Positions 1-56,364 of a DNA stretch of 56,364 bases are shown in pieces; the stretch's first letter is position 1; each line of letters begins with the position of its first letter. Source of the stretch: an uncultured Candidatus Saccharibacteria bacterium. GTDB lineage: Bacteria > Patescibacteriota > Saccharimonadia > Saccharimonadales > Saccharimonadaceae. The stretch spans positions 1 through 56,364 of the forward strand of contig CAMJSX010000005.1 of NCBI GenBank assembly GCA_946408595.1. The letters run 5' to 3'. A program made the position numbers and the translations under genes. Under the pieces are notes generated by a model. That model had not been told where the DNA came from. It did no database searches and worked only from the letters and a program-made list of their open reading frames with translations.

Positions 1-16
1 AAGGAGAAAAAGTAAT

Positions 17-643
17 ATGGGTCAGAAGGTTAATCCCATCTCTTACCGTCTCCAAGTGAGCAAGGACTGGTCTTCTAAGTGGTTTACCAGGAAGAGCGAC
101 TTTCGTCATTGGCTCGTGGAAGACGTCAAGATTCGTGAGATGATCGAGGACCGGTTCAAGAGCCGCCCAACCATTGCACGCATCAACATTGAACGCTCCG
201 CCAATCTTACTACAGTCACAATTTTAACTGCTAAAGCAGGTGCTGTAATTGGTAAGCAAGGCGCTGGCATCAATGAACTCAAGAAAGAACTTGAGAAAAT
301 CGTTTCAGGACCAGTACGTATCAACGTCGAAGAGGTCAAGAAACCAGAATTAAATGCTAAACTCGTAGCTGAAAACATTGGTTTCCAGCTCGGCAAGCGT
401 ATGAATTTCCGCCGTGCCGTCAAAATGGCTTTGCAATCTACTATGAATGCAGGTGCCAAGGGTGTACGTATCGAGGTATCAGGTCGTCTTAACGGCGCTG
501 AAATGTCTCGTCGTGAGAAATTCATTGAAGGTTCCGTGCCTCTACATACTTTAAGAGCAGATATCGATTTTCACTGTCATCACGCACCAACAATTGCTGG
601 TATCGTCGGCGTGAAAGTTTGGATCTACAAGGGGGAAAAGTAA
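17..643 (+). CDS. rpsC: 30S ribosomal protein uS3
   Basis: Small-subunit head protein that contacts mRNA at the entry channel. The 208-residue product opens with the family signature MGQKVNP and has a type-2 KH domain with the GxxG loop GKQG at residues 79-82, followed by the usual uS3 C-terminal domain. Length is typical of bacterial uS3. A Shine-Dalgarno sequence AAGGAG lies at the very start of the window, 10 nt before the ATG. rplP follows after one base, so this is the middle of an S10-type operon whose upstream part (rplV and earlier) lies outside the window. Confidence 0.98.
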   Translation: MGQKVNPISYRLQVSKDWSSKWFTRKSDFRHWLVEDVKIREMIEDRFKSRPTIARINIERSANLTTVTILTAKAGAVIGKQGAGINELKKELEKIVSGPVRINVEEVKKPELNAKLVAENIGFQLGKRMNFRRAVKMALQSTMNAGAKGVRIEVSGRLNGAEMSRREKFIEGSVPLHTLRADIDFHCHHAPTIAGIVGVKVWIYKGEK

Positions 644-644
644 G

Positions 645-1064
645 ATGGCTATTCTACTTCCAAAGAAAACTGCCCACCGCAAGGTTCGCAAAGGTAAAAA
701 CGAAGGCATCGCCACTCGCTGCAACACTGTAGCCTTTGGTGATTATGGCCTGATGTCACTTGATAATGAGCGTGTCAATTCCAAGCAAATTGAGGCTGCT
801 CGTCAAGCGATTACCCGTTATATTAAACGTGGTGGTAAAATCTGGATTCGGATTTTCCCACATACACCAGTAACCAAGAAACCACTTGATGTAAAAATGG
901 GTTCTGGTAAAGGTGAACCACAATTCTTTGTGGCTAAGGTGAAAGCTGGTACGGTGATGTTTGAAATCGCCGATGTAACTGACGAACAAGCTAAAGAAGC
1001 TTTAAGACTTGCTTCGCACAAGTTACCAGTGAAATGTAAAATAATTAAGAAAGAGGAGTTTTAA
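645..1064 (+). CDS. rplP: 50S ribosomal protein uL16
   Basis: Large-subunit protein near the A-site tRNA elbow. The 139-residue product has the normal uL16 length and core, including an N-terminal basic segment, the run GGKIWIRIFP and the motif GSGKGEPQFFVAKVK. It starts one base after rpsC stops. It is followed by rpsQ after a single base; in most bacteria rpmC (uL29) sits at that junction, so its absence here is notable. Confidence 0.98.
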   Translation: MAILLPKKTAHRKVRKGKNEGIATRCNTVAFGDYGLMSLDNERVNSKQIEAARQAITRYIKRGGKIWIRIFPHTPVTKKPLDVKMGSGKGEPQFFVAKVKAGTVMFEIADVTDEQAKEALRLASHKLPVKCKIIKKEEF

Positions 1065-1065
1065 A

Positions 1066-1398
1066 ATGGCACACACATTAGTAGGGGTGGTGACTTCCGA
1101 TAAGCGTGATAAGACCATTACCGTCTCCATCGTTTCTCGTGAAACTCATCCACTTTATCGCAAGCAATATACGAAAACTCGTAAATACACTGCTCACGAT
1201 GAGAAAAATGAGGCCAAGGTTGGTGACCGTGTCGAAATCGCGGCAACCAGACCTTTGTCAAAGACCAAAGCTTATACTCTCGTCAAAATTCTCGAACGCT
1301 CTCATGGTACTGTTGAACTCAAAGAAGATGTCAATACCGTAGAGATGCCAGAAAAAATTGGTGCAGACAAAAAAGCTAAAGAAGAGGGGGATAAGTAA
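1066..1398 (+). CDS. rpsQ: 30S ribosomal protein uS17
   Basis: Primary 16S rRNA-binding protein. The first 85 or so residues match uS17 (GVVTSDKRDKTITVSI, then HPLYRK and a typical beta-barrel core). The 110-residue product carries a C-terminal charged extension of about 25 residues rich in Lys and Glu beyond the usual end. A Shine-Dalgarno GAGGAG sits in the end of rplP. The stop TAA is immediately followed by the rplN ATG, which points to tight translational coupling. Confidence 0.97.
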   Translation: MAHTLVGVVTSDKRDKTITVSIVSRETHPLYRKQYTKTRKYTAHDEKNEAKVGDRVEIAATRPLSKTKAYTLVKILERSHGTVELKEDVNTVEMPEKIGADKKAKEEGDK

Positions 1399-1767
1399 AT
1401 GATACAGCAAGAAACTAGATTAAAAGTGGCCGACAACAGTGGCGCTAAGGAACTCGGAGTCATCCGCGTACTTGGTGGTACTCGCGCCCGCTATGCTCGC
1501 GTAGGCGACATTGTCACCTGCTCAGTGAAGGATGCTTCACCAACTGGTGGCGTCAAGAAAAAAGCTGTAGTTAAGGCCGTGATCGTACGCACTGTACAAC
1601 CAATTCGTCGTCCAGATGGTTCAACCATTCGCTTTGACGAAAATGCAGCCGTGCTCGTAAACGAAGACAAGACTCCACGTGGTACCCGCGTGTTTGGTCC
1701 AATTCCTCGTGAACTACGTGACCTTGGCTTTAACAAGATTATTAGCTTGGCACCGGAGGTACTCTAA
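1399..1767 (+). CDS. rplN: 50S ribosomal protein uL14
   Basis: Large-subunit interface protein. The 122-residue length is exactly that of most bacterial uL14, and the classical motifs are visible: the N-terminal [18 protein letters not shown] and the C-terminal [12 protein letters not shown]. The gene abuts rpsQ with no spacer. The rplX start lies one base beyond the stop. No anomalies. Confidence 0.99.
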
Positions 1768-1768
1768 T

Positions 1769-2047
1769 ATGAAAATTGGTGATACTGTTAAAATCATTGC
1801 CGGTGACAACAAAGGCAAAGAAGCTAAAATTGTCCGTATCGATCGTAAAAATAATAAAGCGATGCTCGAAGGTATCGGCATCGTGGAACGCCACATGAAA
1901 AAATCCTACTTAAATCCAAATGGTGGTAAGAAAACCATTCATGTCGGTATCGATATGTCAAATTTGAAATTAGTCAAAGCTGAAGCAGCAAAAACTGCAA
2001 AGAAAGCTGATAAAAAGAACGCTAAAGTTAAAAAAGGAGCTAAATAA
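1769..2047 (+). CDS. rplX: 50S ribosomal protein uL24
   Basis: Assembly initiator protein of the large subunit. I take the ATG at 1769 (MKIGDTVKIIAGDNKG) as the start, giving 92 residues; a longer frame from 1679 runs back into rplN and begins with sequence unlike uL24. A KOW motif occupies residues 1-30. The Shine-Dalgarno CGGAGG is inside the end of rplN. The C-terminus is a short Lys/Ala-rich tail. The stop overlaps the rplE start as TAATG. Confidence 0.97.
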   Translation: MKIGDTVKIIAGDNKGKEAKIVRIDRKNNKAMLEGIGIVERHMKKSYLNPNGGKKTIHVGIDMSNLKLVKAEAAKTAKKADKKNAKVKKGAK

Positions 2048-2667
2048 TGGCGGAAAAGAAAACGGCTGCTAAGACCGCAAAGCCAGCGAAAGCTAGCAAG
2101 GCTGTCGTAGCACAACCACGCCTCAAAGCTCTCTACAATTCAGAGCTTAAGGCGAAACTACAAAAAGAACTGGGCTTAAAGAACATCAACCAAGTCCCAG
2201 AACTCAAAAAAGTGATTGTTTCTTCTGGCGTCGGCAAGAAGCGTGAAGACAAGAAATTCACCGAGACCGTAGAACTTACCCTCGCGAAAATTACTGGTCA
2301 AGCACCAACTTCAAGACTCGCTAAGAAATCAATCGCTACGTTCAAGATTCGTAAAGGTATGGGTGCGCCAGTTGGCTACCTCACCACTCTTCGAAATGAC
2401 AAGATGTACGAATTTGTGGATCGTTTGATTAACATCGCTTTGCCACACGTGCGTGATTTCCATGGTGTGTCAAGCACGGCTTTTGATAAGCAAGGCAATT
2501 ACAACTTAGGGCTCAAAGAGCAAACTGTGTTCCCAGAAATTACTTTCGAAGATGCAGCTGTGCTTCATGGTCTCGAAGTCACATTTATTATTAAAAATGG
2601 TTCAAAGGAAGGAAGCTATAAGTTGCTAGAACTCTTTGGAATGCCGTTTGAGAAAGGAGCGAAGTAA
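2047..2667 (+). CDS. rplE: 50S ribosomal protein uL5 with basic N-terminal extension
   Basis: 5S rRNA-binding protein of the central protuberance. Residues from about 27 on ([15 protein letters not shown]...) match uL5 throughout, including KITGQAP and the [12 protein letters not shown] segment. The 206-residue product is about 25 longer than typical because of an N-terminal Lys/Ala-rich low-complexity stretch. The ATG overlaps the rplX stop (TAATG), so the extension appears to be translated. Confidence 0.97.
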
Positions 2668-2936
2668 TGGCTAAAAAATCTGCAGTGCTTCGTGACGAAA
2701 AAAGGCGTCAAATGTACGAAAAATATAAAGCTAAACGCGCTGAGTTAAAAGCCGCAGGTGATTTGGAGGGTTTGCAAAAGCTTCCACGCAATTCATCTGT
2801 GACAAGACTCAAAAACCGCGACATGTTGGATGGTCGTCCACGCGGTTACATGCGCCGTTTTGGTTTATCACGTATTAACTTCCGGGAAAAAGCTAGTAAA
2901 GGCGAAATTCCTGGTGTAACTAAGAGCAGCTGGTAG
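2667..2936 (+). CDS. rpsN: 30S ribosomal protein uS14, zinc-free type
   Basis: Small-subunit head protein. The 89-residue product is the longer cysteine-free form: no CxxC zinc knuckle is present, whereas the conserved C-terminal [18 protein letters not shown] block is intact. The ATG overlaps the rplE stop codon (TAATG). Followed after 15 bases by rpsH. No oddities beyond choosing the C-minus version. Confidence 0.97.
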
Positions 2937-2951
2937 GAGAAAGGAGAAAAT

Positions 2952-3353
2952 ATGTCTATTGCAACTACAGATCAAATTGCCGATTTCATTACCCGCATTC
3001 GTAACGCGGTAAACGTTGGCAAGAACGAAATCCTCGTGCCAGTTTCTAAGCTCAAAGTCGCCATCGTGGAAGTGTTAGCTAAAAATGGTTATATTGCTTC
3101 CTATGATGTCGTCGAAGGTACCCCTCGTGGTATGCTCCACGTCGTGATTAACGAACCTGGTACCGTGGCCAAGGTCAACGAGATCGTCAAGGTTTCGAAG
3201 CCTGGTCGTCGTGTATATTCATCAGCAAGTGATTTGCCAGTAGTAAAGTCTGGTCGTGGAATGATCATCGTCTCCACTTCAAAAGGCTTGATGACTGGTC
3301 GCGAAGCGAAAAAAGCCGGCCTTGGTGGCGAAATTCTCGTCCGAGTCTGGTAA
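2952..3353 (+). CDS. rpsH: 30S ribosomal protein uS8
   Basis: 16S rRNA-binding assembly protein. The 133-residue sequence is full length, with the N-terminal TDQIADFITRIRNAV and the C-terminal GLMTGREAKKAGLGGEIL block. A good Shine-Dalgarno AAGGAG precedes the ATG. It is the last ribosomal gene before an 18 kb surface block; its usual next neighbour rplF is at 21224. A second, divergent copy of its last 26 codons lies at 8707-8787, downstream of the adhesin. The stop codon is also the first base triplet of a 9-bp tandem repeat. Confidence 0.98.
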   Translation: MSIATTDQIADFITRIRNAVNVGKNEILVPVSKLKVAIVEVLAKNGYIASYDVVEGTPRGMLHVVINEPGTVAKVNEIVKVSKPGRRVYSSASDLPVVKSGRGMIIVSTSKGLMTGREAKKAGLGGEILVRVW

Positions 3354-3395
3354 TATATATAATATATATAATATATATAATATATATAATATATA
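3351..3395. repeat. Five perfect 9-bp tandem repeats (TAATATATA)
   Basis: Five uninterrupted copies of TAATATATA begin in the rpsH stop codon and run to the base before the terminator stem. Each junction between units creates TATAAT, so the array contains four overlapping -10-like hexamers spaced 9 bp apart. Perfect short arrays of this kind are prone to slipped-strand copy-number change. No function can be assigned from sequence alone. Confidence 0.95.
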
Positions 3396-3399
3396 GTGG

Positions 3400-3430
3400 C
3401 TCACCCCTGTTAAACAGGGGTGAGTTTTTT
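3400..3430 (+). terminator. Intrinsic terminator of the rpsC-rpsH operon
   Basis: A perfect 10-bp stem CTCACCCCTG/CAGGGGTGAG with loop TTAAA is followed by six T. It ends ribosomal transcription just after rpsH. A related hairpin with three G-U-compatible changes recurs at 8860-8890. Confidence 0.95.
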
Positions 3431-3454
3431 GTCGTTTATTAATGGTGCTTAAGG

Positions 3455-3483
3455 TTGATATCCGTTGGTCTCTGTGGTAAAAT
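3455..3483 (+). promoter_or_regulatory. Promoter of the adhesin gene
   Basis: TTGATA (3455-3460), a 17-nt spacer and TAAAAT (3478-3483) form a near-consensus vegetative promoter. It directs transcription from about 3490, and a Shine-Dalgarno AAGGAG at 3501-3506 lies 7 nt before the adhesin ATG. Confidence 0.85.
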
Positions 3484-3513
3484 GAGGGAAAAATAGAGCG
3501 AAGGAGAAAGCTT

Positions 3514-6500
3514 ATGAAACTAAAAAGGCTGTTTTGTGCAGTCCTTGCCTTTATAACGGCAGGGTATAATCTTGGTGGGGTATTACCAGTAATGGCGGCG
3601 GAGGGTGATGAACAACCAATCATCCAAAATGAAGCGCCGGTGGAAATAATGAAGGATGGAGTGGGGACCGGAATTATTCTTTCGAAAAACGCAGAGCCGG
3701 TAGAAGGTTACGTCAATAGATATAAAATTACGCTTCGAGTAGAATCACCAAAGACGGAAAAGACGTCTGACACGGTAATCGTGATCGACCGCTCAAACAG
3801 TATGAATGGCACTAAGCTGACCAATGCTAAAGCGGCAGCTGATTCGCTCGCAAAACAATTGTTGCCAGAAGGTAATACTTTAAATAGAATTGCGGTTATC
3901 TCGTATGGAGATAGCGTACAAAATGTCTCAAATGGTTTCTCCTCTTCTTATCAAACAATTCACAGCGCAATAAGTAGTATTAGCCAAAATGGTGGTGGTA
4001 CCTTTACGCAGGCAGGTTTAAGGACAGCAAGACAGGTGCTTGAAGGTGTTTCGACTCCAGCAAATTACCGAACCATTATTCTCCTTTCGGATGGTGCACC
4101 AAGCTATAGTTACGGAATTAAAAACTTTAGCGCTAGTAATGATTTAGTGAGTGGGAATTCGGCGATTTCAAATAGTAATATTTATCAGTTTAAGGTAATG
4201 ACTTCAGCGGATAAATTTGATTATAATACCACAGTAGGTGATGGTAGTAGATTAAATTCGCAGCCAGATGGTGCAGAAATGTGGGACTGGGCTGGTAGCA
4301 CATATATTGGTGGATGGAATCGTGATTACTATTATAATCATGGTAATTCAGCAATTGCGGAAGCAAATTTCTATAAAGCGACTGGTAATACTCTATATAC
4401 GATTGCTTTGAATGCCGGAACTTGGGGTAATAGCACACTTAATAGTATGGCTAGCCCAGGTAAGGCCAAAACCGCTACGGAAGCAAATTTGAAACAAATT
4501 TTTGATGAAATTGCGGGCGAGATTTCTTCTTTGATTAAGAGTGCACAAATTGAAGACGTGATGGGCGAAGGCGTAGTAGTGTCAACCGCGACTGGTGTGA
4601 CAATGGGTGAAAACAATGGTAGCTTTACTTGGAATCTAGAAGCTAAAGATTTTCATTTGACGGAAGATGGCAGTAAGTTCTATGCGGAAAAATCTTACGT
4701 GGTAGATTTTACGACAGATTTACCAGTAGATGATGACAATGCTGATTCATACTTTGCTTTGAATGAAGAAGCAAAAATTACTTACAATAACGGTGAAGGT
4801 GAAGGTTATTTCCCAACACCTTCAGCACGACCATTTAAGGTGAATATTGAAAAAGAATTAACGCAAGTAAAGGATGGTGTGGAGACTAAACTTCCGGATG
4901 GTCAGGAATTCCATTTTAACATTTCGGGAGTAGATGAAACTTTCTCGGTGAAGTCTGGTTCACAACATATTGTGCCAGTGACGGTGCCAATTGCAATTGG
5001 TACAGAATATACTGTGACTGAAGCAAATTGGGTGCCAGAAAACAGTACGATTAAGTTTGAGAACTATAAAGTAACGTATCCAGATGGTAATACATTTAAA
5101 ATTGTCTCGGATCAAGCAAACCAAGTAGTACACATTGTCATCAAGAACACTTATGAAATAAAAGACATTACGGCAACAAAGACCTGGAGCGACGATAGCG
5201 ACCGCGATGGTTTAAGAAGTAAGTATACGAGCGGTAGTGATAAGCTATATGTGGCGCTAAAAGATGGTAATAATTATGTAGATTATCAAGAAGTAAGTGC
5301 GGACAATAGTAGTAGCTATCCATTTAATAATTTGCCAAAATATCGTAACAATACAGAGATTAATTATGTGGTAGTGGAGGCTAAGAATTGTTCTACTGCG
5401 ACAAGCGGGGCAATTAGTTGTACGCCATTTACAAGTGACAGTAATTACACAGCAACGATTTCTGGCAATGCGATTACGAATACTCATACTCCAGAAACTA
5501 CGAGTGTATTAATAAAGAAGACTTGGGCGGGTGGAGCTACTAAGTTGCCAAATTCAATTACTGTGAATTTGACCGGTGGAAATGTCAACCAAAATATTAC
5601 AATTTCAGCAACGGACAAAGTGGATGGCGAGTGTACGGAATGGTGTAAGAAAATTGATGGACTTTTGAAGTATGAAAACCAAGGTACGCCAATTACTTAT
5701 ACAGTGAGAGAAACCAGCATTTTTGGCACTTCAGCAGAAGGGTTTATTGAATATGGCACAGACGAAACTACTGATGGCCAAAAATCAGTGAATGGTAAAT
5801 GGGATGCAAGTGCGGCGAATAATTCAGGCACTTGGACGATTACGAATACTTGGACACCAGCACAATCAGTCTTTAATGGTTCAACTGATTTTTCAATTAA
5901 AAAAGTTGATAAGAATGGTAATCCTTTGTCGGGCGTGAAGTTCACAGTAAATGGTGATGAATACACGACTGGTGATGATGGTACGATCAAAATAAATATC
6001 CCAGCCAACTTATTAGTGCGTGAAGAAACTAAGAATTATGAAATTATTGAGACGGTGGCGAAGGATGGCTATGATCTTGATGGCGATGCGGCAAATCTTC
6101 AGGTAGTGGTTTCTAGTGGCTTGACATCAGTAACTTCAAGTGGAAGCGTATTCACGAACAACTATACAAAGAGCTTTACTTTCACGGCTTCCGGTAATCA
6201 AAATTACACTTGGAATAAAGAAGAGAGAATGTTCGTACTAAAGAATAATCGTAGCACGGCAAAATCACTCAAAATTGAAAAGACTTACTCCGGCGTGAGT
6301 GAAGATGCTCTTAAGAATAGTGGTTTGAACTTTACAGTGACTGGTCCAGCGGATTTTGAAAAGAAAGTAATTTCAATTTCAGAATTCACCTTTAGTGATG
6401 GTAAAGCGACTTTTGAGCTTCTAAATGTGCCAACCGGTGATTATACTGTGAAAGAAAGTGGCGGTGAGTTTGATGGCTTATTCACGATGACCATATCTGG

Positions 6501-8697
6501 TGATAACAATGCTACTAAAACTCTCGGCAAGAATAAAGAAGTGAAGTTCACGATTAATAATGCTTATACGGTAATTTCGGATGAGTCTTATGAAGTGGCG
6601 AAGATTTGGAGTGATGGCGATAACCGTGATAATAAACGTCCAACCGAACTGGAAGTTTACTTGAAGGCAAATGGCAAGACGGTGGATACACAAAAACTAA
6701 CTGCTGATACTTGGTCATATAAATGGACGAACTTACCAAAGGCAAACGAAGACGGTGAAGCTTTGACTTATTCAGTAGAAGAAAAGAGTGTAAGCGATTA
6801 TACTTTAACGGATACAAAGACTGAGACGGGCAAGACGACCTTTACTAATACACATACTCCTGAGACTACGAGTGTATTAATTAAGAAGACTTGGGTAGGT
6901 GATAAGACTGCACCAAAATCAATTACGGTGAATTTGACTGGTGGTGGTGAGAACCAAAACATTACGATTACGGAGACGGACAAAGTTGAGGGTGAATGTA
7001 CAGAATGGTGTAAGAAGGTTGAGGGTCTTTATAAATATGACAATGGCACAGAAATTGAATATGTAGTAAGAGAAACTGGTATAGTGGGTGTTTCGGCAGA
7101 CGGCTTTATTGAATATGGCACGGATGTAACTTCCGAAGGCCAAAAGTCGGTGAATGGTAAATGGAATGCCCAAGAAGTAAATAATTCTGGCACTTGGACG
7201 GTAACTAATACTTGGGTGCCAGCGACTTCGCTTTACAATGGCTCAACGGACTTTGCGATTAAGAAGGTTGATAAGAACGGCAATCCACTTTCTGGCGTGA
7301 AGTTTACGATTAATGGTGAGGAATTCACGACTGGTGAAGACGGCAAGATTCTAGTAGAAATTCCGGTGAACCAACTAGTCAGCAGCGAAACCAAGAACTA
7401 CGAGATTATTGAAACAGTAGCTAAGGATGGCTATGACCTAGATGGTGACAAAGCTAATCTCGAAGTCGTTATCGAAAGCGGCCTAGTTTCCGTGGATGCA
7501 GCTACTTTGGTTAATACCTATAGCAAGACCTTTACCTTCACGGCTTCTGGCAATAAGAACTACGTTTGGAATAAAGAAGAAAGAATGTTTATTCTAGAAA
7601 ACAAACGTAGCGAAGCCAAGTCGCTGACGATTGAGAAGACCTTCTCGGGTATTGACGAAGAGGTATTAAAGGGAAGCGATCTCGTGTTCACCGTAAGTGG
7701 TCCGGATGACTTTGAAACCAAGAATATTCCATTCTCAGACTTCACGATTAGTGAGGGCAAAGGTACGTATGTTTTGAAGCACGTGCCAACCGGTGACTAT
7801 ACTGTAGAAGAAAAAGGTGGTGAGTTCAAAGATTCATTCACTTTGACGACAACTGGTGACAATGGCGCGACGAAGACCTTAGCCAAAGGTAAGGCTGTGA
7901 AATTCACGATTGATAATACCTACGCAGCAATCGCTGACGTCACTTATGAAGTTGCGAAGATTTGGGATGACGACAATGACCGTGATGGTATTCGCCCAAC
8001 CAAACTCAGCGTGGATTTGAAGGCTAATGGCTCAAAAGTGGAGACTGTAGAGCTCACAGGCGACAGCTGGTCCTATAAGTGGGAAAACTTGCCAAGAGTC
8101 AATGAAAAGAACGAAACTTTGACTTATTCAGTAGTTGAAAAAGTAACTGGCGATTACGAGCAGACCAAGGTAGAAACAAAAGACAATAAAACCACCTTCA
8201 CTAACACTCACACACCAGAATTAGTTAATGGTGATGGCGAGTTAACAATCGTGAAGATTTGGGAAGATGGTGACGACCTGTTAGAGTTTAGACCAACGAT
8301 GATTATGGTGAATTTGTTAGCCAATGGCGAAGTGATCGACACGGTACCAGTAGTAGAAAATGCCGATGGCGTTTGGGTGTACACCTTCACCGGTCTCTAC
8401 AAGAATGATGGTGGCGAAGAGATCGAATATACAGTAGAAGAAGATGGCGTGGATGGTTATAGCACAGAAATTAGCGGTGATGCGGCGTCTGGGTTCGAGA
8501 TTGTAAATACCAGCACCGATCCATGCTCATTTGGAGCTTGCGGTAAGGGCGAAGAGCCAACTCCTCCAGACACTGGTAGAATGACAGCTGACGAAGCGAC
8601 AGGTGCGGTCAATTCTTCGATCGCCGGCTCAGCACTTGGCATGATGGCCCTACTCTTCCTCATCGGATTGTTCAAGAGAAATAAGAAGGAAGCGTAA
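3514..8697 (+). CDS. Large cell-wall-anchored VWA/Cna-B adhesin
   Basis: Predicted surface adhesin or pilin-like stalk of 1727 residues. A signal peptide covers about residues 1-29 (cut near MAA/EGD). A von Willebrand factor A domain follows, with the MIDAS motif DRSNS at 92-96 and later GGGTFTQAG and LLSDGAPS. After it come many Cna-B/SpaA-like beta domains, including a tandem duplication: a module of about 455 residues starts at codon 656 and again at 1112, and its opening NTHTPE recurs at 1564. The C-terminus has PPDTG, a divergent LPxTG-like sorting motif, then a hydrophobic segment and RNKK, so a sortase substrate is likely; no sortase gene is in the window. It has its own promoter, a strong ribosome site and terminators. 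Family role (host attachment) is inferred. Confidence 0.9.
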   Translation: MKLKRLFCAVLAFITAGYNLGGVLPVMAAEGDEQPIIQNEAPVEIMKDGVGTGIILSKNAEPVEGYVNRYKITLRVESPKTEKTSDTVIVIDRSNSMNGTKLTNAKAAADSLAKQLLPEGNTLNRIAVISYGDSVQNVSNGFSSSYQTIHSAISSISQNGGGTFTQAGLRTARQVLEGVSTPANYRTIILLSDGAPSYSYGIKNFSASNDLVSGNSAISNSNIYQFKVMTSADKFDYNTTVGDGSRLNSQPDGAEMWDWAGSTYIGGWNRDYYYNHGNSAIAEANFYKATGNTLYTIALNAGTWGNSTLNSMASPGKAKTATEANLKQIFDEIAGEISSLIKSAQIEDVMGEGVVVSTATGVTMGENNGSFTWNLEAKDFHLTEDGSKFYAEKSYVVDFTTDLPVDDDNADSYFALNEEAKITYNNGEGEGYFPTPSARPFKVNIEKELTQVKDGVETKLPDGQEFHFNISGVDETFSVKSGSQHIVPVTVPIAIGTEYTVTEANWVPENSTIKFENYKVTYPDGNTFKIVSDQANQVVHIVIKNTYEIKDITATKTWSDDSDRDGLRSKYTSGSDKLYVALKDGNNYVDYQEVSADNSSSYPFNNLPKYRNNTEINYVVVEAKNCSTATSGAISCTPFTSDSNYTATISGNAITNTHTPETTSVLIKKTWAGGATKLPNSITVNLTGGNVNQNITISATDKVDGECTEWCKKIDGLLKYENQGTPITYTVRETSIFGTSAEGFIEYGTDETTDGQKSVNGKWDASAANNSGTWTITNTWTPAQSVFNGSTDFSIKKVDKNGNPLSGVKFTVNGDEYTTGDDGTIKINIPANLLVREETKNYEIIETVAKDGYDLDGDAANLQVVVSSGLTSVTSSGSVFTNNYTKSFTFTASGNQNYTWNKEERMFVLKNNRSTAKSLKIEKTYSGVSEDALKNSGLNFTVTGPADFEKKVISISEFTFSDGKATFELLNVPTGDYTVKESGGEFDGLFTMTISGDNNATKTLGKNKEVKFTINNAYTVISDESYEVAKIWSDGDNRDNKRPTELEVYLKANGKTVDTQKLTADTWSYKWTNLPKANEDGEALTYSVEEKSVSDYTLTDTKTETGKTTFTNTHTPETTSVLIKKTWVGDKTAPKSITVNLTGGGENQNITITETDKVEGECTEWCKKVEGLYKYDNGTEIEYVVRETGIVGVSADGFIEYGTDVTSEGQKSVNGKWNAQEVNNSGTWTVTNTWVPATSLYNGSTDFAIKKVDKNGNPLSGVKFTINGEEFTTGEDGKILVEIPVNQLVSSETKNYEIIETVAKDGYDLDGDKANLEVVIESGLVSVDAATLVNTYSKTFTFTASGNKNYVWNKEERMFILENKRSEAKSLTIEKTFSGIDEEVLKGSDLVFTVSGPDDFETKNIPFSDFTISEGKGTYVLKHVPTGDYTVEEKGGEFKDSFTLTTTGDNGATKTLAKGKAVKFTIDNTYAAIADVTYEVAKIWDDDNDRDGIRPTKLSVDLKANGSKVETVELTGDSWSYKWENLPRVNEKNETLTYSVVEKVTGDYEQTKVETKDNKTTFTNTHTPELVNGDGELTIVKIWEDGDDLLEFRPTMIMVNLLANGEVIDTVPVVENADGVWVYTFTGLYKNDGGEEIEYTVEEDGVDGYSTEISGDAASGFEIVNTSTDPCSFGACGKGEEPTPPDTGRMTADEATGAVNSSIAGSALGMMALLFLIGLFKRNKKEA
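5479..8202 (+). repeat. Tandem duplication of a ~455-codon module inside the adhesin
   Basis: Codons 656-1111 (from 5479) and 1112-1563 (from 6847) encode the same ordered set of domains. Each begins HTPETTSVLIKKTW, continues through IKKVDKNGNPLSGVKF and KDGYDLDGD, and ends with an EVAKIW Cna-B domain. Periods are 1368 and 1356 bp. Copies are clearly similar at the DNA level but diverged, so the duplication is not very recent. Confidence 0.9.
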
Positions 8698-8706
8698 AAC
8701 CAATTC

Positions 8707-8787
8707 TCAACGTCGAAAGGCTTGATGTCTGGTCGCGACGCGAAGAAAGCCGGACTGGGTGGCGAAATTCTCGTGAGAGTTTGGTAA
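8707..8787 (+). pseudogene. Displaced 3' end of a divergent rpsH allele
   Basis: Beginning 9 nt after the adhesin stop, 81 bases align without gaps to the end of rpsH (3273-3353). I count 70/81 identical bases. The frame is open and encodes 26 residues with 24 identical to uS8 plus the TAA; 9 of 11 differences are synonymous (the two changes are Thr to Ser and Glu to Asp). There is no start codon or ribosome site. The pattern fits the tail of a once-functional foreign or ancestral rpsH rather than random decay of a recent copy. Confidence 0.92.
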
Positions 8788-8800
8788 TCGCATGTATGAC

Positions 8801-8826
8801 AAAAATAGCCCTGCGGGGCTATTTTT
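8801..8826 (+). terminator. Intrinsic terminator after the rpsH fragment
   Basis: An 11-bp stem AAAAATAGCCC/GGGCTATTTTT with loop TGCG. The A and T runs make it usable on both strands. It probably ends adhesin transcription. Confidence 0.9.
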
Positions 8827-8859
8827 GATGGTATACAATATATAATATAATTCTGGCGA

Positions 8860-8890
8860 TTCACTTCTGCTAGACAGGGGTGAGTTTTTT
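8860..8890 (+). terminator. Second copy of the rpsH-type terminator
   Basis: UUCACUUCUG pairs with CAGGGGUGAG around the loop CUAGA, followed by six T. Relative to the hairpin at 3400-3430, the 3' arm and tail are identical. The three changes in the 5' arm are all C to T and keep pairing as G-U, so the hairpin should still fold. An AT-rich tract (8831-8855) precedes it, as at the first copy. Confidence 0.85.
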
Positions 8891-8924
8891 GCGAGAGTTT
8901 TGGGATAAGAGTAAGTTTAAAGTT

Positions 8925-8953
8925 TTTACATTTATCTTAGTTTGTGGTAGAAT
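8925..8953 (+). promoter_or_regulatory. Promoter of the polysaccharide locus
   Basis: TTTACA (8925-8930), 17-nt spacer, TAGAAT (8948-8953). Transcription would start near 8960, about 34 nt before the first gene. No other clear promoter with both hexamers is seen until 17964, suggesting one long operon. Confidence 0.8.
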
Positions 8954-8993
8954 AGTAAAAGCAATTACGCAATAAGAAGAGTGTCGGTAGCAA

Positions 8994-10862
8994 ATGAAAA
9001 ATAAAGCAAGGACCGTAATGGATAAGAAGGTTCCTAGGATTTTAGCCCTAGTAATCTTTGATATAGTGTCGGTGATTATAGCTTCACTGCTGGCTCTTTG
9101 GATGCGGTTCGACTTTCAGCAGATTCCAGTTGAGTATATCCAGAGTGTGACGCATTTTTTGCCAATAGACTGTCTGATTGTGGTGGCAATTTTTGCAATT
9201 GCGAGACTTTATACTTCAATTTGGCGGTATGCTTCGGTGCCAGAGTTAATCTCGGTGATTCTGTCATGTATTGGAGCGAGTTTTGCGATTTTCTTTTATA
9301 AACATGCGCTACTGCTTCCACTACCGCGGAGCTTCTGGTTTATTTTTGCGGCGCTTCTGTTTTTCTTTACTTGCGGGATTCGCTATTCGTATCGTATTTG
9401 CCGGGCAATCATACATGCTTTGACTGGGAAAAAGCGTAATAAAAACACAATGATTATTGGTGGTGGTGAAGCAGCACGAATGTTGATTGATGAGCTAGAT
9501 CATAGTCCACATAAGTATGGTGGGGTCGGAGTTAGGTGTGTTATCGATGATAATAGACAAAAAATAGGTACGCGTATACGGGGAATTCCAATTGTGGGGA
9601 ATATTCATTCTGTTCAACATGCGGTAGAAAAATATGCAATCGAACAGATTATTATTTGTATTCCATCGGCCAGTAAGGAAGCAATCGCAAAGATTGTTGG
9701 TGAGTGCCAAAAAACCAAATGCGAAATAAAAATATTACCTTCAATTTATGCGACGATGAATGAAGGGATGGAAGATATCGCCGCAAAAATTCGCCCAATT
9801 AAATATGAAGACTTTTTGGGCAGGGATCAAATTGTAGTAAATGACGAAGAAATAACTAAACATATTTCCGGAAAGACAATTTTAGTGACTGGTGGTGGTG
9901 GCTCAATTGGTTCGGAGCTTTGCCGTCAAATTGCAAAGGCGAACCCGAAGCTTTTGATTATCTTCGATATTTATGAAAACAATGCCTATGAAATCCAACA
10001 GGAATTATACCGTAATTACCCAGATTTAAATTTGCAAACGATTATCGGTTCGGTACGAGACCTCCCACGTCTTGAAAAAGTATTTCAAGAATTTCATCCG
10101 GAGCAAGTATATCATGCGGCAGCGCATAAGCATGTGCCTTTGATGGAACGAAGCCCAAATGAGGCAATCAAGAACAATTGTCTGGGAACTCTCAATACGG
10201 CTAAACTAGCCGATAAATATGGTGTGGAAAAATTTGTGTTAGTGAGTACTGATAAAGCAGTGCGGCCGACTAATATTATGGGTGCTTCAAAGCGTATTTG
10301 CGAGATGATCGTTCAATACTATGATAAACATTCAAAAACTAATTATGTTGCGGTTCGTTTTGGTAATGTATTAGGTTCGAATGGTTCGGTAATCCCGTTG
10401 TTTTTAAAACAAATTGAAGAAGGTGGACCAGTCACGGTAACTCATAAAGATATTACACGTTATTTTATGACGATACCGGAAGCGGTGAGTTTGATTTTGC
10501 AGGCCTCGGTGTATGCTGAAGGTGGCGAAATTTTTGTGCTAGACATGGGCAAGCCAATAAAGATATATGATCTCGCAAAGCAAATCATAAGATATAAAGG
10601 TTTGGAGCCAGGAAAAGATATTAAGATTGTTATCACTGGGCTTCGGCCAGGAGAAAAGCTTTATGAAGAAATGTTGATGGAAGAGGAAGGGTTGAAGGAG
10701 ACGCCAAATAAACTTATTCATATTGGGCGGCCGATTAAAATAAAAGATAGTTTTCTTGAAGATTTGGATGCTTTGATAAAAATTGCCGAGAAAAATGAAA
10801 AAGATATACGTAGTCACACTGCTAAGTTAGTAACAACATATAAACCAATAAAGGAGGATTAA
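8994..10862 (+). CDS. Membrane-bound nucleotide-sugar 4,6-dehydratase (CapD/WbpM/PglF type)
   Basis: Likely converts UDP-GlcNAc to the 4-keto-6-deoxy sugar, first step of a bacillosamine-like or related amino-deoxysugar. The 622-residue protein has four N-terminal membrane segments (within residues 1-130), a CoA-binding-like Rossmann domain, then the catalytic SDR domain with TGGGGSIGS. The active site is S418, M429, K433 within TDKA..P..IMGASK; Met in place of Tyr is characteristic of this long membrane subfamily. First gene of the locus, 3 nt before the aminotransferase. The ATG at 8994 lacks a good ribosome site; an in-frame ATG at 9018 preceded by AAGGAC is an alternative start. Confidence 0.93.
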   Translation: MKNKARTVMDKKVPRILALVIFDIVSVIIASLLALWMRFDFQQIPVEYIQSVTHFLPIDCLIVVAIFAIARLYTSIWRYASVPELISVILSCIGASFAIFFYKHALLLPLPRSFWFIFAALLFFFTCGIRYSYRICRAIIHALTGKKRNKNTMIIGGGEAARMLIDELDHSPHKYGGVGVRCVIDDNRQKIGTRIRGIPIVGNIHSVQHAVEKYAIEQIIICIPSASKEAIAKIVGECQKTKCEIKILPSIYATMNEGMEDIAAKIRPIKYEDFLGRDQIVVNDEEITKHISGKTILVTGGGGSIGSELCRQIAKANPKLLIIFDIYENNAYEIQQELYRNYPDLNLQTIIGSVRDLPRLEKVFQEFHPEQVYHAAAHKHVPLMERSPNEAIKNNCLGTLNTAKLADKYGVEKFVLVSTDKAVRPTNIMGASKRICEMIVQYYDKHSKTNYVAVRFGNVLGSNGSVIPLFLKQIEEGGPVTVTHKDITRYFMTIPEAVSLILQASVYAEGGEIFVLDMGKPIKIYDLAKQIIRYKGLEPGKDIKIVITGLRPGEKLYEEMLMEEEGLKETPNKLIHIGRPIKIKDSFLEDLDALIKIAEKNEKDIRSHTAKLVTTYKPIKED

Positions 10863-10864
10863 TA

Positions 10865-12070
10865 ATGGAAAAGAAGATTATTCGTTTTTCACCGCCAGAC
10901 ATTAGTAAAGAAGAAATAGAAAATGTTATCGAAGTATTAAAATCTGACTGGATTACTACAGGCCCAAAAACTAAGGAATTTGAGGCAAAAATTGCTGAGT
11001 ATTGTGGTACAGAAAAAGCCGTGTGTTTGAATTCTAATACTGCTTGTCAGGAGTTGATTTTAAAGGTTTTGGGCGTAAGACCTGGCGATGAGGTAATCAC
11101 GAGCGCTTACACATACACTGCCTCCGCAAGTATAATTGATCATGTTGGCGCAAAAATTGTCCTTGTGGATACTCAAAAAGATTCGTATGAAATGGATTAT
11201 GACGCTCTTGAAAAGGCAATTACTGAAAAGACGAAAGTGATTATCCCAGTAGATATCGCCGGGGTGATGTGCGATTATGATAAAATTTTTGAAATTGTTG
11301 AGCGAAAGAAAGCGTTATTCAAACCGAACAATGATTTTCAGAAACTCTACGGGAGGATTATCGTAGCTGCCGATGCGGCACATTCATTTGGTGCGACTTA
11401 TAAAGGTAAAAGAAGTGGTAATGTTGCCGATTTTGCTAGTTTTTCTTTCCATGCTGTAAAGAATTTGACTACAGCTGAAGGTGGCGCTTTGACCTGGAAA
11501 CACGTTGACGGTTTAGACAACGATGCTTTATATAAAGAATTCATGTTATGGAGCCTCCATGGTCAGTCAAAAGATGCATTGGCTAAGGACAAGCTTGGCG
11601 CGTGGGAGTATGATATTGTCTATACTGGTCAAAAATGCAATATGACTGACATTATGGCAGCAATTGGGCTTGCGCAACTTGAGAGATATCCTAAACTTCT
11701 ATCAAGGAGAAAGGAATTAGTAAAGCTGTATAATGAATTACTAGATTCTGATAGGATTGATATCATTAAGCACGAGAATGGTGACAGTGTTTCTAGTATG
11801 CATTTAATGCTCACTAGAGTTAAGGGTATTGATGTAGAAAAAAGAAACAAAATTATTGTGGAACTTGCAGAAGCTGGAATTGCTTCGAATGTTCATTATA
11901 AACCGTTGCCAATGCATACTGCATATAAGAAACTTGGTTTTAAGATCGAAGATTATCCGAACGCGTATGATATGTACCAGAATGAGATTTCATTACCACT
12001 CCATACTAAACTATCCGATGAGGATGTCAGATATATTTGTGAGAAATATAACGATATCGTAAAGGCATAA
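10865..12070 (+). CDS. DegT/DnrJ/EryC1-family sugar aminotransferase
   Basis: PLP-dependent aminotransferase of 401 residues that would aminate the 4-keto sugar made by the preceding dehydratase (PglE/WbpE-like role). The family pattern is complete: SDWITTGPKTKEFE near the N-terminus, DAAHSFGA, and the PLP lysine K199 in SFHAVKNLTTAEGGAL. A Shine-Dalgarno GGAGG lies in the end of the dehydratase gene. The sequence LPMHTAYKKLGF near the C-terminus is typical. The exact sugar cannot be read from sequence. Confidence 0.94.
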   Translation: MEKKIIRFSPPDISKEEIENVIEVLKSDWITTGPKTKEFEAKIAEYCGTEKAVCLNSNTACQELILKVLGVRPGDEVITSAYTYTASASIIDHVGAKIVLVDTQKDSYEMDYDALEKAITEKTKVIIPVDIAGVMCDYDKIFEIVERKKALFKPNNDFQKLYGRIIVAADAAHSFGATYKGKRSGNVADFASFSFHAVKNLTTAEGGALTWKHVDGLDNDALYKEFMLWSLHGQSKDALAKDKLGAWEYDIVYTGQKCNMTDIMAAIGLAQLERYPKLLSRRKELVKLYNELLDSDRIDIIKHENGDSVSSMHLMLTRVKGIDVEKRNKIIVELAEAGIASNVHYKPLPMHTAYKKLGFKIEDYPNAYDMYQNEISLPLHTKLSDEDVRYICEKYNDIVKA

Positions 12071-12076
12071 CGAAAA

Positions 12077-12805
12077 ATGAAAAAGTGGGACGATTTGCCG
12101 AAATCGATGAGAAACGGTGAGGTTAAAAAATACTATGATATTCTTCAACATAAAAGAATTAGCCTTTTTTTGAAACGCTTGTTTGATATTGTATTTAGTG
12201 TAATTGGCCTCATTTTGGCTTTACCATTTTTATTGATTGTAGCAATTGCGATTAAAATTGATTCTAGAGGACCAGTTTTTTATAGGCAGGAAAGAGTTAC
12301 GAGATACAATAAACTTTTTAGGATTTATAAATTTAGGACAATGGTTCAAGATGCTGATAAGGTTGGTGCTCTGGTGACTTCGAAGAATGATAAACGCATT
12401 ACGCGTGTTGGAAGAGTGATTCGTAAGGTTCGTTTGGATGAAGTGCCGCAGCTGATTAATATATTGAAGGGCGAGATGTCGTTTGTGGGAACACGCCCAG
12501 AAGTAAAAAAATATGTCGATAAGTATACTGACGAAATGAAGTCAACGCTGTTGATGCGAGCGGGGGTGACGTCAGAAGCTAGTATAGAGTTTAAGGATGA
12601 AGATGAAATACTAAAAAAGTATGTCAACAAACAACATAATGTTGACGAAGTATATATTAATAGGATTTTGCCAACAAAAATGAAGATAAATCTAGAGTAC
12701 ATAAAAAGGTTTAATATTTTTTATGATATAATGATAGTCGTATGGACAGTATTAGCGGTTTTTGGTTTTAGAAAGACAAGAGCAGAGTGCGGAGAGAAAA
12801 ATTAA
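12077..12805 (+). CDS. Initiating phosphoglycosyltransferase (PglC/WcaJ-like, bacterial sugar transferase)
   Basis: Transfers a sugar-1-phosphate to undecaprenyl phosphate to start repeat-unit synthesis at the inner face of the membrane. The 242-residue protein is of the small monotopic type: one hydrophobic segment (about residues 38-60, FDIVFSVIGLILALPFLL), then GPVFYRQERV, IYKFRTM, RLDEVPQ and FVGTRPE, all conserved in the family. From this gene onward the DNA becomes distinctly AT-rich, unlike the ribosomal flanks. With the dehydratase and aminotransferase it suggests an amino-dideoxy sugar as first residue of the unit. Confidence 0.94.
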   Translation: MKKWDDLPKSMRNGEVKKYYDILQHKRISLFLKRLFDIVFSVIGLILALPFLLIVAIAIKIDSRGPVFYRQERVTRYNKLFRIYKFRTMVQDADKVGALVTSKNDKRITRVGRVIRKVRLDEVPQLINILKGEMSFVGTRPEVKKYVDKYTDEMKSTLLMRAGVTSEASIEFKDEDEILKKYVNKQHNVDEVYINRILPTKMKINLEYIKRFNIFYDIMIVVWTVLAVFGFRKTRAECGEKN

Positions 12806-12807
12806 AG

Positions 12808-13563
12808 ATGAAAAAGCAAGATAAATTAGTATCGATTATAATGCCTACTTATAATTGTGGTGGTTATATTGGGGAAACCATTGATTCTGTGATATCGCAA
12901 ACTTATGATAATTGGGAACTAATAATAGTCGACGATTGCTCAAAGGATGATACGGAAAAAGTGGTAAAAAAATTCAAAAATGATAATAGAATCCGCTATA
13001 TTAAACTTGAGCGAAATTCTGGGGCAGCTGTTGCAAGAACTGAAGCGATGAAAAAGGCGAAGGGTGATTATATGGCGTTTCTTGATAGTGATGATTTGTG
13101 GTACCCAGAAAAACTTGAAAAACAGCTGAAATTTATGAAGGAAAATAAGTATGATTTTACCTGTACGGCATATGAACAAATTGATGAAAATGGTAAATTT
13201 TTGAAAAAAATTGTTAGACCAAAGGTAAAAGCGGATTATAATAGAATTCTTTTAGATTGTCCAGTTGGGAATTCGACTGTTATGTATAATGTTAATGCAT
13301 TGGGCAAATATGAGGTGCCAAATATCAGAAAAAGAAATGATGACGCGTTGTGGCTTCAAATCATCAAGAAGGCTGGGTATATCTATGGTAAGGATGAGGT
13401 GTTGATGAAGTATAGAGTTAGGAATAATTCTATATCGAGTAATAAGTGGTCCCTAGTTAAATATCATTGGCAGCTTTATCGAAAAATAGAGCATCTTTCC
13501 GTAGTGAGATCAGCTTTCCATGTTTGCTATTGGGGAGTGATAAAAACATTGCATATTAAATAA
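12808..13563 (+). CDS. Family 2 glycosyltransferase
   Basis: Adds a sugar to the lipid-linked repeat unit. It has the GT-A signature: VSIIMPTYNCGGYI, SVISQTYDNWELIIVDD, and the metal-binding stretch FLDSDDLWYP. I choose the ATG at 12808 (MKKQDKLVSI), which has GGAGAG upstream and lies 2 nt after the previous stop; a GTG at 12787 would overlap that gene and adds no family sequence. With this start the protein is 251 residues. Donor and acceptor are unknown. Confidence 0.9.
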   Translation: MKKQDKLVSIIMPTYNCGGYIGETIDSVISQTYDNWELIIVDDCSKDDTEKVVKKFKNDNRIRYIKLERNSGAAVARTEAMKKAKGDYMAFLDSDDLWYPEKLEKQLKFMKENKYDFTCTAYEQIDENGKFLKKIVRPKVKADYNRILLDCPVGNSTVMYNVNALGKYEVPNIRKRNDDALWLQIIKKAGYIYGKDEVLMKYRVRNNSISSNKWSLVKYHWQLYRKIEHLSVVRSAFHVCYWGVIKTLHIK

Positions 13564-13577
13564 GGAGGGTGAGGATT

Positions 13578-14711
13578 GTGGATGGTAGTAATTCAAAAAA
13601 AATAAAAAATAAAGCCATGATTATATTGCATGTTGCTAATTTAGATGAGAGAAAAGCTGCTGGTCCCAATATTAATGTTCCGCAAAATGTGATTTACGGT
13701 AATAAATATGAAGTAGTTGGTTTGTATAATTTGAAGAAATCCAAAATCATTTTTGACATCCAAAATGATAAGTATTTTAGTATTGTGGATTATAAGAATA
13801 TATCCGAATTACCGGAACCGTTTAATCGTCCTGATATCGTTGTATTTCAGGGCATGTATGAAATTGAACAATGTAGAGTAGCCAGGGAACTAGTGAAAAA
13901 AAAGATACCGTATATCGTTGTTCCGAGATGTTCAATGACGACAGCAGCAATCAAAAGCCATGAGCTAAAAAAGAGAATTGCTAATATTTTGTTTTTTAAT
14001 AGTTTTATAAAAAATGCTGAAGCAATTCAATTTTTAACTGAAAATGAATATGAAGAAAGCAAGAATAGTTTTAGATTTAAGAATTATTATATTTTGGGAA
14101 ACGGTATAGAGTTACCGACTCAGCGTTATAAAGTCAAAAAGCGAGATTATTTTAAAATTGTGTTTGTCGGAAGATATAATGTGTACCACAAAGGGTTAGA
14201 TGTATTGCTTGATGCGGTAAAAAACAATAAGGATTGGTTTAACAACAATAATGTCGTATTGTGTCTATATGGAAGTGATTCTGATAATGGGTTAAGGTTT
14301 TTAGAGAGTAGAGTAAAAGGTGATAATATTGATAGTATCGTTAAAATTTGCGGTCCGGTTTTTGATAATGAGAAGAAAAAAGCTTTGTTGGATGCGGACG
14401 TTTTTATACATACTTCTAGACTTGAAGGTCAACCGACTTCAGTCATTGAAGCGATTGGCTACGGTGTACCCGTAATAGTAACTCCGGGAACTAACGTTTC
14501 TGATGTGGTCATAGAACATGGACTTGGTTTCGTGGCGCAATTAAATCCCGAAAGCGTTTTTGATGCAATCGCGACGGCTCTAAATAGCAAAAAGCAGTTT
14601 TCTTCAATTTCTGAAAACGAAATAAATTATGCGAAGAAAAACTTTGATTGGGATGGGATTGTAAAGGAATCTATCAAAGAATATAATTCCATAATGGATT
14701 CGATATGCTGA
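13578..14711 (+). CDS. Family 4 glycosyltransferase
   Basis: GT-B fold transferase of the polysaccharide locus. Visible features are IVFVGRYNVYHKGLDVLLDA and the EX7E motif in LEGQPTSVIEAIGYG, typical of retaining GT4 enzymes. The GTG at 13578 is preferred because AGGAGG at 13563-13568 is optimally spaced; GTG at 13569 is too close to it. An ATG at 13617 is another possibility. The 3' end overlaps the polymerase start by 7 nt. Very AT-rich with many ATA and AGA codons. Confidence 0.87.
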   Translation: MDGSNSKKIKNKAMIILHVANLDERKAAGPNINVPQNVIYGNKYEVVGLYNLKKSKIIFDIQNDKYFSIVDYKNISELPEPFNRPDIVVFQGMYEIEQCRVARELVKKKIPYIVVPRCSMTTAAIKSHELKKRIANILFFNSFIKNAEAIQFLTENEYEESKNSFRFKNYYILGNGIELPTQRYKVKKRDYFKIVFVGRYNVYHKGLDVLLDAVKNNKDWFNNNNVVLCLYGSDSDNGLRFLESRVKGDNIDSIVKICGPVFDNEKKKALLDADVFIHTSRLEGQPTSVIEAIGYGVPVIVTPGTNVSDVVIEHGLGFVAQLNPESVFDAIATALNSKKQFSSISENEINYAKKNFDWDGIVKESIKEYNSIMDSIC

Positions 14712-15829
14712 TATATTTACTTTTAATCGCATCTATATCGTTTCTTGGTGTGTTTTTTTCTAAGAAGTACAGGAAAGCTTATGTAATAGCTATTTGTATC
14801 TTGATGTCTTTAATTGCTGGATTGCGCCATTCTACTATCGGCAATGACACGGGAAACTATCAGAGGATTTTTTCGGAGGCAGCAGTCTATCAAGGCGAGT
14901 TGTTCGAGAGGACGAGAATGGAGCCCGGATATTCAATTTTGAATATAATTTTTGCTGGGACAGGTATGGGGTATAATGCATTTATATTTATAATGGCATT
15001 AGTTACCAATATAGCAATTTCTTCATTGATTTTTAAAAAGTCCAAGTATCCGATGCTTAGTTTCCTATTATTTGTATTGTTCCGCTTTTTCTTTGATGAA
15101 ATGAATATTATGAGGCAGTTCTTGTCTATTTCGATTGTATTATTTGGGTTTGATTATGTTGAGCAAAGGAAATTTTTAAAATATTTGTTTGTAGTTTTGT
15201 TAGCTACAAGTATACATTATAGTGCTTTTTTTGCGTTGATTCTTTATTTCGTATACAGGGATCATTTCAGTAAAAATATGAGAATAGGTATCTGTTGTGT
15301 CACGCTTTTAATAATGGTTTTTTTGGGAGATTTGCTAAACATGATAACCGCAAATCTTGGCATTTATGATGGGTATATTAATAAATACATGGATAGCAAC
15401 AGGGTGGGCAGTATATTAAAATTTATCTTGGCTATTGGAACGTATCTTTATTGTCGAATTATTTATTCGAGGCATAAAAATGAAATACAGAACAAAGAGT
15501 GGTATGGTTTTCTATTGAATATTTCGTTGATAGCCTCAATGTTGAGTCTATGTTCTATTAGGATAAGTATCATGGATAGGTTAATAGAATATTTTAATAT
15601 ATTCTTAATAATTAGCATTCCTAACTTTACTGCGCTAGTTAGAACTGGTAAGAAAAGGCTTATGGCGATAGTTGCTATTATGATTATTTCGATAGTCTAT
15701 TTTACCGTTGTTACTGCGTTTAGGCCAAACTGGAATAAGGTTGTGCCATATAGGTTCTTCTGGGAGCATAACGAGGACAATTATACGATGGCTACCTATG
15801 AAGTAAATGATATAGAGGGTTTAGTATGA
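14705..15829 (+). CDS. EpsG/Wzy-like polysaccharide polymerase
   Basis: Integral membrane protein of 374 residues with roughly ten hydrophobic segments spread over the whole length. The loop GLRHSTIGNDTGNYQRIF near residues 38-55 matches the R-x-(6)-D-x-x-x-Y pattern of EpsG-family proteins, which polymerise exported repeat units. Its place between glycosyltransferases and a flippase supports this. The start overlaps the upstream gene by 7 nt. Sequence conservation in this class is low, so the call rests on topology, the loop and context. Confidence 0.82.
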   Translation: MLIYLLLIASISFLGVFFSKKYRKAYVIAICILMSLIAGLRHSTIGNDTGNYQRIFSEAAVYQGELFERTRMEPGYSILNIIFAGTGMGYNAFIFIMALVTNIAISSLIFKKSKYPMLSFLLFVLFRFFFDEMNIMRQFLSISIVLFGFDYVEQRKFLKYLFVVLLATSIHYSAFFALILYFVYRDHFSKNMRIGICCVTLLIMVFLGDLLNMITANLGIYDGYINKYMDSNRVGSILKFILAIGTYLYCRIIYSRHKNEIQNKEWYGFLLNISLIASMLSLCSIRISIMDRLIEYFNIFLIISIPNFTALVRTGKKRLMAIVAIMIISIVYFTVVTAFRPNWNKVVPYRFFWEHNEDNYTMATYEVNDIEGLV

Positions 15830-15878
15830 ACAACATATGTTTTAGATATAGTAATAACAACATGAAGGGAGTGATAAT

Positions 15879-16367
15879 ATGAGGGCTTTTATTAAAACTA
15901 TTTATTCGTCCATTTGCCCCTGGAGGGATGTTTCGCGAAAAATTTATGCGGTATACGTTAGAATGGATAACTCAAATAAGAAAAAGAGAAAGATTCGCGC
16001 TCAGTATTATTGTTATTTAATAGAAAAAAAATTCGGTTGCGTAATTAGCCCGGGTGCGATTATTGGCAAAAACCTTAAAATGCCACATCCTAATGGTGTA
16101 GTAATAGGAAAGAATAGTAAGATTGGAAAAGGAGTAACAATTTATCAGCAGGTAACAATAGGTCAGAACCGAGATAAGTATCCAACCATAGGTGATAACG
16201 TAATCATATATGCTGGGGCGAGGATAGTTGGAAACATTCATGTTGGAGATAATAGTATTATTGGCGCAAATGCAGTGGTTACAAAGGATGTGCCAAATAA
16301 TAGCATTTGGGGTGGGATTCCAGCAAAAGAGATTAAAAAACGTGATTCGGGAGCAAATTATATATAA
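15879..16367 (+). CDS. Hexapeptide-repeat acetyltransferase (CysE/WcaB-like)
   Basis: Left-handed beta-helix acyltransferase of 162 residues. Hexapeptide repeats run from about residue 55 to 145 (ISPGAIIGKNLKM, VVIGKNSKIGKGVTI, VGDNSIIGANAVV) and end with the usual IPAKEI. The short helical N-terminus resembles serine acetyltransferase-like sugar O-acetyltransferases, not PglD with its Rossmann domain. It probably acetylates a residue of the polysaccharide. AAGGGAG is upstream of the ATG. The stop overlaps the next ATG (TAATG). Confidence 0.88.
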   Translation: MRAFIKTIYSSICPWRDVSRKIYAVYVRMDNSNKKKRKIRAQYYCYLIEKKFGCVISPGAIIGKNLKMPHPNGVVIGKNSKIGKGVTIYQQVTIGQNRDKYPTIGDNVIIYAGARIVGNIHVGDNSIIGANAVVTKDVPNNSIWGGIPAKEIKKRDSGANYI

Positions 16368-17872
16368 TGCGTGGTAAAAAGGCATTCCTAAGTTTAATTA
16401 CTAATATTGTGCGCGAAGTAGTCAGCGTTCTTTGTGGTTTTATCCTTCCATACGCTATCATTAATGCTTTTGGGACTGAAGTATATGGCTTGACTGAATC
16501 TGTAAAGGGTTTTCTTGGTTTTATTGTGCTATTGGAGGCTGGGTTTGGCCCCGTTGTGAAGGTTGCACTATATAAAGCATTAGCGAAAAAGGATTCAGCT
16601 AGTATTAAACGAATTCTGAATAGCTCGGAAAGGTTTTTCCGAAGGATTGCAATTATTTTCTTGATATATGTTATCGTTTTGGCATTTGCTTATCCGTTAA
16701 TTTCCGAAACTCATCTCAATTACATATTTACCGTTGTTCTCATTCTAGTCATGTCGGTTAGTATTTTTGCGGAGTATTATTTTGGGATGACTTATCGACT
16801 ATTTTTACAGTCTGACCAGAAGGCATATGTTTCAAACATTATACAGATAGTTACGCTTCTTATTGGGCTTGGTTTTGCTTTAATAGCAATTAAATTTGGC
16901 GCATCAATTATTCTGACTGAGGCGATTATTGGTTTAGTGTATTTATTAAGGCCTATTTTACAGAATGTTTATGTCAAAAGAAGGTATGATAATCTTCCGG
17001 TTGGCGTTGATGATAGTTATAAAATGGACCAAAAATGGGATGCATTAACACATCACATTGCTTTTACGATCCATTCTAGGGCGGACGTAATTATTTTAAC
17101 AATAATGGGTTCACTTAAGGAAGTTGCAATATATTCAGTGTATGCATTGGTTTTGAATGGCATAAAATCATTCGTGAGTATTATAGCTGAAAGTTTTTCG
17201 GCGGCTTTTGGAGATATGATTGCCAAGAACGAGAATAATAATTTAAGAAAAAGATTTGGATTATACGAGACTCTGTATATGACTATTTCGACAATTGTTT
17301 ATTCTTGTACGATACTATTGATTACTCCATTTGTAGCTGTCTATACACTTAATGTTGGAGATGCGGATTACTCGCAAACGTTATTTGGGGTGTTATTGGC
17401 TATAAGTACTTATTCATTGACGATCCGACAGCCATATAACGAATTGGTGAAGGTGGCTGGTCATTTTAGACAGACGAGACGCGGAGCAGTAGTTGAAGCG
17501 TTGATTAATGTTGTGCTGTCGTTAATCCTCGTGTGGAAATTCGGATTAGTCGGCGTTGCAATAGGTACTCTTGCTGCAATGGTTATCCGTTCAACTGAAT
17601 TTATTTATCATGCTAATAAATATATTTTGAAACAAAGTATAATGAATAGTTTTAAAAAAATAATAGTCGTAATCTTAGAGACGCTGATTGTCGTATTTGT
17701 TGCGAACTTTATCCCTATGTTGGGAATGGATTCATATTTGAATTGGGTTATATATGCAGTGGAAGTATTAATTGTGGCAGTAATAATTGTCTTGCCTGTA
17801 AACTTTTTATTGTTTAAGGATGATTTTAAGGAATTGAGGAAGACGATTAGAAAATTATTGAGACGACATTAA
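16367..17872 (+). CDS. Wzx-type polysaccharide flippase
   Basis: Translocates the lipid-linked repeat unit across the membrane. The 501-residue protein has about 14 predicted membrane segments in two halves, starting with LSLITNIVREVVSVLCGFILPYAII, as in the MOP superfamily (PST/Wzx branch). Translation is coupled to the acetyltransferase by TAATG. It is the last gene of the AT-rich core. A 108-bp gap follows in which I see only the promoter of the epimerase. Confidence 0.9.
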   Translation: MRGKKAFLSLITNIVREVVSVLCGFILPYAIINAFGTEVYGLTESVKGFLGFIVLLEAGFGPVVKVALYKALAKKDSASIKRILNSSERFFRRIAIIFLIYVIVLAFAYPLISETHLNYIFTVVLILVMSVSIFAEYYFGMTYRLFLQSDQKAYVSNIIQIVTLLIGLGFALIAIKFGASIILTEAIIGLVYLLRPILQNVYVKRRYDNLPVGVDDSYKMDQKWDALTHHIAFTIHSRADVIILTIMGSLKEVAIYSVYALVLNGIKSFVSIIAESFSAAFGDMIAKNENNNLRKRFGLYETLYMTISTIVYSCTILLITPFVAVYTLNVGDADYSQTLFGVLLAISTYSLTIRQPYNELVKVAGHFRQTRRGAVVEALINVVLSLILVWKFGLVGVAIGTLAAMVIRSTEFIYHANKYILKQSIMNSFKKIIVVILETLIVVFVANFIPMLGMDSYLNWVIYAVEVLIVAVIIVLPVNFLLFKDDFKELRKTIRKLLRRH

Positions 17873-17963
17873 TTGAATATATGGGTGGGGGTTGTGGTTT
17901 TCGGTGGAGTGTAGCAGGTGCGAGTATAAAAAAGAGTATGGTTAGATTATGAAAAAGATGTTT

Positions 17964-17974
17964 TGTGATATAAT
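17964..17974 (+). promoter_or_regulatory. Extended -10 promoter, leaderless start for the epimerase
   Basis: TGTGATATAAT ends 6 nt before the ATG at 17981, so transcription should begin at or next to the A of the start codon. There is no Shine-Dalgarno sequence and no clear -35. Confidence 0.75.
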
Positions 17975-17980
17975 ATATAT

Positions 17981-19030
17981 ATGAGTGAAAAACCTGTTTT
18001 TGATGGCAAAACAATTTTAATTACTGGGGCGGCGGGGTTTATTGGCTGGGCACTTTCGAAGCGAGTTTCAGCGGAGAATCCTAAAGCAAAAGTGATTGGG
18101 TTTGATAGCGTCAACGATTATTATGATGTGCGACTTAAAGAGTATCGCCTAAAAGATTTAGAACAGTATAATAACTTCACATTCATTAAAGGGAACTTGG
18201 CGGATAAGAAAGCTGTCGATGAGTTGTTTGAAAAATATCAGCCAGAAATTGTAGTGAACCTCGCGGCGCAAGCGGGTGTGCGATACAGCATAGATCACCC
18301 GGATGTTTACATCGAAGCAAACTTGATTGGTTTTTACAACATTTTGGAAGCTTGCCGACATTATACGCCAGAGCATTTAGTCTACGCTTCGTCTTCGTCA
18401 GTTTATGGCGGAAATAAAAAAGTACCATTTTCAACGGATGATAAAGTCGACAATCCAATTAGCCTTTACGCCGCGACCAAAAAATCCAACGAGTTACTCG
18501 CGCACGCTTATTCCAAGCTATATAATATCCCATCCACTGGTCTACGTTTCTTCACCGTCTATGGTCCAGCCGGCCGTCCGGACATGGCCTACTTTGGTTT
18601 CACTAACAAACTAATTAAAGGTGAGAGAATCCAGATTTTTAACTACGGCAACTGCAAACGTGATTTCACTTATATCGACGACATCGTAGAGGGTGTCATG
18701 CGCGTCATGGCCAAAGCTCCGGAGAAAAAACAAGGCGAGGATGGTCTACCACTTGCACCATACAAAGTCTATAATATTGGTAATTCCGACCCAGAAAACT
18801 TGCTAGATTTCGTGCAAATTTTACAAGAAGAATTAATTCGCGCCAAAGTTTTGCCAGCAGATTACGACTTCGAATCTCATAAGGAACTCGTACCGATGCA
18901 ACCTGGCGATGTACCAGTGACCTATGCAGACACGAGCGAACTAGAAAAAGATTTTGGCTTCAAACCACACACCTCACTCCGCGACGGTTTAAGAAAATTC
19001 GCCGAGTGGTACAAAGAATTCTACAAATAA
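17981..19030 (+). CDS. NAD-dependent epimerase, probably UDP-glucuronate 4-epimerase
   Basis: Extended SDR of 349 residues. N-terminal TGAAGFIG binds NAD; the NDYYDVRLKEYRL segment is diagnostic of the UDP-glucuronate 4-epimerase (CapI/LspL) group. The active site is in YASSSSVYGG and YAATKKS (Tyr near residue 162). FTVYGPAGRPDMAYFGF is also typical. It would supply UDP-galacturonate to the repeat unit; the dehydrogenase that makes UDP-glucuronate is not in the window. The start is set by the -10 element 6 nt upstream. DNA composition returns toward that of the ribosomal flanks within the gene. Confidence 0.9.
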   Translation: MSEKPVFDGKTILITGAAGFIGWALSKRVSAENPKAKVIGFDSVNDYYDVRLKEYRLKDLEQYNNFTFIKGNLADKKAVDELFEKYQPEIVVNLAAQAGVRYSIDHPDVYIEANLIGFYNILEACRHYTPEHLVYASSSSVYGGNKKVPFSTDDKVDNPISLYAATKKSNELLAHAYSKLYNIPSTGLRFFTVYGPAGRPDMAYFGFTNKLIKGERIQIFNYGNCKRDFTYIDDIVEGVMRVMAKAPEKKQGEDGLPLAPYKVYNIGNSDPENLLDFVQILQEELIRAKVLPADYDFESHKELVPMQPGDVPVTYADTSELEKDFGFKPHTSLRDGLRKFAEWYKEFYK

Positions 19031-19063
19031 GCATAAATTATATATTTTTCTAAGTGTCTATGT

Positions 19064-19069
19064 TATAAT
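19064..19069 (+). promoter_or_regulatory. -10 element for the Wzz-BY-kinase gene
   Basis: TATAAT followed directly by GGAGGGAAGG, which serves as the ribosome site for the ATG at 19088. The predicted leader is only about 12 nt. Confidence 0.65.
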
Positions 19070-19087
19070 AGGAGGGAAGGAAAAAGT

Positions 19088-20452
19088 ATGGAAGAAATAA
19101 ATATTGGAGATTTTTTCAAGTATTTAAAGAGATATATTATAACAGTAGTAGTTGTTGTTGCCGTGGCCGTCGTTGGTATATTGGCATATGACACATCAAT
19201 CAAAAAACCTGTCTACCAAGCACAAACTACCGTGTTGATTGCCAAGACTGACGCCATAGAAGGTAGTTCTGCAGCTAACATTAATGATGTTAACGTTAGC
19301 CAGAAACTAGTTGCGACTTATAGTGAAATCGCCAAAAGCGAACTAGTGCTCAACAAAGTGATCGAAAACCTAGGCCTTCATTCCACCGCAAAAGAACTCG
19401 GTGGTAGCGTCACGATCAAGCCAGTAAATGATACTTCCATCCTTGCCATCTCAGTAAAGAATCTAGACGCGAAGCTTTCAGCAGTAATCGCGAACGAAAT
19501 CGCCAGTGTCTTAACGGAGCAAATCAAGATTTTTTACGGGACCGACAACACAACACAGCTAAGTTTAGCCGCCACACCAGAGTCGCCAGCCAATAATACC
19601 ACCAGCAGAGATATAGTACTGGCAGCCATTATCGCGGCGCTAGCGGTGGTTGGTGTAGCCTTCCTTAAGTACTATTTAGACGACACCGTAAAATACAATG
19701 AAGATATTGAAAAAACAATCGGTATGCCGGTCACTGGCCGCATTTCTAAGGGCGAAGTCAAGACTCGTAAAGTTGGTGGTGAGCTCATCGCTGAGAATTT
19801 GCCAAAAGCCATCGTTAGTGAGAATATCAAGAGCCTCCGTACGAACTTACAATTTACCGCTGTGGACAAGGATCTCGAAACTATCTTGGTCACTTCCACC
19901 AACGCTAGCGAAGGTAAAAGCTTCGTTGCAGCAAACCTCGCCATTTCATTTGCTCAGGCCGACAAAAGAGTCCTTCTAGTTGACTGCGATCTTCGCAAAG
20001 GCCGCGTCCACAGATTATTTAATCTTTCCAATTCCAGAGGCTTATCAAATCTTCTCGCCGGAGATTTAAGGATTTTCAGTAAATACATTAACCCAACCAA
20101 GATCAAAAATCTCAGTATTATCACCTGTGGTACTTATCCACCAAACCCAAGCGAATTACTCGCTTCCAAGAAGAACAAAGATCTAGTCAAATTACTAAGT
20201 AATTACTTTGATATCGTTATCTTTGATGGTGCTCCAATTGGTGGCCTAGCAGATTCTGTGATTCTATCAAGCATCATGGACGAGACCTTAATTGTCGTGC
20301 GTGATGGCTTTACCAAGAAAGCCGATCTTCTAGCTGCAAGAGACTCATTAAACAAAGTTAACGCCAATATCGCCGGTGTAGTCTTTAATATGGTTAACCG
20401 TACCTCATCGAAGTATTATAGTACCTATTACTACTCTAGTGATTCCAAATAG
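19088..20452 (+). CDS. Wzz/CpsC-CpsD fusion: chain-length regulator and BY-type tyrosine kinase
   Basis: Controls polysaccharide polymerisation and export. One 454-residue polypeptide joins a Wzz domain to a bacterial tyrosine kinase. Membrane segments lie at about 17-34 and 176-194 around a short external loop; the kinase has Walker A TNASEGKS (271-278), Walker A' VLLVDCDL (295-302) and Walker B IVIFDGAP (376-383). The C-terminus carries the autophosphorylation cluster Y443, Y444, Y447, Y448, Y449. Firmicutes usually split these domains into two genes; proteobacterial fusions are longer. The cognate phosphatase follows 3 nt later. Confidence 0.94.
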   Translation: MEEINIGDFFKYLKRYIITVVVVVAVAVVGILAYDTSIKKPVYQAQTTVLIAKTDAIEGSSAANINDVNVSQKLVATYSEIAKSELVLNKVIENLGLHSTAKELGGSVTIKPVNDTSILAISVKNLDAKLSAVIANEIASVLTEQIKIFYGTDNTTQLSLAATPESPANNTTSRDIVLAAIIAALAVVGVAFLKYYLDDTVKYNEDIEKTIGMPVTGRISKGEVKTRKVGGELIAENLPKAIVSENIKSLRTNLQFTAVDKDLETILVTSTNASEGKSFVAANLAISFAQADKRVLLVDCDLRKGRVHRLFNLSNSRGLSNLLAGDLRIFSKYINPTKIKNLSIITCGTYPPNPSELLASKKNKDLVKLLSNYFDIVIFDGAPIGGLADSVILSSIMDETLIVVRDGFTKKADLLAARDSLNKVNANIAGVVFNMVNRTSSKYYSTYYYSSDSK

Positions 20453-20455
20453 AAA

Positions 20456-21163
20456 ATGATTGATATTCATTCACATATTTTACCTTGTGTAGATGATGGG
20501 CCAAAATCTTTGGCTGGCAGTATTGCTATTGTGCGAAGACTTATTAGTCAAGGCGTGACAGACATTATTGCTACACCTCACTTTGTTAATGAGACGAACT
20601 TTGTCTCACCAAAAGCTCAGAATCAACGGGTTCTCGCCGTGGTAAAAAGAGCCCTCGAAAAAGAAGGCATTAATATCAATATCTTTTTAGGTAACGAAAT
20701 TTATATCGACAACAACATCCTGGAACTTCTTAAAGCCAAAAAAATTTCCGGTCTTGCCGGAAAGCGTATCCTACTAGTCGAGCTACCGCTAGATGAAGAA
20801 TACGCTAATTATAAAGATATTTTGATGGATCTAAGGGATGCTGGCTATGCTGTGATTCTGGCGCATCCAGAGAGATATGCCATTATCCAAAAAGACATAG
20901 AAATAGCTAGGGAACTAAGAAGAATGGGTATCTTTTTCCAATGTAATATCGGAAGCATCCTCGGTAAATATGGTAAAGGCGCCAAAAAAACCGTCAAAAA
21001 GCTCATCAAAGAAAGAATGATTTTTACCTTTGGCAGCGACATTCATCATGATAGTAGGACGGATTACATCACCCTAGCAAAGAAAAAACTGCTAAAGTAT
21101 TATACCGAAAAAGAATTACACCATTTATTAGTGGTAAATCCAGGTAAAATTATTGGCCGTTAG
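20456..21163 (+). CDS. PHP-type tyrosine phosphatase (CpsB/YwqE)
   Basis: Dephosphorylates the BY-kinase tail and so resets export. The 235-residue protein shows the PHP metal ligands: DIHSHILP at the start (H5, H7), ATPHFV, AHPERY and FGSDIHH. It lies 3 nt after the kinase gene, the usual CpsB/CpsD pairing. Its stop codon is directly followed by the -35 of the rplF promoter, so it is the last gene of the inserted block. Confidence 0.94.
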   Translation: MIDIHSHILPCVDDGPKSLAGSIAIVRRLISQGVTDIIATPHFVNETNFVSPKAQNQRVLAVVKRALEKEGININIFLGNEIYIDNNILELLKAKKISGLAGKRILLVELPLDEEYANYKDILMDLRDAGYAVILAHPERYAIIQKDIEIARELRRMGIFFQCNIGSILGKYGKGAKKTVKKLIKERMIFTFGSDIHHDSRTDYITLAKKKLLKYYTEKELHHLLVVNPGKIIGR

Positions 21164-21165
21164 TG

Positions 21166-21194
21166 TTTACTTTTTCTCTTATTTGTGATATAAT
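21166..21194 (+). promoter_or_regulatory. Promoter of the second spc fragment
   Basis: TTTACT (21166-21171), 17-nt spacer and TATAAT (21189-21194), extended by TGTGA. It begins 3 nt after the phosphatase stop. It gives rplF-rplR-rpsE-rplO a promoter of their own now that they are separated from rpsH. Confidence 0.85.
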
Positions 21195-21223
21195 GGCACA
21201 GATATTAACAATAAGGGAAAATT

Positions 21224-21760
21224 ATGAGTCGTATCGGAAAACAACCCATCGAGATTCCGGCGGGAGTGACAATCACGGTCGGCGACAAAGAGATTACTGT
21301 CGCTGGGCCTAAAGGTCAGCTCACTGTCCCGGTTCAGCCAATGACCACCACAAAGGTCGAAGGCACTCAAATTGTCGTTACCCGCAAGGATGACGAACCA
21401 AAATCTCGCGCTTGGCACGGTCTTCAAAGAGCATTACTCAACAATGCAGTGAAGGGCGTTACTAAAGGCTACGAGAAAAAACTAGAAATTAACGGTGTAG
21501 GCTTCCGTCTATCAGGCGGTGGACAATCCATCGAAATGGCACTTGGTTTTTCACACCCAGTGAAATATCAAGCTCCTGAAGGCATTCAGCTTACCACCAA
21601 TAAAATGGAGATCACGGTCTCTGGTATCGACAAGCAAAAAGTCGGTCAAGTTGCCGCTGAAATCCGCAGCCTCAAGAAGCCAGAACCATACAAGGGTAAA
21701 GGCATCAAGTATGTTGACGAAGTCATCATCCGCAAGGCTGGAAAGGCAGGTAAGAAATAA
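21224..21760 (+). CDS. rplF: 50S ribosomal protein uL6
   Basis: Large-subunit protein near the factor-binding site. The 178-residue product is full length and contains MSRIGKQPIEIPAGV, LEINGVGFRLSGGG and the C-terminal PEPYKGKGIKY signature. In most bacteria it directly follows rpsH; here the two are separated by the surface block. A weak Shine-Dalgarno AAGGGA precedes it. Overlaps rplR as TAATG. Confidence 0.98.
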   Translation: MSRIGKQPIEIPAGVTITVGDKEITVAGPKGQLTVPVQPMTTTKVEGTQIVVTRKDDEPKSRAWHGLQRALLNNAVKGVTKGYEKKLEINGVGFRLSGGGQSIEMALGFSHPVKYQAPEGIQLTTNKMEITVSGIDKQKVGQVAAEIRSLKKPEPYKGKGIKYVDEVIIRKAGKAGKK

Positions 21761-22089
21761 TGAAAAGTGTATTTAGAGCAAATCGTACCCGCGCAAAAAT
21801 CCATGGTACGAGTGAGAGGCCAAGACTTTCCGTTCATTTTTCAAACCTCCACATTATTGCGCAAATTATCGATGACGATAAAAAGAAAACTTTAGCCTAT
21901 GCAACTACAGTTGGCGCCAAAATGACCGGCACCAAGACTGAAAAGGCTGCCAAAATTGGTGAAGAAATCGCCAAGAAGGCCAAAGCTGCAAAGGTCAAAA
22001 AAGTAGTCTTTGATCGCGGAAGTAAACTATATGCAGGTCGCATGAGCGCACTCGCTGACGCGGCTCGCAAGGAAGGACTGGAGTTTTAA
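21760..22089 (+). CDS. rplR: 50S ribosomal protein uL18
   Basis: 5S rRNA-binding protein. The 109-residue product is slightly short at the N-terminus but keeps RTRAKIHGTSERPRLSVHFS, the central AYATTVGAK and the C-terminal FDRGSKLYAGRMSALADAAR. The start overlaps the rplF stop. rpsE begins 2 nt after its end. Confidence 0.97.
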   Translation: MKSVFRANRTRAKIHGTSERPRLSVHFSNLHIIAQIIDDDKKKTLAYATTVGAKMTGTKTEKAAKIGEEIAKKAKAAKVKKVVFDRGSKLYAGRMSALADAARKEGLEF

Positions 22090-22091
22090 TT

Positions 22092-22799
22092 ATGCCTGAA
22101 ACTGATAAAAAAGCTCCGAGAGTAATTAACAAATCCGGCACTCTCAAAATGGAAGACAAAGTTGCCGCTACCAAGGTAGCTCGCGACATTTCCGGTAAAA
22201 AGATTGATCGCAAGAATCGTCGCGATCGTGTGAAAGCTGATGTAGCACCAAAAGAATATGATGAAATCACCATCGCGGTTGACCGTGTTTCACGTACCGT
22301 GGCCGGTGGTCGTCGTATGCGTTTTAAAGCTTTGGTCGCCATTGGCAACCACAAAAACAAAGTTGGTATCGGCGTTGCGAAAGGTAACGACGTCACCACG
22401 GCTGTTGCCAAAGCTGGTCGCAAAGCTAAAAAATCAATGATTACCTTCAACATGGACGGCGAAACAATTTGCCACGAAACCCGTAACAAAGTTACCGGTG
22501 CAGACGTGCTGTTGAAACCAGCCGCTCCTGGTACTGGTATTATCGCTGGTGGTACCGTGCGTTCCATCATGGGTCTTACTGGTGTCAAGAACTTGATTTC
22601 GAAGTCCTTAGGCTCAACCAACAAGGTAAACATTGCTTACGCTGTAATTGAAGGTTTGAAGGCTCAAGTTCCACGCAAAGAGTGGACTGGTCGTAAAGCT
22701 GAGAAGCTTGAAGCTAAGGTTGAAAAACCAGCTGCCAAAGCTCCAGCCGCTAAGAAGACTCCAGCTAAGAAAGCTGCTTCAAAAAAGGAGACTAAGTAA
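22092..22799 (+). CDS. rpsE: 30S ribosomal protein uS5 with N- and C-terminal extensions
   Basis: Decoding-accuracy protein of the small subunit. The core (RRMRFKALVAIGNHKNKVG, APGTGIIAGG, LGSTNKVN) is intact. The 235-residue length is well above the usual 165-ish because of a charged N-terminus of about 50 residues and a Lys/Ala/Pro tail of about 30 residues. The next gene is rplO, starting in the stop codon; rpmD (uL30), normally between them, is absent as in other CPR bacteria. Confidence 0.97.
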   Translation: MPETDKKAPRVINKSGTLKMEDKVAATKVARDISGKKIDRKNRRDRVKADVAPKEYDEITIAVDRVSRTVAGGRRMRFKALVAIGNHKNKVGIGVAKGNDVTTAVAKAGRKAKKSMITFNMDGETICHETRNKVTGADVLLKPAAPGTGIIAGGTVRSIMGLTGVKNLISKSLGSTNKVNIAYAVIEGLKAQVPRKEWTGRKAEKLEAKVEKPAAKAPAAKKTPAKKAASKKETK

Positions 22800-23257
22800 T
22801 GAAATACAATGAATTAAAGGTAGAGAAGAACACTCGCCCATCCCGCAAAGGCCGTGGTATCTCCGCTGGTCAAGGCAAAACTGCTGGCCGTGGTACCAAA
22901 GGTCAAAAAGCTCGTACTGGCCACTACAAAATGCCAGCCGGCTTCATGGGTGGCCAACGTGCCATCATGCAAGCGGTGCCAAAGCTCAAAGGTTTCAAGA
23001 GCTTCCACGCTAAAGCTGAAGTTATTTACACCGACAGATTAAACGATCTCAAAGGTAAAGTTGACAACTACGCTCTTGCCGAAGCTAGCTTGATTTCCAG
23101 CCCATTTGTAAAAGTTAAGGTCATTACCCGTGGTGAACTTACCACTAAGATTGACCTCGAGACCCAATTCGCTTCTAAATCCGCAATTGCCGCGATTAAG
23201 AAAGCCGGTGGCTCATTCAAACAGGTTGAGATCTTAAAGAAACCAGCCTCGAAATAA
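22799..23257 (+). CDS. rplO: 50S ribosomal protein uL15
   Basis: Late-assembly large-subunit protein. The 152-residue product has the Gly/Lys-rich N-terminus (RKGRGISAGQGKTAGRGTKG) and a normal C-terminal domain. It ends this fragment of the spc operon: secY, adk, map and infA do not follow. A strong terminator is 5 nt downstream. Confidence 0.97.
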   Translation: MKYNELKVEKNTRPSRKGRGISAGQGKTAGRGTKGQKARTGHYKMPAGFMGGQRAIMQAVPKLKGFKSFHAKAEVIYTDRLNDLKGKVDNYALAEASLISSPFVKVKVITRGELTTKIDLETQFASKSAIAAIKKAGGSFKQVEILKKPASK

Positions 23258-23262
23258 AAATT

Positions 23263-23315
23263 GACGGGTGATGCAGACTTCTGGGGGAAGAAGTCTGGCA
23301 GGACCCGTCTTTTTT
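23263..23315 (+). terminator. Two-tier intrinsic terminator after rplO
   Basis: Outer stem GACGGGT/ACCCGTC (23263-23269 with 23303-23309) encloses an inner stem CAGACTTC/GAAGTCTG (23274-23281 with 23290-23297) with apical loop TGGGGGAA, and six T follow. An internal loop (GATG opposite GCAGG) separates the stems. The T-run merges into the next promoter. Confidence 0.92.
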
Positions 23316-23325
23316 GTGCTATAAT
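23315..23325 (+). promoter_or_regulatory. Extended -10 promoter for the FKBP gene
   Basis: TGTGCTATAAT, starting in the T-run of the preceding terminator. A GGAG at 23338-23341 precedes the ATG at 23347, giving a leader of about 15 nt. Confidence 0.7.
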
Positions 23326-23346
23326 AGAGAAAATCATGGAGTTAAT

Positions 23347-24063
23347 ATGGAAGAAAAAGAGCTAAAAACTAGCACAAAACAGCGGGTGGTGATTATTATA
23401 ATTGCGATAATTATGTTGGGCTCAATTATCGCGAGCTATGCAGCAATTATCATAAATGGCGGAAAGTCTAGCAGTGGTAGTGACGAATCAGGGATTAGCG
23501 AAGCAAAAATCCTAGAGTATGAAAACGATTACAATGCTAAACTAGCAGTATTCAAAGACGCCACGAAGAGTGACTTTGATAAATTTGTGGCCTATAAATC
23601 CGAAATCAAAGCTTATAATGAAACATCAGCAAATACCGGCGGCGTCCAAACCCAAGATCTTTTGAAAGGTAGTGGCCGCAAACTCGCAGAGGGCGACAGC
23701 GATTATCTAGCTTATTATGCTGGCTGGTGCGCCGATGAAACCGTGTTCGATTCATCGTTCGACGACCCATCCGATCCAAAAGCCTTTGCTAAAATCCTAG
23801 ACGCCTCACTTGGGATGATTGAGGGTTGGAACCTAGGCGTAGAAGGGATGCGTATTGGCGGCATTCGCGAAATCACTATCCCGGGCGAGTTAGCTTATGG
23901 CGAGCAAATGGAAATCTGCGGTGGGTACAACAAACCGCTGAGATTCCTAGTAATGGTAGTAGCCAAAGAAGACCCAATAAAAACCTTGGCCGAGGAACTA
24001 GACACAGCATATATGAAGCTTCAGTATGCATATTACGGCATCGACTACGACGCAGAAATGTAA
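23347..24063 (+). CDS. Membrane-anchored FKBP-type peptidyl-prolyl isomerase
   Basis: Probable extracytoplasmic protein-folding enzyme. Using the ATG at 23347 the protein has 238 residues: one N-terminal membrane anchor (about residues 12-34), a charged linker, and a C-terminal FKBP-like domain recognisable by DETVFDSSFD, MIEGWNLGVEGMRIGGIREITIPGELAYG and a final LRFLVMVV strand. A frame from 23314 lies partly in the promoter and is rejected. The FKBP core is divergent but the GMRIGG.RE.TIP.ELAYG block is convincing. Confidence 0.87.
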   Translation: MEEKELKTSTKQRVVIIIIAIIMLGSIIASYAAIIINGGKSSSGSDESGISEAKILEYENDYNAKLAVFKDATKSDFDKFVAYKSEIKAYNETSANTGGVQTQDLLKGSGRKLAEGDSDYLAYYAGWCADETVFDSSFDDPSDPKAFAKILDASLGMIEGWNLGVEGMRIGGIREITIPGELAYGEQMEICGGYNKPLRFLVMVVAKEDPIKTLAEELDTAYMKLQYAYYGIDYDAEM

Positions 24064-24066
24064 TAT

Positions 24067-24095
24067 TTGATATTTGATAATAGTTGTGCTAGTAT
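24067..24095 (+). promoter_or_regulatory. Complete promoter, leaderless start for the FISUMP-like gene
   Basis: TTGATA (24067-24072), 17 nt, TAGTAT (24090-24095) preceded by TGTGC; 6 nt then separate the hexamer from the ATG at 24102. No ribosome site. Confidence 0.8.
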
Positions 24096-24101
24096 AAAAG
24101 C

Positions 24102-25610
24102 ATGAAGGTAATACCTGCATGCAAAAAAATCATACTCCCAGCTTTTCTAATCACACTTTTTGGTATAAGCGTTAATAATGTCTCTGCTTTGTCCTATCAA
24201 AACAACGTAGACCTCTCCTTCGCCTTCAATCCAGTTCTAGCTATCTCATTATCCTCAGCAGATTTATTAATTCCTAATCTTACTCCTGGTAGCTCTGCTT
24301 ATAGTAATACTATTACTATTGGTGTAGATACTAATAATATTGCAGGGTATACCTTGTCTGCTAAAGTAGGTGATGGTACTACCTATACTAATGATAAATT
24401 AATTAATAGTTCGTCTAATACATATTTTGATAATCTAACATCTAGTTCTACGCTAGCTAACTTTGGTAATAATAAATGGGGTTATGCTCTTGGTACTATT
24501 TCTAGTAGTTCTACCTATTCAGGACTAGTCTATAATACTGATACTATCATTAATGCTACTACTAATGCTTCTGGTACTGCTGCTACTGGCTATACTGGTA
24601 CTAGTAATACATCCTTTACTATTGCTGCTAAAGCCTCTGATACTCAGGCTTCTGGAGACTATAAAAACATCATTATCTTTACCGTGGTAAGCAATATAGT
24701 ACCAATGACCATTAATGACCTAGATTATATGCAGGACTTCGCTACGCTAAGTGCTTCGGATAAAACTTCAGTGCTAAACTCAATGGTAGAAGGTCAAGGC
24801 TACTCACTAAAGGATAAACGTGATGAGAAGTCTTATCGTATCGCCAAACTTGCTGATGGTAACGCTTGGATGCTAGACAACCTTGCCCTAGATATCGTAA
24901 GTGTCAGCCTTGCTAATCTAAAAGGTGACACCAATGCTTCTGATACTACTCTTGAGTATCTAAAAGGTACTCACGTGCGTGGCGACAACTATCTTGCAGA
25001 GGATACTAATTATCCTACCGCGGCTGTTGGTTACTTTGATAACAATAATTATTTTAGTGTTCCAAAAATAGCTATCATTGGTGATTGTAATAGTGCTTAC
25101 TGCGTTAACGATCCAGGAAATGGCAAGTGGGCTAGTAATTCTATTACGCAGGCTACCATTAATAATATTACTAGTATTATCCAAGGAAAAATTGGTGTTT
25201 ATTATAATTATTGTGCTGCATCAGCTGGTTTATTCTGCTACGGTAATGGTACTAGTTCAACTGGCTCGCCAACTTCGTCTGATGGTACTCCAATTGCAGA
25301 AGATATTTGTCCAAATGGTTGGCGAATGCCAACTAGCCATACTAATGGCGAATATGTTAACCTTTATTCGCAATATAGTGGTGGTACACCTAGTCAGGAA
25401 TCAGCTTTTCAGACCGCCCTTTCTACTCCTTTGACTGGTTACTTTACCTCGGGGGAAGCATATGATCAAGGTAATGGTGGATATTTCTGGTCTTCTAGGC
25501 AGTATAATTCTATGCGTATGCGAAACCTCTACATTAGCTCTAATAGTGTCAATCCATCCGACTACGGCTTTCGTTACAATGGCTATTCGGTACGTTGCGT
25601 AGTCCGCTAG
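24102..25610 (+). CDS. Secreted protein with C-terminal FISUMP-like domain
   Basis: Exported surface protein of 502 residues, function unknown. A signal peptide covers about residues 1-30 (ending VSALS). Residues ~35-200 are Ser/Thr/Asn-rich beta-type sequence. The C-terminal ~290 residues resemble the Fibrobacter succinogenes major paralogous domain: SYRIAKLADGNAWMLDNLAL, ICPNGWRMPT and the final YFWSSRQY...YGFRYNGYSVRCV. Such proteins are often multi-copy surface antigens. The first half uses an unusually repetitive set of Thr/Ser/Asn codons (ACT, AGT, AAT). Confidence 0.83.
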   Translation: MKVIPACKKIILPAFLITLFGISVNNVSALSYQNNVDLSFAFNPVLAISLSSADLLIPNLTPGSSAYSNTITIGVDTNNIAGYTLSAKVGDGTTYTNDKLINSSSNTYFDNLTSSSTLANFGNNKWGYALGTISSSSTYSGLVYNTDTIINATTNASGTAATGYTGTSNTSFTIAAKASDTQASGDYKNIIIFTVVSNIVPMTINDLDYMQDFATLSASDKTSVLNSMVEGQGYSLKDKRDEKSYRIAKLADGNAWMLDNLALDIVSVSLANLKGDTNASDTTLEYLKGTHVRGDNYLAEDTNYPTAAVGYFDNNNYFSVPKIAIIGDCNSAYCVNDPGNGKWASNSITQATINNITSIIQGKIGVYYNYCAASAGLFCYGNGTSSTGSPTSSDGTPIAEDICPNGWRMPTSHTNGEYVNLYSQYSGGTPSQESAFQTALSTPLTGYFTSGEAYDQGNGGYFWSSRQYNSMRMRNLYISSNSVNPSDYGFRYNGYSVRCVVR

Positions 25611-25648
25611 AGCTTGAGGTTTTTGTTACGACATGATATGGTGGTGAT

Positions 25649-26983
25649 ATGGACAAGACCTTTTTCTTTTATGACCTGGAGACGTCGGGGCTGGAGCCAC
25701 GCGAAGACAGAATTATGCAGTTTGCGGGACAACGGACTACGCTGGATTTGGAGCCAATTGGCGACCCAGTAAATGTTCTTGTCAAAATGACCAACGACGC
25801 CCTACCAAGTCCGGCAGCCATTATGGTCACCAAAATCACTCCGCAAGACACTTTGCGTGAAGGGATGAGCGAAGCTGAATTTTGCAAGTATGTCACAGAT
25901 GAAATTTTCACACCGAACACTATCGCGTTAGGTTATAATACCGTGCGTTTCGATGATGAATTTATGCGCGCAACTTTGTGGCGAAATTTTTATGATCCAT
26001 ATGAATGGCAATGGAAGGACGGTCGTTCGCGTTGGGACATGCTCGATGTGGTGCGACTCACGCGGGCGCTTCGGCCAGAGGGAATCAATTGGCCGTTCAC
26101 GGAAGACGGCAAGCCGACTAACCGTCTGGAGCTTCTAACCAAACTAAACGGACTCTCGCACGAACACGCTCACGATGCTTTGTCGGATGTATATGCCACC
26201 ATCGCCGTCGCTAAAATGTTGAAAGAAAAGCAACCAAAACTGTTTGACTTCCTATTCAAAATGCGTGAAAAGAATGCAGTAAAAAAGCTAGTAAATTTAG
26301 ACAACAAACAACCATTCGTCTATGCATCCGGAAGATACTCAAGCGAATTCAATAAAGCCACCGTGGCCTTCCCGCTCACCAGCGGCCGGAACGGAAATAT
26401 ATTGGTCTATGATCTTCGGTATCCTCTGGACGGGTCCTGCGATTTCCCCGTGGTTAAGGAACTGTGCTTCAACAAGTGTCCGGCCGTAGCACCGCTGAGT
26501 GTGCTGGATAATAACGATGGTTGGAAAAAGATTGGTTTAACGCGCGAGCAAATCGAGCAAAACTTAAAAACCCTACTAGACCATCCCGAATTTGCCGAGG
26601 CCATGCGTAGTCAATACGAAAACCGTCCGGAATATCCAAAAGCTCCCGAACCCGAAATGGCCATCTACGATGGGTTCTTAAACGACCGTGATCGAAACAA
26701 AGTCGCTAACGTCCGAAATGCCGACGAACAAAAACTGGCTGATTTCCATCCCGAATTCGACGACGAAAGATTACCAGAACTATTATTACATTACAAAGGC
26801 CGCAACTATCCAAAAAGTTTGTCCGAACAGGAAACCAAAAAATGGGAAGAGTTCAGAAAATCGCGTTTAGAGCGCCAAGCTGCGAAATTCTTGGAAGAAT
26901 TAAACAAGTTTTACGAAAAAGACGAATTTATCGGGGAAGAATTAAAACTATATTTTGAATCACTTTTTGATACAGAATATTAA
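25649..26983 (+). CDS. sbcB: Exodeoxyribonuclease I
   Basis: 3'-5' single-strand DNA exonuclease of recombination and repair. The 444-residue protein has the DEDD motif I YDLETSG (D9, E11), then GYNTVRFDDEFMR and HDALSDVYATIAVAKML, followed by the ExoI-specific SH3-like and C-terminal helical regions. It is a little shorter than the 475-residue E. coli enzyme. The ATG has a weak GGTGGTGAT upstream. It stands alone between the FISUMP-like gene and ldh. Confidence 0.93.
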   Translation: MDKTFFFYDLETSGLEPREDRIMQFAGQRTTLDLEPIGDPVNVLVKMTNDALPSPAAIMVTKITPQDTLREGMSEAEFCKYVTDEIFTPNTIALGYNTVRFDDEFMRATLWRNFYDPYEWQWKDGRSRWDMLDVVRLTRALRPEGINWPFTEDGKPTNRLELLTKLNGLSHEHAHDALSDVYATIAVAKMLKEKQPKLFDFLFKMREKNAVKKLVNLDNKQPFVYASGRYSSEFNKATVAFPLTSGRNGNILVYDLRYPLDGSCDFPVVKELCFNKCPAVAPLSVLDNNDGWKKIGLTREQIEQNLKTLLDHPEFAEAMRSQYENRPEYPKAPEPEMAIYDGFLNDRDRNKVANVRNADEQKLADFHPEFDDERLPELLLHYKGRNYPKSLSEQETKKWEEFRKSRLERQAAKFLEELNKFYEKDEFIGEELKLYFESLFDTEY

Positions 26984-26997
26984 ACTTATGCTATAAT
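26984..26997 (+). promoter_or_regulatory. Leaderless promoter of ldh with inverted TAGCATAAGT motif
   Basis: TATAAT (26992-26997) ends 6 nt before the ATG at 27004; a possible -35 TTGATA is at 26967. ACTTATGCTA (26984-26993) overlaps the hexamer and is the exact reverse complement of a 10-mer found at three other promoters in the window. Confidence 0.75.
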
Positions 26998-27003
26998 TAC
27001 ATT

Positions 27004-27918
27004 ATGGATAATAATAAAATCATGATTGTGGGTACGGGTAATGTTGGTGCGAGCATTGCATTTGCTCTTTTGAACCAACGGACAGCCGTAAATGAAATTA
27101 TTTTAACTGACATTATTGCTAAAGACGCAGAAGGCGAAGCGATGGATCTAAACGACGCTTTAGCCGTGGCACCAAGTTATGTGAAAATTAAAAATGGCAC
27201 TTATAAAGATGCCAAAGATTGCGATGTAGTAGTGATTACTGCCGGCGCTGCTCAAAGGCCTGGCGAAACTCGCATGGAACTTTTGAAGAAGAATGTGAAT
27301 ATCTTGAAGGGCATGGTGGAACAAATCATGGCCAGTGGTTTTAATGGCATTTTCTTAGTCGTAACTAATCCAATGGACGTTCTCACGTATTACACTTGGA
27401 AGTTTTCCGGTTTGCCAGCAGAAAAAGTCATTGGCTCCGGTACCGTGCTTGATTCAGCAAGACTTCGCAAACGCCTAGCTTCCTATCTCAACGTTAACCC
27501 GAAGTCAATTCACGCTTATCAAGTTGGTGAACATGGTGATTCAGAGATCACTTTGTATTCCACTGCCGACATGGGTGGCCAGAAAATCTCAACCATGCTG
27601 CCAAAAGATACTTTGAAGGGCATCTCGGAATTTGTTAGAAATGAAGCTTATGACATCATCGAAAAGAAAGGTGCCACGCACTATGGCATTGCGACTTGTG
27701 TTGCACAAATATTAAATTGTATATTAAACGACGAAATGCGAGTCCTGCCCGTATCATCCTATGATGCCTTCTCGGACACCTGTTTCGGTTGGCCGTCAGT
27801 TGTAGGACGCGAGGGTGTAATTAGAAGACTTGATATTAAAATATCTGAAAAAGAGGGTGTAGAATTACAAAAATCAATCAATGTATTAAAAGATGCGATT
27901 TCTCAAATTAAGTATTAG
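27004..27918 (+). CDS. ldh: L-lactate dehydrogenase
   Basis: Reduces pyruvate to L-lactate and regenerates NAD in fermentation. The 304-residue protein has the NAD motif GTGNVGAS, the substrate-specificity glutamine Q84 in AGAAQRPGETR (Gln marks lactate rather than malate dehydrogenase), R90, and the catalytic D150/R153/H177 in VLDSAR and GEHGDSE. It is slightly shorter than the usual 315. Its 3' end overlaps the next gene by 26 nt. Malate dehydrogenase activity is less likely given Q84. Confidence 0.93.
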   Translation: MDNNKIMIVGTGNVGASIAFALLNQRTAVNEIILTDIIAKDAEGEAMDLNDALAVAPSYVKIKNGTYKDAKDCDVVVITAGAAQRPGETRMELLKKNVNILKGMVEQIMASGFNGIFLVVTNPMDVLTYYTWKFSGLPAEKVIGSGTVLDSARLRKRLASYLNVNPKSIHAYQVGEHGDSEITLYSTADMGGQKISTMLPKDTLKGISEFVRNEAYDIIEKKGATHYGIATCVAQILNCILNDEMRVLPVSSYDAFSDTCFGWPSVVGREGVIRRLDIKISEKEGVELQKSINVLKDAISQIKY

Positions 27919-29761
27919 TATTATTCTTTGCGCATTAGTTTTAAATACGGCGAACGTTTTTGCAGGAACTGGTGATTTTTATTTTGAAGATTTTACGGCA
28001 GACTATTATTTGTCTAAAGACGAAGAAGGCATTTCTCACCTAAAGGTTGTAGAGAACCTGACCGCAATATTCCCAGATTATAATCAAAACAAAGGAATCT
28101 GCCGGAAGATTCCTTACACCAACCAAAACAAAGCCAACGTGACATTGTCGCATCTTACATATAATGATGTGGTGTTAAAACGAAACGGGTTGGAAGAACC
28201 AATTTACAGCATAGAAAAACATGATGATAATTATGAAGTATGTACCGGCACGGAAGATTATGTACTTGGAAAACAGGTTTATACATTTGAATATGAATTT
28301 ACCAAGGTCATAACAGATTTTGACGAATACCAAGAGCTATACTGGGATGCTAATGGCAATGGCTGGTTCCAAAAGTTCAATAAAGTGACTGCGAGAGTGC
28401 ACTTCGCAGACAGCATCAAAGTAGCTTTTGACGGCGGGAAATGGTGTTACGTAGGTAGTTATGGTGAAAATGGCTCCGAAAGGTGTACTATTTCAGAACT
28501 CCCTGACGGTTGGCAATTTAGCACAGAAAAATTAGACCGATACGAAAACCTAACTATTGATGTCGAGTTTAGACCCAAGACTTTTGTGGTGCCAGCACCA
28601 GAAAAGAACTATATTTTAATCATTATTTTGGTTGGTATTGCAATCATCGCGGGATTGTTATTAATACCACCAATCAAAAAATACAAAAAAGCCAGCGAGG
28701 ATAGATTATTCTATAAAAACTACTTCATTAAGCCAGAATATCAACCTCACCCTGAATACGATGTTGCGGAAATGACCACCAACTTCATTGGCGACAAAAA
28801 GGATTCCAAAATTGGCGTACTACTTGAAATGATTGTTAAAAAACAAATTAAAATCATCAAAAAAGCTGGTTTTAGGAAACAATGGACTATCAAAGTTGAA
28901 AGATTTGATAGCATCAGCAAAGCCGGGAAAACCCTACTTAAAATTCTAAATGGTGGCAGTACGGTAAACAATGGAGAATTGATTGAAATCAAAAAACACG
29001 TCGCAACCGCAGAATTAGCAAAAATTGGGCGTAGTTATTATACTGGAACAATTACGTCACTAAAAGAAGATGGACTCGCAACCAAAAAATTCTCGTTGTC
29101 AAATAATAATTCCATTAAAATGTCGGCAATAATATTTGACGTCTTATTTACTGGCGTAGTTACACTTTTCTTAGCTATAGGAATTAAAGAAGAAATAGCC
29201 GAGGAGATATTGTCTGGTGTACTAGCTGGTAGTGAATACTTTTCTATAGTCGCAACAGTAATAGTATGCACGGCTCTGTTTATTGGCATGATGCTCAAGA
29301 AAAACACGCAGCAATATGAGATGAGGACCAGAAAAGGTCTCGAGTTGTCTCGCTACATGGATGGGCTAAAACTCTACATCAAGATGGCAGAAACTGAAAG
29401 AATCAAAATGCTACAAAGTGTAGACGGAGCGGACACTTCACCAGAAGGAGTGGTGCATTTATACGAAAAACTCCTACCGTATGCAGCAGTCTTTGGTTTG
29501 GAGAAAAGCTGGCTCAAAGAAATGGAGAGATACTATCAAGTAGCTGACGTCGAGGATTCAGTTTTGCAAGAAAACGGATTAAGCTTAACAGACTTAGCGG
29601 TGATTTCAAACATGACTTCAAGAATTGCCAACCAATCAGTTAGCTATTCCTCCGGCTCTAGTATTTCTGGCGGTGGTAGTTTCTCGTCAGGATTCTCCGG
29701 CGGCGGAGGCGGCGGGTTCTCCGGCGGAGGCGGCGGAGGCGGCGGAGGCGGCGGCCGCTAG
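27893..29761 (+). CDS. DUF2207-like membrane protein with glycine-rich tail
   Basis: Predicted membrane protein of unknown role, 622 residues. A signal peptide (about 1-25, ending VFAG) precedes an extracytoplasmic domain whose start, DFYFEDFTADYYLSKDEEGISHLKV, matches DUF2207 proteins. A membrane segment follows at about 242-262 (IILVGIAIIAGLLLIPP), then a cytoplasmic region and two more segments around 415-475. The last 30 residues are nearly all Gly and Ser, ending in a run of Gly, which is usual for this family. The gene begins 26 nt inside ldh, so it may be translationally coupled. Confidence 0.85.
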   Translation: MRFLKLSISIILCALVLNTANVFAGTGDFYFEDFTADYYLSKDEEGISHLKVVENLTAIFPDYNQNKGICRKIPYTNQNKANVTLSHLTYNDVVLKRNGLEEPIYSIEKHDDNYEVCTGTEDYVLGKQVYTFEYEFTKVITDFDEYQELYWDANGNGWFQKFNKVTARVHFADSIKVAFDGGKWCYVGSYGENGSERCTISELPDGWQFSTEKLDRYENLTIDVEFRPKTFVVPAPEKNYILIIILVGIAIIAGLLLIPPIKKYKKASEDRLFYKNYFIKPEYQPHPEYDVAEMTTNFIGDKKDSKIGVLLEMIVKKQIKIIKKAGFRKQWTIKVERFDSISKAGKTLLKILNGGSTVNNGELIEIKKHVATAELAKIGRSYYTGTITSLKEDGLATKKFSLSNNNSIKMSAIIFDVLFTGVVTLFLAIGIKEEIAEEILSGVLAGSEYFSIVATVIVCTALFIGMMLKKNTQQYEMRTRKGLELSRYMDGLKLYIKMAETERIKMLQSVDGADTSPEGVVHLYEKLLPYAAVFGLEKSWLKEMERYYQVADVEDSVLQENGLSLTDLAVISNMTSRIANQSVSYSSGSSISGGGSFSSGFSGGGGGGFSGGGGGGGGGGGR

Positions 29762-29780
29762 AAAAAATCGCTTGAAAAAA

Positions 29781-29799
29781 TTAGCATAAGTAGTATACT
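29781..29799 (+). promoter_or_regulatory. Putative promoter with TTAGCATAAGT motif
   Basis: TTAGCATAAGT followed by TAGTATACT. The same 11-mer precedes the -10 hexamers at 33218 and 51911. A ribosome site AAGGAA stands before the ATG at 29840. Confidence 0.6.
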
Positions 29800-29839
29800 T
29801 TTATTAAAGACACGTGAATTTAAAAAATAAGGAAATAAA

Positions 29840-30433
29840 ATGGATCCAATGAATAATCAAATACCAACCCCTAATCCATCACCGACGCCAGTGCCTCCGG
29901 TGCCACCTGTTGCACCAGCTGCACCAGCTGCCCCTGTCGAGCCAGTAGCTCCGGTTTCACCAGCTACTCCAGCTGCTCCAGCAACGGAAGCCCAACCTGC
30001 TCCTGCCCCAATTACAGTTAATCCTGGTCAAGGCGCAGTTAATCCTGCTATGAATTCTATGTTTGTTCCAAATAGTGGTGGTCTAGTCGGCGCAACCGAT
30101 CCAATTACTATGCCAACCCCACCAAAAGCACCGGATCCAGTTGAAGAAGAATTAAAGGCTCCGTTCAAGGCCGCAGGTCCAGTACCTGGCTCAATCGGTA
30201 GTGCAATTTCAGTTCCAGCAGATGCTGCTCCAGCACCAGAGCCTGGTCGCGCACCAAACAATGTTTCGTTTAATGACCCAGCTATGATGAACAATCCAAT
30301 GCCAGCCGCAGCACAACCAGCTAAGAAGAAGACCAACAAAACTACACTGATCGCCCTTGCGGTAGTTGCAGGCTTAATTGTGGTTGCTCTTGCAATATAC
30401 CTAGTAATGACCTTGATGGGCTCAGGCGCTTAA
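29840..30433 (+). CDS. Pro/Ala-rich tail-anchored membrane protein
   Basis: Unrecognised protein of 197 residues. Residues 1-60 are almost entirely Pro, Ala, Val and Thr; the middle is low-complexity; the C-terminus has KKKTNKTT and one membrane segment (about 170-192) with only a few residues after it. This gives a tail-anchored topology with a long extended cytoplasmic or external stalk. It stands alone between the DUF2207 gene and metG, with its own promoter and ribosome site. Codon usage fits the rest of the window. Function unknown. Confidence 0.75.
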   Translation: MDPMNNQIPTPNPSPTPVPPVPPVAPAAPAAPVEPVAPVSPATPAAPATEAQPAPAPITVNPGQGAVNPAMNSMFVPNSGGLVGATDPITMPTPPKAPDPVEEELKAPFKAAGPVPGSIGSAISVPADAAPAPEPGRAPNNVSFNDPAMMNNPMPAAAQPAKKKTNKTTLIALAVVAGLIVVALAIYLVMTLMGSGA

Positions 30434-30434
30434 T

Positions 30435-30463
30435 TTGATTTTAGTGTAAAAGTATTGTAAAAT
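30435..30463 (+). promoter_or_regulatory. Complete promoter, leaderless start for metG
   Basis: TTGATT (30435-30440), 17 nt, TAAAAT (30458-30463), then 6 nt to the ATG at 30470. No ribosome site is present. Confidence 0.8.
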
Positions 30464-30469
30464 ACTTTC

Positions 30470-31882
30470 ATGGAAAAAGTATATATTACTACTGCGATAC
30501 CATATGTGAACGGCGTTCCACATATTGGTCATGCAATGGATTATTGTCTTTCTGATACTTATGCAAGATACCAGAGATTAATTGGAAACGACGTTAAGTT
30601 CCAGGCAGGTACCGATGAACATGGCAATAAGATTTTTTTGAAAGCTAAAGAAAATGGTTTGCCAGTAGAAGAATATGTTTCTAGTAATGCACAGAAGTTT
30701 GAACAATTTGTCCAAGAATTAGGCGTTTCATACACAGATTTTATTAGAACTACTGACAAAGACCACAAAAGAAGATGCCAAGAAATCTGGCTAAAGCTAA
30801 AAGACCACATTTATTCAGCAAAATATGAAGGTTGGTATTGTACTGGTTGCGAAAGATTTGTCACCGCGAAAGAATGCGAAGAGAATCATGGCATTTGCCC
30901 AGACCACCAAAAGCCTTATGAAAAATTGGAAGAAGAGAACTATTATTTAAGAATTTCAGATTTTAAAGATAGAATTCGCGAGGCAATTTCTAGTGGCGAA
31001 ATGTTGATTCTGCCAGATTTTAGAAAAAATGAAATTCTAAAACTATTAGAAGACTCGCCGGATGTTTCGATTTCACGACCTAAAGCCCAATTAACTTGGG
31101 GCGTGCCAGTGCCAGACGATGATTCGCAAGTCATGTATGTTTGGATTGATGCACTGGCTAATTATATTACAGTGCTTGGCTACCCAGACACAGATATTTC
31201 TGCTTGGTGGCCAGCCAAAGCCCAATTTGTTGGGAAAGATATTTTAAGATTTCATGCCATTATTTGGCCGGCCATTTTGATAGGCTTAGGGTTGCCATTA
31301 CCACGCACCATCGTGTCGCACGGTATGGTCCTTGCCGATGGTCAAAAAATGAGTAAGTCAATTGGCAATGTTGTAGATCCAATCGAAGTGCTAAACCGTC
31401 ATGGTCTGGATGCTTTTAGATATTTCTTTCTAAGGCATATTGATACATTTGCCGATTCAGATTTTACTTGGGAAAAATACGACGCCGCGTATAACAACGA
31501 ATTAGCCAATGACCTAGGTAATCTTGTACAAAGGCTTGCGACCCTAGCAGCAAAAAATAATATCATACTAGGTGATGTTTCAGTAGAACTAGACCCAGAA
31601 TACAATGAGTTAATGAACAATTTTGAATTTAATAAAGCCTTTGATTATGTATGGGAAAAAGTTCAAGCGATCAATCGCGAAATTGATGAACAAAAACCAT
31701 GGATGCTTGCCAAAAATGGTGAAACTGAAAAACTCAATGATTGCATGAAGAAACTAATTGCTGAATTATTGTCAGCCAACCTAATGCTAGAACCCTTCAT
31801 CCCGACCGCATCAGAAAAAATCAAAGCCATCTTTAAAGACCCAATTGTCCCACCGAAAGTTCCACTCTTCCCAAAGCAATAA
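30470..31882 (+). CDS. metG: Methionyl-tRNA synthetase
   Basis: Charges tRNA-Met. The class I motifs are clear: PYVNGVPHIGHAMD (HIGH box), a zinc-binding insert with CTGC and a second Cys/His pair (CEENHGICPDH), FVGKDILRFHAIIWPA, and KMSKS near residue 293. At 470 residues it lacks the C-terminal tRNA-binding (Trbp111-like) domain of longer bacterial enzymes, as expected in small genomes. The end leads straight into a bidirectional terminator. Confidence 0.97.
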   Translation: MEKVYITTAIPYVNGVPHIGHAMDYCLSDTYARYQRLIGNDVKFQAGTDEHGNKIFLKAKENGLPVEEYVSSNAQKFEQFVQELGVSYTDFIRTTDKDHKRRCQEIWLKLKDHIYSAKYEGWYCTGCERFVTAKECEENHGICPDHQKPYEKLEEENYYLRISDFKDRIREAISSGEMLILPDFRKNEILKLLEDSPDVSISRPKAQLTWGVPVPDDDSQVMYVWIDALANYITVLGYPDTDISAWWPAKAQFVGKDILRFHAIIWPAILIGLGLPLPRTIVSHGMVLADGQKMSKSIGNVVDPIEVLNRHGLDAFRYFFLRHIDTFADSDFTWEKYDAAYNNELANDLGNLVQRLATLAAKNNIILGDVSVELDPEYNELMNNFEFNKAFDYVWEKVQAINREIDEQKPWMLAKNGETEKLNDCMKKLIAELLSANLMLEPFIPTASEKIKAIFKDPIVPPKVPLFPKQ

Positions 31883-31909
31883 AAAAATAACCCCGAAGGG
31901 TTATTTTTT
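31882..31909. terminator. Bidirectional terminator between metG and the aquaporin gene
   Basis: A 12-bp stem AAAAAATAACCC/GGGTTATTTTTT with loop CGAA. It has a T-run on each strand and lies between two convergent genes. Confidence 0.95.
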
Positions 31910-31915
31910 TATCTT

Positions 31916-32863
31916 TTATTCTTCGCCAGATAATTTACCTGCAAAGTCGGATAGGTAGAAGCCTACCACGCCACCAATCATTGGAAGCAAAGCATAGATT
32001 GACAATGCTTGGCAAATACCGCCAAGAACTTCACCGAAGTTTTCGCCAGCGGTTGGGAAAATCTGAAGCATCAGAGCTGCAGCTGGGTTAAAGATGAAGT
32101 TGTTGGAAAGACCAGCAAAGACATAAGATACGATGAAGGCAATCAAACATGCAAAGCTGAGACCACCGGCAACAATCGCAGCAAAAGTAAAGGCACTGCG
32201 TTTGTAGCGAAGAGCACGTGCATAGAAGAATGCAATTATGATGGCGCCCATGAGTTCAATCATGGCAGTCACCCAGAATTGTCCTTCACCAACAGCGGCA
32301 ATGGATGGAAGTTCCATTGCAGACTCGCCAGCAACTGATTGGAATGCCTTGAAGATGAGCCAACCGAGCCAGGCACCTACAATCTCGGCGATGATATACA
32401 TCACACCGCGGATGACCGACATGCGACGAGAAGCCATCATGCCGACCGTAACGATAGGATTAAGGCAAGCGCCGGAGAATGCATGTACAGCAACGTAAAT
32501 AGCAATCACCGCGATAGCATAAACGGCAATGTTAGCTGCCCCTTGTGAGAAGGCAATACCTGTTAGGAAGAAAGTGAAGAGTAGAAGCATCATAAGCATG
32601 GTGCCGATGATTTCGCCGATAAGTGCCCCATAAAACTTTGGAGTCTTGAAGACGGTGAGGATACCTTCTTTTTCTTCGTATTTCTTCGCAAAGAAACCCT
32701 TTAGACAAGATTTCTTTTCTTTAACTGGTTTTGTTTCTTCCACCGTTTTGGTTTTAGGAGCCTCGGACACTGGTTTCATGACAGTCTTCGCGGCAGCTTT
32801 CGATTTAGTCGTCTTAGCCTTAGAAGCAGGCTTTGCCGACGCTTTTGGCTTTTTGGTTGCCAT
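31916..32863 (-). CDS. Aquaporin/MIP-family channel with basic N-terminal extension
   Basis: Water or small-solute channel of 315 residues with six membrane segments. The two half-helix motifs are SGACLNPIVTVG (NPI where NPA is usual) and NFIFNPAAAL (standard NPA). The first ~75 residues, mostly Lys/Ala/Thr/Pro, are an unusual cytoplasmic extension. The start has a perfect AGGAGG. The gene runs divergently from the 83-residue gene. The substrate (water or glycerol) cannot be told from what I can see. Confidence 0.88.
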   Translation of the reverse strand: MATKKPKASAKPASKAKTTKSKAAAKTVMKPVSEAPKTKTVEETKPVKEKKSCLKGFFAKKYEEKEGILTVFKTPKFYGALIGEIIGTMLMMLLLFTFFLTGIAFSQGAANIAVYAIAVIAIYVAVHAFSGACLNPIVTVGMMASRRMSVIRGVMYIIAEIVGAWLGWLIFKAFQSVAGESAMELPSIAAVGEGQFWVTAMIELMGAIIIAFFYARALRYKRSAFTFAAIVAGGLSFACLIAFIVSYVFAGLSNNFIFNPAAALMLQIFPTAGENFGEVLGGICQALSIYALLPMIGGVVGFYLSDFAGKLSGEE

Positions 32864-32891
32864 CTTTCCTCCTTAAATAATATATATCCAC

Positions 32892-32919
32892 ATTATAACA
32901 TATTTTGGTGTGATATAAT
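32892..32919. promoter_or_regulatory. Divergent promoters, aquaporin and 83-residue gene
   Basis: Minus-strand TATAAT at 32897-32892 serves the aquaporin gene; plus-strand TGTGATATAAT ending at 32919 serves the gene at 32944. The two hexamers are only 16 bp apart. Confidence 0.7.
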
Positions 32920-32943
32920 AAAAAAGTTAAACAAAAGGACAAT

Positions 32944-33195
32944 ATGGGTGTAATCGTAAATAAAGAAAATGAAAAAGATAACGAACTGACAAGACGAATT
33001 GATGCGGATTTGCGCGCAAAGATGTCTAGCACATCAAAGACAGAGAAGGGGAAAAAAGACGTTGACCTGGCAGAAGATACAGACTATGTGAAGGATCTAA
33101 AAAAGACCGGTAAATATGGTTGGGTGTGGATTTTATTAGTAGTTTTTACATTAATATTATTAATTGCGCTTGGCATGTCATTCCAAAATAAATAG
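32944..33195 (+). CDS. Small single-pass membrane protein, unknown
   Basis: An 83-residue protein with a charged N-terminal half rich in Lys, Glu and Asp and one membrane segment at about 59-79 (YGWVWILLVVFTLILLIALG). It ends four residues after the segment. A ribosome site AAAGGAC precedes the ATG. I do not recognise a family. It sits directly before the 1009-residue membrane protein, which suggests but does not prove a common function. Confidence 0.72.
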   Translation: MGVIVNKENEKDNELTRRIDADLRAKMSSTSKTEKGKKDVDLAEDTDYVKDLKKTGKYGWVWILLVVFTLILLIALGMSFQNK

Positions 33196-33202
33196 TAGAT
33201 TT

Positions 33203-33223
33203 TTAGCATAAGTGGTATATAAT
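33203..33223 (+). promoter_or_regulatory. Promoter of the 1009-residue membrane protein
   Basis: TTAGCATAAGT (33203-33213), 4 nt, TATAAT (33218-33223). The start codon is 11 nt further on, inside a TATATAT tract, so the leader is at most a few nucleotides. No ribosome site. Confidence 0.65.
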
Positions 33224-33234
33224 ATATATTATAT

Positions 33235-36200
33235 ATGGATGGAAAAAAGACAGAGTCTAGGAATAATGCGGTTAATGGTCTAAAAAAAGGCGAAACTAAC
33301 GCTAGTGCTAAGGCTCCCGAACAGCCAGATGATATGTCAACTGTTGCCAATAGTGAAGAGGAGGCGTCCGGTTATTATACTGGTTCGGGTAGAGAAGGTG
33401 AGCAAAAAGCCAAAGGGAAAGGTTTTTTCAAGCGCAAGGGTCCAGTAGCCTTAATTCTAAGCCTAATACTTGGTATTGGCGGAGTGTCATTTTTCAGCAT
33501 CTCTACAGAATTAGTTGCCTGGAAGGAAAACATTTCCTCCATGTTTGGCCAAAACAGCGCTGTTTTGGGTCGGCGGTCAAATTATGTAGTGCGAAGACTA
33601 CTTAGTGACAACCATCCTACTACGAAGGAAACAATTTTTGGCGATACTAAATTTAAAATTAGGAGTGGTTCAAAGCTTCAGAAAAAACTCAGTAACGAAG
33701 GTATTGAATACACGGAGACTGAAGTCGATGGCAAAAAATTGAAATTGCTTGTTTATGAGGACACCGATGGGCGACGCATCCCAATCGTTGCCTCAGATAA
33801 TGATGTGCCTAGGGCCAACAAATTAGTTGGAACAGAAATAGAAATTGATGGCGTTAAAGTAAAAATTACCGACCAGAGCATGTCATTGACGCAGGCAAGA
33901 AAGGTCAATAAAAACTTTGACACAAGCTACGACACAGCCACACTAACCATTACTGGTAAAATAGCAGGGTGGTTCGATAATGTAGTTGAAGCAATGTACG
34001 AAAGAATACTACCTGGTGCCAGAAAACAGATGAATATTGATGACCCCGATGAAGAAAAGGTTAAAAATAAGCTTCTAAAAAATGCCAGCGATGAATTAGG
34101 TGATACGGATGCCGAGTTTGAAGTTAATGGGAAGAAATACAAAGCCGGTGATTTTACACAAGAATTAGACGACAATAATAAACCAACGGGTTATTATGTA
34201 CATAAAAATCAAAGTGGCGACGTTGATGCCCGCATTTCTTCTGACGAATTTGAAACCTGGTCTTCGAGTGATAGGATTAGAATTTCCGATACTGATCAAC
34301 CACCAGAAGGTGTCGAATCGGCGCTTACGGCTAAAGCAAAAAAAGTAGCAATGGCATCCGCGACAATCGGTTGCGCCGTATTAAAAGGAATAGGCGCAAT
34401 TGGCACTGCGATTGGAGCAATTCAAACTCTAAATGCTATTAGTTATGCATCGAAATATCTAGAAATGGCAGATCAAGTAAAGAGTGGGGAGGCCAATGAT
34501 ACGGTCAATATCTCGCTAAACAGCATAAATGAAAGTGTCACGACAACTCTGTATGACAAAAACGGAAAACCGGTTGAAGTAACGGGTGCCGTCACTGAGG
34601 GGGCTGGTTGGAACGCCGCCTTTTCATCCACCAATATTATAGATCAAGATGACCCAGGCGCTTTATATGTGAATCGCGAGAACTCTACCAAAAATGCGCT
34701 TATGGAAGTTATGAGTGGCAATGTTAAAGATGATAATGGCAAAAGTGTTTTAAATAGCATTTATGCAGCAGCTCCTGGATTAGCTAATTTTGTAGCCGGC
34801 ACAACAAGAATCGGAGCTTCGATAGCAGTATTTCGAGCCTGCAATGCTATACAAGGAGCAGCTGGGGCTGTCAGCTTTGTCGCTGACGTCATTGCGCTAT
34901 TTACATTTGGAATTTCCAAGGTTATAAAAGACGCAATCATGGGCGGAATAAAGGGTGCCGTATTAGCTGGCTCAATGATTGCAATCTCGTCAATCGTCGC
35001 CGCTCTTACCCCTAAGATAGCCAGTTGGTTTGCAGGAAAATTATCTAAGGCCTTCTTAGGTATACCAGGAAGCTTTACGATGCACTCTGGGGTTTTCAAT
35101 GTCACGAGTTCTAATATGCAAATGAGTACTGGATTATTTGCCGATACCCAGAACGCAATTGAGGTAAAAGTGGCGACGAACGAAGCTGAAAGGGAATGGG
35201 CGGCCTATGATAGGGCTACTATGAGCCCATTTGACGTGACTTCGAAGTATACTTTCTTCGGATCACTTTATAGTTCTATTTTGCCGATAGTTAACACCTC
35301 AAGAAGTGGTATTATTTCGACGGTTTCATCTGTAGCCAACCTAGTTAAAACTTCTACCATCGCGCTTATTAGTCCGACAGCCAAAGCTGCAAGTGATACA
35401 GAAGATTACGCTCTTTCCTTAGCGCGTGAGGGAACCTGCCCATATCTAGAATCAGTAGGTGTGATTGGTGATTTTGCCTGCAATAAATATGTGGGTGCTT
35501 ACGTTGATGAATTAGATAATGATACCATGAGACCAGAAGATGTTTATGGATTCCTAGACGAAGACGGAAGCTTTAAGGGTCTTGATTCAGAGGGTAACCC
35601 AATAGTAGATGAAAAATCAGATTATGCCAAATTTCTTGTTGCCTGTGTGTCAAGTGACACTCAGCCAGGCACGGTAAGCGGGATTGTGCAGGGTCTTATT
35701 ACTGGTGCTGAAAAAGCAATTCTTGGCGACAATCTGTTGGCGAATGGTTTAGTGAATTTTGGTAGGAATTTTATGGCGTTTGAAGGAGGCCTCGATTTTA
35801 TAGAAGCAGCTGAAGAAGAGAAAAATATTAAGTGGAATAGTGGTCTTGCCTGCACAGGTAGAACCGACGATGCGAATCTGAATAAGAAAATTGAATACTT
35901 TTCAATGTATAATCTTGATCAACGCGTCCTTACCAATATGGGGATTACTGAGAACAATTCATCTCTCACATTCCTAGAAAACTATTACAAAGAAAATCCT
36001 ATTGATTACTCCTTGGAAGGCCAAATCGCAAGATACACCGGCATGAGCAAAGAAGAAGCCGAAGATGCCTTGGCGTTGATAGAATATTATAATTTCATCG
36101 CAAATTACGATTCATCGAATCGCTTCGCTTTCGGTGCCCCTGTGGTAGAAGAAAAACACAATCTACAATTTGACAACGATAATCAAATCGCCTCAATGCC

Positions 36201-36264
36201 ACTCTCAGTTTTGCTGAATGAAATCTCTTTTGCCGATTTAAGAACTCGCAGTTTTGCAGTTTAA
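33235..36264 (+). CDS. Large membrane protein of unknown function
   Basis: A 1009-residue protein I cannot assign. The first ~65 residues are charged and cytoplasmic (ending KGKGFFKRKGP). A membrane segment follows at about 68-86, then a ~280-residue soluble region, hydrophobic Ala/Gly-rich segments around 378-405 and 510-600 (GAVSFVADVIALFTFGI, GAVLAGSMIAISSIVAAL), and a ~400-residue C-terminal soluble domain with few cysteines. The layout of several Ala/Gly-rich helices between large soluble domains resembles secretion-channel or pore proteins, but I see no diagnostic motif. It has its own near-leaderless promoter and is followed by pheS. Confidence 0.8.
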   Translation: MDGKKTESRNNAVNGLKKGETNASAKAPEQPDDMSTVANSEEEASGYYTGSGREGEQKAKGKGFFKRKGPVALILSLILGIGGVSFFSISTELVAWKENISSMFGQNSAVLGRRSNYVVRRLLSDNHPTTKETIFGDTKFKIRSGSKLQKKLSNEGIEYTETEVDGKKLKLLVYEDTDGRRIPIVASDNDVPRANKLVGTEIEIDGVKVKITDQSMSLTQARKVNKNFDTSYDTATLTITGKIAGWFDNVVEAMYERILPGARKQMNIDDPDEEKVKNKLLKNASDELGDTDAEFEVNGKKYKAGDFTQELDDNNKPTGYYVHKNQSGDVDARISSDEFETWSSSDRIRISDTDQPPEGVESALTAKAKKVAMASATIGCAVLKGIGAIGTAIGAIQTLNAISYASKYLEMADQVKSGEANDTVNISLNSINESVTTTLYDKNGKPVEVTGAVTEGAGWNAAFSSTNIIDQDDPGALYVNRENSTKNALMEVMSGNVKDDNGKSVLNSIYAAAPGLANFVAGTTRIGASIAVFRACNAIQGAAGAVSFVADVIALFTFGISKVIKDAIMGGIKGAVLAGSMIAISSIVAALTPKIASWFAGKLSKAFLGIPGSFTMHSGVFNVTSSNMQMSTGLFADTQNAIEVKVATNEAEREWAAYDRATMSPFDVTSKYTFFGSLYSSILPIVNTSRSGIISTVSSVANLVKTSTIALISPTAKAASDTEDYALSLAREGTCPYLESVGVIGDFACNKYVGAYVDELDNDTMRPEDVYGFLDEDGSFKGLDSEGNPIVDEKSDYAKFLVACVSSDTQPGTVSGIVQGLITGAEKAILGDNLLANGLVNFGRNFMAFEGGLDFIEAAEEEKNIKWNSGLACTGRTDDANLNKKIEYFSMYNLDQRVLTNMGITENNSSLTFLENYYKENPIDYSLEGQIARYTGMSKEEAEDALALIEYYNFIANYDSSNRFAFGAPVVEEKHNLQFDNDNQIASMPLSVLLNEISFADLRTRSFAV

Positions 36265-36295
36265 ATCCAAGATAGCAAAAAGCCAGTTCCGGTGG

Positions 36296-36301
36296 TATAA
36301 T
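36296..36301 (+). promoter_or_regulatory. -10 element deciding the pheS start
   Basis: TGGTATAAT; the hexamer ends 7 nt before the ATG at 36309. An in-frame ATG at 36300 lies inside the hexamer itself and so cannot be in the transcript. Confidence 0.75.
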
Positions 36302-36308
36302 GTATTGT

Positions 36309-37265
36309 ATGCAAGAGCTTCAAATACTAAAACTAGAATTAAAAAAGCTAAACGCAGAATATGCGAAGATTAAAGATGTGCCGGTAGAAAAGCGCAGCGA
36401 ATTTGGGCGCGAACTAAATGCCAGAAAATCCGAAATCTTAGAAAGGATGCGCCAAGCCGAAGAGGCAGCTCTCGATACAGAAATCGAGCCGCTTGATATT
36501 ACGGCACCGTGTGCACCAAATGAGAAAATCCCAGATGTCTATTCTGTATTTGACGGCTCAAAACACCCATTGATGTCTGAATTCGACCGCGTAATTTCGA
36601 TTTACCAATTAATGGGTTTCGATGTTGTGGAATCTCGGCAACTTGACGATGAATTTCATATGTTTGATTCTTTGAATTTTGCCAAAGAACATCCAGCTCG
36701 TGATGGCTATGATACCTTTAGAACAGAAGAAGGTCTAATCCCGCCAGCCCATACTTCGACTATGCAACACCGGGTTTTGAAAGCCTATCGCGACAAGCTA
36801 AACGCTGGTGGCGAAATTGCCGTTGTGGTTCCAGGTCGTGTCTATCGCAACGAAGACGTCGACGCTACTCATGAGCACACATTCTACCAATGTGAAGGCG
36901 TATACGTTTCACGCGACTGTACGATGGGTAACATGCTCGGAATTTTAAGAGAATTCTTCGAAAAATACTACGAACAAAAACTAAACATTCGTACTCAACC
37001 AGGCTACTTCCCATTTACGGAGCCAAGTCTCGAGTTTTTGATTGAAAAGCCGAAGTCTCTTGGTGGCAAAAAAGGCGACTATCTCGAAATGCTCGGCTGT
37101 GGCATGATTCACCCGAATGTTCTCAAAATGGCGGGTATCGACCCAGAAGTTTATCATGGCTTCGCATGGGGTGGTGGTATCGATCGTTTAGTAATGCTAC
37201 GCTACGGCTTGAAAGATATTAGATATCTAGAATCTGGCAACCTTAATTTCTTAAAGGAGTTTTAA
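36309..37265 (+). CDS. pheS: Phenylalanyl-tRNA synthetase alpha subunit
   Basis: Catalytic subunit of the class II PheRS tetramer. Counting from the promoter-defined ATG at 36309 it has 318 residues: an N-terminal coiled coil (1-60), then motif 2 (VVVPGRVYRNEDVDATHEHTF), FPFTEPSLE, and motif 3 (GFAWGGGIDRLVMLRYGLKDIR). Slightly shorter than the usual 330-350. pheT follows after one base, with the ribosome site AAGGAG inside the pheS end. Confidence 0.96.
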   Translation: MQELQILKLELKKLNAEYAKIKDVPVEKRSEFGRELNARKSEILERMRQAEEAALDTEIEPLDITAPCAPNEKIPDVYSVFDGSKHPLMSEFDRVISIYQLMGFDVVESRQLDDEFHMFDSLNFAKEHPARDGYDTFRTEEGLIPPAHTSTMQHRVLKAYRDKLNAGGEIAVVVPGRVYRNEDVDATHEHTFYQCEGVYVSRDCTMGNMLGILREFFEKYYEQKLNIRTQPGYFPFTEPSLEFLIEKPKSLGGKKGDYLEMLGCGMIHPNVLKMAGIDPEVYHGFAWGGGIDRLVMLRYGLKDIRYLESGNLNFLKEF

Positions 37266-37266
37266 T

Positions 37267-39591
37267 ATGCGGATTTCTTTAAACTGGCTAAAACAATATG
37301 TCAATATCCCAGTCTCAGACGAAGAGCTCGTGCGACTAATCGGTGCACGCCTCGTCGAAGTCGAAGGCGTGATTGATGAAACGCACAAATACGACAAAAT
37401 CTATGTCGTACGCGTGGTCACGGCAGAAAAAATTCCAGAAACTCATCTAACTTTGTGCCAAATTGATAATGGTGGTGAGGAGTTAATCCAAGTAGTCTGT
37501 GGCGCTCCAAACGTTCGTGAAGGAATGCTCGCAGCTTGGATTGCACCAGGCGCCATTGTTCCAGCCTCAGTCAACGAGGACGCCCCATTTGTGATTGGTA
37601 AACGTAAAATGCTCGGCAAATACGAATCAAATGGCATGCTTGCCGGCGCCGATGAACTTGATTTTGGCGATGACCACAGTGGCATCGTCGAAATTGATCC
37701 AGCAATGGCCCACGCCGGGGAATTACTCGCAGACGTCTTTGGACTCAATGATTTAGTGTTAGATATCGAAAACAAATCCTTAACCCACCGTCCAGACTGC
37801 TTTGGTCTCATCGGCTTTGCTCGCGAAGTCGCCGGAATCCTAGGAGAAAAATTTGTAGATTCTCATTCTCGCGCTGCCGCGCTCCGGAGGCCCTTCGAAA
37901 AGCCATTTTCGGCCACCCCATCTTCATTATCTATTTCTACTGACGCCAGCATCTGCCCACGCTACACCGCAATAGTTCTCGAAAAGCACGGTGAGCTGAA
38001 GAAAAAGTATCTCACTTGGATTGACACGATTATCAGCAAATCTGGCATGCGCCCAGTTGACCCAATTGTCGACGCGACCAACTATCTCATGCTTCTCACT
38101 GGTCAACCATTGCACGCCTTTGACTACGATAAATTCGTTGCCGTGGGTGGCAAAACCAAGCCAGAGATTAACGTCCGTTTAGCACGTGAAGGCGAAAAAC
38201 TCACCCTCCTCGACGGCAAAGAAATTGACTTAAATAGTAACGATATCGTAATTTGCAGCGGAAATGCACCAGTGGCTCTAGCGGGTGCCATGGGCGGCCT
38301 TTCTACCGCAATCGATGAAAACACCAGAAGCATCATTATCGAATCCGCCACTTTCTCGCTTTATAATTTACGCAAGACTCAAATGGCGCACGGGATTTTC
38401 TCAGAAGCTATTACGAGATTCACCAAGGGCCAGCCAGCCTACCAGACTCAAACCGTGGCGGAAGAATGCGCTAATATGCTGAGCGACGGATTCAAAGTAG
38501 TCGGTGGCGCAGATAACTATCCATCCCCAGCAAAGGAAATCATCGTCAAAGTTACCACAGAAGAAATCAATAGCTTGCTAGGCACCAATTACAACAAGGA
38601 ACTAATTATTAAGACTCTCGAAAACGTCGGCTTTAGAATCAAAGCCCACAAAGACCAACTTGAAGTTTTGGCGCCAGTCTGGCGAACCGATATCCACATC
38701 AAAGAAGACATCATTGAAGAAGTCGGCCGCCTTCTTGGCTATGACAATATTATGCCGACCTTACCACGACATCAAACAGCATCGCCAAACAAAATGTTGA
38801 CCCTAAAAACCAAGGTCCGAGACATTTTAAGTAGCTTTGGTGCTAATGAAGTCCTGACCTACAGCTTCGTGAGTGAAAGATTACTCAAAAAAGCAGGGCT
38901 CAGTGAAGACAATTCATATAAAATTGTCAATTCAATCAGCCCAGACCTACAATTTGTCCGTCAATCAATCGTTCCGAGCCTTCTCGACAAAGCCTACATG
39001 AACCAAAAAATTCCATTTGATAAGTTTGCACTGTTCGAAGTAAACAAAGTTTATCAAAAAGTATGTGGAATGAATGATGAAAATGTGCCAGTTGAAGAAA
39101 TGCGCCTAGGCCTCGTCCTAGCAGAACGAAAGACCGTGGGCACTGCATACTACAAAGCCAAACGATTCTCAGAAGAATTGTTTAAAAAGCTTGGCATTCA
39201 AGTCAGGTTCCTTCCTATCAGGGATGAATCAGCCGAAAAATTGCCATTTGAGAAAAAACGCGCAGCAGAAGTTTGGTCGGGAGATAATTATCTCGGCGTC
39301 GTCGGCGAATTTAAAAACTCCGTCAAACATAATTTTAAGTTAGCAGATTATCTCGCGGGCTTCGAGTATGATATGAGTATGATTTTAAAACTCGAGAGTA
39401 TGATTAAACCGAACGATAGTTTTGAAATAACTGACAAACAAGATTTAACCATCGAAACGACCAAAACCTACGCAGAAGTTCTAGCCGAAGTTGAAGAAAA
39501 ATACAAGGATGCCGTGATTACGCCAGTCTCAATTTATCAACCAGACAATTCAGAAGTCAAGAATATCACATTCCATTTAGAGTTTCACTAG
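37267..39591 (+). CDS. pheT: Phenylalanyl-tRNA synthetase beta subunit
   Basis: Editing and tRNA-binding subunit of PheRS. The 774-residue protein has an N-terminal EMAP/tRNA-binding domain (VCGAPNVREGM), B3/B4 editing domain (HRPDCFGLIGFAREVAG; MRPVDPIVDATNYLML), B5 domain, the catalytic-like core and a C-terminal anticodon-binding FDX-ACB domain. Residues ~197-218 in the linker before the B3/B4 core are GC-rich and lack family resemblance (SRAAALRRPFEKPF), a possible small insertion at 37861-37920. It forms a two-gene operon with pheS. Confidence 0.96.
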   Translation: MRISLNWLKQYVNIPVSDEELVRLIGARLVEVEGVIDETHKYDKIYVVRVVTAEKIPETHLTLCQIDNGGEELIQVVCGAPNVREGMLAAWIAPGAIVPASVNEDAPFVIGKRKMLGKYESNGMLAGADELDFGDDHSGIVEIDPAMAHAGELLADVFGLNDLVLDIENKSLTHRPDCFGLIGFAREVAGILGEKFVDSHSRAAALRRPFEKPFSATPSSLSISTDASICPRYTAIVLEKHGELKKKYLTWIDTIISKSGMRPVDPIVDATNYLMLLTGQPLHAFDYDKFVAVGGKTKPEINVRLAREGEKLTLLDGKEIDLNSNDIVICSGNAPVALAGAMGGLSTAIDENTRSIIIESATFSLYNLRKTQMAHGIFSEAITRFTKGQPAYQTQTVAEECANMLSDGFKVVGGADNYPSPAKEIIVKVTTEEINSLLGTNYNKELIIKTLENVGFRIKAHKDQLEVLAPVWRTDIHIKEDIIEEVGRLLGYDNIMPTLPRHQTASPNKMLTLKTKVRDILSSFGANEVLTYSFVSERLLKKAGLSEDNSYKIVNSISPDLQFVRQSIVPSLLDKAYMNQKIPFDKFALFEVNKVYQKVCGMNDENVPVEEMRLGLVLAERKTVGTAYYKAKRFSEELFKKLGIQVRFLPIRDESAEKLPFEKKRAAEVWSGDNYLGVVGEFKNSVKHNFKLADYLAGFEYDMSMILKLESMIKPNDSFEITDKQDLTIETTKTYAEVLAEVEEKYKDAVITPVSIYQPDNSEVKNITFHLEFH

Positions 39592-39611
39592 TCAAAAAAT
39601 AATGTTTATGG

Positions 39612-39617
39612 TAAAAT
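39612..39617 (+). promoter_or_regulatory. -10 element, leaderless start for ftsE
   Basis: TGGTAAAAT; the hexamer ends 6 nt before the ATG at 39624. No ribosome site. Confidence 0.7.
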
Positions 39618-39623
39618 CAAACT

Positions 39624-40391
39624 ATGATTTTGCTAGATTCGGTTTGCAAAACTTATCCCGGTGATGAAAAGCCGGCCCTAGATGAAGTGTCGCTTCATAT
39701 CGAGCCGAATGAATTTGTATTTTTGGTGGGTAAATCCGGCGCGGGTAAATCTACCTTGATGAAAATGATTACTAAAGAAGAGGCTCCGGACTCCGGCAAG
39801 ATTATTATTGGTGGAATTGATCTAGATTATGTGAAAAAGCGCCACATTCCTGGCTATCGAAGAAGACTTGGTGTAGTATTCCAGGATTTCAAATTATTAC
39901 CACGACGCACCGTCTACGAAAACGTTGCCTTTGCGCTCGAAATTGCCGGAATGAGTGGCAAAGAAATCCGAAAGACCGTTCCAAAAGTTTTGGAATTAGT
40001 CGATTTGCTCGACCAAGCCAAAAAATTCCCAGACCAACTATCTGGTGGCCAGCAACAAAGAGTTTCCATTGCGCGTTCCGTGGCAAGACAGCCGAAGATT
40101 TTGATTGCAGATGAGCCGACGGCAAACCTCGATAAGCTAACCACCGAGGAAATTATCGGACTTTTGAAGAAGATTAACGATTTTGGCACGACGATTTTAG
40201 TTACTACCCACAATGAGAACATTGTGAACAATTTACAGAAGCGCGTGGTGACAATGAAGGATGGGCGAATCGTGAACGATCAGAAGAACGGTGGTATTTA
40301 TAAACTTGACGAGACTCCACAACTAAAACTAAAAAGAACGATGCAGGCGCCAGGTCATGCCCTGAAGCCTAGGCCGAGGATGATTCAATGA
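39624..40391 (+). CDS. ftsE: Cell-division ABC transporter ATPase
   Basis: ATPase of the FtsEX complex, which uses ATP to activate septal peptidoglycan hydrolases. The 255-residue protein has Walker A GKSGAGKS (36-43), the Q-loop FQDFKLLP, signature LSGGQQQR, Walker B ILIADEPTANLD and the H-loop TTHN. A C-terminal extension of ~30 residues goes beyond typical FtsE. It overlaps ftsX by ATGA. The promoter overlaps the region just after pheT. Confidence 0.96.
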   Translation: MILLDSVCKTYPGDEKPALDEVSLHIEPNEFVFLVGKSGAGKSTLMKMITKEEAPDSGKIIIGGIDLDYVKKRHIPGYRRRLGVVFQDFKLLPRRTVYENVAFALEIAGMSGKEIRKTVPKVLELVDLLDQAKKFPDQLSGGQQQRVSIARSVARQPKILIADEPTANLDKLTTEEIIGLLKKINDFGTTILVTTHNENIVNNLQKRVVTMKDGRIVNDQKNGGIYKLDETPQLKLKRTMQAPGHALKPRPRMIQ

Positions 40392-41422
40392 GTAAAAGCG
40401 AAGAATTAAGATCAAAAAAAGAATTGAAAAAAGCCGCCAAAAAAGGCTTGAGGACGATGCGAAAAACTCGCTCCAGACATCCTTTGCGTGAAGAAGGCCG
40501 CATAATTAAATATGGAGCAAAAGGTTTTGGTAGAAACATTTGGCTATCGTCGGCTGCCACAGTCGTGATGGCAATTACCTTAATTATTCTTTTTGTGACC
40601 GTAGTCGCGAGTGCAATTTTGACCAATACAGCAGAACTGATGAGGGACAAGATTGATATTACAATTTATTTCAAACCCGCCACGACAGCAGAAAAACTAG
40701 AAGAGCTCAATAATATTATTTCTTCTGATAGCAACATCAAAAGTGTCGTCACTTCAACTTCAGAAGAAGAATATGATAAATTCCTAGCCGAAAATGCCGA
40801 GAGCGACGAGATTCTAAACGTACTTGATGACGAAATGAAAGCCTTGATGATTTCCAAAATGCAATCCACGATGCGTATAAAAGTCTACGATGTAGATAAT
40901 CTCGATAGTATCAAAGATATAGTCGAGAACAACGAAGTCTTCCAAAAATACCTAGACACCGAAAAAGCCCCAACTTATGACGTGAATCAAGTTGAAATTG
41001 CCACGATTACTTCCTGGGCCAGAATCGCTCGCACCGGTGGCCTCATATTAGCCGTCGTGTTCTTGGTGATTTCGATATTAATTATCTTCAGCACCATTCG
41101 TATGGCAATCTTCTCAAGACGCGAGGAAATCTATATGATGAAACTTGTCGGCGCTGACAAACATTTCATTCGTGGGCCATTTCTAGTGGAGGCTGAGATT
41201 TGTGGTGTGATTGCGGGGCTGATCGCCGCGACAGCAAGCTATTTTGGATTTATGTTTATTGCACCAAAACTCTCAGGCTACGGAATCAACGTAGACGAGA
41301 TTGTCAGCATTCTAGAATCTAATAAACTCATCATTGTATACCTAATTTTCGTTGGGGCCGGTATCATTATCGGCCGCGTTTCAGCAGATCTTGCCGTCTC
41401 GAAGTATTTGCATAAAGCCTAA
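40388..41422 (+). CDS. ftsX: Cell-division protein FtsX
   Basis: Membrane partner of FtsE. The 344-residue protein has a basic cytoplasmic N-terminus of ~55 residues, four membrane segments (one near 58-82 and three in the last 120 residues, with MAIFSRREEIYMMKLVGADKHFIRGPF between) and a ~140-residue external domain that in other bacteria binds the hydrolase. ATGA overlap with ftsE. The gene after it encodes a coiled-coil CHAP hydrolase, the expected client. Confidence 0.95.
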   Translation: MSKSEELRSKKELKKAAKKGLRTMRKTRSRHPLREEGRIIKYGAKGFGRNIWLSSAATVVMAITLIILFVTVVASAILTNTAELMRDKIDITIYFKPATTAEKLEELNNIISSDSNIKSVVTSTSEEEYDKFLAENAESDEILNVLDDEMKALMISKMQSTMRIKVYDVDNLDSIKDIVENNEVFQKYLDTEKAPTYDVNQVEIATITSWARIARTGGLILAVVFLVISILIIFSTIRMAIFSRREEIYMMKLVGADKHFIRGPFLVEAEICGVIAGLIAATASYFGFMFIAPKLSGYGINVDEIVSILESNKLIIVYLIFVGAGIIIGRVSADLAVSKYLHKA

Positions 41423-41423
41423 C

Positions 41424-41452
41424 TTGACTTTTTATAGTGCTTGTGCCATAAT
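41424..41452 (+). promoter_or_regulatory. Complete promoter, leaderless start for the CHAP hydrolase
   Basis: TTGACT (41424-41429), 17 nt, CATAAT (41447-41452) preceded by TGTGC, then 6 nt to the ATG at 41459. The -35 follows the ftsX stop directly. Confidence 0.85.
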
Positions 41453-41458
41453 GAAGTT

Positions 41459-42628
41459 ATGGTAATACTTATCAAGCCAAAAAAAATTTTGCTTGGACTA
41501 GTGGTGGTCTTAATAATGGCTACTCCAATTTTTACGAGTATTATGATGGTAAAAAGTGCCAGTGGTATGTCACTTGCTTGTAGCAGAAGTGCGGAATGTC
41601 GAGCGGCCGTGGAGAGGGAACAAGAAGCCAATCGTAACGCTGCTGCAGCAAGCAATTCTGCGAATTTGTTGCAGGCAAAAGTTAGCCAACTAAATATTGA
41701 AATTGCCAGCGCAGAGTTAGCCATTGCGGAAACAACCGCACAGGTGAATGACCTAACTGAACAGATTAAAGAAACAGAAGAAAAATTGAAAGCCGAACAG
41801 GAAGCTTTAGCAGAGCTTCTAGTTAATATGCACTTTGAAGCTGATGCAGAACCTATTACGATTCTTGCAGGTTCAAGTTCAATTTCTGATTTAGCAGAAA
41901 AGCAAGCACGTAGTGAAGTCGTTAAACAACAAATTAGCGCTACGGCCACCAAAGTTAAACTCGCCAAAGAAAAACTAGAAGCCGACAAAGCTAAAGTCGA
42001 AGAATTATTAGCCAGCCAAAAAGCGGCTAAAGCTGAATTAGTTTCAATTCGCGCAGAGCAACAAGCCTTAGTAGAAAAATATCAAAATGATGCTGCGGCT
42101 TATGAAGAAGTCGCAAGACAAGCTCTAGAAGCACAAAGAGCAGCCGAGCAAGCCGAGAAGGAAGCTCACCCAGAGCTTTACGGCGGTAGCTCCTACACTG
42201 GCTACAATACTTATCCATGGCAAGCCGATTGCCCTGGCAAACAAGATGCCTACGGCACGACAATCAACGGTGTATATATCGGTGGTTACGTTTGCGAATG
42301 CGTCAGCTACGCCGGGTGGAAAGCTTATGAATCGTATGGTGTGGCTTTAGCCTGGGGCAATGCGAACAACTGGGATGACCGCGCACGGTTATATGGTTAT
42401 CGCGTGGATCACATTCCAGAGCCTGGTTCAATCGGCCAAATTGACGATACGCTTTATGGTCACGTCTGGTGGGTAGAAAGCATCAACGCAGACGGTTCAG
42501 TAAACGTGACGGAGTATAATAATGCCTATGCAACCTTCCTCTATTCTGGCGTCTATCAATATGGTGATTTCGGTGCTCGTACGATGAGCGCCGCCACTGC
42601 AGCAAGATATAATTATATCCACTTTTAG
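41459..42628 (+). CDS. Secreted coiled-coil CHAP-domain peptidoglycan hydrolase (PcsB-like)
   Basis: Probable FtsEX-activated septal hydrolase. With the promoter-defined ATG at 41459 it has 389 residues. A signal segment (about 5-30) precedes a long coiled coil (~45-235, repeated Glu/Ala/Lys heptads) and a C-terminal CHAP amidase/endopeptidase domain with catalytic Cys (C281, within CECVSYAGWKA) and His in LYGHVWWVES. The order ftsE-ftsX-coiled coil CHAP matches the Streptococcus FtsEX-PcsB system. A TTG frame opening at 41441 lies in the promoter and is rejected. Confidence 0.92.
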   Translation: MVILIKPKKILLGLVVVLIMATPIFTSIMMVKSASGMSLACSRSAECRAAVEREQEANRNAAAASNSANLLQAKVSQLNIEIASAELAIAETTAQVNDLTEQIKETEEKLKAEQEALAELLVNMHFEADAEPITILAGSSSISDLAEKQARSEVVKQQISATATKVKLAKEKLEADKAKVEELLASQKAAKAELVSIRAEQQALVEKYQNDAAAYEEVARQALEAQRAAEQAEKEAHPELYGGSSYTGYNTYPWQADCPGKQDAYGTTINGVYIGGYVCECVSYAGWKAYESYGVALAWGNANNWDDRARLYGYRVDHIPEPGSIGQIDDTLYGHVWWVESINADGSVNVTEYNNAYATFLYSGVYQYGDFGARTMSAATAARYNYIHF

Positions 42629-42648
42629 TTGTTATTTTGCAAGTTGGT

Positions 42649-42659
42649 TGTGCTATAAT
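42649..42659 (+). promoter_or_regulatory. Extended -10, leaderless start for the Ctp protease
   Basis: TGTGCTATAAT ends 6 nt before the ATG at 42666; no ribosome site. Confidence 0.75.
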
Positions 42660-42665
42660 TAAATA

Positions 42666-43865
42666 ATGAACGAAAAAGTAGAGTGGAAAGAAAAAAAGAC
42701 TAGTCTTGGCAACGCTATTATTATTAGCGTCGTTTTAGCCATCATAGGTATTATTATTGGAGCAAATTTTGGTAACTGGTTCTCAGACCTTGCACCATAT
42801 TTTGGCTTAAAGAAAAGATACAGCTCTGGGATGGATTGGTCATCTCTTGATGAGGTGTACAATAAATTAGCGACGACTTACAACGGCGAAATGGTTCCTA
42901 GCAAAATGATTGAAGGCGCTAAAAAAGGTATGGTAGAAGCCCTAGGCGATATCTATACTGTGTACATGGATGCAGAAGAAAGCGCAGATTTCTATGATGA
43001 TTTGCATGGCAACGTAGGTTCAGGAGTTGGCATTGAAATGGGCCTCCGCGATGGATACGTGAGGGTGCTCAGAACCTTGCCAGACAACCCAGCTAGAAGA
43101 GCAGGTATTCTCGCCGGCGATATCATTTATAAAGTTGATGGCGAAGAAGTTTGGAACCTTAGCTCGGATGAAGTGGCTAAAAGAGTGCGCGGTGAAAAAG
43201 GTAGCGAAGTCACAATTACAGTAGTTCGCGATGGCAAGGAAAAAGAGTTCACCATGAAGCGTGAGACGATTAACAACGTTTCTGCCTATGTAGAATATGA
43301 TGGCAAGACTGCAATTGTTACTATTACGAGATTTGACACCGATACTGGCACAAATGTTCAGAAAATGGCACAAGAGTTTTCGTCAAAGGGTGTAAATAAA
43401 GTCATTCTGGATTTACGCGGAAACGGTGGTGGATATGTCTCGGCAGCGCAAGATCTGTTAAGTTTGTGGTTGGATGACCAGAAGATTTTAGTCCAAAAGT
43501 CAAAACATTACGGTGATTCGACGACTAACACTGCGAGCGGAAAAGCCATTCTTAAAGATATGAAAACTATAGTGCTTGTCAATGGCTCGACCGCCTCTGC
43601 TTCAGAAATTGTCGCCGGTGCTTTGCAAGATTACAAAAAAGCCACCATTGTCGGTGAAAAAACCTATGGCAAAGGCGTCGTCCAAAGCTTGTTTGATAAT
43701 CTATCTGGTGGTGCAACTTTGAAGGTCACTACCGCCGAGTGGTATACACCAAATGATCGTTCCATCAATGAGACCGGCATCACTCCAGACGTTGAGGTTG
43801 AACGCACTTACGAAGATATTAATACCATGCGTGATCCACAACTTGATAAAGCAAAGGCAATGTAA
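42666..43865 (+). CDS. ctpA: C-terminal processing peptidase (S41 family)
   Basis: Membrane-anchored periplasmic/exterior serine protease of 399 residues. A membrane segment (about 15-37) is followed by an S41 N-terminal region, a PDZ domain (VGSGVGIEMG ... PARRAGILAGDIIYKVDGEE) and the catalytic core with KVILDLRGNGGG, the Ser motif NGSTASASEIVAGALQ and the Lys motif GEKTYGKGVVQ. Ctp proteases often regulate wall hydrolases, which fits its place after the CHAP gene. Overlaps the GT4 gene as TAATG. Confidence 0.95.
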   Translation: MNEKVEWKEKKTSLGNAIIISVVLAIIGIIIGANFGNWFSDLAPYFGLKKRYSSGMDWSSLDEVYNKLATTYNGEMVPSKMIEGAKKGMVEALGDIYTVYMDAEESADFYDDLHGNVGSGVGIEMGLRDGYVRVLRTLPDNPARRAGILAGDIIYKVDGEEVWNLSSDEVAKRVRGEKGSEVTITVVRDGKEKEFTMKRETINNVSAYVEYDGKTAIVTITRFDTDTGTNVQKMAQEFSSKGVNKVILDLRGNGGGYVSAAQDLLSLWLDDQKILVQKSKHYGDSTTNTASGKAILKDMKTIVLVNGSTASASEIVAGALQDYKKATIVGEKTYGKGVVQSLFDNLSGGATLKVTTAEWYTPNDRSINETGITPDVEVERTYEDINTMRDPQLDKAKAM

Positions 43866-45112
43866 TGAGAATCACAATCGCAACCGCCGTCTACTACCCA
43901 ATGATTAACGGAGTGGCAGTATTCTCACACGCTCTAGCGCGCGGGCTCGTCAAAAGAGGTCATGAAGTGTTGGTGATTTGCCCATCGCAAACTGGGCATA
44001 ATCATATCGAAATGCAAGATGGCGTCAAAGTATGCTACCTAAAGTCCATTCAGGCCAAAGTCTACCCAGACCAGATTCATGATGTCCCCAAAAAGCGCAA
44101 ATTGTTTTATCGTCATGGTTTTCGAGTATCCGTTTTTCCTCAAAAAGAGGTCGCCACGATACTAGACGAATTTTGCCCCGATGTAGTACATGTACAGGTA
44201 TCGGACCCAATCGGCCTATCAGTGGTGGGATATGCAAAAAAGCACAATGTCCCAGTAGTCACAACAGAACACAACCAGCCAGAAGTTCTAACCGAGCCTT
44301 TGCACGTCCCTAAACTAGTCAAAAGACCAGTCAATGCCATGTTAAGCGCTTATTTTCGCAATCGTCAAAGCAAAAGTGACTTCGTAACAATGCCAACCAA
44401 ACAAGCCATAGAGCATCTCATCTACGTTAAGGGTGAAGAATTCCCAGTCCCAGTAGCAGCTGTATCAAATGGCGTCGATTTATCGCATTTTAAACCAGGC
44501 AAGGCCGCGAAAGAAATCTATTCAAAATACAACATCCCAGAAGACAAGAAGATAGTTTTGTATGTTGGGCGCGTTGATCCAGAGAAAAAAGTCGGCTTTG
44601 TGATAGATGCAATTTCCAAAGTTTTAAAAAACGGCAAGGTCAAAGCGGACGAAATCGCAGTCGTAATAGTAGGTGACGGCGTAGATAAAAATCGATTAAT
44701 GAAAAAAGTCTCAAGCATGGGCCTATCTGATACCATAAAATTCCTAGGTAGAGTGCTCCCGCCAGATTTATATGAATTATATAAAGTCGGCTCTCTCTTT
44801 GCGACCGCATCCGAAATCGAAACACAGGGAATTGTTCTGATTGAAGCTGCTGCCACAGGTTTGCCACTCATCGCCGTAGACAAAGGTGCCGTCGCAGAAG
44901 TTTGTGTAGACGGTGAAAACGGCTTCTTGTGCGAAGCTGGCAACATCCCAGAGATTAGTGTCGCGTTAGAGAAGATTCTGTTAGATGACAAGCTTCGTGA
45001 GCGATTTTCAAAGCGCTCAATTGAAATCGCCGCAGAACACGATTTCGAAAGAACGCTCGACAAATTCGAAAACATCTACCAAAAAGTCATCAAAATCAAA
45101 AACCAGGCATGA
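43865..45112 (+). CDS. Family 4 glycosyltransferase, glycolipid-type
   Basis: GT-B transferase of 415 residues. The N-terminus TAVYYPMINGVAVFSHALARGL and HVQVSDPIGLSVVGYAKK, and the EX7E motif in SEIETQGIVLIEAAATG, resemble diacylglycerol glucosyltransferases and mannosyltransferases that make membrane glycolipids. VLYVGRVDPEKKVGFVIDAI is the usual GT4 hinge sequence. Its start overlaps the ctpA stop, so it is in that operon. Substrate not determined by sequence. Confidence 0.88.
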   Translation: MRITIATAVYYPMINGVAVFSHALARGLVKRGHEVLVICPSQTGHNHIEMQDGVKVCYLKSIQAKVYPDQIHDVPKKRKLFYRHGFRVSVFPQKEVATILDEFCPDVVHVQVSDPIGLSVVGYAKKHNVPVVTTEHNQPEVLTEPLHVPKLVKRPVNAMLSAYFRNRQSKSDFVTMPTKQAIEHLIYVKGEEFPVPVAAVSNGVDLSHFKPGKAAKEIYSKYNIPEDKKIVLYVGRVDPEKKVGFVIDAISKVLKNGKVKADEIAVVIVGDGVDKNRLMKKVSSMGLSDTIKFLGRVLPPDLYELYKVGSLFATASEIETQGIVLIEAAATGLPLIAVDKGAVAEVCVDGENGFLCEAGNIPEISVALEKILLDDKLRERFSKRSIEIAAEHDFERTLDKFENIYQKVIKIKNQA

Positions 45113-45115
45113 AAA

Positions 45116-45143
45116 ACGGGCGTCGATTGACGCCCGTAGTTTT
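45116..45143. terminator. Bidirectional terminator
   Basis: Perfect 9-bp stem ACGGGCGTC/GACGCCCGT with loop GATT between convergent genes. The T-run is better on the minus strand, where five T follow the stem directly. Confidence 0.93.
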
Positions 45144-45148
45144 GCGAA

Positions 45149-45658
45149 TTACTTCGCAATGGAATTGATCTGCTTTCTGAGCTTTTTGATCCGCTTATTA
45201 GCAGATTTGAGCTCTCCATGAACATAGTCACGGAACAACCAGCAGAAGAAGCCACCGAAGAAGATACCAACAGCTGCGTAGATTGCATTCGCCAGCCAGG
45301 TACCAACTAAAGTAACGGTGGGACCATGATGGTCCAACATCACTTCTACACCCAGGAAGCTTCCGATAATGAAACCAAGAATGAACAGTAATATTCCTAT
45401 TGCTGTCACTTTGAACTCTGCTCCAGAAGCGAAGTTCATCGTCAACACTGGCTCCAAGAGCCTGTGCAGACGGTCTTTCCGTCTCTCAAGGGTATCGATC
45501 TGCTCCTGAAGAGCATCGGTCTTCTCTTTGGCGATAATCGCCTCGGCTCTTTTTGCCTCGCGTTCGCAACGTTCCTTAATCTGAGCAGCCTTTTCTTGCT
45601 CAGGCACAACAGTATCGACGACCTCAACGGTCTCGTTCTTGATCTGTTCCATTTCCAT
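45149..45658 (-). CDS. Coiled-coil membrane protein, unknown
   Basis: A 169-residue protein I do not recognise. Residues ~20-70 are strongly charged and helical, likely a coiled coil (QEKAAQIKERCEREAKRAEA, TLERRKDRLHRLLEP). Two membrane segments follow at about 83-102 (VTAIGILLFILGFIIGSF) and 118-142, and the C-terminus is basic (RIKKLRKQINS). A strong GGGGGAAATGG supports the start, and a minus-strand TATAAT is at 45712-45707. It is a single-gene unit between two terminator-bounded neighbours. Confidence 0.78.
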   Translation of the reverse strand: MEMEQIKNETVEVVDTVVPEQEKAAQIKERCEREAKRAEAIIAKEKTDALQEQIDTLERRKDRLHRLLEPVLTMNFASGAEFKVTAIGILLFILGFIIGSFLGVEVMLDHHGPTVTLVGTWLANAIYAAVGIFFGGFFCWLFRDYVHGELKSANKRIKKLRKQINSIAK

Positions 45659-45706
45659 TTCCCCCTAATTTTAATGTGCTACTACTTTTTTACGGTAGAT
45701 AAGCCT

Positions 45707-45712
45707 ATTATA
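45707..45712 (-). promoter_or_regulatory. -10 element for the coiled-coil membrane protein
   Basis: TGCTATAAT on the minus strand, about 50 nt before the start codon at 45658; a conventional leader with a ribosome site. Confidence 0.65.
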
Positions 45713-45747
45713 GCACACTTTGGCAAAAAAGTCAATAGAACTAATGC

Positions 45748-48096
45748 TTAAACGACGAAATTTAAGAGGTTAGACCTGCGTACAAAGATGGTCTTTTTGA
45801 TGTCTTTTTCTAGGTATTTTTGGACTCTTTCATCACTCTTGGCGAGCTCAATAATTTTCGCCTCATCATCTAAATCTTCAATATTGACTGAAATCTTGGC
45901 GCGAAGCTTGCCATTAATCTGGACTACCAGCTCAACTGTGTCTTCGGTAAGGTATTTATCATCCCAGGTTGGCCATTCATCGTCAGAGCCAAGCTTTTCG
46001 AGCATTTCAGAGGCGAGATGTGGGGCAAATGGCTTCAAAAGCTTTGCAAGAGTAACGAGATCTTCGTGGCTAGCACCCTGCTTGTATAATTCATTGACAT
46101 ATTCCATGAGCGCCGCCACCGCGGTGTTGAAATTGTATCTGTGAATATCGGTGGTAACCTTCTTGATGGTTTTGTGTCTGATAGTGAGAGAATTTGGCAG
46201 AACCTCTTCTGAGGGGCATCCGCAGTCGCTACGAGGACGCAGCGACGAGCCCCGTGAAGACGGGCGCGAGGAGCGTCCCGAAGAAGACGGTTCTGCAAAT
46301 TCTTTACTAAAGCACAAGCTCCAGCAACGATTCAAGAATCGATAAACACCACCAACGGAGCGTGGGTCCCACGCCGCATCCTGATCATACGGCCCAATAA
46401 ACATTTCGTAAGTACGTAGCGTATCGGCCCCGTAACCTTCATTGATAATATCAAGAGGGTCAATTACATTACCTTTACTCTTGCTCATTTTCTTGCCATC
46501 AGGGGCATTGATGTAGCCATTATAAAGCAGGGTTTTGATTGGCTCGCGGAAAGGCAGATATCCTTCGTCGGCAAAGAATTTACACCAGAAACGGATATAA
46601 AGAAGATGCGCTACGGCATGGTCGCCACCACAGTAAAAATCCACTGGCTCCCAATACTTAATCGCATCAGGATTCCAGGCGTGGTCATTATCATGTGGGG
46701 AAGCATAGCGCCAAAGATACCATGATGAACAGGCATAGCCATCCAGAGTATCGGTTTCACGCGTCATTTCCTCTCCATCAATAGTCACCTTTAGCCAATC
46801 CTTAGCCTTAGCGAGAGCTGAACGGCCGGTGTTATCTGGCTTGTAGTCTTCGACTTCAGGAATTAAAACTGGCAGCTGGTCTTCTGGAATTGGATGAGGA
46901 TTGCCGTCTTTATCATAGGCGATTGGAATTGGACAACCCCAATAACGTTGACGAGAAATCAACCAGTCGCGCATTCTGTAAGTGACTTTTGGTGTGCCAT
47001 AAAGGTCGCGGTCGACCAATTCAGCTTCAACAATCGGCAATTTATAAACTTCAGCAAACTCTCTGTCGCGCTCATCATAAGCTGGAACAGCCATAATGGC
47101 GCCAGTGCCATAGCCAGAAAGCACATAGTCTGCCACATAAACCGGAATCTTCTCCTTAGTAGCAGGATTGATGGCGTAAGTACCGGTGAAAACACCGGTC
47201 TTTTCTTTATTCTCTTGACGTTCAATTTCAGATTTCTTGAGTGCAGCGGCCTTATAAGCGTTGACGGCTTCTCTAGTGTCATCGTTAACAAGAGCGTCTA
47301 ATCCTGGATATTCAGGAGCGACGACGAGAAAAGTTGCACCAAGGATTGTGTCAGGACGAGTAGTAAATACTCGGATTTTTTGGCTCTTTGTAATATGGAA
47401 ATCAATCTCTGCACCAACCGAGCGACCAATCCAGTTTTTCTGCATAGTTTTAATCTTGTCAGGCCAATTCAAATGGTCAATTTCGGACAGAAGTTCATCG
47501 GCATATTCGGTAATTTTGAAGAACCATTGCTTCATCTTCTTCTTTTCGACTTCGTGACCACAGCGCCAGCATTTGCCGTTTTCAACTTGTTCGTTAGCTA
47601 GCACGGTCTGATCTACTGGGCACCACCACTGATAAGATTCTTTCTGGTAAGCCAAGCCTTTCTTATATAGTTGCAAGAAGCACCACTGCGTCCATTTATA
47701 ATACTCAGGGTCAGAGGTATTGATTTCACGCGACCAATCGATAGCGTAGCCTAGACGTTCGGCCTGTTTTCTAAAGTTGGCGATATTTTCTTTGGTGATT
47801 TTCTGAGGAGCCGTGCCAGTTTTTATAGCATAGTTCTCGGCTGGAAGACCAAAAGTATCATAGCCAAAAGGCCTCAGAACGTTCAAGCCTTGTTGAGTAT
47901 AGAACCGCGCGAGCACATCAATAATCGTGAAATTGCGGACGTGTCCAACGTGTAGACCAGCGCCAGAAGGGTACGGGAACATTTCGGCAAGCATCATTTT
48001 TGGCTGGTTTTCGACCTCAGTAGCTTTAAAAGCTTCCGTGTCTTTCCAGATTTTTTGCCATTTTTGCTCAATTTTTTGCGGTTCGTATCTATCCAT
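45748..48096 (-). CDS. leuS: Leucyl-tRNA synthetase
   Basis: Charges tRNA-Leu. The 782-residue class I enzyme has MFPYPSGAGLHVGHVRNFT (HIGH box), a zinc-like CPVDQTVLANEQVENGKCWRCG region, an editing (CP1) domain with TTRPDTILGATF, RDWLISRQRYWG, and KMSKSKGNVIDP. Between the catalytic domain (FLNRCWSLCFS) and the anticodon domain (HKTIKKVTTDIHRYNFNTA) lies an Arg/Ser/Pro-rich stretch encoded by a GC-rich palindromic element (46197-46296). The start is defined by a minus-strand TATAAT 7 nt upstream; predicted leaderless. Confidence 0.96.
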   Translation of the reverse strand: MDRYEPQKIEQKWQKIWKDTEAFKATEVENQPKMMLAEMFPYPSGAGLHVGHVRNFTIIDVLARFYTQQGLNVLRPFGYDTFGLPAENYAIKTGTAPQKITKENIANFRKQAERLGYAIDWSREINTSDPEYYKWTQWCFLQLYKKGLAYQKESYQWWCPVDQTVLANEQVENGKCWRCGHEVEKKKMKQWFFKITEYADELLSEIDHLNWPDKIKTMQKNWIGRSVGAEIDFHITKSQKIRVFTTRPDTILGATFLVVAPEYPGLDALVNDDTREAVNAYKAAALKKSEIERQENKEKTGVFTGTYAINPATKEKIPVYVADYVLSGYGTGAIMAVPAYDERDREFAEVYKLPIVEAELVDRDLYGTPKVTYRMRDWLISRQRYWGCPIPIAYDKDGNPHPIPEDQLPVLIPEVEDYKPDNTGRSALAKAKDWLKVTIDGEEMTRETDTLDGYACSSWYLWRYASPHDNDHAWNPDAIKYWEPVDFYCGGDHAVAHLLYIRFWCKFFADEGYLPFREPIKTLLYNGYINAPDGKKMSKSKGNVIDPLDIINEGYGADTLRTYEMFIGPYDQDAAWDPRSVGGVYRFLNRCWSLCFSKEFAEPSSSGRSSRPSSRGSSLRPRSDCGCPSEEVLPNSLTIRHKTIKKVTTDIHRYNFNTAVAALMEYVNELYKQGASHEDLVTLAKLLKPFAPHLASEMLEKLGSDDEWPTWDDKYLTEDTVELVVQINGKLRAKISVNIEDLDDEAKIIELAKSDERVQKYLEKDIKKTIFVRRSNLLNFVV
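46197..46296. repeat. Palindromic element inserted in frame in leuS
   Basis: About 100 bp, much more GC-rich than the flanking gene. The ends are inverted repeats: GCAGAACC-TCTTCT on the left matches the complement of the right end GCAGAACCGTCTTCT with one extra base. Inside are a hairpin GTCGCT/AGCGAC (46225-46230, 46241-46246) and a second CCCGT/ACGGG (46251-46255, 46260-46264). The frame stays open and encodes a low-complexity Ser/Arg/Pro peptide in a linker that varies in LeuRS. This resembles Rickettsia-type palindromic elements in coding DNA. Confidence 0.78.
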
Positions 48097-48103
48097 GGCA
48101 TAT

Positions 48104-48127
48104 ATTATACCATATTTATGCTATAAT
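48104..48127. promoter_or_regulatory. Back-to-back -10 elements for leuS and the dimethyltransferase
   Basis: Minus-strand TATAAT (48109-48104) ends 7 nt before the leuS ATG. Plus-strand TGCTATAAT (hexamer 48122-48127) ends 8 nt before the methylase ATG. Only 12 bp separate the hexamers, so each -35 region lies in the other transcript. Confidence 0.75.
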
Positions 48128-48135
48128 ATAAGGGA

Positions 48136-48693
48136 ATGAGAAACCATCTTTTGTCACAACATTTCTTGAAAAATCCGAGGCTCGCTCTTATTTTGATTGG
48201 CCATTCCAATCTAAAAAAACGGGATTTAGTGATAGAAATAGGCGCCGGCTCGGGGGTGATTACCTCAGCGCTGTCTAGGAGAGTGCGAAAAGTTATTGCT
48301 ATTGAACCAGATGCAACTACGGCAGCGAAGCTGCGCGAGAATCTAAAAAAACGTGGCTGCGAGAATGTCGAGGTGGTAGAAATGGATTTTATGAATTATG
48401 CTCTGCCAGACGAACCCTATAAAGTGTTTTCCAATCCACCGTTTCATTTGAGCTCGGCTATCGTACATAAACTAATCGAGGCCGACAATCCGCCGGAAGC
48501 ATTTTATCTGATTTTGCAGAAACAATTTGCGCTAAAACTCCTAAATACCGACAGGCACTATACTTCGCAACTAGGTTTGCAACTGATTCAAAAATACCAG
48601 ACGCGCATCCGATTACCACTCAGACCAACCGACTTTACTCCGCCTCCTGCTGTACCAACAGTCCTATTCGAAGCGAAAAAGATTATAAATTAA
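48136..48693 (+). CDS. rRNA adenine dimethyltransferase, short KsgA/Erm-type
   Basis: SAM-dependent N6-adenine methylase of rRNA. The 185-residue protein has the N-terminal QHFLKN box, motif I EIGAGSGVITSALSRR, IEPD, MDFMNY and the catalytic motif SNPPFHLSS (NPPF in place of the NLPY/NIPY usual for KsgA and Erm). The C-terminal helical domain of KsgA (~70 residues) is missing. It may be a minimal RsmA (16S A1518/A1519) or an Erm-like 23S methylase; I cannot separate these. The 3' end overlaps the convergent YrdC gene by 11 nt. Confidence 0.85.
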   Translation: MRNHLLSQHFLKNPRLALILIGHSNLKKRDLVIEIGAGSGVITSALSRRVRKVIAIEPDATTAAKLRENLKKRGCENVEVVEMDFMNYALPDEPYKVFSNPPFHLSSAIVHKLIEADNPPEAFYLILQKQFALKLLNTDRHYTSQLGLQLIQKYQTRIRLPLRPTDFTPPPAVPTVLFEAKKIIN

Positions 48694-49165
48694 TTATGAG
48701 GTTGCCTTGTCGCAGGATGCGGGGTTCAGGGCCGGTTAGATCAACAATAGTAGACGGAAGATGACCAGTAGTGGATTTTGGCGTACCACCCTTTGGATTT
48801 GCTGAAGTCAAAATAATAGCCCCGTTTTCCTTCAATAACTCAGGGAACAACGGATGGTCAGGAATCCGAATTCCTATAGTATCAAAATGGTCGTAATAAA
48901 AATGTTTAAAACTAGGATTTTTCGGCAAAATCAACGTCAGCTCACCTGGAAAATACTCTCTAATTAATTTAGCAGCCAAGTCAGAAACCAAAACATATTT
49001 AGAGATCGATTCCAACGACTCTGGCACCAGCGTAAAAACCTTACCAGAATCGAAACCGCGTTCTTTTATTCGCATCAAATCACGGATGCCGGTTTCAGAC
49101 GACAAAGCCACAGCATAACCTTCAACAGTTTCCGTCGGCACAGTAGTTACAGCTTGCAAATTCAT
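48683..49165 (-). CDS. YrdC/Sua5-domain protein, probable threonylcarbamoyl-AMP synthase
   Basis: Probably makes threonylcarbamoyl-AMP for tRNA t6A37. From the ATG at 49165 the protein is 160 residues: TVPTETVEGYAVALSSETGIRDLMRIKERGF (the K-x-R substrate motif, here followed by Gly instead of Pro), GELTLILPKN, IGIRIPDHP and TSANPKGGTP. It is a single YrdC domain without the Sua5 C-terminal domain and is somewhat short. Frame upstream of 49165 lies in promoter DNA. A minus-strand TATAAT ends 7 nt before the ATG. Confidence 0.85.
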   Translation of the reverse strand: MNLQAVTTVPTETVEGYAVALSSETGIRDLMRIKERGFDSGKVFTLVPESLESISKYVLVSDLAAKLIREYFPGELTLILPKNPSFKHFYYDHFDTIGIRIPDHPLFPELLKENGAIILTSANPKGGTPKSTTGHLPSTIVDLTGPEPRILRQGNLIINL

Positions 49166-49172
49166 GAAAAAT

Positions 49173-49191
49173 ATTATATCATATATGATAT
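49173..49191. promoter_or_regulatory. Overlapping divergent promoter with 16-bp palindrome
   Basis: Minus-strand TATAAT (49178-49173) and plus-strand TATCAT (49177-49182) overlap. Bases 49176-49191 form the perfect palindrome ATATCATATATGATAT. Each hexamer ends 7 nt before its gene's start codon (49165 minus, 49190 plus). Confidence 0.7.
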
Positions 49192-49696
49192 GGAAATGAT
49201 AGTGGCGCTGCATAATATTCGCTCAACTTACAACGTAGGTGCAATTTTGAGAACGGCCGAAGGTTTGGGCCTCAAAAAAGTCATTATGTCAGGTTATACT
49301 CCGAAACCACGCGACCCTAGTCTGCTACCACATTTACGTGAAAAACTTGATCGCGAAATCCACAAAACTGCCCTTGGCGCCGAAAAAATGCTCGGTATTT
49401 ATATCCCGGATGATATTTCTGCCTTTCTAGACAGTCTTCATACAATCGGTTGGCAAATTGTCGGGCTGGAAAACAATATCAAAAGAGGCCCGCTCTACCA
49501 GTTAAACGACAAAAAACTAGAGAAAGCCCTCTCTGACAAAGTAGTCCTGGTCCTCGGCGAAGAAGTTAACGGCATCAATCCAGAACTCTACGACAAAATC
49601 GACCTATTTATTGAAATCCCAATGAAGGGCAAAAAGGAATCTTTCAACGTCTCGGTCGCAGCTGGCATCGCCATGTATGGTATAATGAATTTATGA
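49190..49696 (+). CDS. SpoU/TrmH-family RNA 2'-O-methyltransferase
   Basis: SPOUT methylase of tRNA or rRNA ribose. The 168-residue protein has the three family motifs: motif 1 STYNVGAILRTAEGLG, motif 2 LVLGEEVNGINPELYD, motif 3 EIPMKGKKESFNVSVAAGIAMY. It has no extra RNA-binding domain, so a TrmL-like single-domain enzyme is likely. I place the start at 49190 (MEMIVALHN), defined by the promoter; 49154 would put 12 residues in the intergenic palindrome. The last bases carry the promoter of the next gene. Confidence 0.9.
   Translation: MEMIVALHNIRSTYNVGAILRTAEGLGLKKVIMSGYTPKPRDPSLLPHLREKLDREIHKTALGAEKMLGIYIPDDISAFLDSLHTIGWQIVGLENNIKRGPLYQLNDKKLEKALSDKVVLVLGEEVNGINPELYDKIDLFIEIPMKGKKESFNVSVAAGIAMYGIMNL
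49681..49686 (+). promoter_or_regulatory. -10 element inside the SpoU gene, leaderless start for the glutaredoxin
   Basis: GGTATAAT within the last codons of the SpoU gene; the hexamer ends 6 nt before the ATG at 49693, which overlaps the SpoU stop. No ribosome site. Confidence 0.7.
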
Positions 49697-49896
49697 TAAA
49701 GATTTATACAACTCCAACCTGTGCTTATTGCCACGCCCTGATGGACTGGCTTGATGAGCAAGGCATCAAATATGAAGAAATTGACGCTACTACGATGGAT
49801 GACATCGCAGTGGTGCCTGTCACTGTTATTGGCGATGAAAAAATCGTCGGTTTTGACCGTCCGGCCATAAAAAGAGCCTTGAAAAACCTTCAATAA
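49693..49896 (+). CDS. Glutaredoxin-like thioredoxin-fold protein
   Basis: Small thiol-disulfide protein of 67 residues. The redox site CAYC (residues 11-14 in TTPTCAYCHALMDWL) and the cis-Pro loop VVPVTVIGD are intact, and GFDRPAIKRAL closes the fold, like NrdH/YruB-type glutaredoxins. Shorter than usual by a few residues. It overlaps the SpoU gene by 4 nt but seems to have its own promoter. Confidence 0.88.
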   Translation: MIKIYTTPTCAYCHALMDWLDEQGIKYEEIDATTMDDIAVVPVTVIGDEKIVGFDRPAIKRALKNLQ

Positions 49897-49940
49897 AGTG
49901 ATAGAATAAAGAAAATTATCTATTAAATTTAAGGAGCAAA

Positions 49941-50111
49941 ATGCCTGAACCTAAAAAACAGAGTAGCCCAAGGAAGACGGGGCTTCGTCGTAGCCACCTT
50001 CGTTTGACTTTGGCGCGTCGGGTCAATAAAACTTCCCCGGTAAAGGTTTTCGAAACTAAGAAGAAAACCCCAAATTTGAAAGTAAAAACTGTTAAGAAAA
50101 AAGAAGCTTAA
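49941..50111 (+). CDS. rpmF: 50S ribosomal protein bL32
   Basis: Small basic protein of 56 residues (MPEPKKQSSPRKTGLRRSHL at the start, Lys-rich tail). The PKK..SPRK.GLRRSH.RL pattern corresponds to the N-terminal bL32 signature (PK.R.S..RR..RR.H) without zinc cysteines. A good AAGGAG lies 10 nt before the ATG, and nusB begins 3 nt after the stop. The protein is short enough to be missed by length cut-offs. I consider bL32 likely; another small ribosomal protein is possible. Confidence 0.75.
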   Translation: MPEPKKQSSPRKTGLRRSHLRLTLARRVNKTSPVKVFETKKKTPNLKVKTVKKKEA

Positions 50112-50114
50112 AAT

Positions 50115-50609
50115 ATGGCAAGTAATCGACATTTAGGTAGAGTTATTGTTCTGCAGAGTTTATATGAATACGAACTCAGAACCCTCGCAAAGGATCCGGA
50201 AGTCGATTTAGATAGAATTGTAGCAAAAAATATTGAGCCATACGAAAAAGCCCTCGGTGATACAGAATTTGTCTATAATTTGGCACACAAAGTGTCAGAG
50301 AATTTTGAAACGCTAGATAAAGCGCTTCAACCGATGGCGCCAGAATGGCCAATTGATTCAATTGCGGCAATCGATCGAAATGTGCTCAGGATGGGTTTGT
50401 ATGAGCTATCAGAATGTCGGGATAAAATCCCGCCAAAAGTAGCCATCAACGAGGCAGTAGAGCTTGCTAAGGCGTTTGGTTCGGATAACTCCTCCAAATT
50501 TGTGAACGGAGTTCTCGGCACCGCCTATAAAGAGCTTGGCATTACAGAAGAAGAAAATCATGGACCAAATCAAAAGGCCATCGGAACCGATGGCAAGGAG
50601 AGCGCTTAA
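50115..50609 (+). CDS. nusB: Transcription antitermination protein NusB
   Basis: rRNA antitermination factor that binds boxA RNA with NusE (uS10). The 164-residue helical protein has the family end motif [17 protein letters not shown]-like opening, [18 protein letters not shown] and [31 protein letters not shown] ~25-residue polar tail goes beyond the usual end. It follows rpmF by 3 nt and overlaps the Nudix gene. Confidence 0.94.
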
Positions 50610-51138
50610 AGTCCCCGAGGCTTTGCCGACGGATGAACAAATCAAAGAATCTCCTCTTAAGAAATTGACATCTGCTGTTTTTCGTAAGAAAGTAGCGATT
50701 CAAGAAATTGTGAGGGAGCCGACCTCTGGTGGGATTGTTTTTCGTTTGACACCAGATGGCAAAGATATGGAGATTTTGTTAATTCAGGATTCCAAGGGGC
50801 GCTGGACCATTCCAAAAGGCCACATTGAGCCGGGTGAAACGGCCAAAATGACCGCTCGCCGCGAAATCGAGGAAGAGACCGGCCTTAAAAACTTTTCGAT
50901 TCTGACATGGCTAGGTAAAATTCATTTTAAATATCGCCGAGCAGATAGACTGGTGTTGATGACCACGCAGATTTATCTGGTACAAGCATTAGATACGCAC
51001 GAACGACCAATCGGCGAAAAATGGATGAAGGGCATTAAGTGGTTCTCATTTTCAGAAGCTCTGGACCTAGTCGAATATGAAGATATTGAGAAATTAATGC
51101 TAATAGCCAAAAAGAGAGTTCGCTCTGGCGACTATTAA
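50560..51138 (+). CDS. Nudix hydrolase
   Basis: Hydrolyses a nucleoside diphosphate derivative. The Nudix box GX5EX7REUXEEXGU is complete in [20 protein letters not shown] plus TGL. GGIVFRL, WTIPKG and KWFSFSEAL are typical flanks. The start is uncertain: ATG 50560 (overlapping nusB by 50 nt, used here), ATG 50590, or a TTG further up. The ~45-residue N-terminus before the domain is Lys/Arg-rich. Substrate cannot be inferred. Confidence 0.87.
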
Positions 51139-51162
51139 TTATAAAAGGGGGATGGAGGTTAA

Positions 51163-51885
51163 ATGAAAGAAATAGACACTACACCATATCGGGAATTTGC
51201 CAAAGAAAAACTTGGCTTTGAATTTAATGATATTAATGTATTAGTGACGGCCTTGACGCACCGTAGCTACGTGAATGAGCATCGCGATGTCGTTAAAGAG
51301 CACAACGAACGCCTAGAATTCCTCGGCGATGCAGTTTTAGAATTAGTTTCTTCAGATTTTTTGTATCGAAATTACGACGAACCTGAGGGAATTATGACCG
51401 CTCTTCGGGCAGCCTTGGTCCGCACGGAGTCTATTGGTGATGCTGGCAAAGAGCTAGGCTATGAGCCTCTCGTTCGTCTATCTCATGGCGAAAAAAATGG
51501 CTCAGAGCGCGCTCACGATGTAATTTTGGCAGACTGTTTTGAAGCGGTAATCGGGGCGATTTACCTAGATCAAGGATACGAAACAGCCAAAGAATTCATT
51601 TCGAAGCATATTTTAGTCAAAATTGACGAAATATTAGAGGAAGGTACCTGGCGTGACCCGAAATCCTATGTCCAAGAATTAGCTCAAAAAATCGATAGCG
51701 AAACGCCGGTTTATCGGACCTTAAGGGAAGATGGTCCAGACCACGACAAAATTTTCACGGTGGGTATTTATGTAGGGGATAAATTACTAGGTACCGGTTC
51801 CGGCCACTCCAAACAGGAAGCACAAACCGAAGCCGCCCGCGAAGGTGTAAAAAAGTACCGCTCAAGCAGTAAAAAACAGGGATAG
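51163..51885 (+). CDS. rnc: Ribonuclease III
   Basis: Double-strand RNA endonuclease for rRNA and mRNA processing. The 240-residue protein has the catalytic signature HNERLEFLGDAVLELV, the second acidic cluster DCFEAVIGAIYLDQG, and a C-terminal dsRNA-binding domain (SYVQELAQK ... GSGHSKQEAQTEAAREGVKK). A strong GGAGG-like ribosome site precedes it. Standard length. Confidence 0.97.
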   Translation: MKEIDTTPYREFAKEKLGFEFNDINVLVTALTHRSYVNEHRDVVKEHNERLEFLGDAVLELVSSDFLYRNYDEPEGIMTALRAALVRTESIGDAGKELGYEPLVRLSHGEKNGSERAHDVILADCFEAVIGAIYLDQGYETAKEFISKHILVKIDEILEEGTWRDPKSYVQELAQKIDSETPVYRTLREDGPDHDKIFTVGIYVGDKLLGTGSGHSKQEAQTEAAREGVKKYRSSSKKQG

Positions 51886-51887
51886 TA

Positions 51888-51916
51888 TTGACTTTTTAGC
51901 ATAAGTGTGCTATAAT
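51888..51916 (+). promoter_or_regulatory. Strong promoter with TTAGCATAAGT in the spacer
   Basis: TTGACT (51888-51893), 17 nt, TATAAT (51911-51916) extended by TGTGC. TTAGCATAAGT occupies 51896-51906 within the spacer. Confidence 0.85.
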
Positions 51917-51952
51917 AGTAGTATAGTTCTATAGAAAGGGGGGCGCCATGAA

Positions 51953-52381
51953 ATGGCAGCGAAAAGAACTAAGAACGTTACTCCGTCAGAGAAGACAAAG
52001 GAATACTGGGAAAAAGTTACTGAGATACTGGATACCAGCAGCGATTACGTATCAATGATCAAGCTGCGGGCCAATCTGGTGGATCCAGTGACGGCGTTCA
52101 AGGTACAGCACGTACTCGATGAGTACTACGAAGGAAAGATGTCGCATCTTTACGATGCAATCGCAACAGTGGCAGAAAAGTTTTTTGCCAAGGTTGAGAA
52201 ACTCAACATCTATTGCTGTTCCGAAGGGCTGCCGATTGTGGCAAAACCAGATATTCTCTTTAACCTCCTGACCAACAACGAAAGAAGGAAGTACTACCGC
52301 GATAGCGTGAAGAAAGGTTTGAAAACCAATATCATTATACCTTTACAGGTTATCGAGATGAACTTCCGGGGCCGGAAATAA
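51953..52381 (+). CDS. Orphan 142-residue protein, unknown
   Basis: I do not recognise a family. The product is mostly helical and charged, with no signal peptide or membrane segment. Notable segments are KTKEYWEKVTEILDTSSDYV, two adjacent Cys (IYCCSEG) and NLLTNNERRKYYRDSVKKG near the C-terminus. AAAGGGGGG is 9 nt before the ATG; an ATG at 51948 is out of frame and gives a short unrelated peptide. It has one of the strongest promoters in the window and its own terminator, so it is probably highly expressed as a single gene. Confidence 0.75.
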   Translation: MAAKRTKNVTPSEKTKEYWEKVTEILDTSSDYVSMIKLRANLVDPVTAFKVQHVLDEYYEGKMSHLYDAIATVAEKFFAKVEKLNIYCCSEGLPIVAKPDILFNLLTNNERRKYYRDSVKKGLKTNIIIPLQVIEMNFRGRK

Positions 52382-52395
52382 TTCGGCCCTTTTCT
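52369..52395 (+). terminator. Terminator overlapping the orphan gene's stop codon
   Basis: Stem GGGCCG/CGGCCC with loop GAAATAATT, followed by CTTTTCTTTT minus the first C of the tail. The 5' arm encodes the last residues of the protein and the stop codon is in the loop. Confidence 0.85.
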
Positions 52396-52412
52396 TTTGG
52401 TTTTAATTATGC

Positions 52413-52418
52413 TATAAT
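52413..52418 (+). promoter_or_regulatory. -10 element for rpsP
   Basis: TTATGCTATAAT; a conventional leader of about 22 nt with AAGGAG precedes the rpsP ATG at 52447. Confidence 0.7.
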
Positions 52419-52446
52419 AGACGAAAATTAATTTTAAGGAGAAACA

Positions 52447-52854
52447 ATGCTCGCGATTCGCATGCAACGTAATGGCCGGACGCATTACCCTACGTACCGG
52501 ATAATCGTCCAAGAAGCGCAGCGTCACCCTTTGTCTGGGCGCGTTGTAGCTGAGGTCGGTAATTACAACCCTGCTACCAAAGCTTTGACCTTGGACAAAG
52601 AAGCAGTGGAAAAATATCTCAAAAATGGGGCTAGGCCTTCAAGCCGGGTAGCTTTGATTTTAAAGAAAAATAAAATCAAATTGCCTGATTGGGTAAAATT
52701 GGCTCCAAAGAAGTCCGTCAAAGCCAAACACGCTGACAAACTTCGCAAGAACCAACCAAAAGAAGCTCCAGCTTCTGAGGCACCAGTAGAAGAAGCACCA
52801 GCTGAAGCTCCAGCGGAGGAAACTCCAGCCGAAGCACCAGCCGCCGAAGCGTAA
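52447..52854 (+). CDS. rpsP: 30S ribosomal protein bS16 with acidic Ala/Pro/Glu tail
   Basis: Assembly protein of the small-subunit body. Residues 1-85 match bS16 (MLAIRMQRNGRTHYPTYRI, GRVVAEVGNYNP, RPSSRVALILKK). The protein continues for ~45 residues with a low-complexity tail made of Ala, Pro and Glu (APAEAPAEETPAEAP), giving 135 residues against the usual 80-90. Flanked by its own promoter and terminator. Confidence 0.95.
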   Translation: MLAIRMQRNGRTHYPTYRIIVQEAQRHPLSGRVVAEVGNYNPATKALTLDKEAVEKYLKNGARPSSRVALILKKNKIKLPDWVKLAPKKSVKAKHADKLRKNQPKEAPASEAPVEEAPAEAPAEETPAEAPAAEA

Positions 52855-52861
52855 AGTTTTT

Positions 52862-52892
52862 AAAAATAGTCCTTTCAAAAAGGACTATTTTT
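52862..52892. terminator. Terminator after rpsP
   Basis: A 14-bp stem AAAAATAGTCCTTT/AAAGGACTATTTTT with loop CAA; symmetrical and so usable on both strands. The next -10 (TATAAT, 52895-52900) begins 3 nt later. Confidence 0.94.
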
Positions 52893-52894
52893 GT

Positions 52895-52900
52895 TATAAT
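52895..52900 (+). promoter_or_regulatory. -10 element for khpA
   Basis: TATAAT directly after the rpsP terminator; the leader includes GGAGATA before the ATG at 52930. Confidence 0.6.
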
Positions 52901-52929
52901 GATTATATATAAACTAATATGGAGATAAT

Positions 52930-53352
52930 ATGGCTACTATTGACCAACAATTCGTAGAATATATCGTAAAAACCTTAGTCAACAATCCAGATAAAGTTTC
53001 GGTGGAGCGTAAAATAGATGAAAAAGGCGTTTTGCTCTCTCTAACAGTGGATCCTGAAGATGTCGGACGCGTGATTGGTAAACGTGGTGTCACTGCTCAA
53101 TCAATCCGTATGTTGCTCCGTGCCCTTGGTACCAAGCAAGATGCCCGCTACAACCTCAAGATTGTCAATACCGATGAAGAGGGTGAAGCTCGCGAACACA
53201 AGCATGAGCACAAGGAACCAGCAGCAGAAGCTCACGAAGAACCAGCTGAAGCACCAGAAATCGAAGACGAAGAGCCTGTGGAAAACTCTCCATCCGAACT
53301 CGCCGAGAAGACTCGCGCTGAGCTCGCTGATCTAGACGATCTCGATATCTAA
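52930..53352 (+). CDS. khpA: KhpA-like KH-domain RNA-binding protein with acidic tail
   Basis: Small single KH domain protein, cytoplasmic RNA chaperone type. Residues 1-78 match KhpA (YlqC): FVEYIVKTLVNNPDKVSVE and the GxxG loop in VIGKRGVTAQSIRMLLRALG. A ~60-residue His/Glu/Ala/Pro-rich acidic tail follows, giving 140 residues against the usual 75-80. It follows rpsP as in many bacteria, but as a separate transcription unit here. Confidence 0.92.
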   Translation: MATIDQQFVEYIVKTLVNNPDKVSVERKIDEKGVLLSLTVDPEDVGRVIGKRGVTAQSIRMLLRALGTKQDARYNLKIVNTDEEGEAREHKHEHKEPAAEAHEEPAEAPEIEDEEPVENSPSELAEKTRAELADLDDLDI

Positions 53353-53368
53353 AACTATGGTTTTTAAG

Positions 53369-53399
53369 ATGGCATCTCTCTTAAGAGGTGCCATTTTTT
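53369..53399 (+). terminator. Terminator after khpA
   Basis: Stem ATGGCATCTCT/AGAGGTGCCAT (one G-U pair) with a four-base loop (CTTA), then six T. Confidence 0.92.
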
Positions 53400-53411
53400 A
53401 TAAAAATCTAC

Positions 53412-53439
53412 TTGACTAAATTAAAAGCTTATGTATAAT
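53412..53439 (+). promoter_or_regulatory. Promoter P1 upstream of rpoB
   Basis: TTGACT (53412-53417), 16 nt, TATAAT (53434-53439); transcription would start near 53446, in front of the candidate RNA. Confidence 0.8.
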
Positions 53440-53445
53440 AATATA

Positions 53446-53542
53446 CAAGCTAACTAACTGCGAGTTCGCTTGAAAACAATTAACCAACGTTGAGAGTTTT
53501 ATACATGTCTAGAAAATCGCTTTACCGTTGAAGCGATTTTTT
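53446..53542 (+). ncRNA. Candidate small RNA or attenuated leader upstream of rpoB
   Basis: A stretch of ~97 nt runs from the P1 start to an intrinsic terminator. It contains a small hairpin GCGA-GT-TCGC near its 5' end and a palindrome CAACGTTG. I see no start codon with ribosome site and no meaningful open frame. A second, independent promoter follows for rpoB, which favours a discrete RNA, but a terminated leader of rpoB is equally compatible. Confidence 0.5.
53513..53542 (+). terminator. Terminator of the candidate RNA
   Basis: Perfect 10-bp stem AAAATCGCTT/AAGCGATTTT with loop TACCGTTG and a six-T run. Confidence 0.93.
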
Positions 53543-53554
53543 GGTGAAAAAGTC

Positions 53555-53583
53555 TTGTCAAATTTAACAAAGTGCGCTAAAAT
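53555..53583 (+). promoter_or_regulatory. Promoter P2 of rpoB
   Basis: TTGTCA (53555-53560), 17 nt, TAAAAT (53578-53583). Transcription from about 53590 gives a leader of ~120 nt. Confidence 0.82.
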
Positions 53584-53589
53584 AAAATA

Positions 53590-53708
53590 TAAGAAGTAGT
53601 GTGCCCTGTTTTTGTAAGCTTATGGGAGCTGGCGACTCTCTGGGGGAAAACTGGGCAGTAATCTTCGGCGCTAAGATTATAATAATAACACTAATAAAAA
53701 GAGGTAGA
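53590..53708 (+). promoter_or_regulatory. Structured 5' leader of rpoB
   Basis: Two helices can be drawn. TGCCCTGTTTT (53602-53612) pairs with AAAACTGGGCA (53647-53657), with one T-T mismatch, closing a 34-nt apical region. TAATCTT (53659-53665) pairs with AAGATTA (53673-53679). No T-run follows, so control of translation, RNA stability or protein binding is more likely than termination. The ribosome site GAGGT is at 53701. Confidence 0.6.
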
Positions 53709-56364
53709 ATGGCTACAAAAAAGAAGGCCGGTGAGAGAATTTTTTTCACCGAAGGTGACCAAGCCCTCCCGATTCCTGATCTCACAGCACATCAGAAAGA
53801 TTCGTGGAACGACTTCGTCAAAAATGGCCTACGCGAAGTTTTTGCTGAGCTAAACCCGATAGACGACTATACGGGCCAAAAACTGTCGCTAAGGTTCAAA
53901 GATTATTATTTTAAAGAACCAAAGGAATCTGAGCAGCAAGCAAAATACAACCTTGCCACTTATGAAGCTCCTTTGCACGTGCTAGTAGAGCTTGAAAACA
54001 AAGTCACTGGCACTAAAAAAGAACAGGATATTTACTTTGGTGACTATCCTTGGATGACTGAAAGGGCAACTTTCATCATCAACGGTACTGAGCGTGTGAT
54101 TGTTTCACAACTTATTCGTTCAGCCGGTGTGTTCTTCAATAAAGAGACCATTGGTCTTAAAAATTATTACGGCGCAAAGGTAATTCCTGGTCGTGGTGCA
54201 TGGCTCGAGTTTGAAACCGCTGCTAACGGCACGATTAACGTCAAGATTGACCGCCGCCGCAAAATTCCAGTAACCACGTTCCTCCGAGCTCTTGGTATGA
54301 GCAAATCAGAAATCAAGAAAGCCTTCGAGAAAATTGATACTGGCGACAAGAAATACATCGAAATCACACTTGAAAAAGATACTACTTCAAGCCAAGGTGA
54401 AGCTTTGCTCGAAGTTTATCGTAGGATTCGTCCAGGCGATCTCGCCACGGTGGAAAACGCCAAATCCATGATCGAAAGAATGTTCTTCGATCCAAAGCGT
54501 TATGATTATTCCAACGTCGGTCGTTTTAAGATTAATCGCCGACTCCATTTCGATACGCCAAATGATGCCAAGCATCGCACCTTGCAAATGCAAGACGTGG
54601 TCGGCATCGTAACGGAAATCATTCGTTTGAATAACACTCAAGAGCCAGCCGATGATATCGACTCCTTGTCGAACCGTCGTGTGAAGCTAGTAGGTGAATT
54701 GGTCCAAAGGCAATTCCGCCTCGGTATGCTTCGCTTACAACGAAACATTCTCGACCGTATGTCAATGGCAAATCCAGAAGACGTCACCCCATCACAACTT
54801 TTGAACTCTCGTCCAGTGGTAGCAGCAGTGAAAGAATTCTTCTCTACCTCACAACTTTCACAGCTGATGGACGAAGTCAACCCGTTCTCTGAGCTTGCAC
54901 ACAAACGCCGTCTAAGCTCGATGGGTCCTGGTGGTCTGACTCGTGAACGTGCCGGATTTGATGTTCGTGATGCTCACCCAACCCACTACGGCCGTATTTG
55001 TACGGTAGAAACCCCAGAAGGTGGCAACGTCGGTCTCGTGCTTAACTTTGCAACTTACGCGAGAATCAATGAATATGGTTTCATTGAAGCGCCTTATCGC
55101 GTAGTTAAAAATGGTAAAGTGACTGACGAAGTTGTTTATATGGATGCTGACACCGAAAACGATATGGTTATCGCTGACGCATCAGTCAAACTAAACAAAG
55201 ATGGTAAATTCGTTGAAGACTGGGTATCCGCTCGTGTTCACGGTGCGCCTGCTCAGGTAGAAGCGAAAAAAGTCACTCACATCGATGCTGCACACAAGGA
55301 AATTCTTGGTGTTTCTGCATCACTTATTCCATTTGTTGAGAAAAACCGTGTTGACCGCTCTCTCATGGCCTGCGCCATGCAGAAGCAAGCAGTGCCACTT
55401 CTTCGCCAAGATAATCCAGTAGTTGGTACTGGTATCGAAGGTGAAGTGGCTAAAAACACTTCTCAACTCGTCATGGCTACCGGTACCGGTGTCGTTAAAA
55501 AAGCCGATGGTATATCCATCATCGTAACCTACGATAAAGGTGGTGACCATGAATACAAGTTGCAACACTTTGAGAAAACCAATGATGACCGTTGCTACAA
55601 CCAACACTGCGTGGTCACTCGTGGTCAAAAGGTGAAAAAAGGCGACATCCTCATTGAGGGTGCTTCCATCAACAATGGCGAGCTGGCCCTTGGTCGTGAT
55701 CTTCTCGTGGCTTTCATGCCATGGCGTGGTTACAACATGGATGACGCAATCGTGATCTCTAACCGCTTAGTTGAAGACGATACTTTGACCTCAATCAATA
55801 TTAAAGATTTCGATGTCGAAGTACGTGAGACCAAACTTGGTCCAGAACAAGTTACTCGTGATATTCCAAACGTTTCTGAACACTCTCTCCGCCACCTTGG
55901 CGAAGATGGTATCGTCACGGTTGGTTCGGAAGTCAAAAACGGCGATATTCTCGTCGGTAAGATTACACCAAAAGGTGAGCAAGAACTCAGCTCAGAAGAA
56001 AGACTTCTCCGCGCTATCTTTGGTGAAAAAGCCAAAGACGTACGCGATACTTCAGTTAGAATGAACGGTTCATCAACTGGTAAGGTTGTGGACGTCCGTG
56101 TCTACACCCGTGAACAAGGCCACGAATTAAAAGCTGGCGTGCTCATGCAAATCAAAATCTTTGTCGCTGAAATGCGCAAGATTGGCGTCGGCGATAAACT
56201 CGCTGGTCGTCACGGCAACAAAGGTGTGGTCTCACGCGTTCTACCAATAGAAGATATGCCATTTATGGAAGATGGTACGCCAATCGATATCATCCTTTCA
56301 CCAATGGGCGTGCCTTCCCGTATGAACCTCGGTCAGCTCTTTGAAACTCACCTTGGTATGGCTG
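53709..56364 (+). CDS. rpoB: RNA polymerase beta subunit (partial, 3' end outside window)
   Basis: Catalytic-core subunit of RNA polymerase; the first ~885 residues are present and the frame is open to the window edge. The rifampicin region reads SQLMDEVNPFSELAHKRRLS, then SMGPGGLTRERAGFDVRDAHPTHYGRICTVETPEGGN. The E. coli D516, H526 and S531 equivalents are kept, and L533 is Met. Other conserved blocks are GRDLLVAFMPWRGYNMDDAI and the closing KIGVGDKLAGRHGNKGVVS. Lineage insertions of the E. coli type appear absent. No rplJ-rplL lies upstream, unlike the classical rplKAJL-rpoBC order. Confidence 0.97.
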   Translation, partial: MATKKKAGERIFFTEGDQALPIPDLTAHQKDSWNDFVKNGLREVFAELNPIDDYTGQKLSLRFKDYYFKEPKESEQQAKYNLATYEAPLHVLVELENKVTGTKKEQDIYFGDYPWMTERATFIINGTERVIVSQLIRSAGVFFNKETIGLKNYYGAKVIPGRGAWLEFETAANGTINVKIDRRRKIPVTTFLRALGMSKSEIKKAFEKIDTGDKKYIEITLEKDTTSSQGEALLEVYRRIRPGDLATVENAKSMIERMFFDPKRYDYSNVGRFKINRRLHFDTPNDAKHRTLQMQDVVGIVTEIIRLNNTQEPADDIDSLSNRRVKLVGELVQRQFRLGMLRLQRNILDRMSMANPEDVTPSQLLNSRPVVAAVKEFFSTSQLSQLMDEVNPFSELAHKRRLSSMGPGGLTRERAGFDVRDAHPTHYGRICTVETPEGGNVGLVLNFATYARINEYGFIEAPYRVVKNGKVTDEVVYMDADTENDMVIADASVKLNKDGKFVEDWVSARVHGAPAQVEAKKVTHIDAAHKEILGVSASLIPFVEKNRVDRSLMACAMQKQAVPLLRQDNPVVGTGIEGEVAKNTSQLVMATGTGVVKKADGISIIVTYDKGGDHEYKLQHFEKTNDDRCYNQHCVVTRGQKVKKGDILIEGASINNGELALGRDLLVAFMPWRGYNMDDAIVISNRLVEDDTLTSINIKDFDVEVRETKLGPEQVTRDIPNVSEHSLRHLGEDGIVTVGSEVKNGDILVGKITPKGEQELSSEERLLRAIFGEKAKDVRDTSVRMNGSSTGKVVDVRVYTREQGHELKAGVLMQIKIFVAEMRKIGVGDKLAGRHGNKGVVSRVLPIEDMPFMEDGTPIDIILSPMGVPSRMNLGQLFETHLGMA

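Follow-up and report, generated by a model that had tools for sequence, protein, structure and literature searches.

How the synthesis of the RNA polymerase core is controlled is a fundamental problem. In the best-studied bacteria this control is tied to ribosomal-protein operons. The L10 leader is an autoregulatory RNA which heads the rplJL(-rpoBC) unit in many bacteria and so influences the RNA polymerase genes; in Bacillus subtilis it is an attenuator (PMC4538822). In Escherichia coli (rplL-rpoB attenuator) and in cyanobacteria (rpoBC leader, cluster 245), attenuators are located inside a ribosomal-protein operon, with ribosomal-protein genes on one side and rpoBC on the other (PMC1242208).

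We analyzed a stretch of 56,364 nucleotides, called the window here, from an uncultured Candidatus Saccharibacteria bacterium (assembly GCA_946408595.1, contig CAMJSX010000005.1). Saccharibacteria are tiny episymbiotic bacteria. An earlier note, made from the sequence of the window alone, had described two promoters between khpA and rpoB and had suggested either a separate RNA or a two-step attenuation of RNA polymerase synthesis. The analysis presented here revealed two previously undescribed RNAs in this region, a free-standing small RNA (sRNA) and a folded leader of rpoB; no description of either was found in the open-access literature searched. For the fold of the leader the purine riboswitch is of interest, a three-way junction (P1-P2-P3) with pairing between the loops L2 and L3 and with P1 beside the expression platform.

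Results

Organization of the region between khpA and rpoB

The gene khpA starts at position 52930 and encodes a KH_KhpA-B domain according to Pfam. The gene for the beta subunit of RNA polymerase, rpoB, is located at 53709-56363 on the forward strand, contains Pfam Rpb2 domains and continues past the end of the window. The gap between both genes (53353-53708) comprises 356 bp and holds two unrelated RNAs. Upstream of both, a terminator-like hairpin with a 14-bp stem followed by a U run is located at 53366-53397 on the forward strand (-18.9 kcal/mol, z -6.1), and the khpA transcript is predicted to end at this hairpin of its own. At 51953-52381 we also observed a 142-aa open reading frame without a Pfam match, which is flanked by the RNase III gene on one side and by rpsP on the other.

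A DNA search with matches in 81 of 99 genomes of the same genus revealed two conserved blocks, 53447-53545 and 53548-53676. Annotation of 60 further stretches demonstrated that the first block, the sRNA, can lie on the strand of rpoB or on the opposite one and among other genes, whereas the second block, the leader, is always located immediately 5' of rpoB and in the same direction. Because the first block varies in strand and place and the second is fixed ahead of rpoB, the two are separate genes or elements.

Both RNAs are preceded by a promoter on the forward strand. The sRNA promoter (53412-53439, TTGACT-16-TATAAT) matches the consensus at 11 of 12 positions and the leader promoter (53555-53583, TTGTCA-17-TAAAAT) at 10 of 12. 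The number of promoter-like sites in the window stretch was not above chance (4 vs 2.7 expected from shuffles), and conservation was therefore used to decide on the promoters. For 97 distinct copies of the sRNA the -10 element is exactly TATAAT in 71 cases, mostly six bases 5' of the predicted start; the best -35 element averages 4.7 of 6 matching positions compared with 3.0 after shuffling, with a spacer of 16-17 bp. All 138 distinct leaders contain a -10 element with at least 4 of 6 matches ahead of the motif AAGAAG (0.51 when shuffled). This element stands 7 nt ahead of AAGAAG in 98 of the 138 leaders, and the spacer of the leader promoter is 17 bp in 112 of them. Conservation across relatives thus confirms both promoters of the earlier note.

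Location of the L10 leader and search for known RNA families

The L10 leader (RF00557) of this genome was detected on another contig (G000, contig C3, 79510-79657, locus L381) with 51.7 bits, which is over the Rfam cut-off. There it is followed by rplJ, rplL and the gene of an aminotransferase-like protein, not by rpoB. Because the L10 leader and rplJ-rplL are located on another contig and are followed by an unrelated gene, control based on L10 cannot reach rpoB. This agrees with the earlier note, which had stated that rplJL is missing upstream of rpoB and that the usual L10-leader control is inoperative at this gene.

Within the window RF00557 had no match at the gathering cut-off, and Rfam 15 at gathering score contained no family for either RNA. 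A search of the region at a relaxed E-value and a search of nine divergent related loci yielded chance matches only; the comparison with known leader families, which the note had proposed as a check, thus gave no Rfam family for the window and the nine loci. The covariance model of the purine riboswitch family did not match the window, nor the region at a relaxed E-value.

A small RNA independent of its neighbor genes

The sRNA (53446-53544, forward strand) has a length of about 97 nt and consists of a 5' hairpin, a conserved single strand and a terminator. The apical loop of the 5' hairpin H1 (53446-53472) contains the invariant sequence ACUGCGA (53457-53463), which is present in 66 of 66 copies, and four of the eight pairs of H1 show changes on both sides. 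The single-stranded middle contains GUUGAGAG (53489-53496), which is also invariant in 66 of 66 copies. Of 64 copies, 39 repeat the GUUG of this element in their terminator half, often in the terminator loop, compared with 31% in shuffled sequences. The intrinsic terminator (53509-53544) has a 16-bp stem (-17.6 kcal/mol, z -5.9), and the whole sRNA folds with a z of -4.6. The earlier note had located a terminator at 53513-53542; it is present at this site, with a hairpin that is a little longer.

A covariance model detected the sRNA in two genera only, in most genomes of the genus of the window and in genus g8, with a single copy in every matching genome except one. In two loci (L029, L065) it is located antisense between rpsP and khpA, in another (L085) about 3 kb from the leader, and in other genomes elsewhere or on another contig. 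As is characteristic of trans-encoded sRNAs, it combines a promoter and a terminator of its own with a location that is independent of the neighbor genes. The assumption of a separate RNA was therefore correct for this first element, a conserved and usually single-copy unit whose strand and distance to rpoB vary.

The reading of the sRNA as a small open reading frame was rejected: AUG UCU AAA is common, yet UUG/CUG-type triplets take its place in several copies. A search of its own genome for sRNA targets with CTCTCAAC, the complement of GUUGAGAG, resulted in 13 sites compared with 17 for the reversed control, and no clear target was apparent among these sites, the genomic context of a part of the 13 being inspected. 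Co-evolved pairing between sRNA and leader was not found (-27.1 kcal/mol for own and -27.4 kcal/mol for swapped combinations). The sRNA is most likely a trans-acting or protein-sequestering (protein-binding) RNA. It does not attenuate rpoB, which it happens to neighbor, and it is independent of the leader.

Position and distribution of the rpoB leader

The rpoB leader (53590-53708, forward strand), identified by covariance model and pattern scan, covers the whole sequence between the predicted start of transcription and the start codon. A first model, built from nine members of the genus, was searched against 295 genomes of the class and matched 97 of them. A model from distant members matched 94 genomes from 25 genera, three of these in another family. 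Inspection of the weakest matches, which belong to other genera and another family, showed that they are located directly 5' of rpoB. In addition, a pattern scan of GTDB with one genome per species resulted in 103 loci. For all 101 loci with rpoB on the stretch, the leader lies directly 5' of rpoB on the same strand, with 113-240 nt to the start codon. Nearly all labels listed for the scan loci are Saccharibacteria or taxon-less, and a few read Nomurabacteria or Chloroflexi. One genome bin (G239), which is possibly mixed, contains two different rpoB genes with a leader ahead of each (L332, L353).

The 5' end of the leader coincides with the predicted transcription start (AAGAAG after the -10 element). 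The leader is non-coding, with lengths evenly distributed modulo three and a stop in the rpoB frame in 138 of 143 cases. An in-frame GTG at 53601 gives rise to an apparent 36-codon extension of rpoB in the window (53601-53708), which is not conserved and represents an annotation trap. The corresponding N-terminal extension of the protein was rejected, most leaders holding an in-frame stop.

Covariation supports a three-way junction

The leader is predicted to fold into a three-way junction (P1-P2-P3) with pairing between L2 and L3 and an alternative helix, P0, at its 5' end. In the predicted fold of the window, P1 consists of UAGUGU (53597-53602) and ACACUA (53688-53693) and is the site of a GC to UA double change. 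P2 pairs GCCC-U-GUUUU (53603-53612) with AAAAC-U-GGGC (53647-53656) and is topped by an apical hairpin (53624-53640) with the loop L2, UGGCG (53630-53634). P3 is formed by UAAUCUU (53659-53665) and AAGAUUA (53673-53679); its loop L3, CGCUA (53669-53673), pairs with L2. The Shine-Dalgarno sequence of rpoB, GAGG (53701-53704), follows 7 nt after P1, and in 128 leaders the 3' strand of P1 ends a median of 8 nt ahead of the Shine-Dalgarno sequence.

In the main alignment of 86 distinct leaders, which was fitted to the model and therefore favours its structure, the covariation score was 0.508 compared with 0.168 for shuffled and at most 0.118 for slid sequences. Double changes were found at 22 of 28 pairs, and 92% of cells were paired. 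They affect all eight pairs of P2, all eight upper pairs and six of the seven pairs of P3. P1 is the least variable helix, with one-sided variation in the main alignment and one double change in a structure-free alignment. Alignments built without structure also showed covariation (0.376 vs 0.168, and 0.247 vs 0.161). In the window, the leader folds about as stably as its shuffles (z -0.2). Its folding energy is thus uninformative, and the structure rests on covariation. Compensatory base changes, whose absence the note had named as evidence against its proposal, are therefore present, and the covarying fold together with the fixed position before rpoB strongly confirms a structured leader for the second element.

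The complementarity of L2 and L3 is kept through change, as in UGGCG/CGCUA, UAGCG/CGCUA, UUGCG/CGCAA (L075) and UGGCGG/CCGCCA (L153), and further variants are still complementary, namely CGGC/GCCG (L163), AGGGG/CCCCU (L178, L181) and GGGC/GCCC (L182). This support consists of variants which were inspected and tallied; a fixed-column alignment lost the loop in distant rows. When loop partners were permuted among all leaders, the best loop-loop pairing did not differ significantly (10.58 vs 10.44, sd 0.22), because the loops are so conserved. The combination CGGCA/GGCCA of a group in genus g8 does not fit simple L2-L3 pairing.

A competing helix at the 5' end of the leader

In P0 the sequence GAAG (53593-53596) would pair with CUUC (53663-53666), which belongs to the strand and the loop of P3. 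The combination GAAG/CUUC is present in 142 of 143 leaders and GAAG/CUUU in the remaining one. Sister orders of the class contain GAGG/CCUC at these places, sometimes in a longer form (AAGAGG/CCUCUU), a compensatory change at the lineage level. P0 is nearly invariant within the order, and its support therefore comes from few events between orders. In these sister orders P0 and the inner hairpin are present and P1 and P3 are not clear. Forcing P0 had a median cost of 1.3 kcal/mol compared with the best fold (142 leaders). Two nearly equal and mutually exclusive folds are a requirement of a switch, and the two are presumed to interconvert.

The architecture of the leader varies. Many leaders of the genus (L035, L041, L033, L211 and others) contain an extra variable hairpin within the P3 loop, often GGAGUU(A), which is missing from the leader of the window and may be a second domain. 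The leaders of sister orders (L351, L352, L372-L378) follow the pattern AAGAGG-GCUUAAAU-hairpin-GUUUAG-CCUC, into which another domain is sometimes inserted (L372, L373). Some leaders have at least 100 nt between the fold and the Shine-Dalgarno sequence (L201, L259, family f6). Concerning an intrinsic terminator between the fold and rpoB, a 5-U run after CUUC was found in just 4 of 143 leaders, and the leader of the window has no 5-U run downstream of CUUC.

Discussion

We favour an independent trans-acting or protein-binding sRNA and, next to it, a dedicated two-state cis leader that would set the initiation of rpoB translation, a combined reading to which we assign an even chance. The leader probably controls the amount of RNA polymerase. 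In the proposed mechanism it would exist in two states which compete and differ little in energy. In state A, GAAG at the 5' end of the mRNA would pair with CUUC and enclose P2. In state B, the CUUC strand would be drawn into P3, P1 would be closed beside the Shine-Dalgarno sequence, and L2 would kiss L3. The balance between the two would set the initiation of rpoB translation, a closed P1 most likely hindering ribosome loading, and it would respond to a signal in trans, for which RNA polymerase itself (autogenous control) and a nucleotide are the leading candidates.

Because the leader is without a terminator and P1 ends shortly before the Shine-Dalgarno sequence, the simplest assumption is that it controls the initiation of translation. 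In view of the long spacers of some lineages, simple occlusion is unlikely to apply to all of them, and the leader may also act on transcription or on the decay of the mRNA. As the element is tied to rpoB alone, we prefer autogenous sensing of RNA polymerase to that of a general metabolite; such control would involve binding of the beta subunit or of RNA polymerase to the leader, and repression. Only tentatively do we extend this to a class-wide switch of Saccharibacteria which would monitor the amount of RNA polymerase, or a metabolite linked to transcription, via the 5' end of the rpoB mRNA. It is likewise possible, with some doubt, that such a switch stands in place of the control coupled to ribosomal proteins, which is absent where rpoB is apart from rplJL.

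The P1-P2-P3 topology, the L2-L3 pairing, very conserved unpaired positions and the alternative P0 pairing at similar energy would also suit a metabolite-binding riboswitch. By analogy with the purine riboswitch, whose fold is similar, a putative ligand tied to transcription capacity (a nucleotide or alarmone) would lock P1 by binding in a pocket of the junction and the kissing loops. Riboswitch classes usually serve several genes, whereas this element occurs solely before rpoB, with one copy per rpoB, and is without a match to any Rfam riboswitch; we regard this explanation as rather unlikely. P0 lies within 2-3 nt of the predicted 5' end of the mRNA and is common to all orders of the class that were seen, which would be consistent with a 5'-terminal structure that mainly stabilizes the mRNA by hiding its end from decay enzymes, with no switching. 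Such a stabilizer leaves the invariant loop sequences, the co-variation of L2 and L3 and the competing helices P1 and P3 unexplained, and appears unlikely.

The fold begins right where transcription starts, is associated with a gene for RNA polymerase and, in the families with long spacers, lies far from the Shine-Dalgarno sequence. These properties could indicate that the leader, while still nascent, directly contacts the RNA polymerase that transcribes it and modifies pausing or termination in rpoBC in a put-type manner, as a direct feedback; with no terminator downstream of the fold, this is improbable. In the two-step attenuation proposed by the earlier note, readthrough from the first promoter past the terminator at 53513-53542 would add to transcription from the second promoter. 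Both promoter units are in tandem on the forward strand in the window, but the terminator belongs to the independent sRNA, which is inverted or distant in many genomes and has no co-evolved pairing with the leader, so that this model had to be given up as very improbable. That the leader is a chance or merely slow-evolving intergenic sequence would fit its folding energy in the window, which is not below that of shuffles, and can practically be dismissed given the compensatory changes and the class-wide retention solely ahead of rpoB.

In this large and deep bacterial lineage, whose genomes are tiny and in which few regulators are known, rpoB carries a dedicated RNA element that is absent from Rfam. 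The leader offers a concrete, mutable target for studies on the control of polymerase levels in the Candidate Phyla Radiation. The conserved sRNA is an addition to the Saccharibacteria, for which none is described in the open-access literature searched.

In comparison with known systems, the sRNA shares with trans-acting bacterial sRNAs a sigma70 promoter, the length of about 97 nt, the 5' hairpin, a conserved single-stranded segment and a Rho-independent terminator. It differs in being without an Rfam family and in its invariant middle element, the GUUG of which is often repeated in the terminator loop. The similarity of the rpoB leader to the purine riboswitch, a family to which it does not belong, is one of topology only, the P1-P2-P3 junction and the L2-L3 pairing, whereas the sequence, the helix lengths, the conserved residues, the extra helix P0 and the constant association with rpoB are different. 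From the L10 leader, which precedes rplJ in this genome, it is distinguished by its position before rpoB and by failing RF00557. With the E. coli and cyanobacterial rpoBC attenuators it has in common an RNA structure located between other genes and rpoBC, with a probable effect on rpoB in the present case, and a possible autogenous control; it differs from them in the absence of a terminator, in its own rpoB promoter and in a covarying junction with loop-loop pairing.
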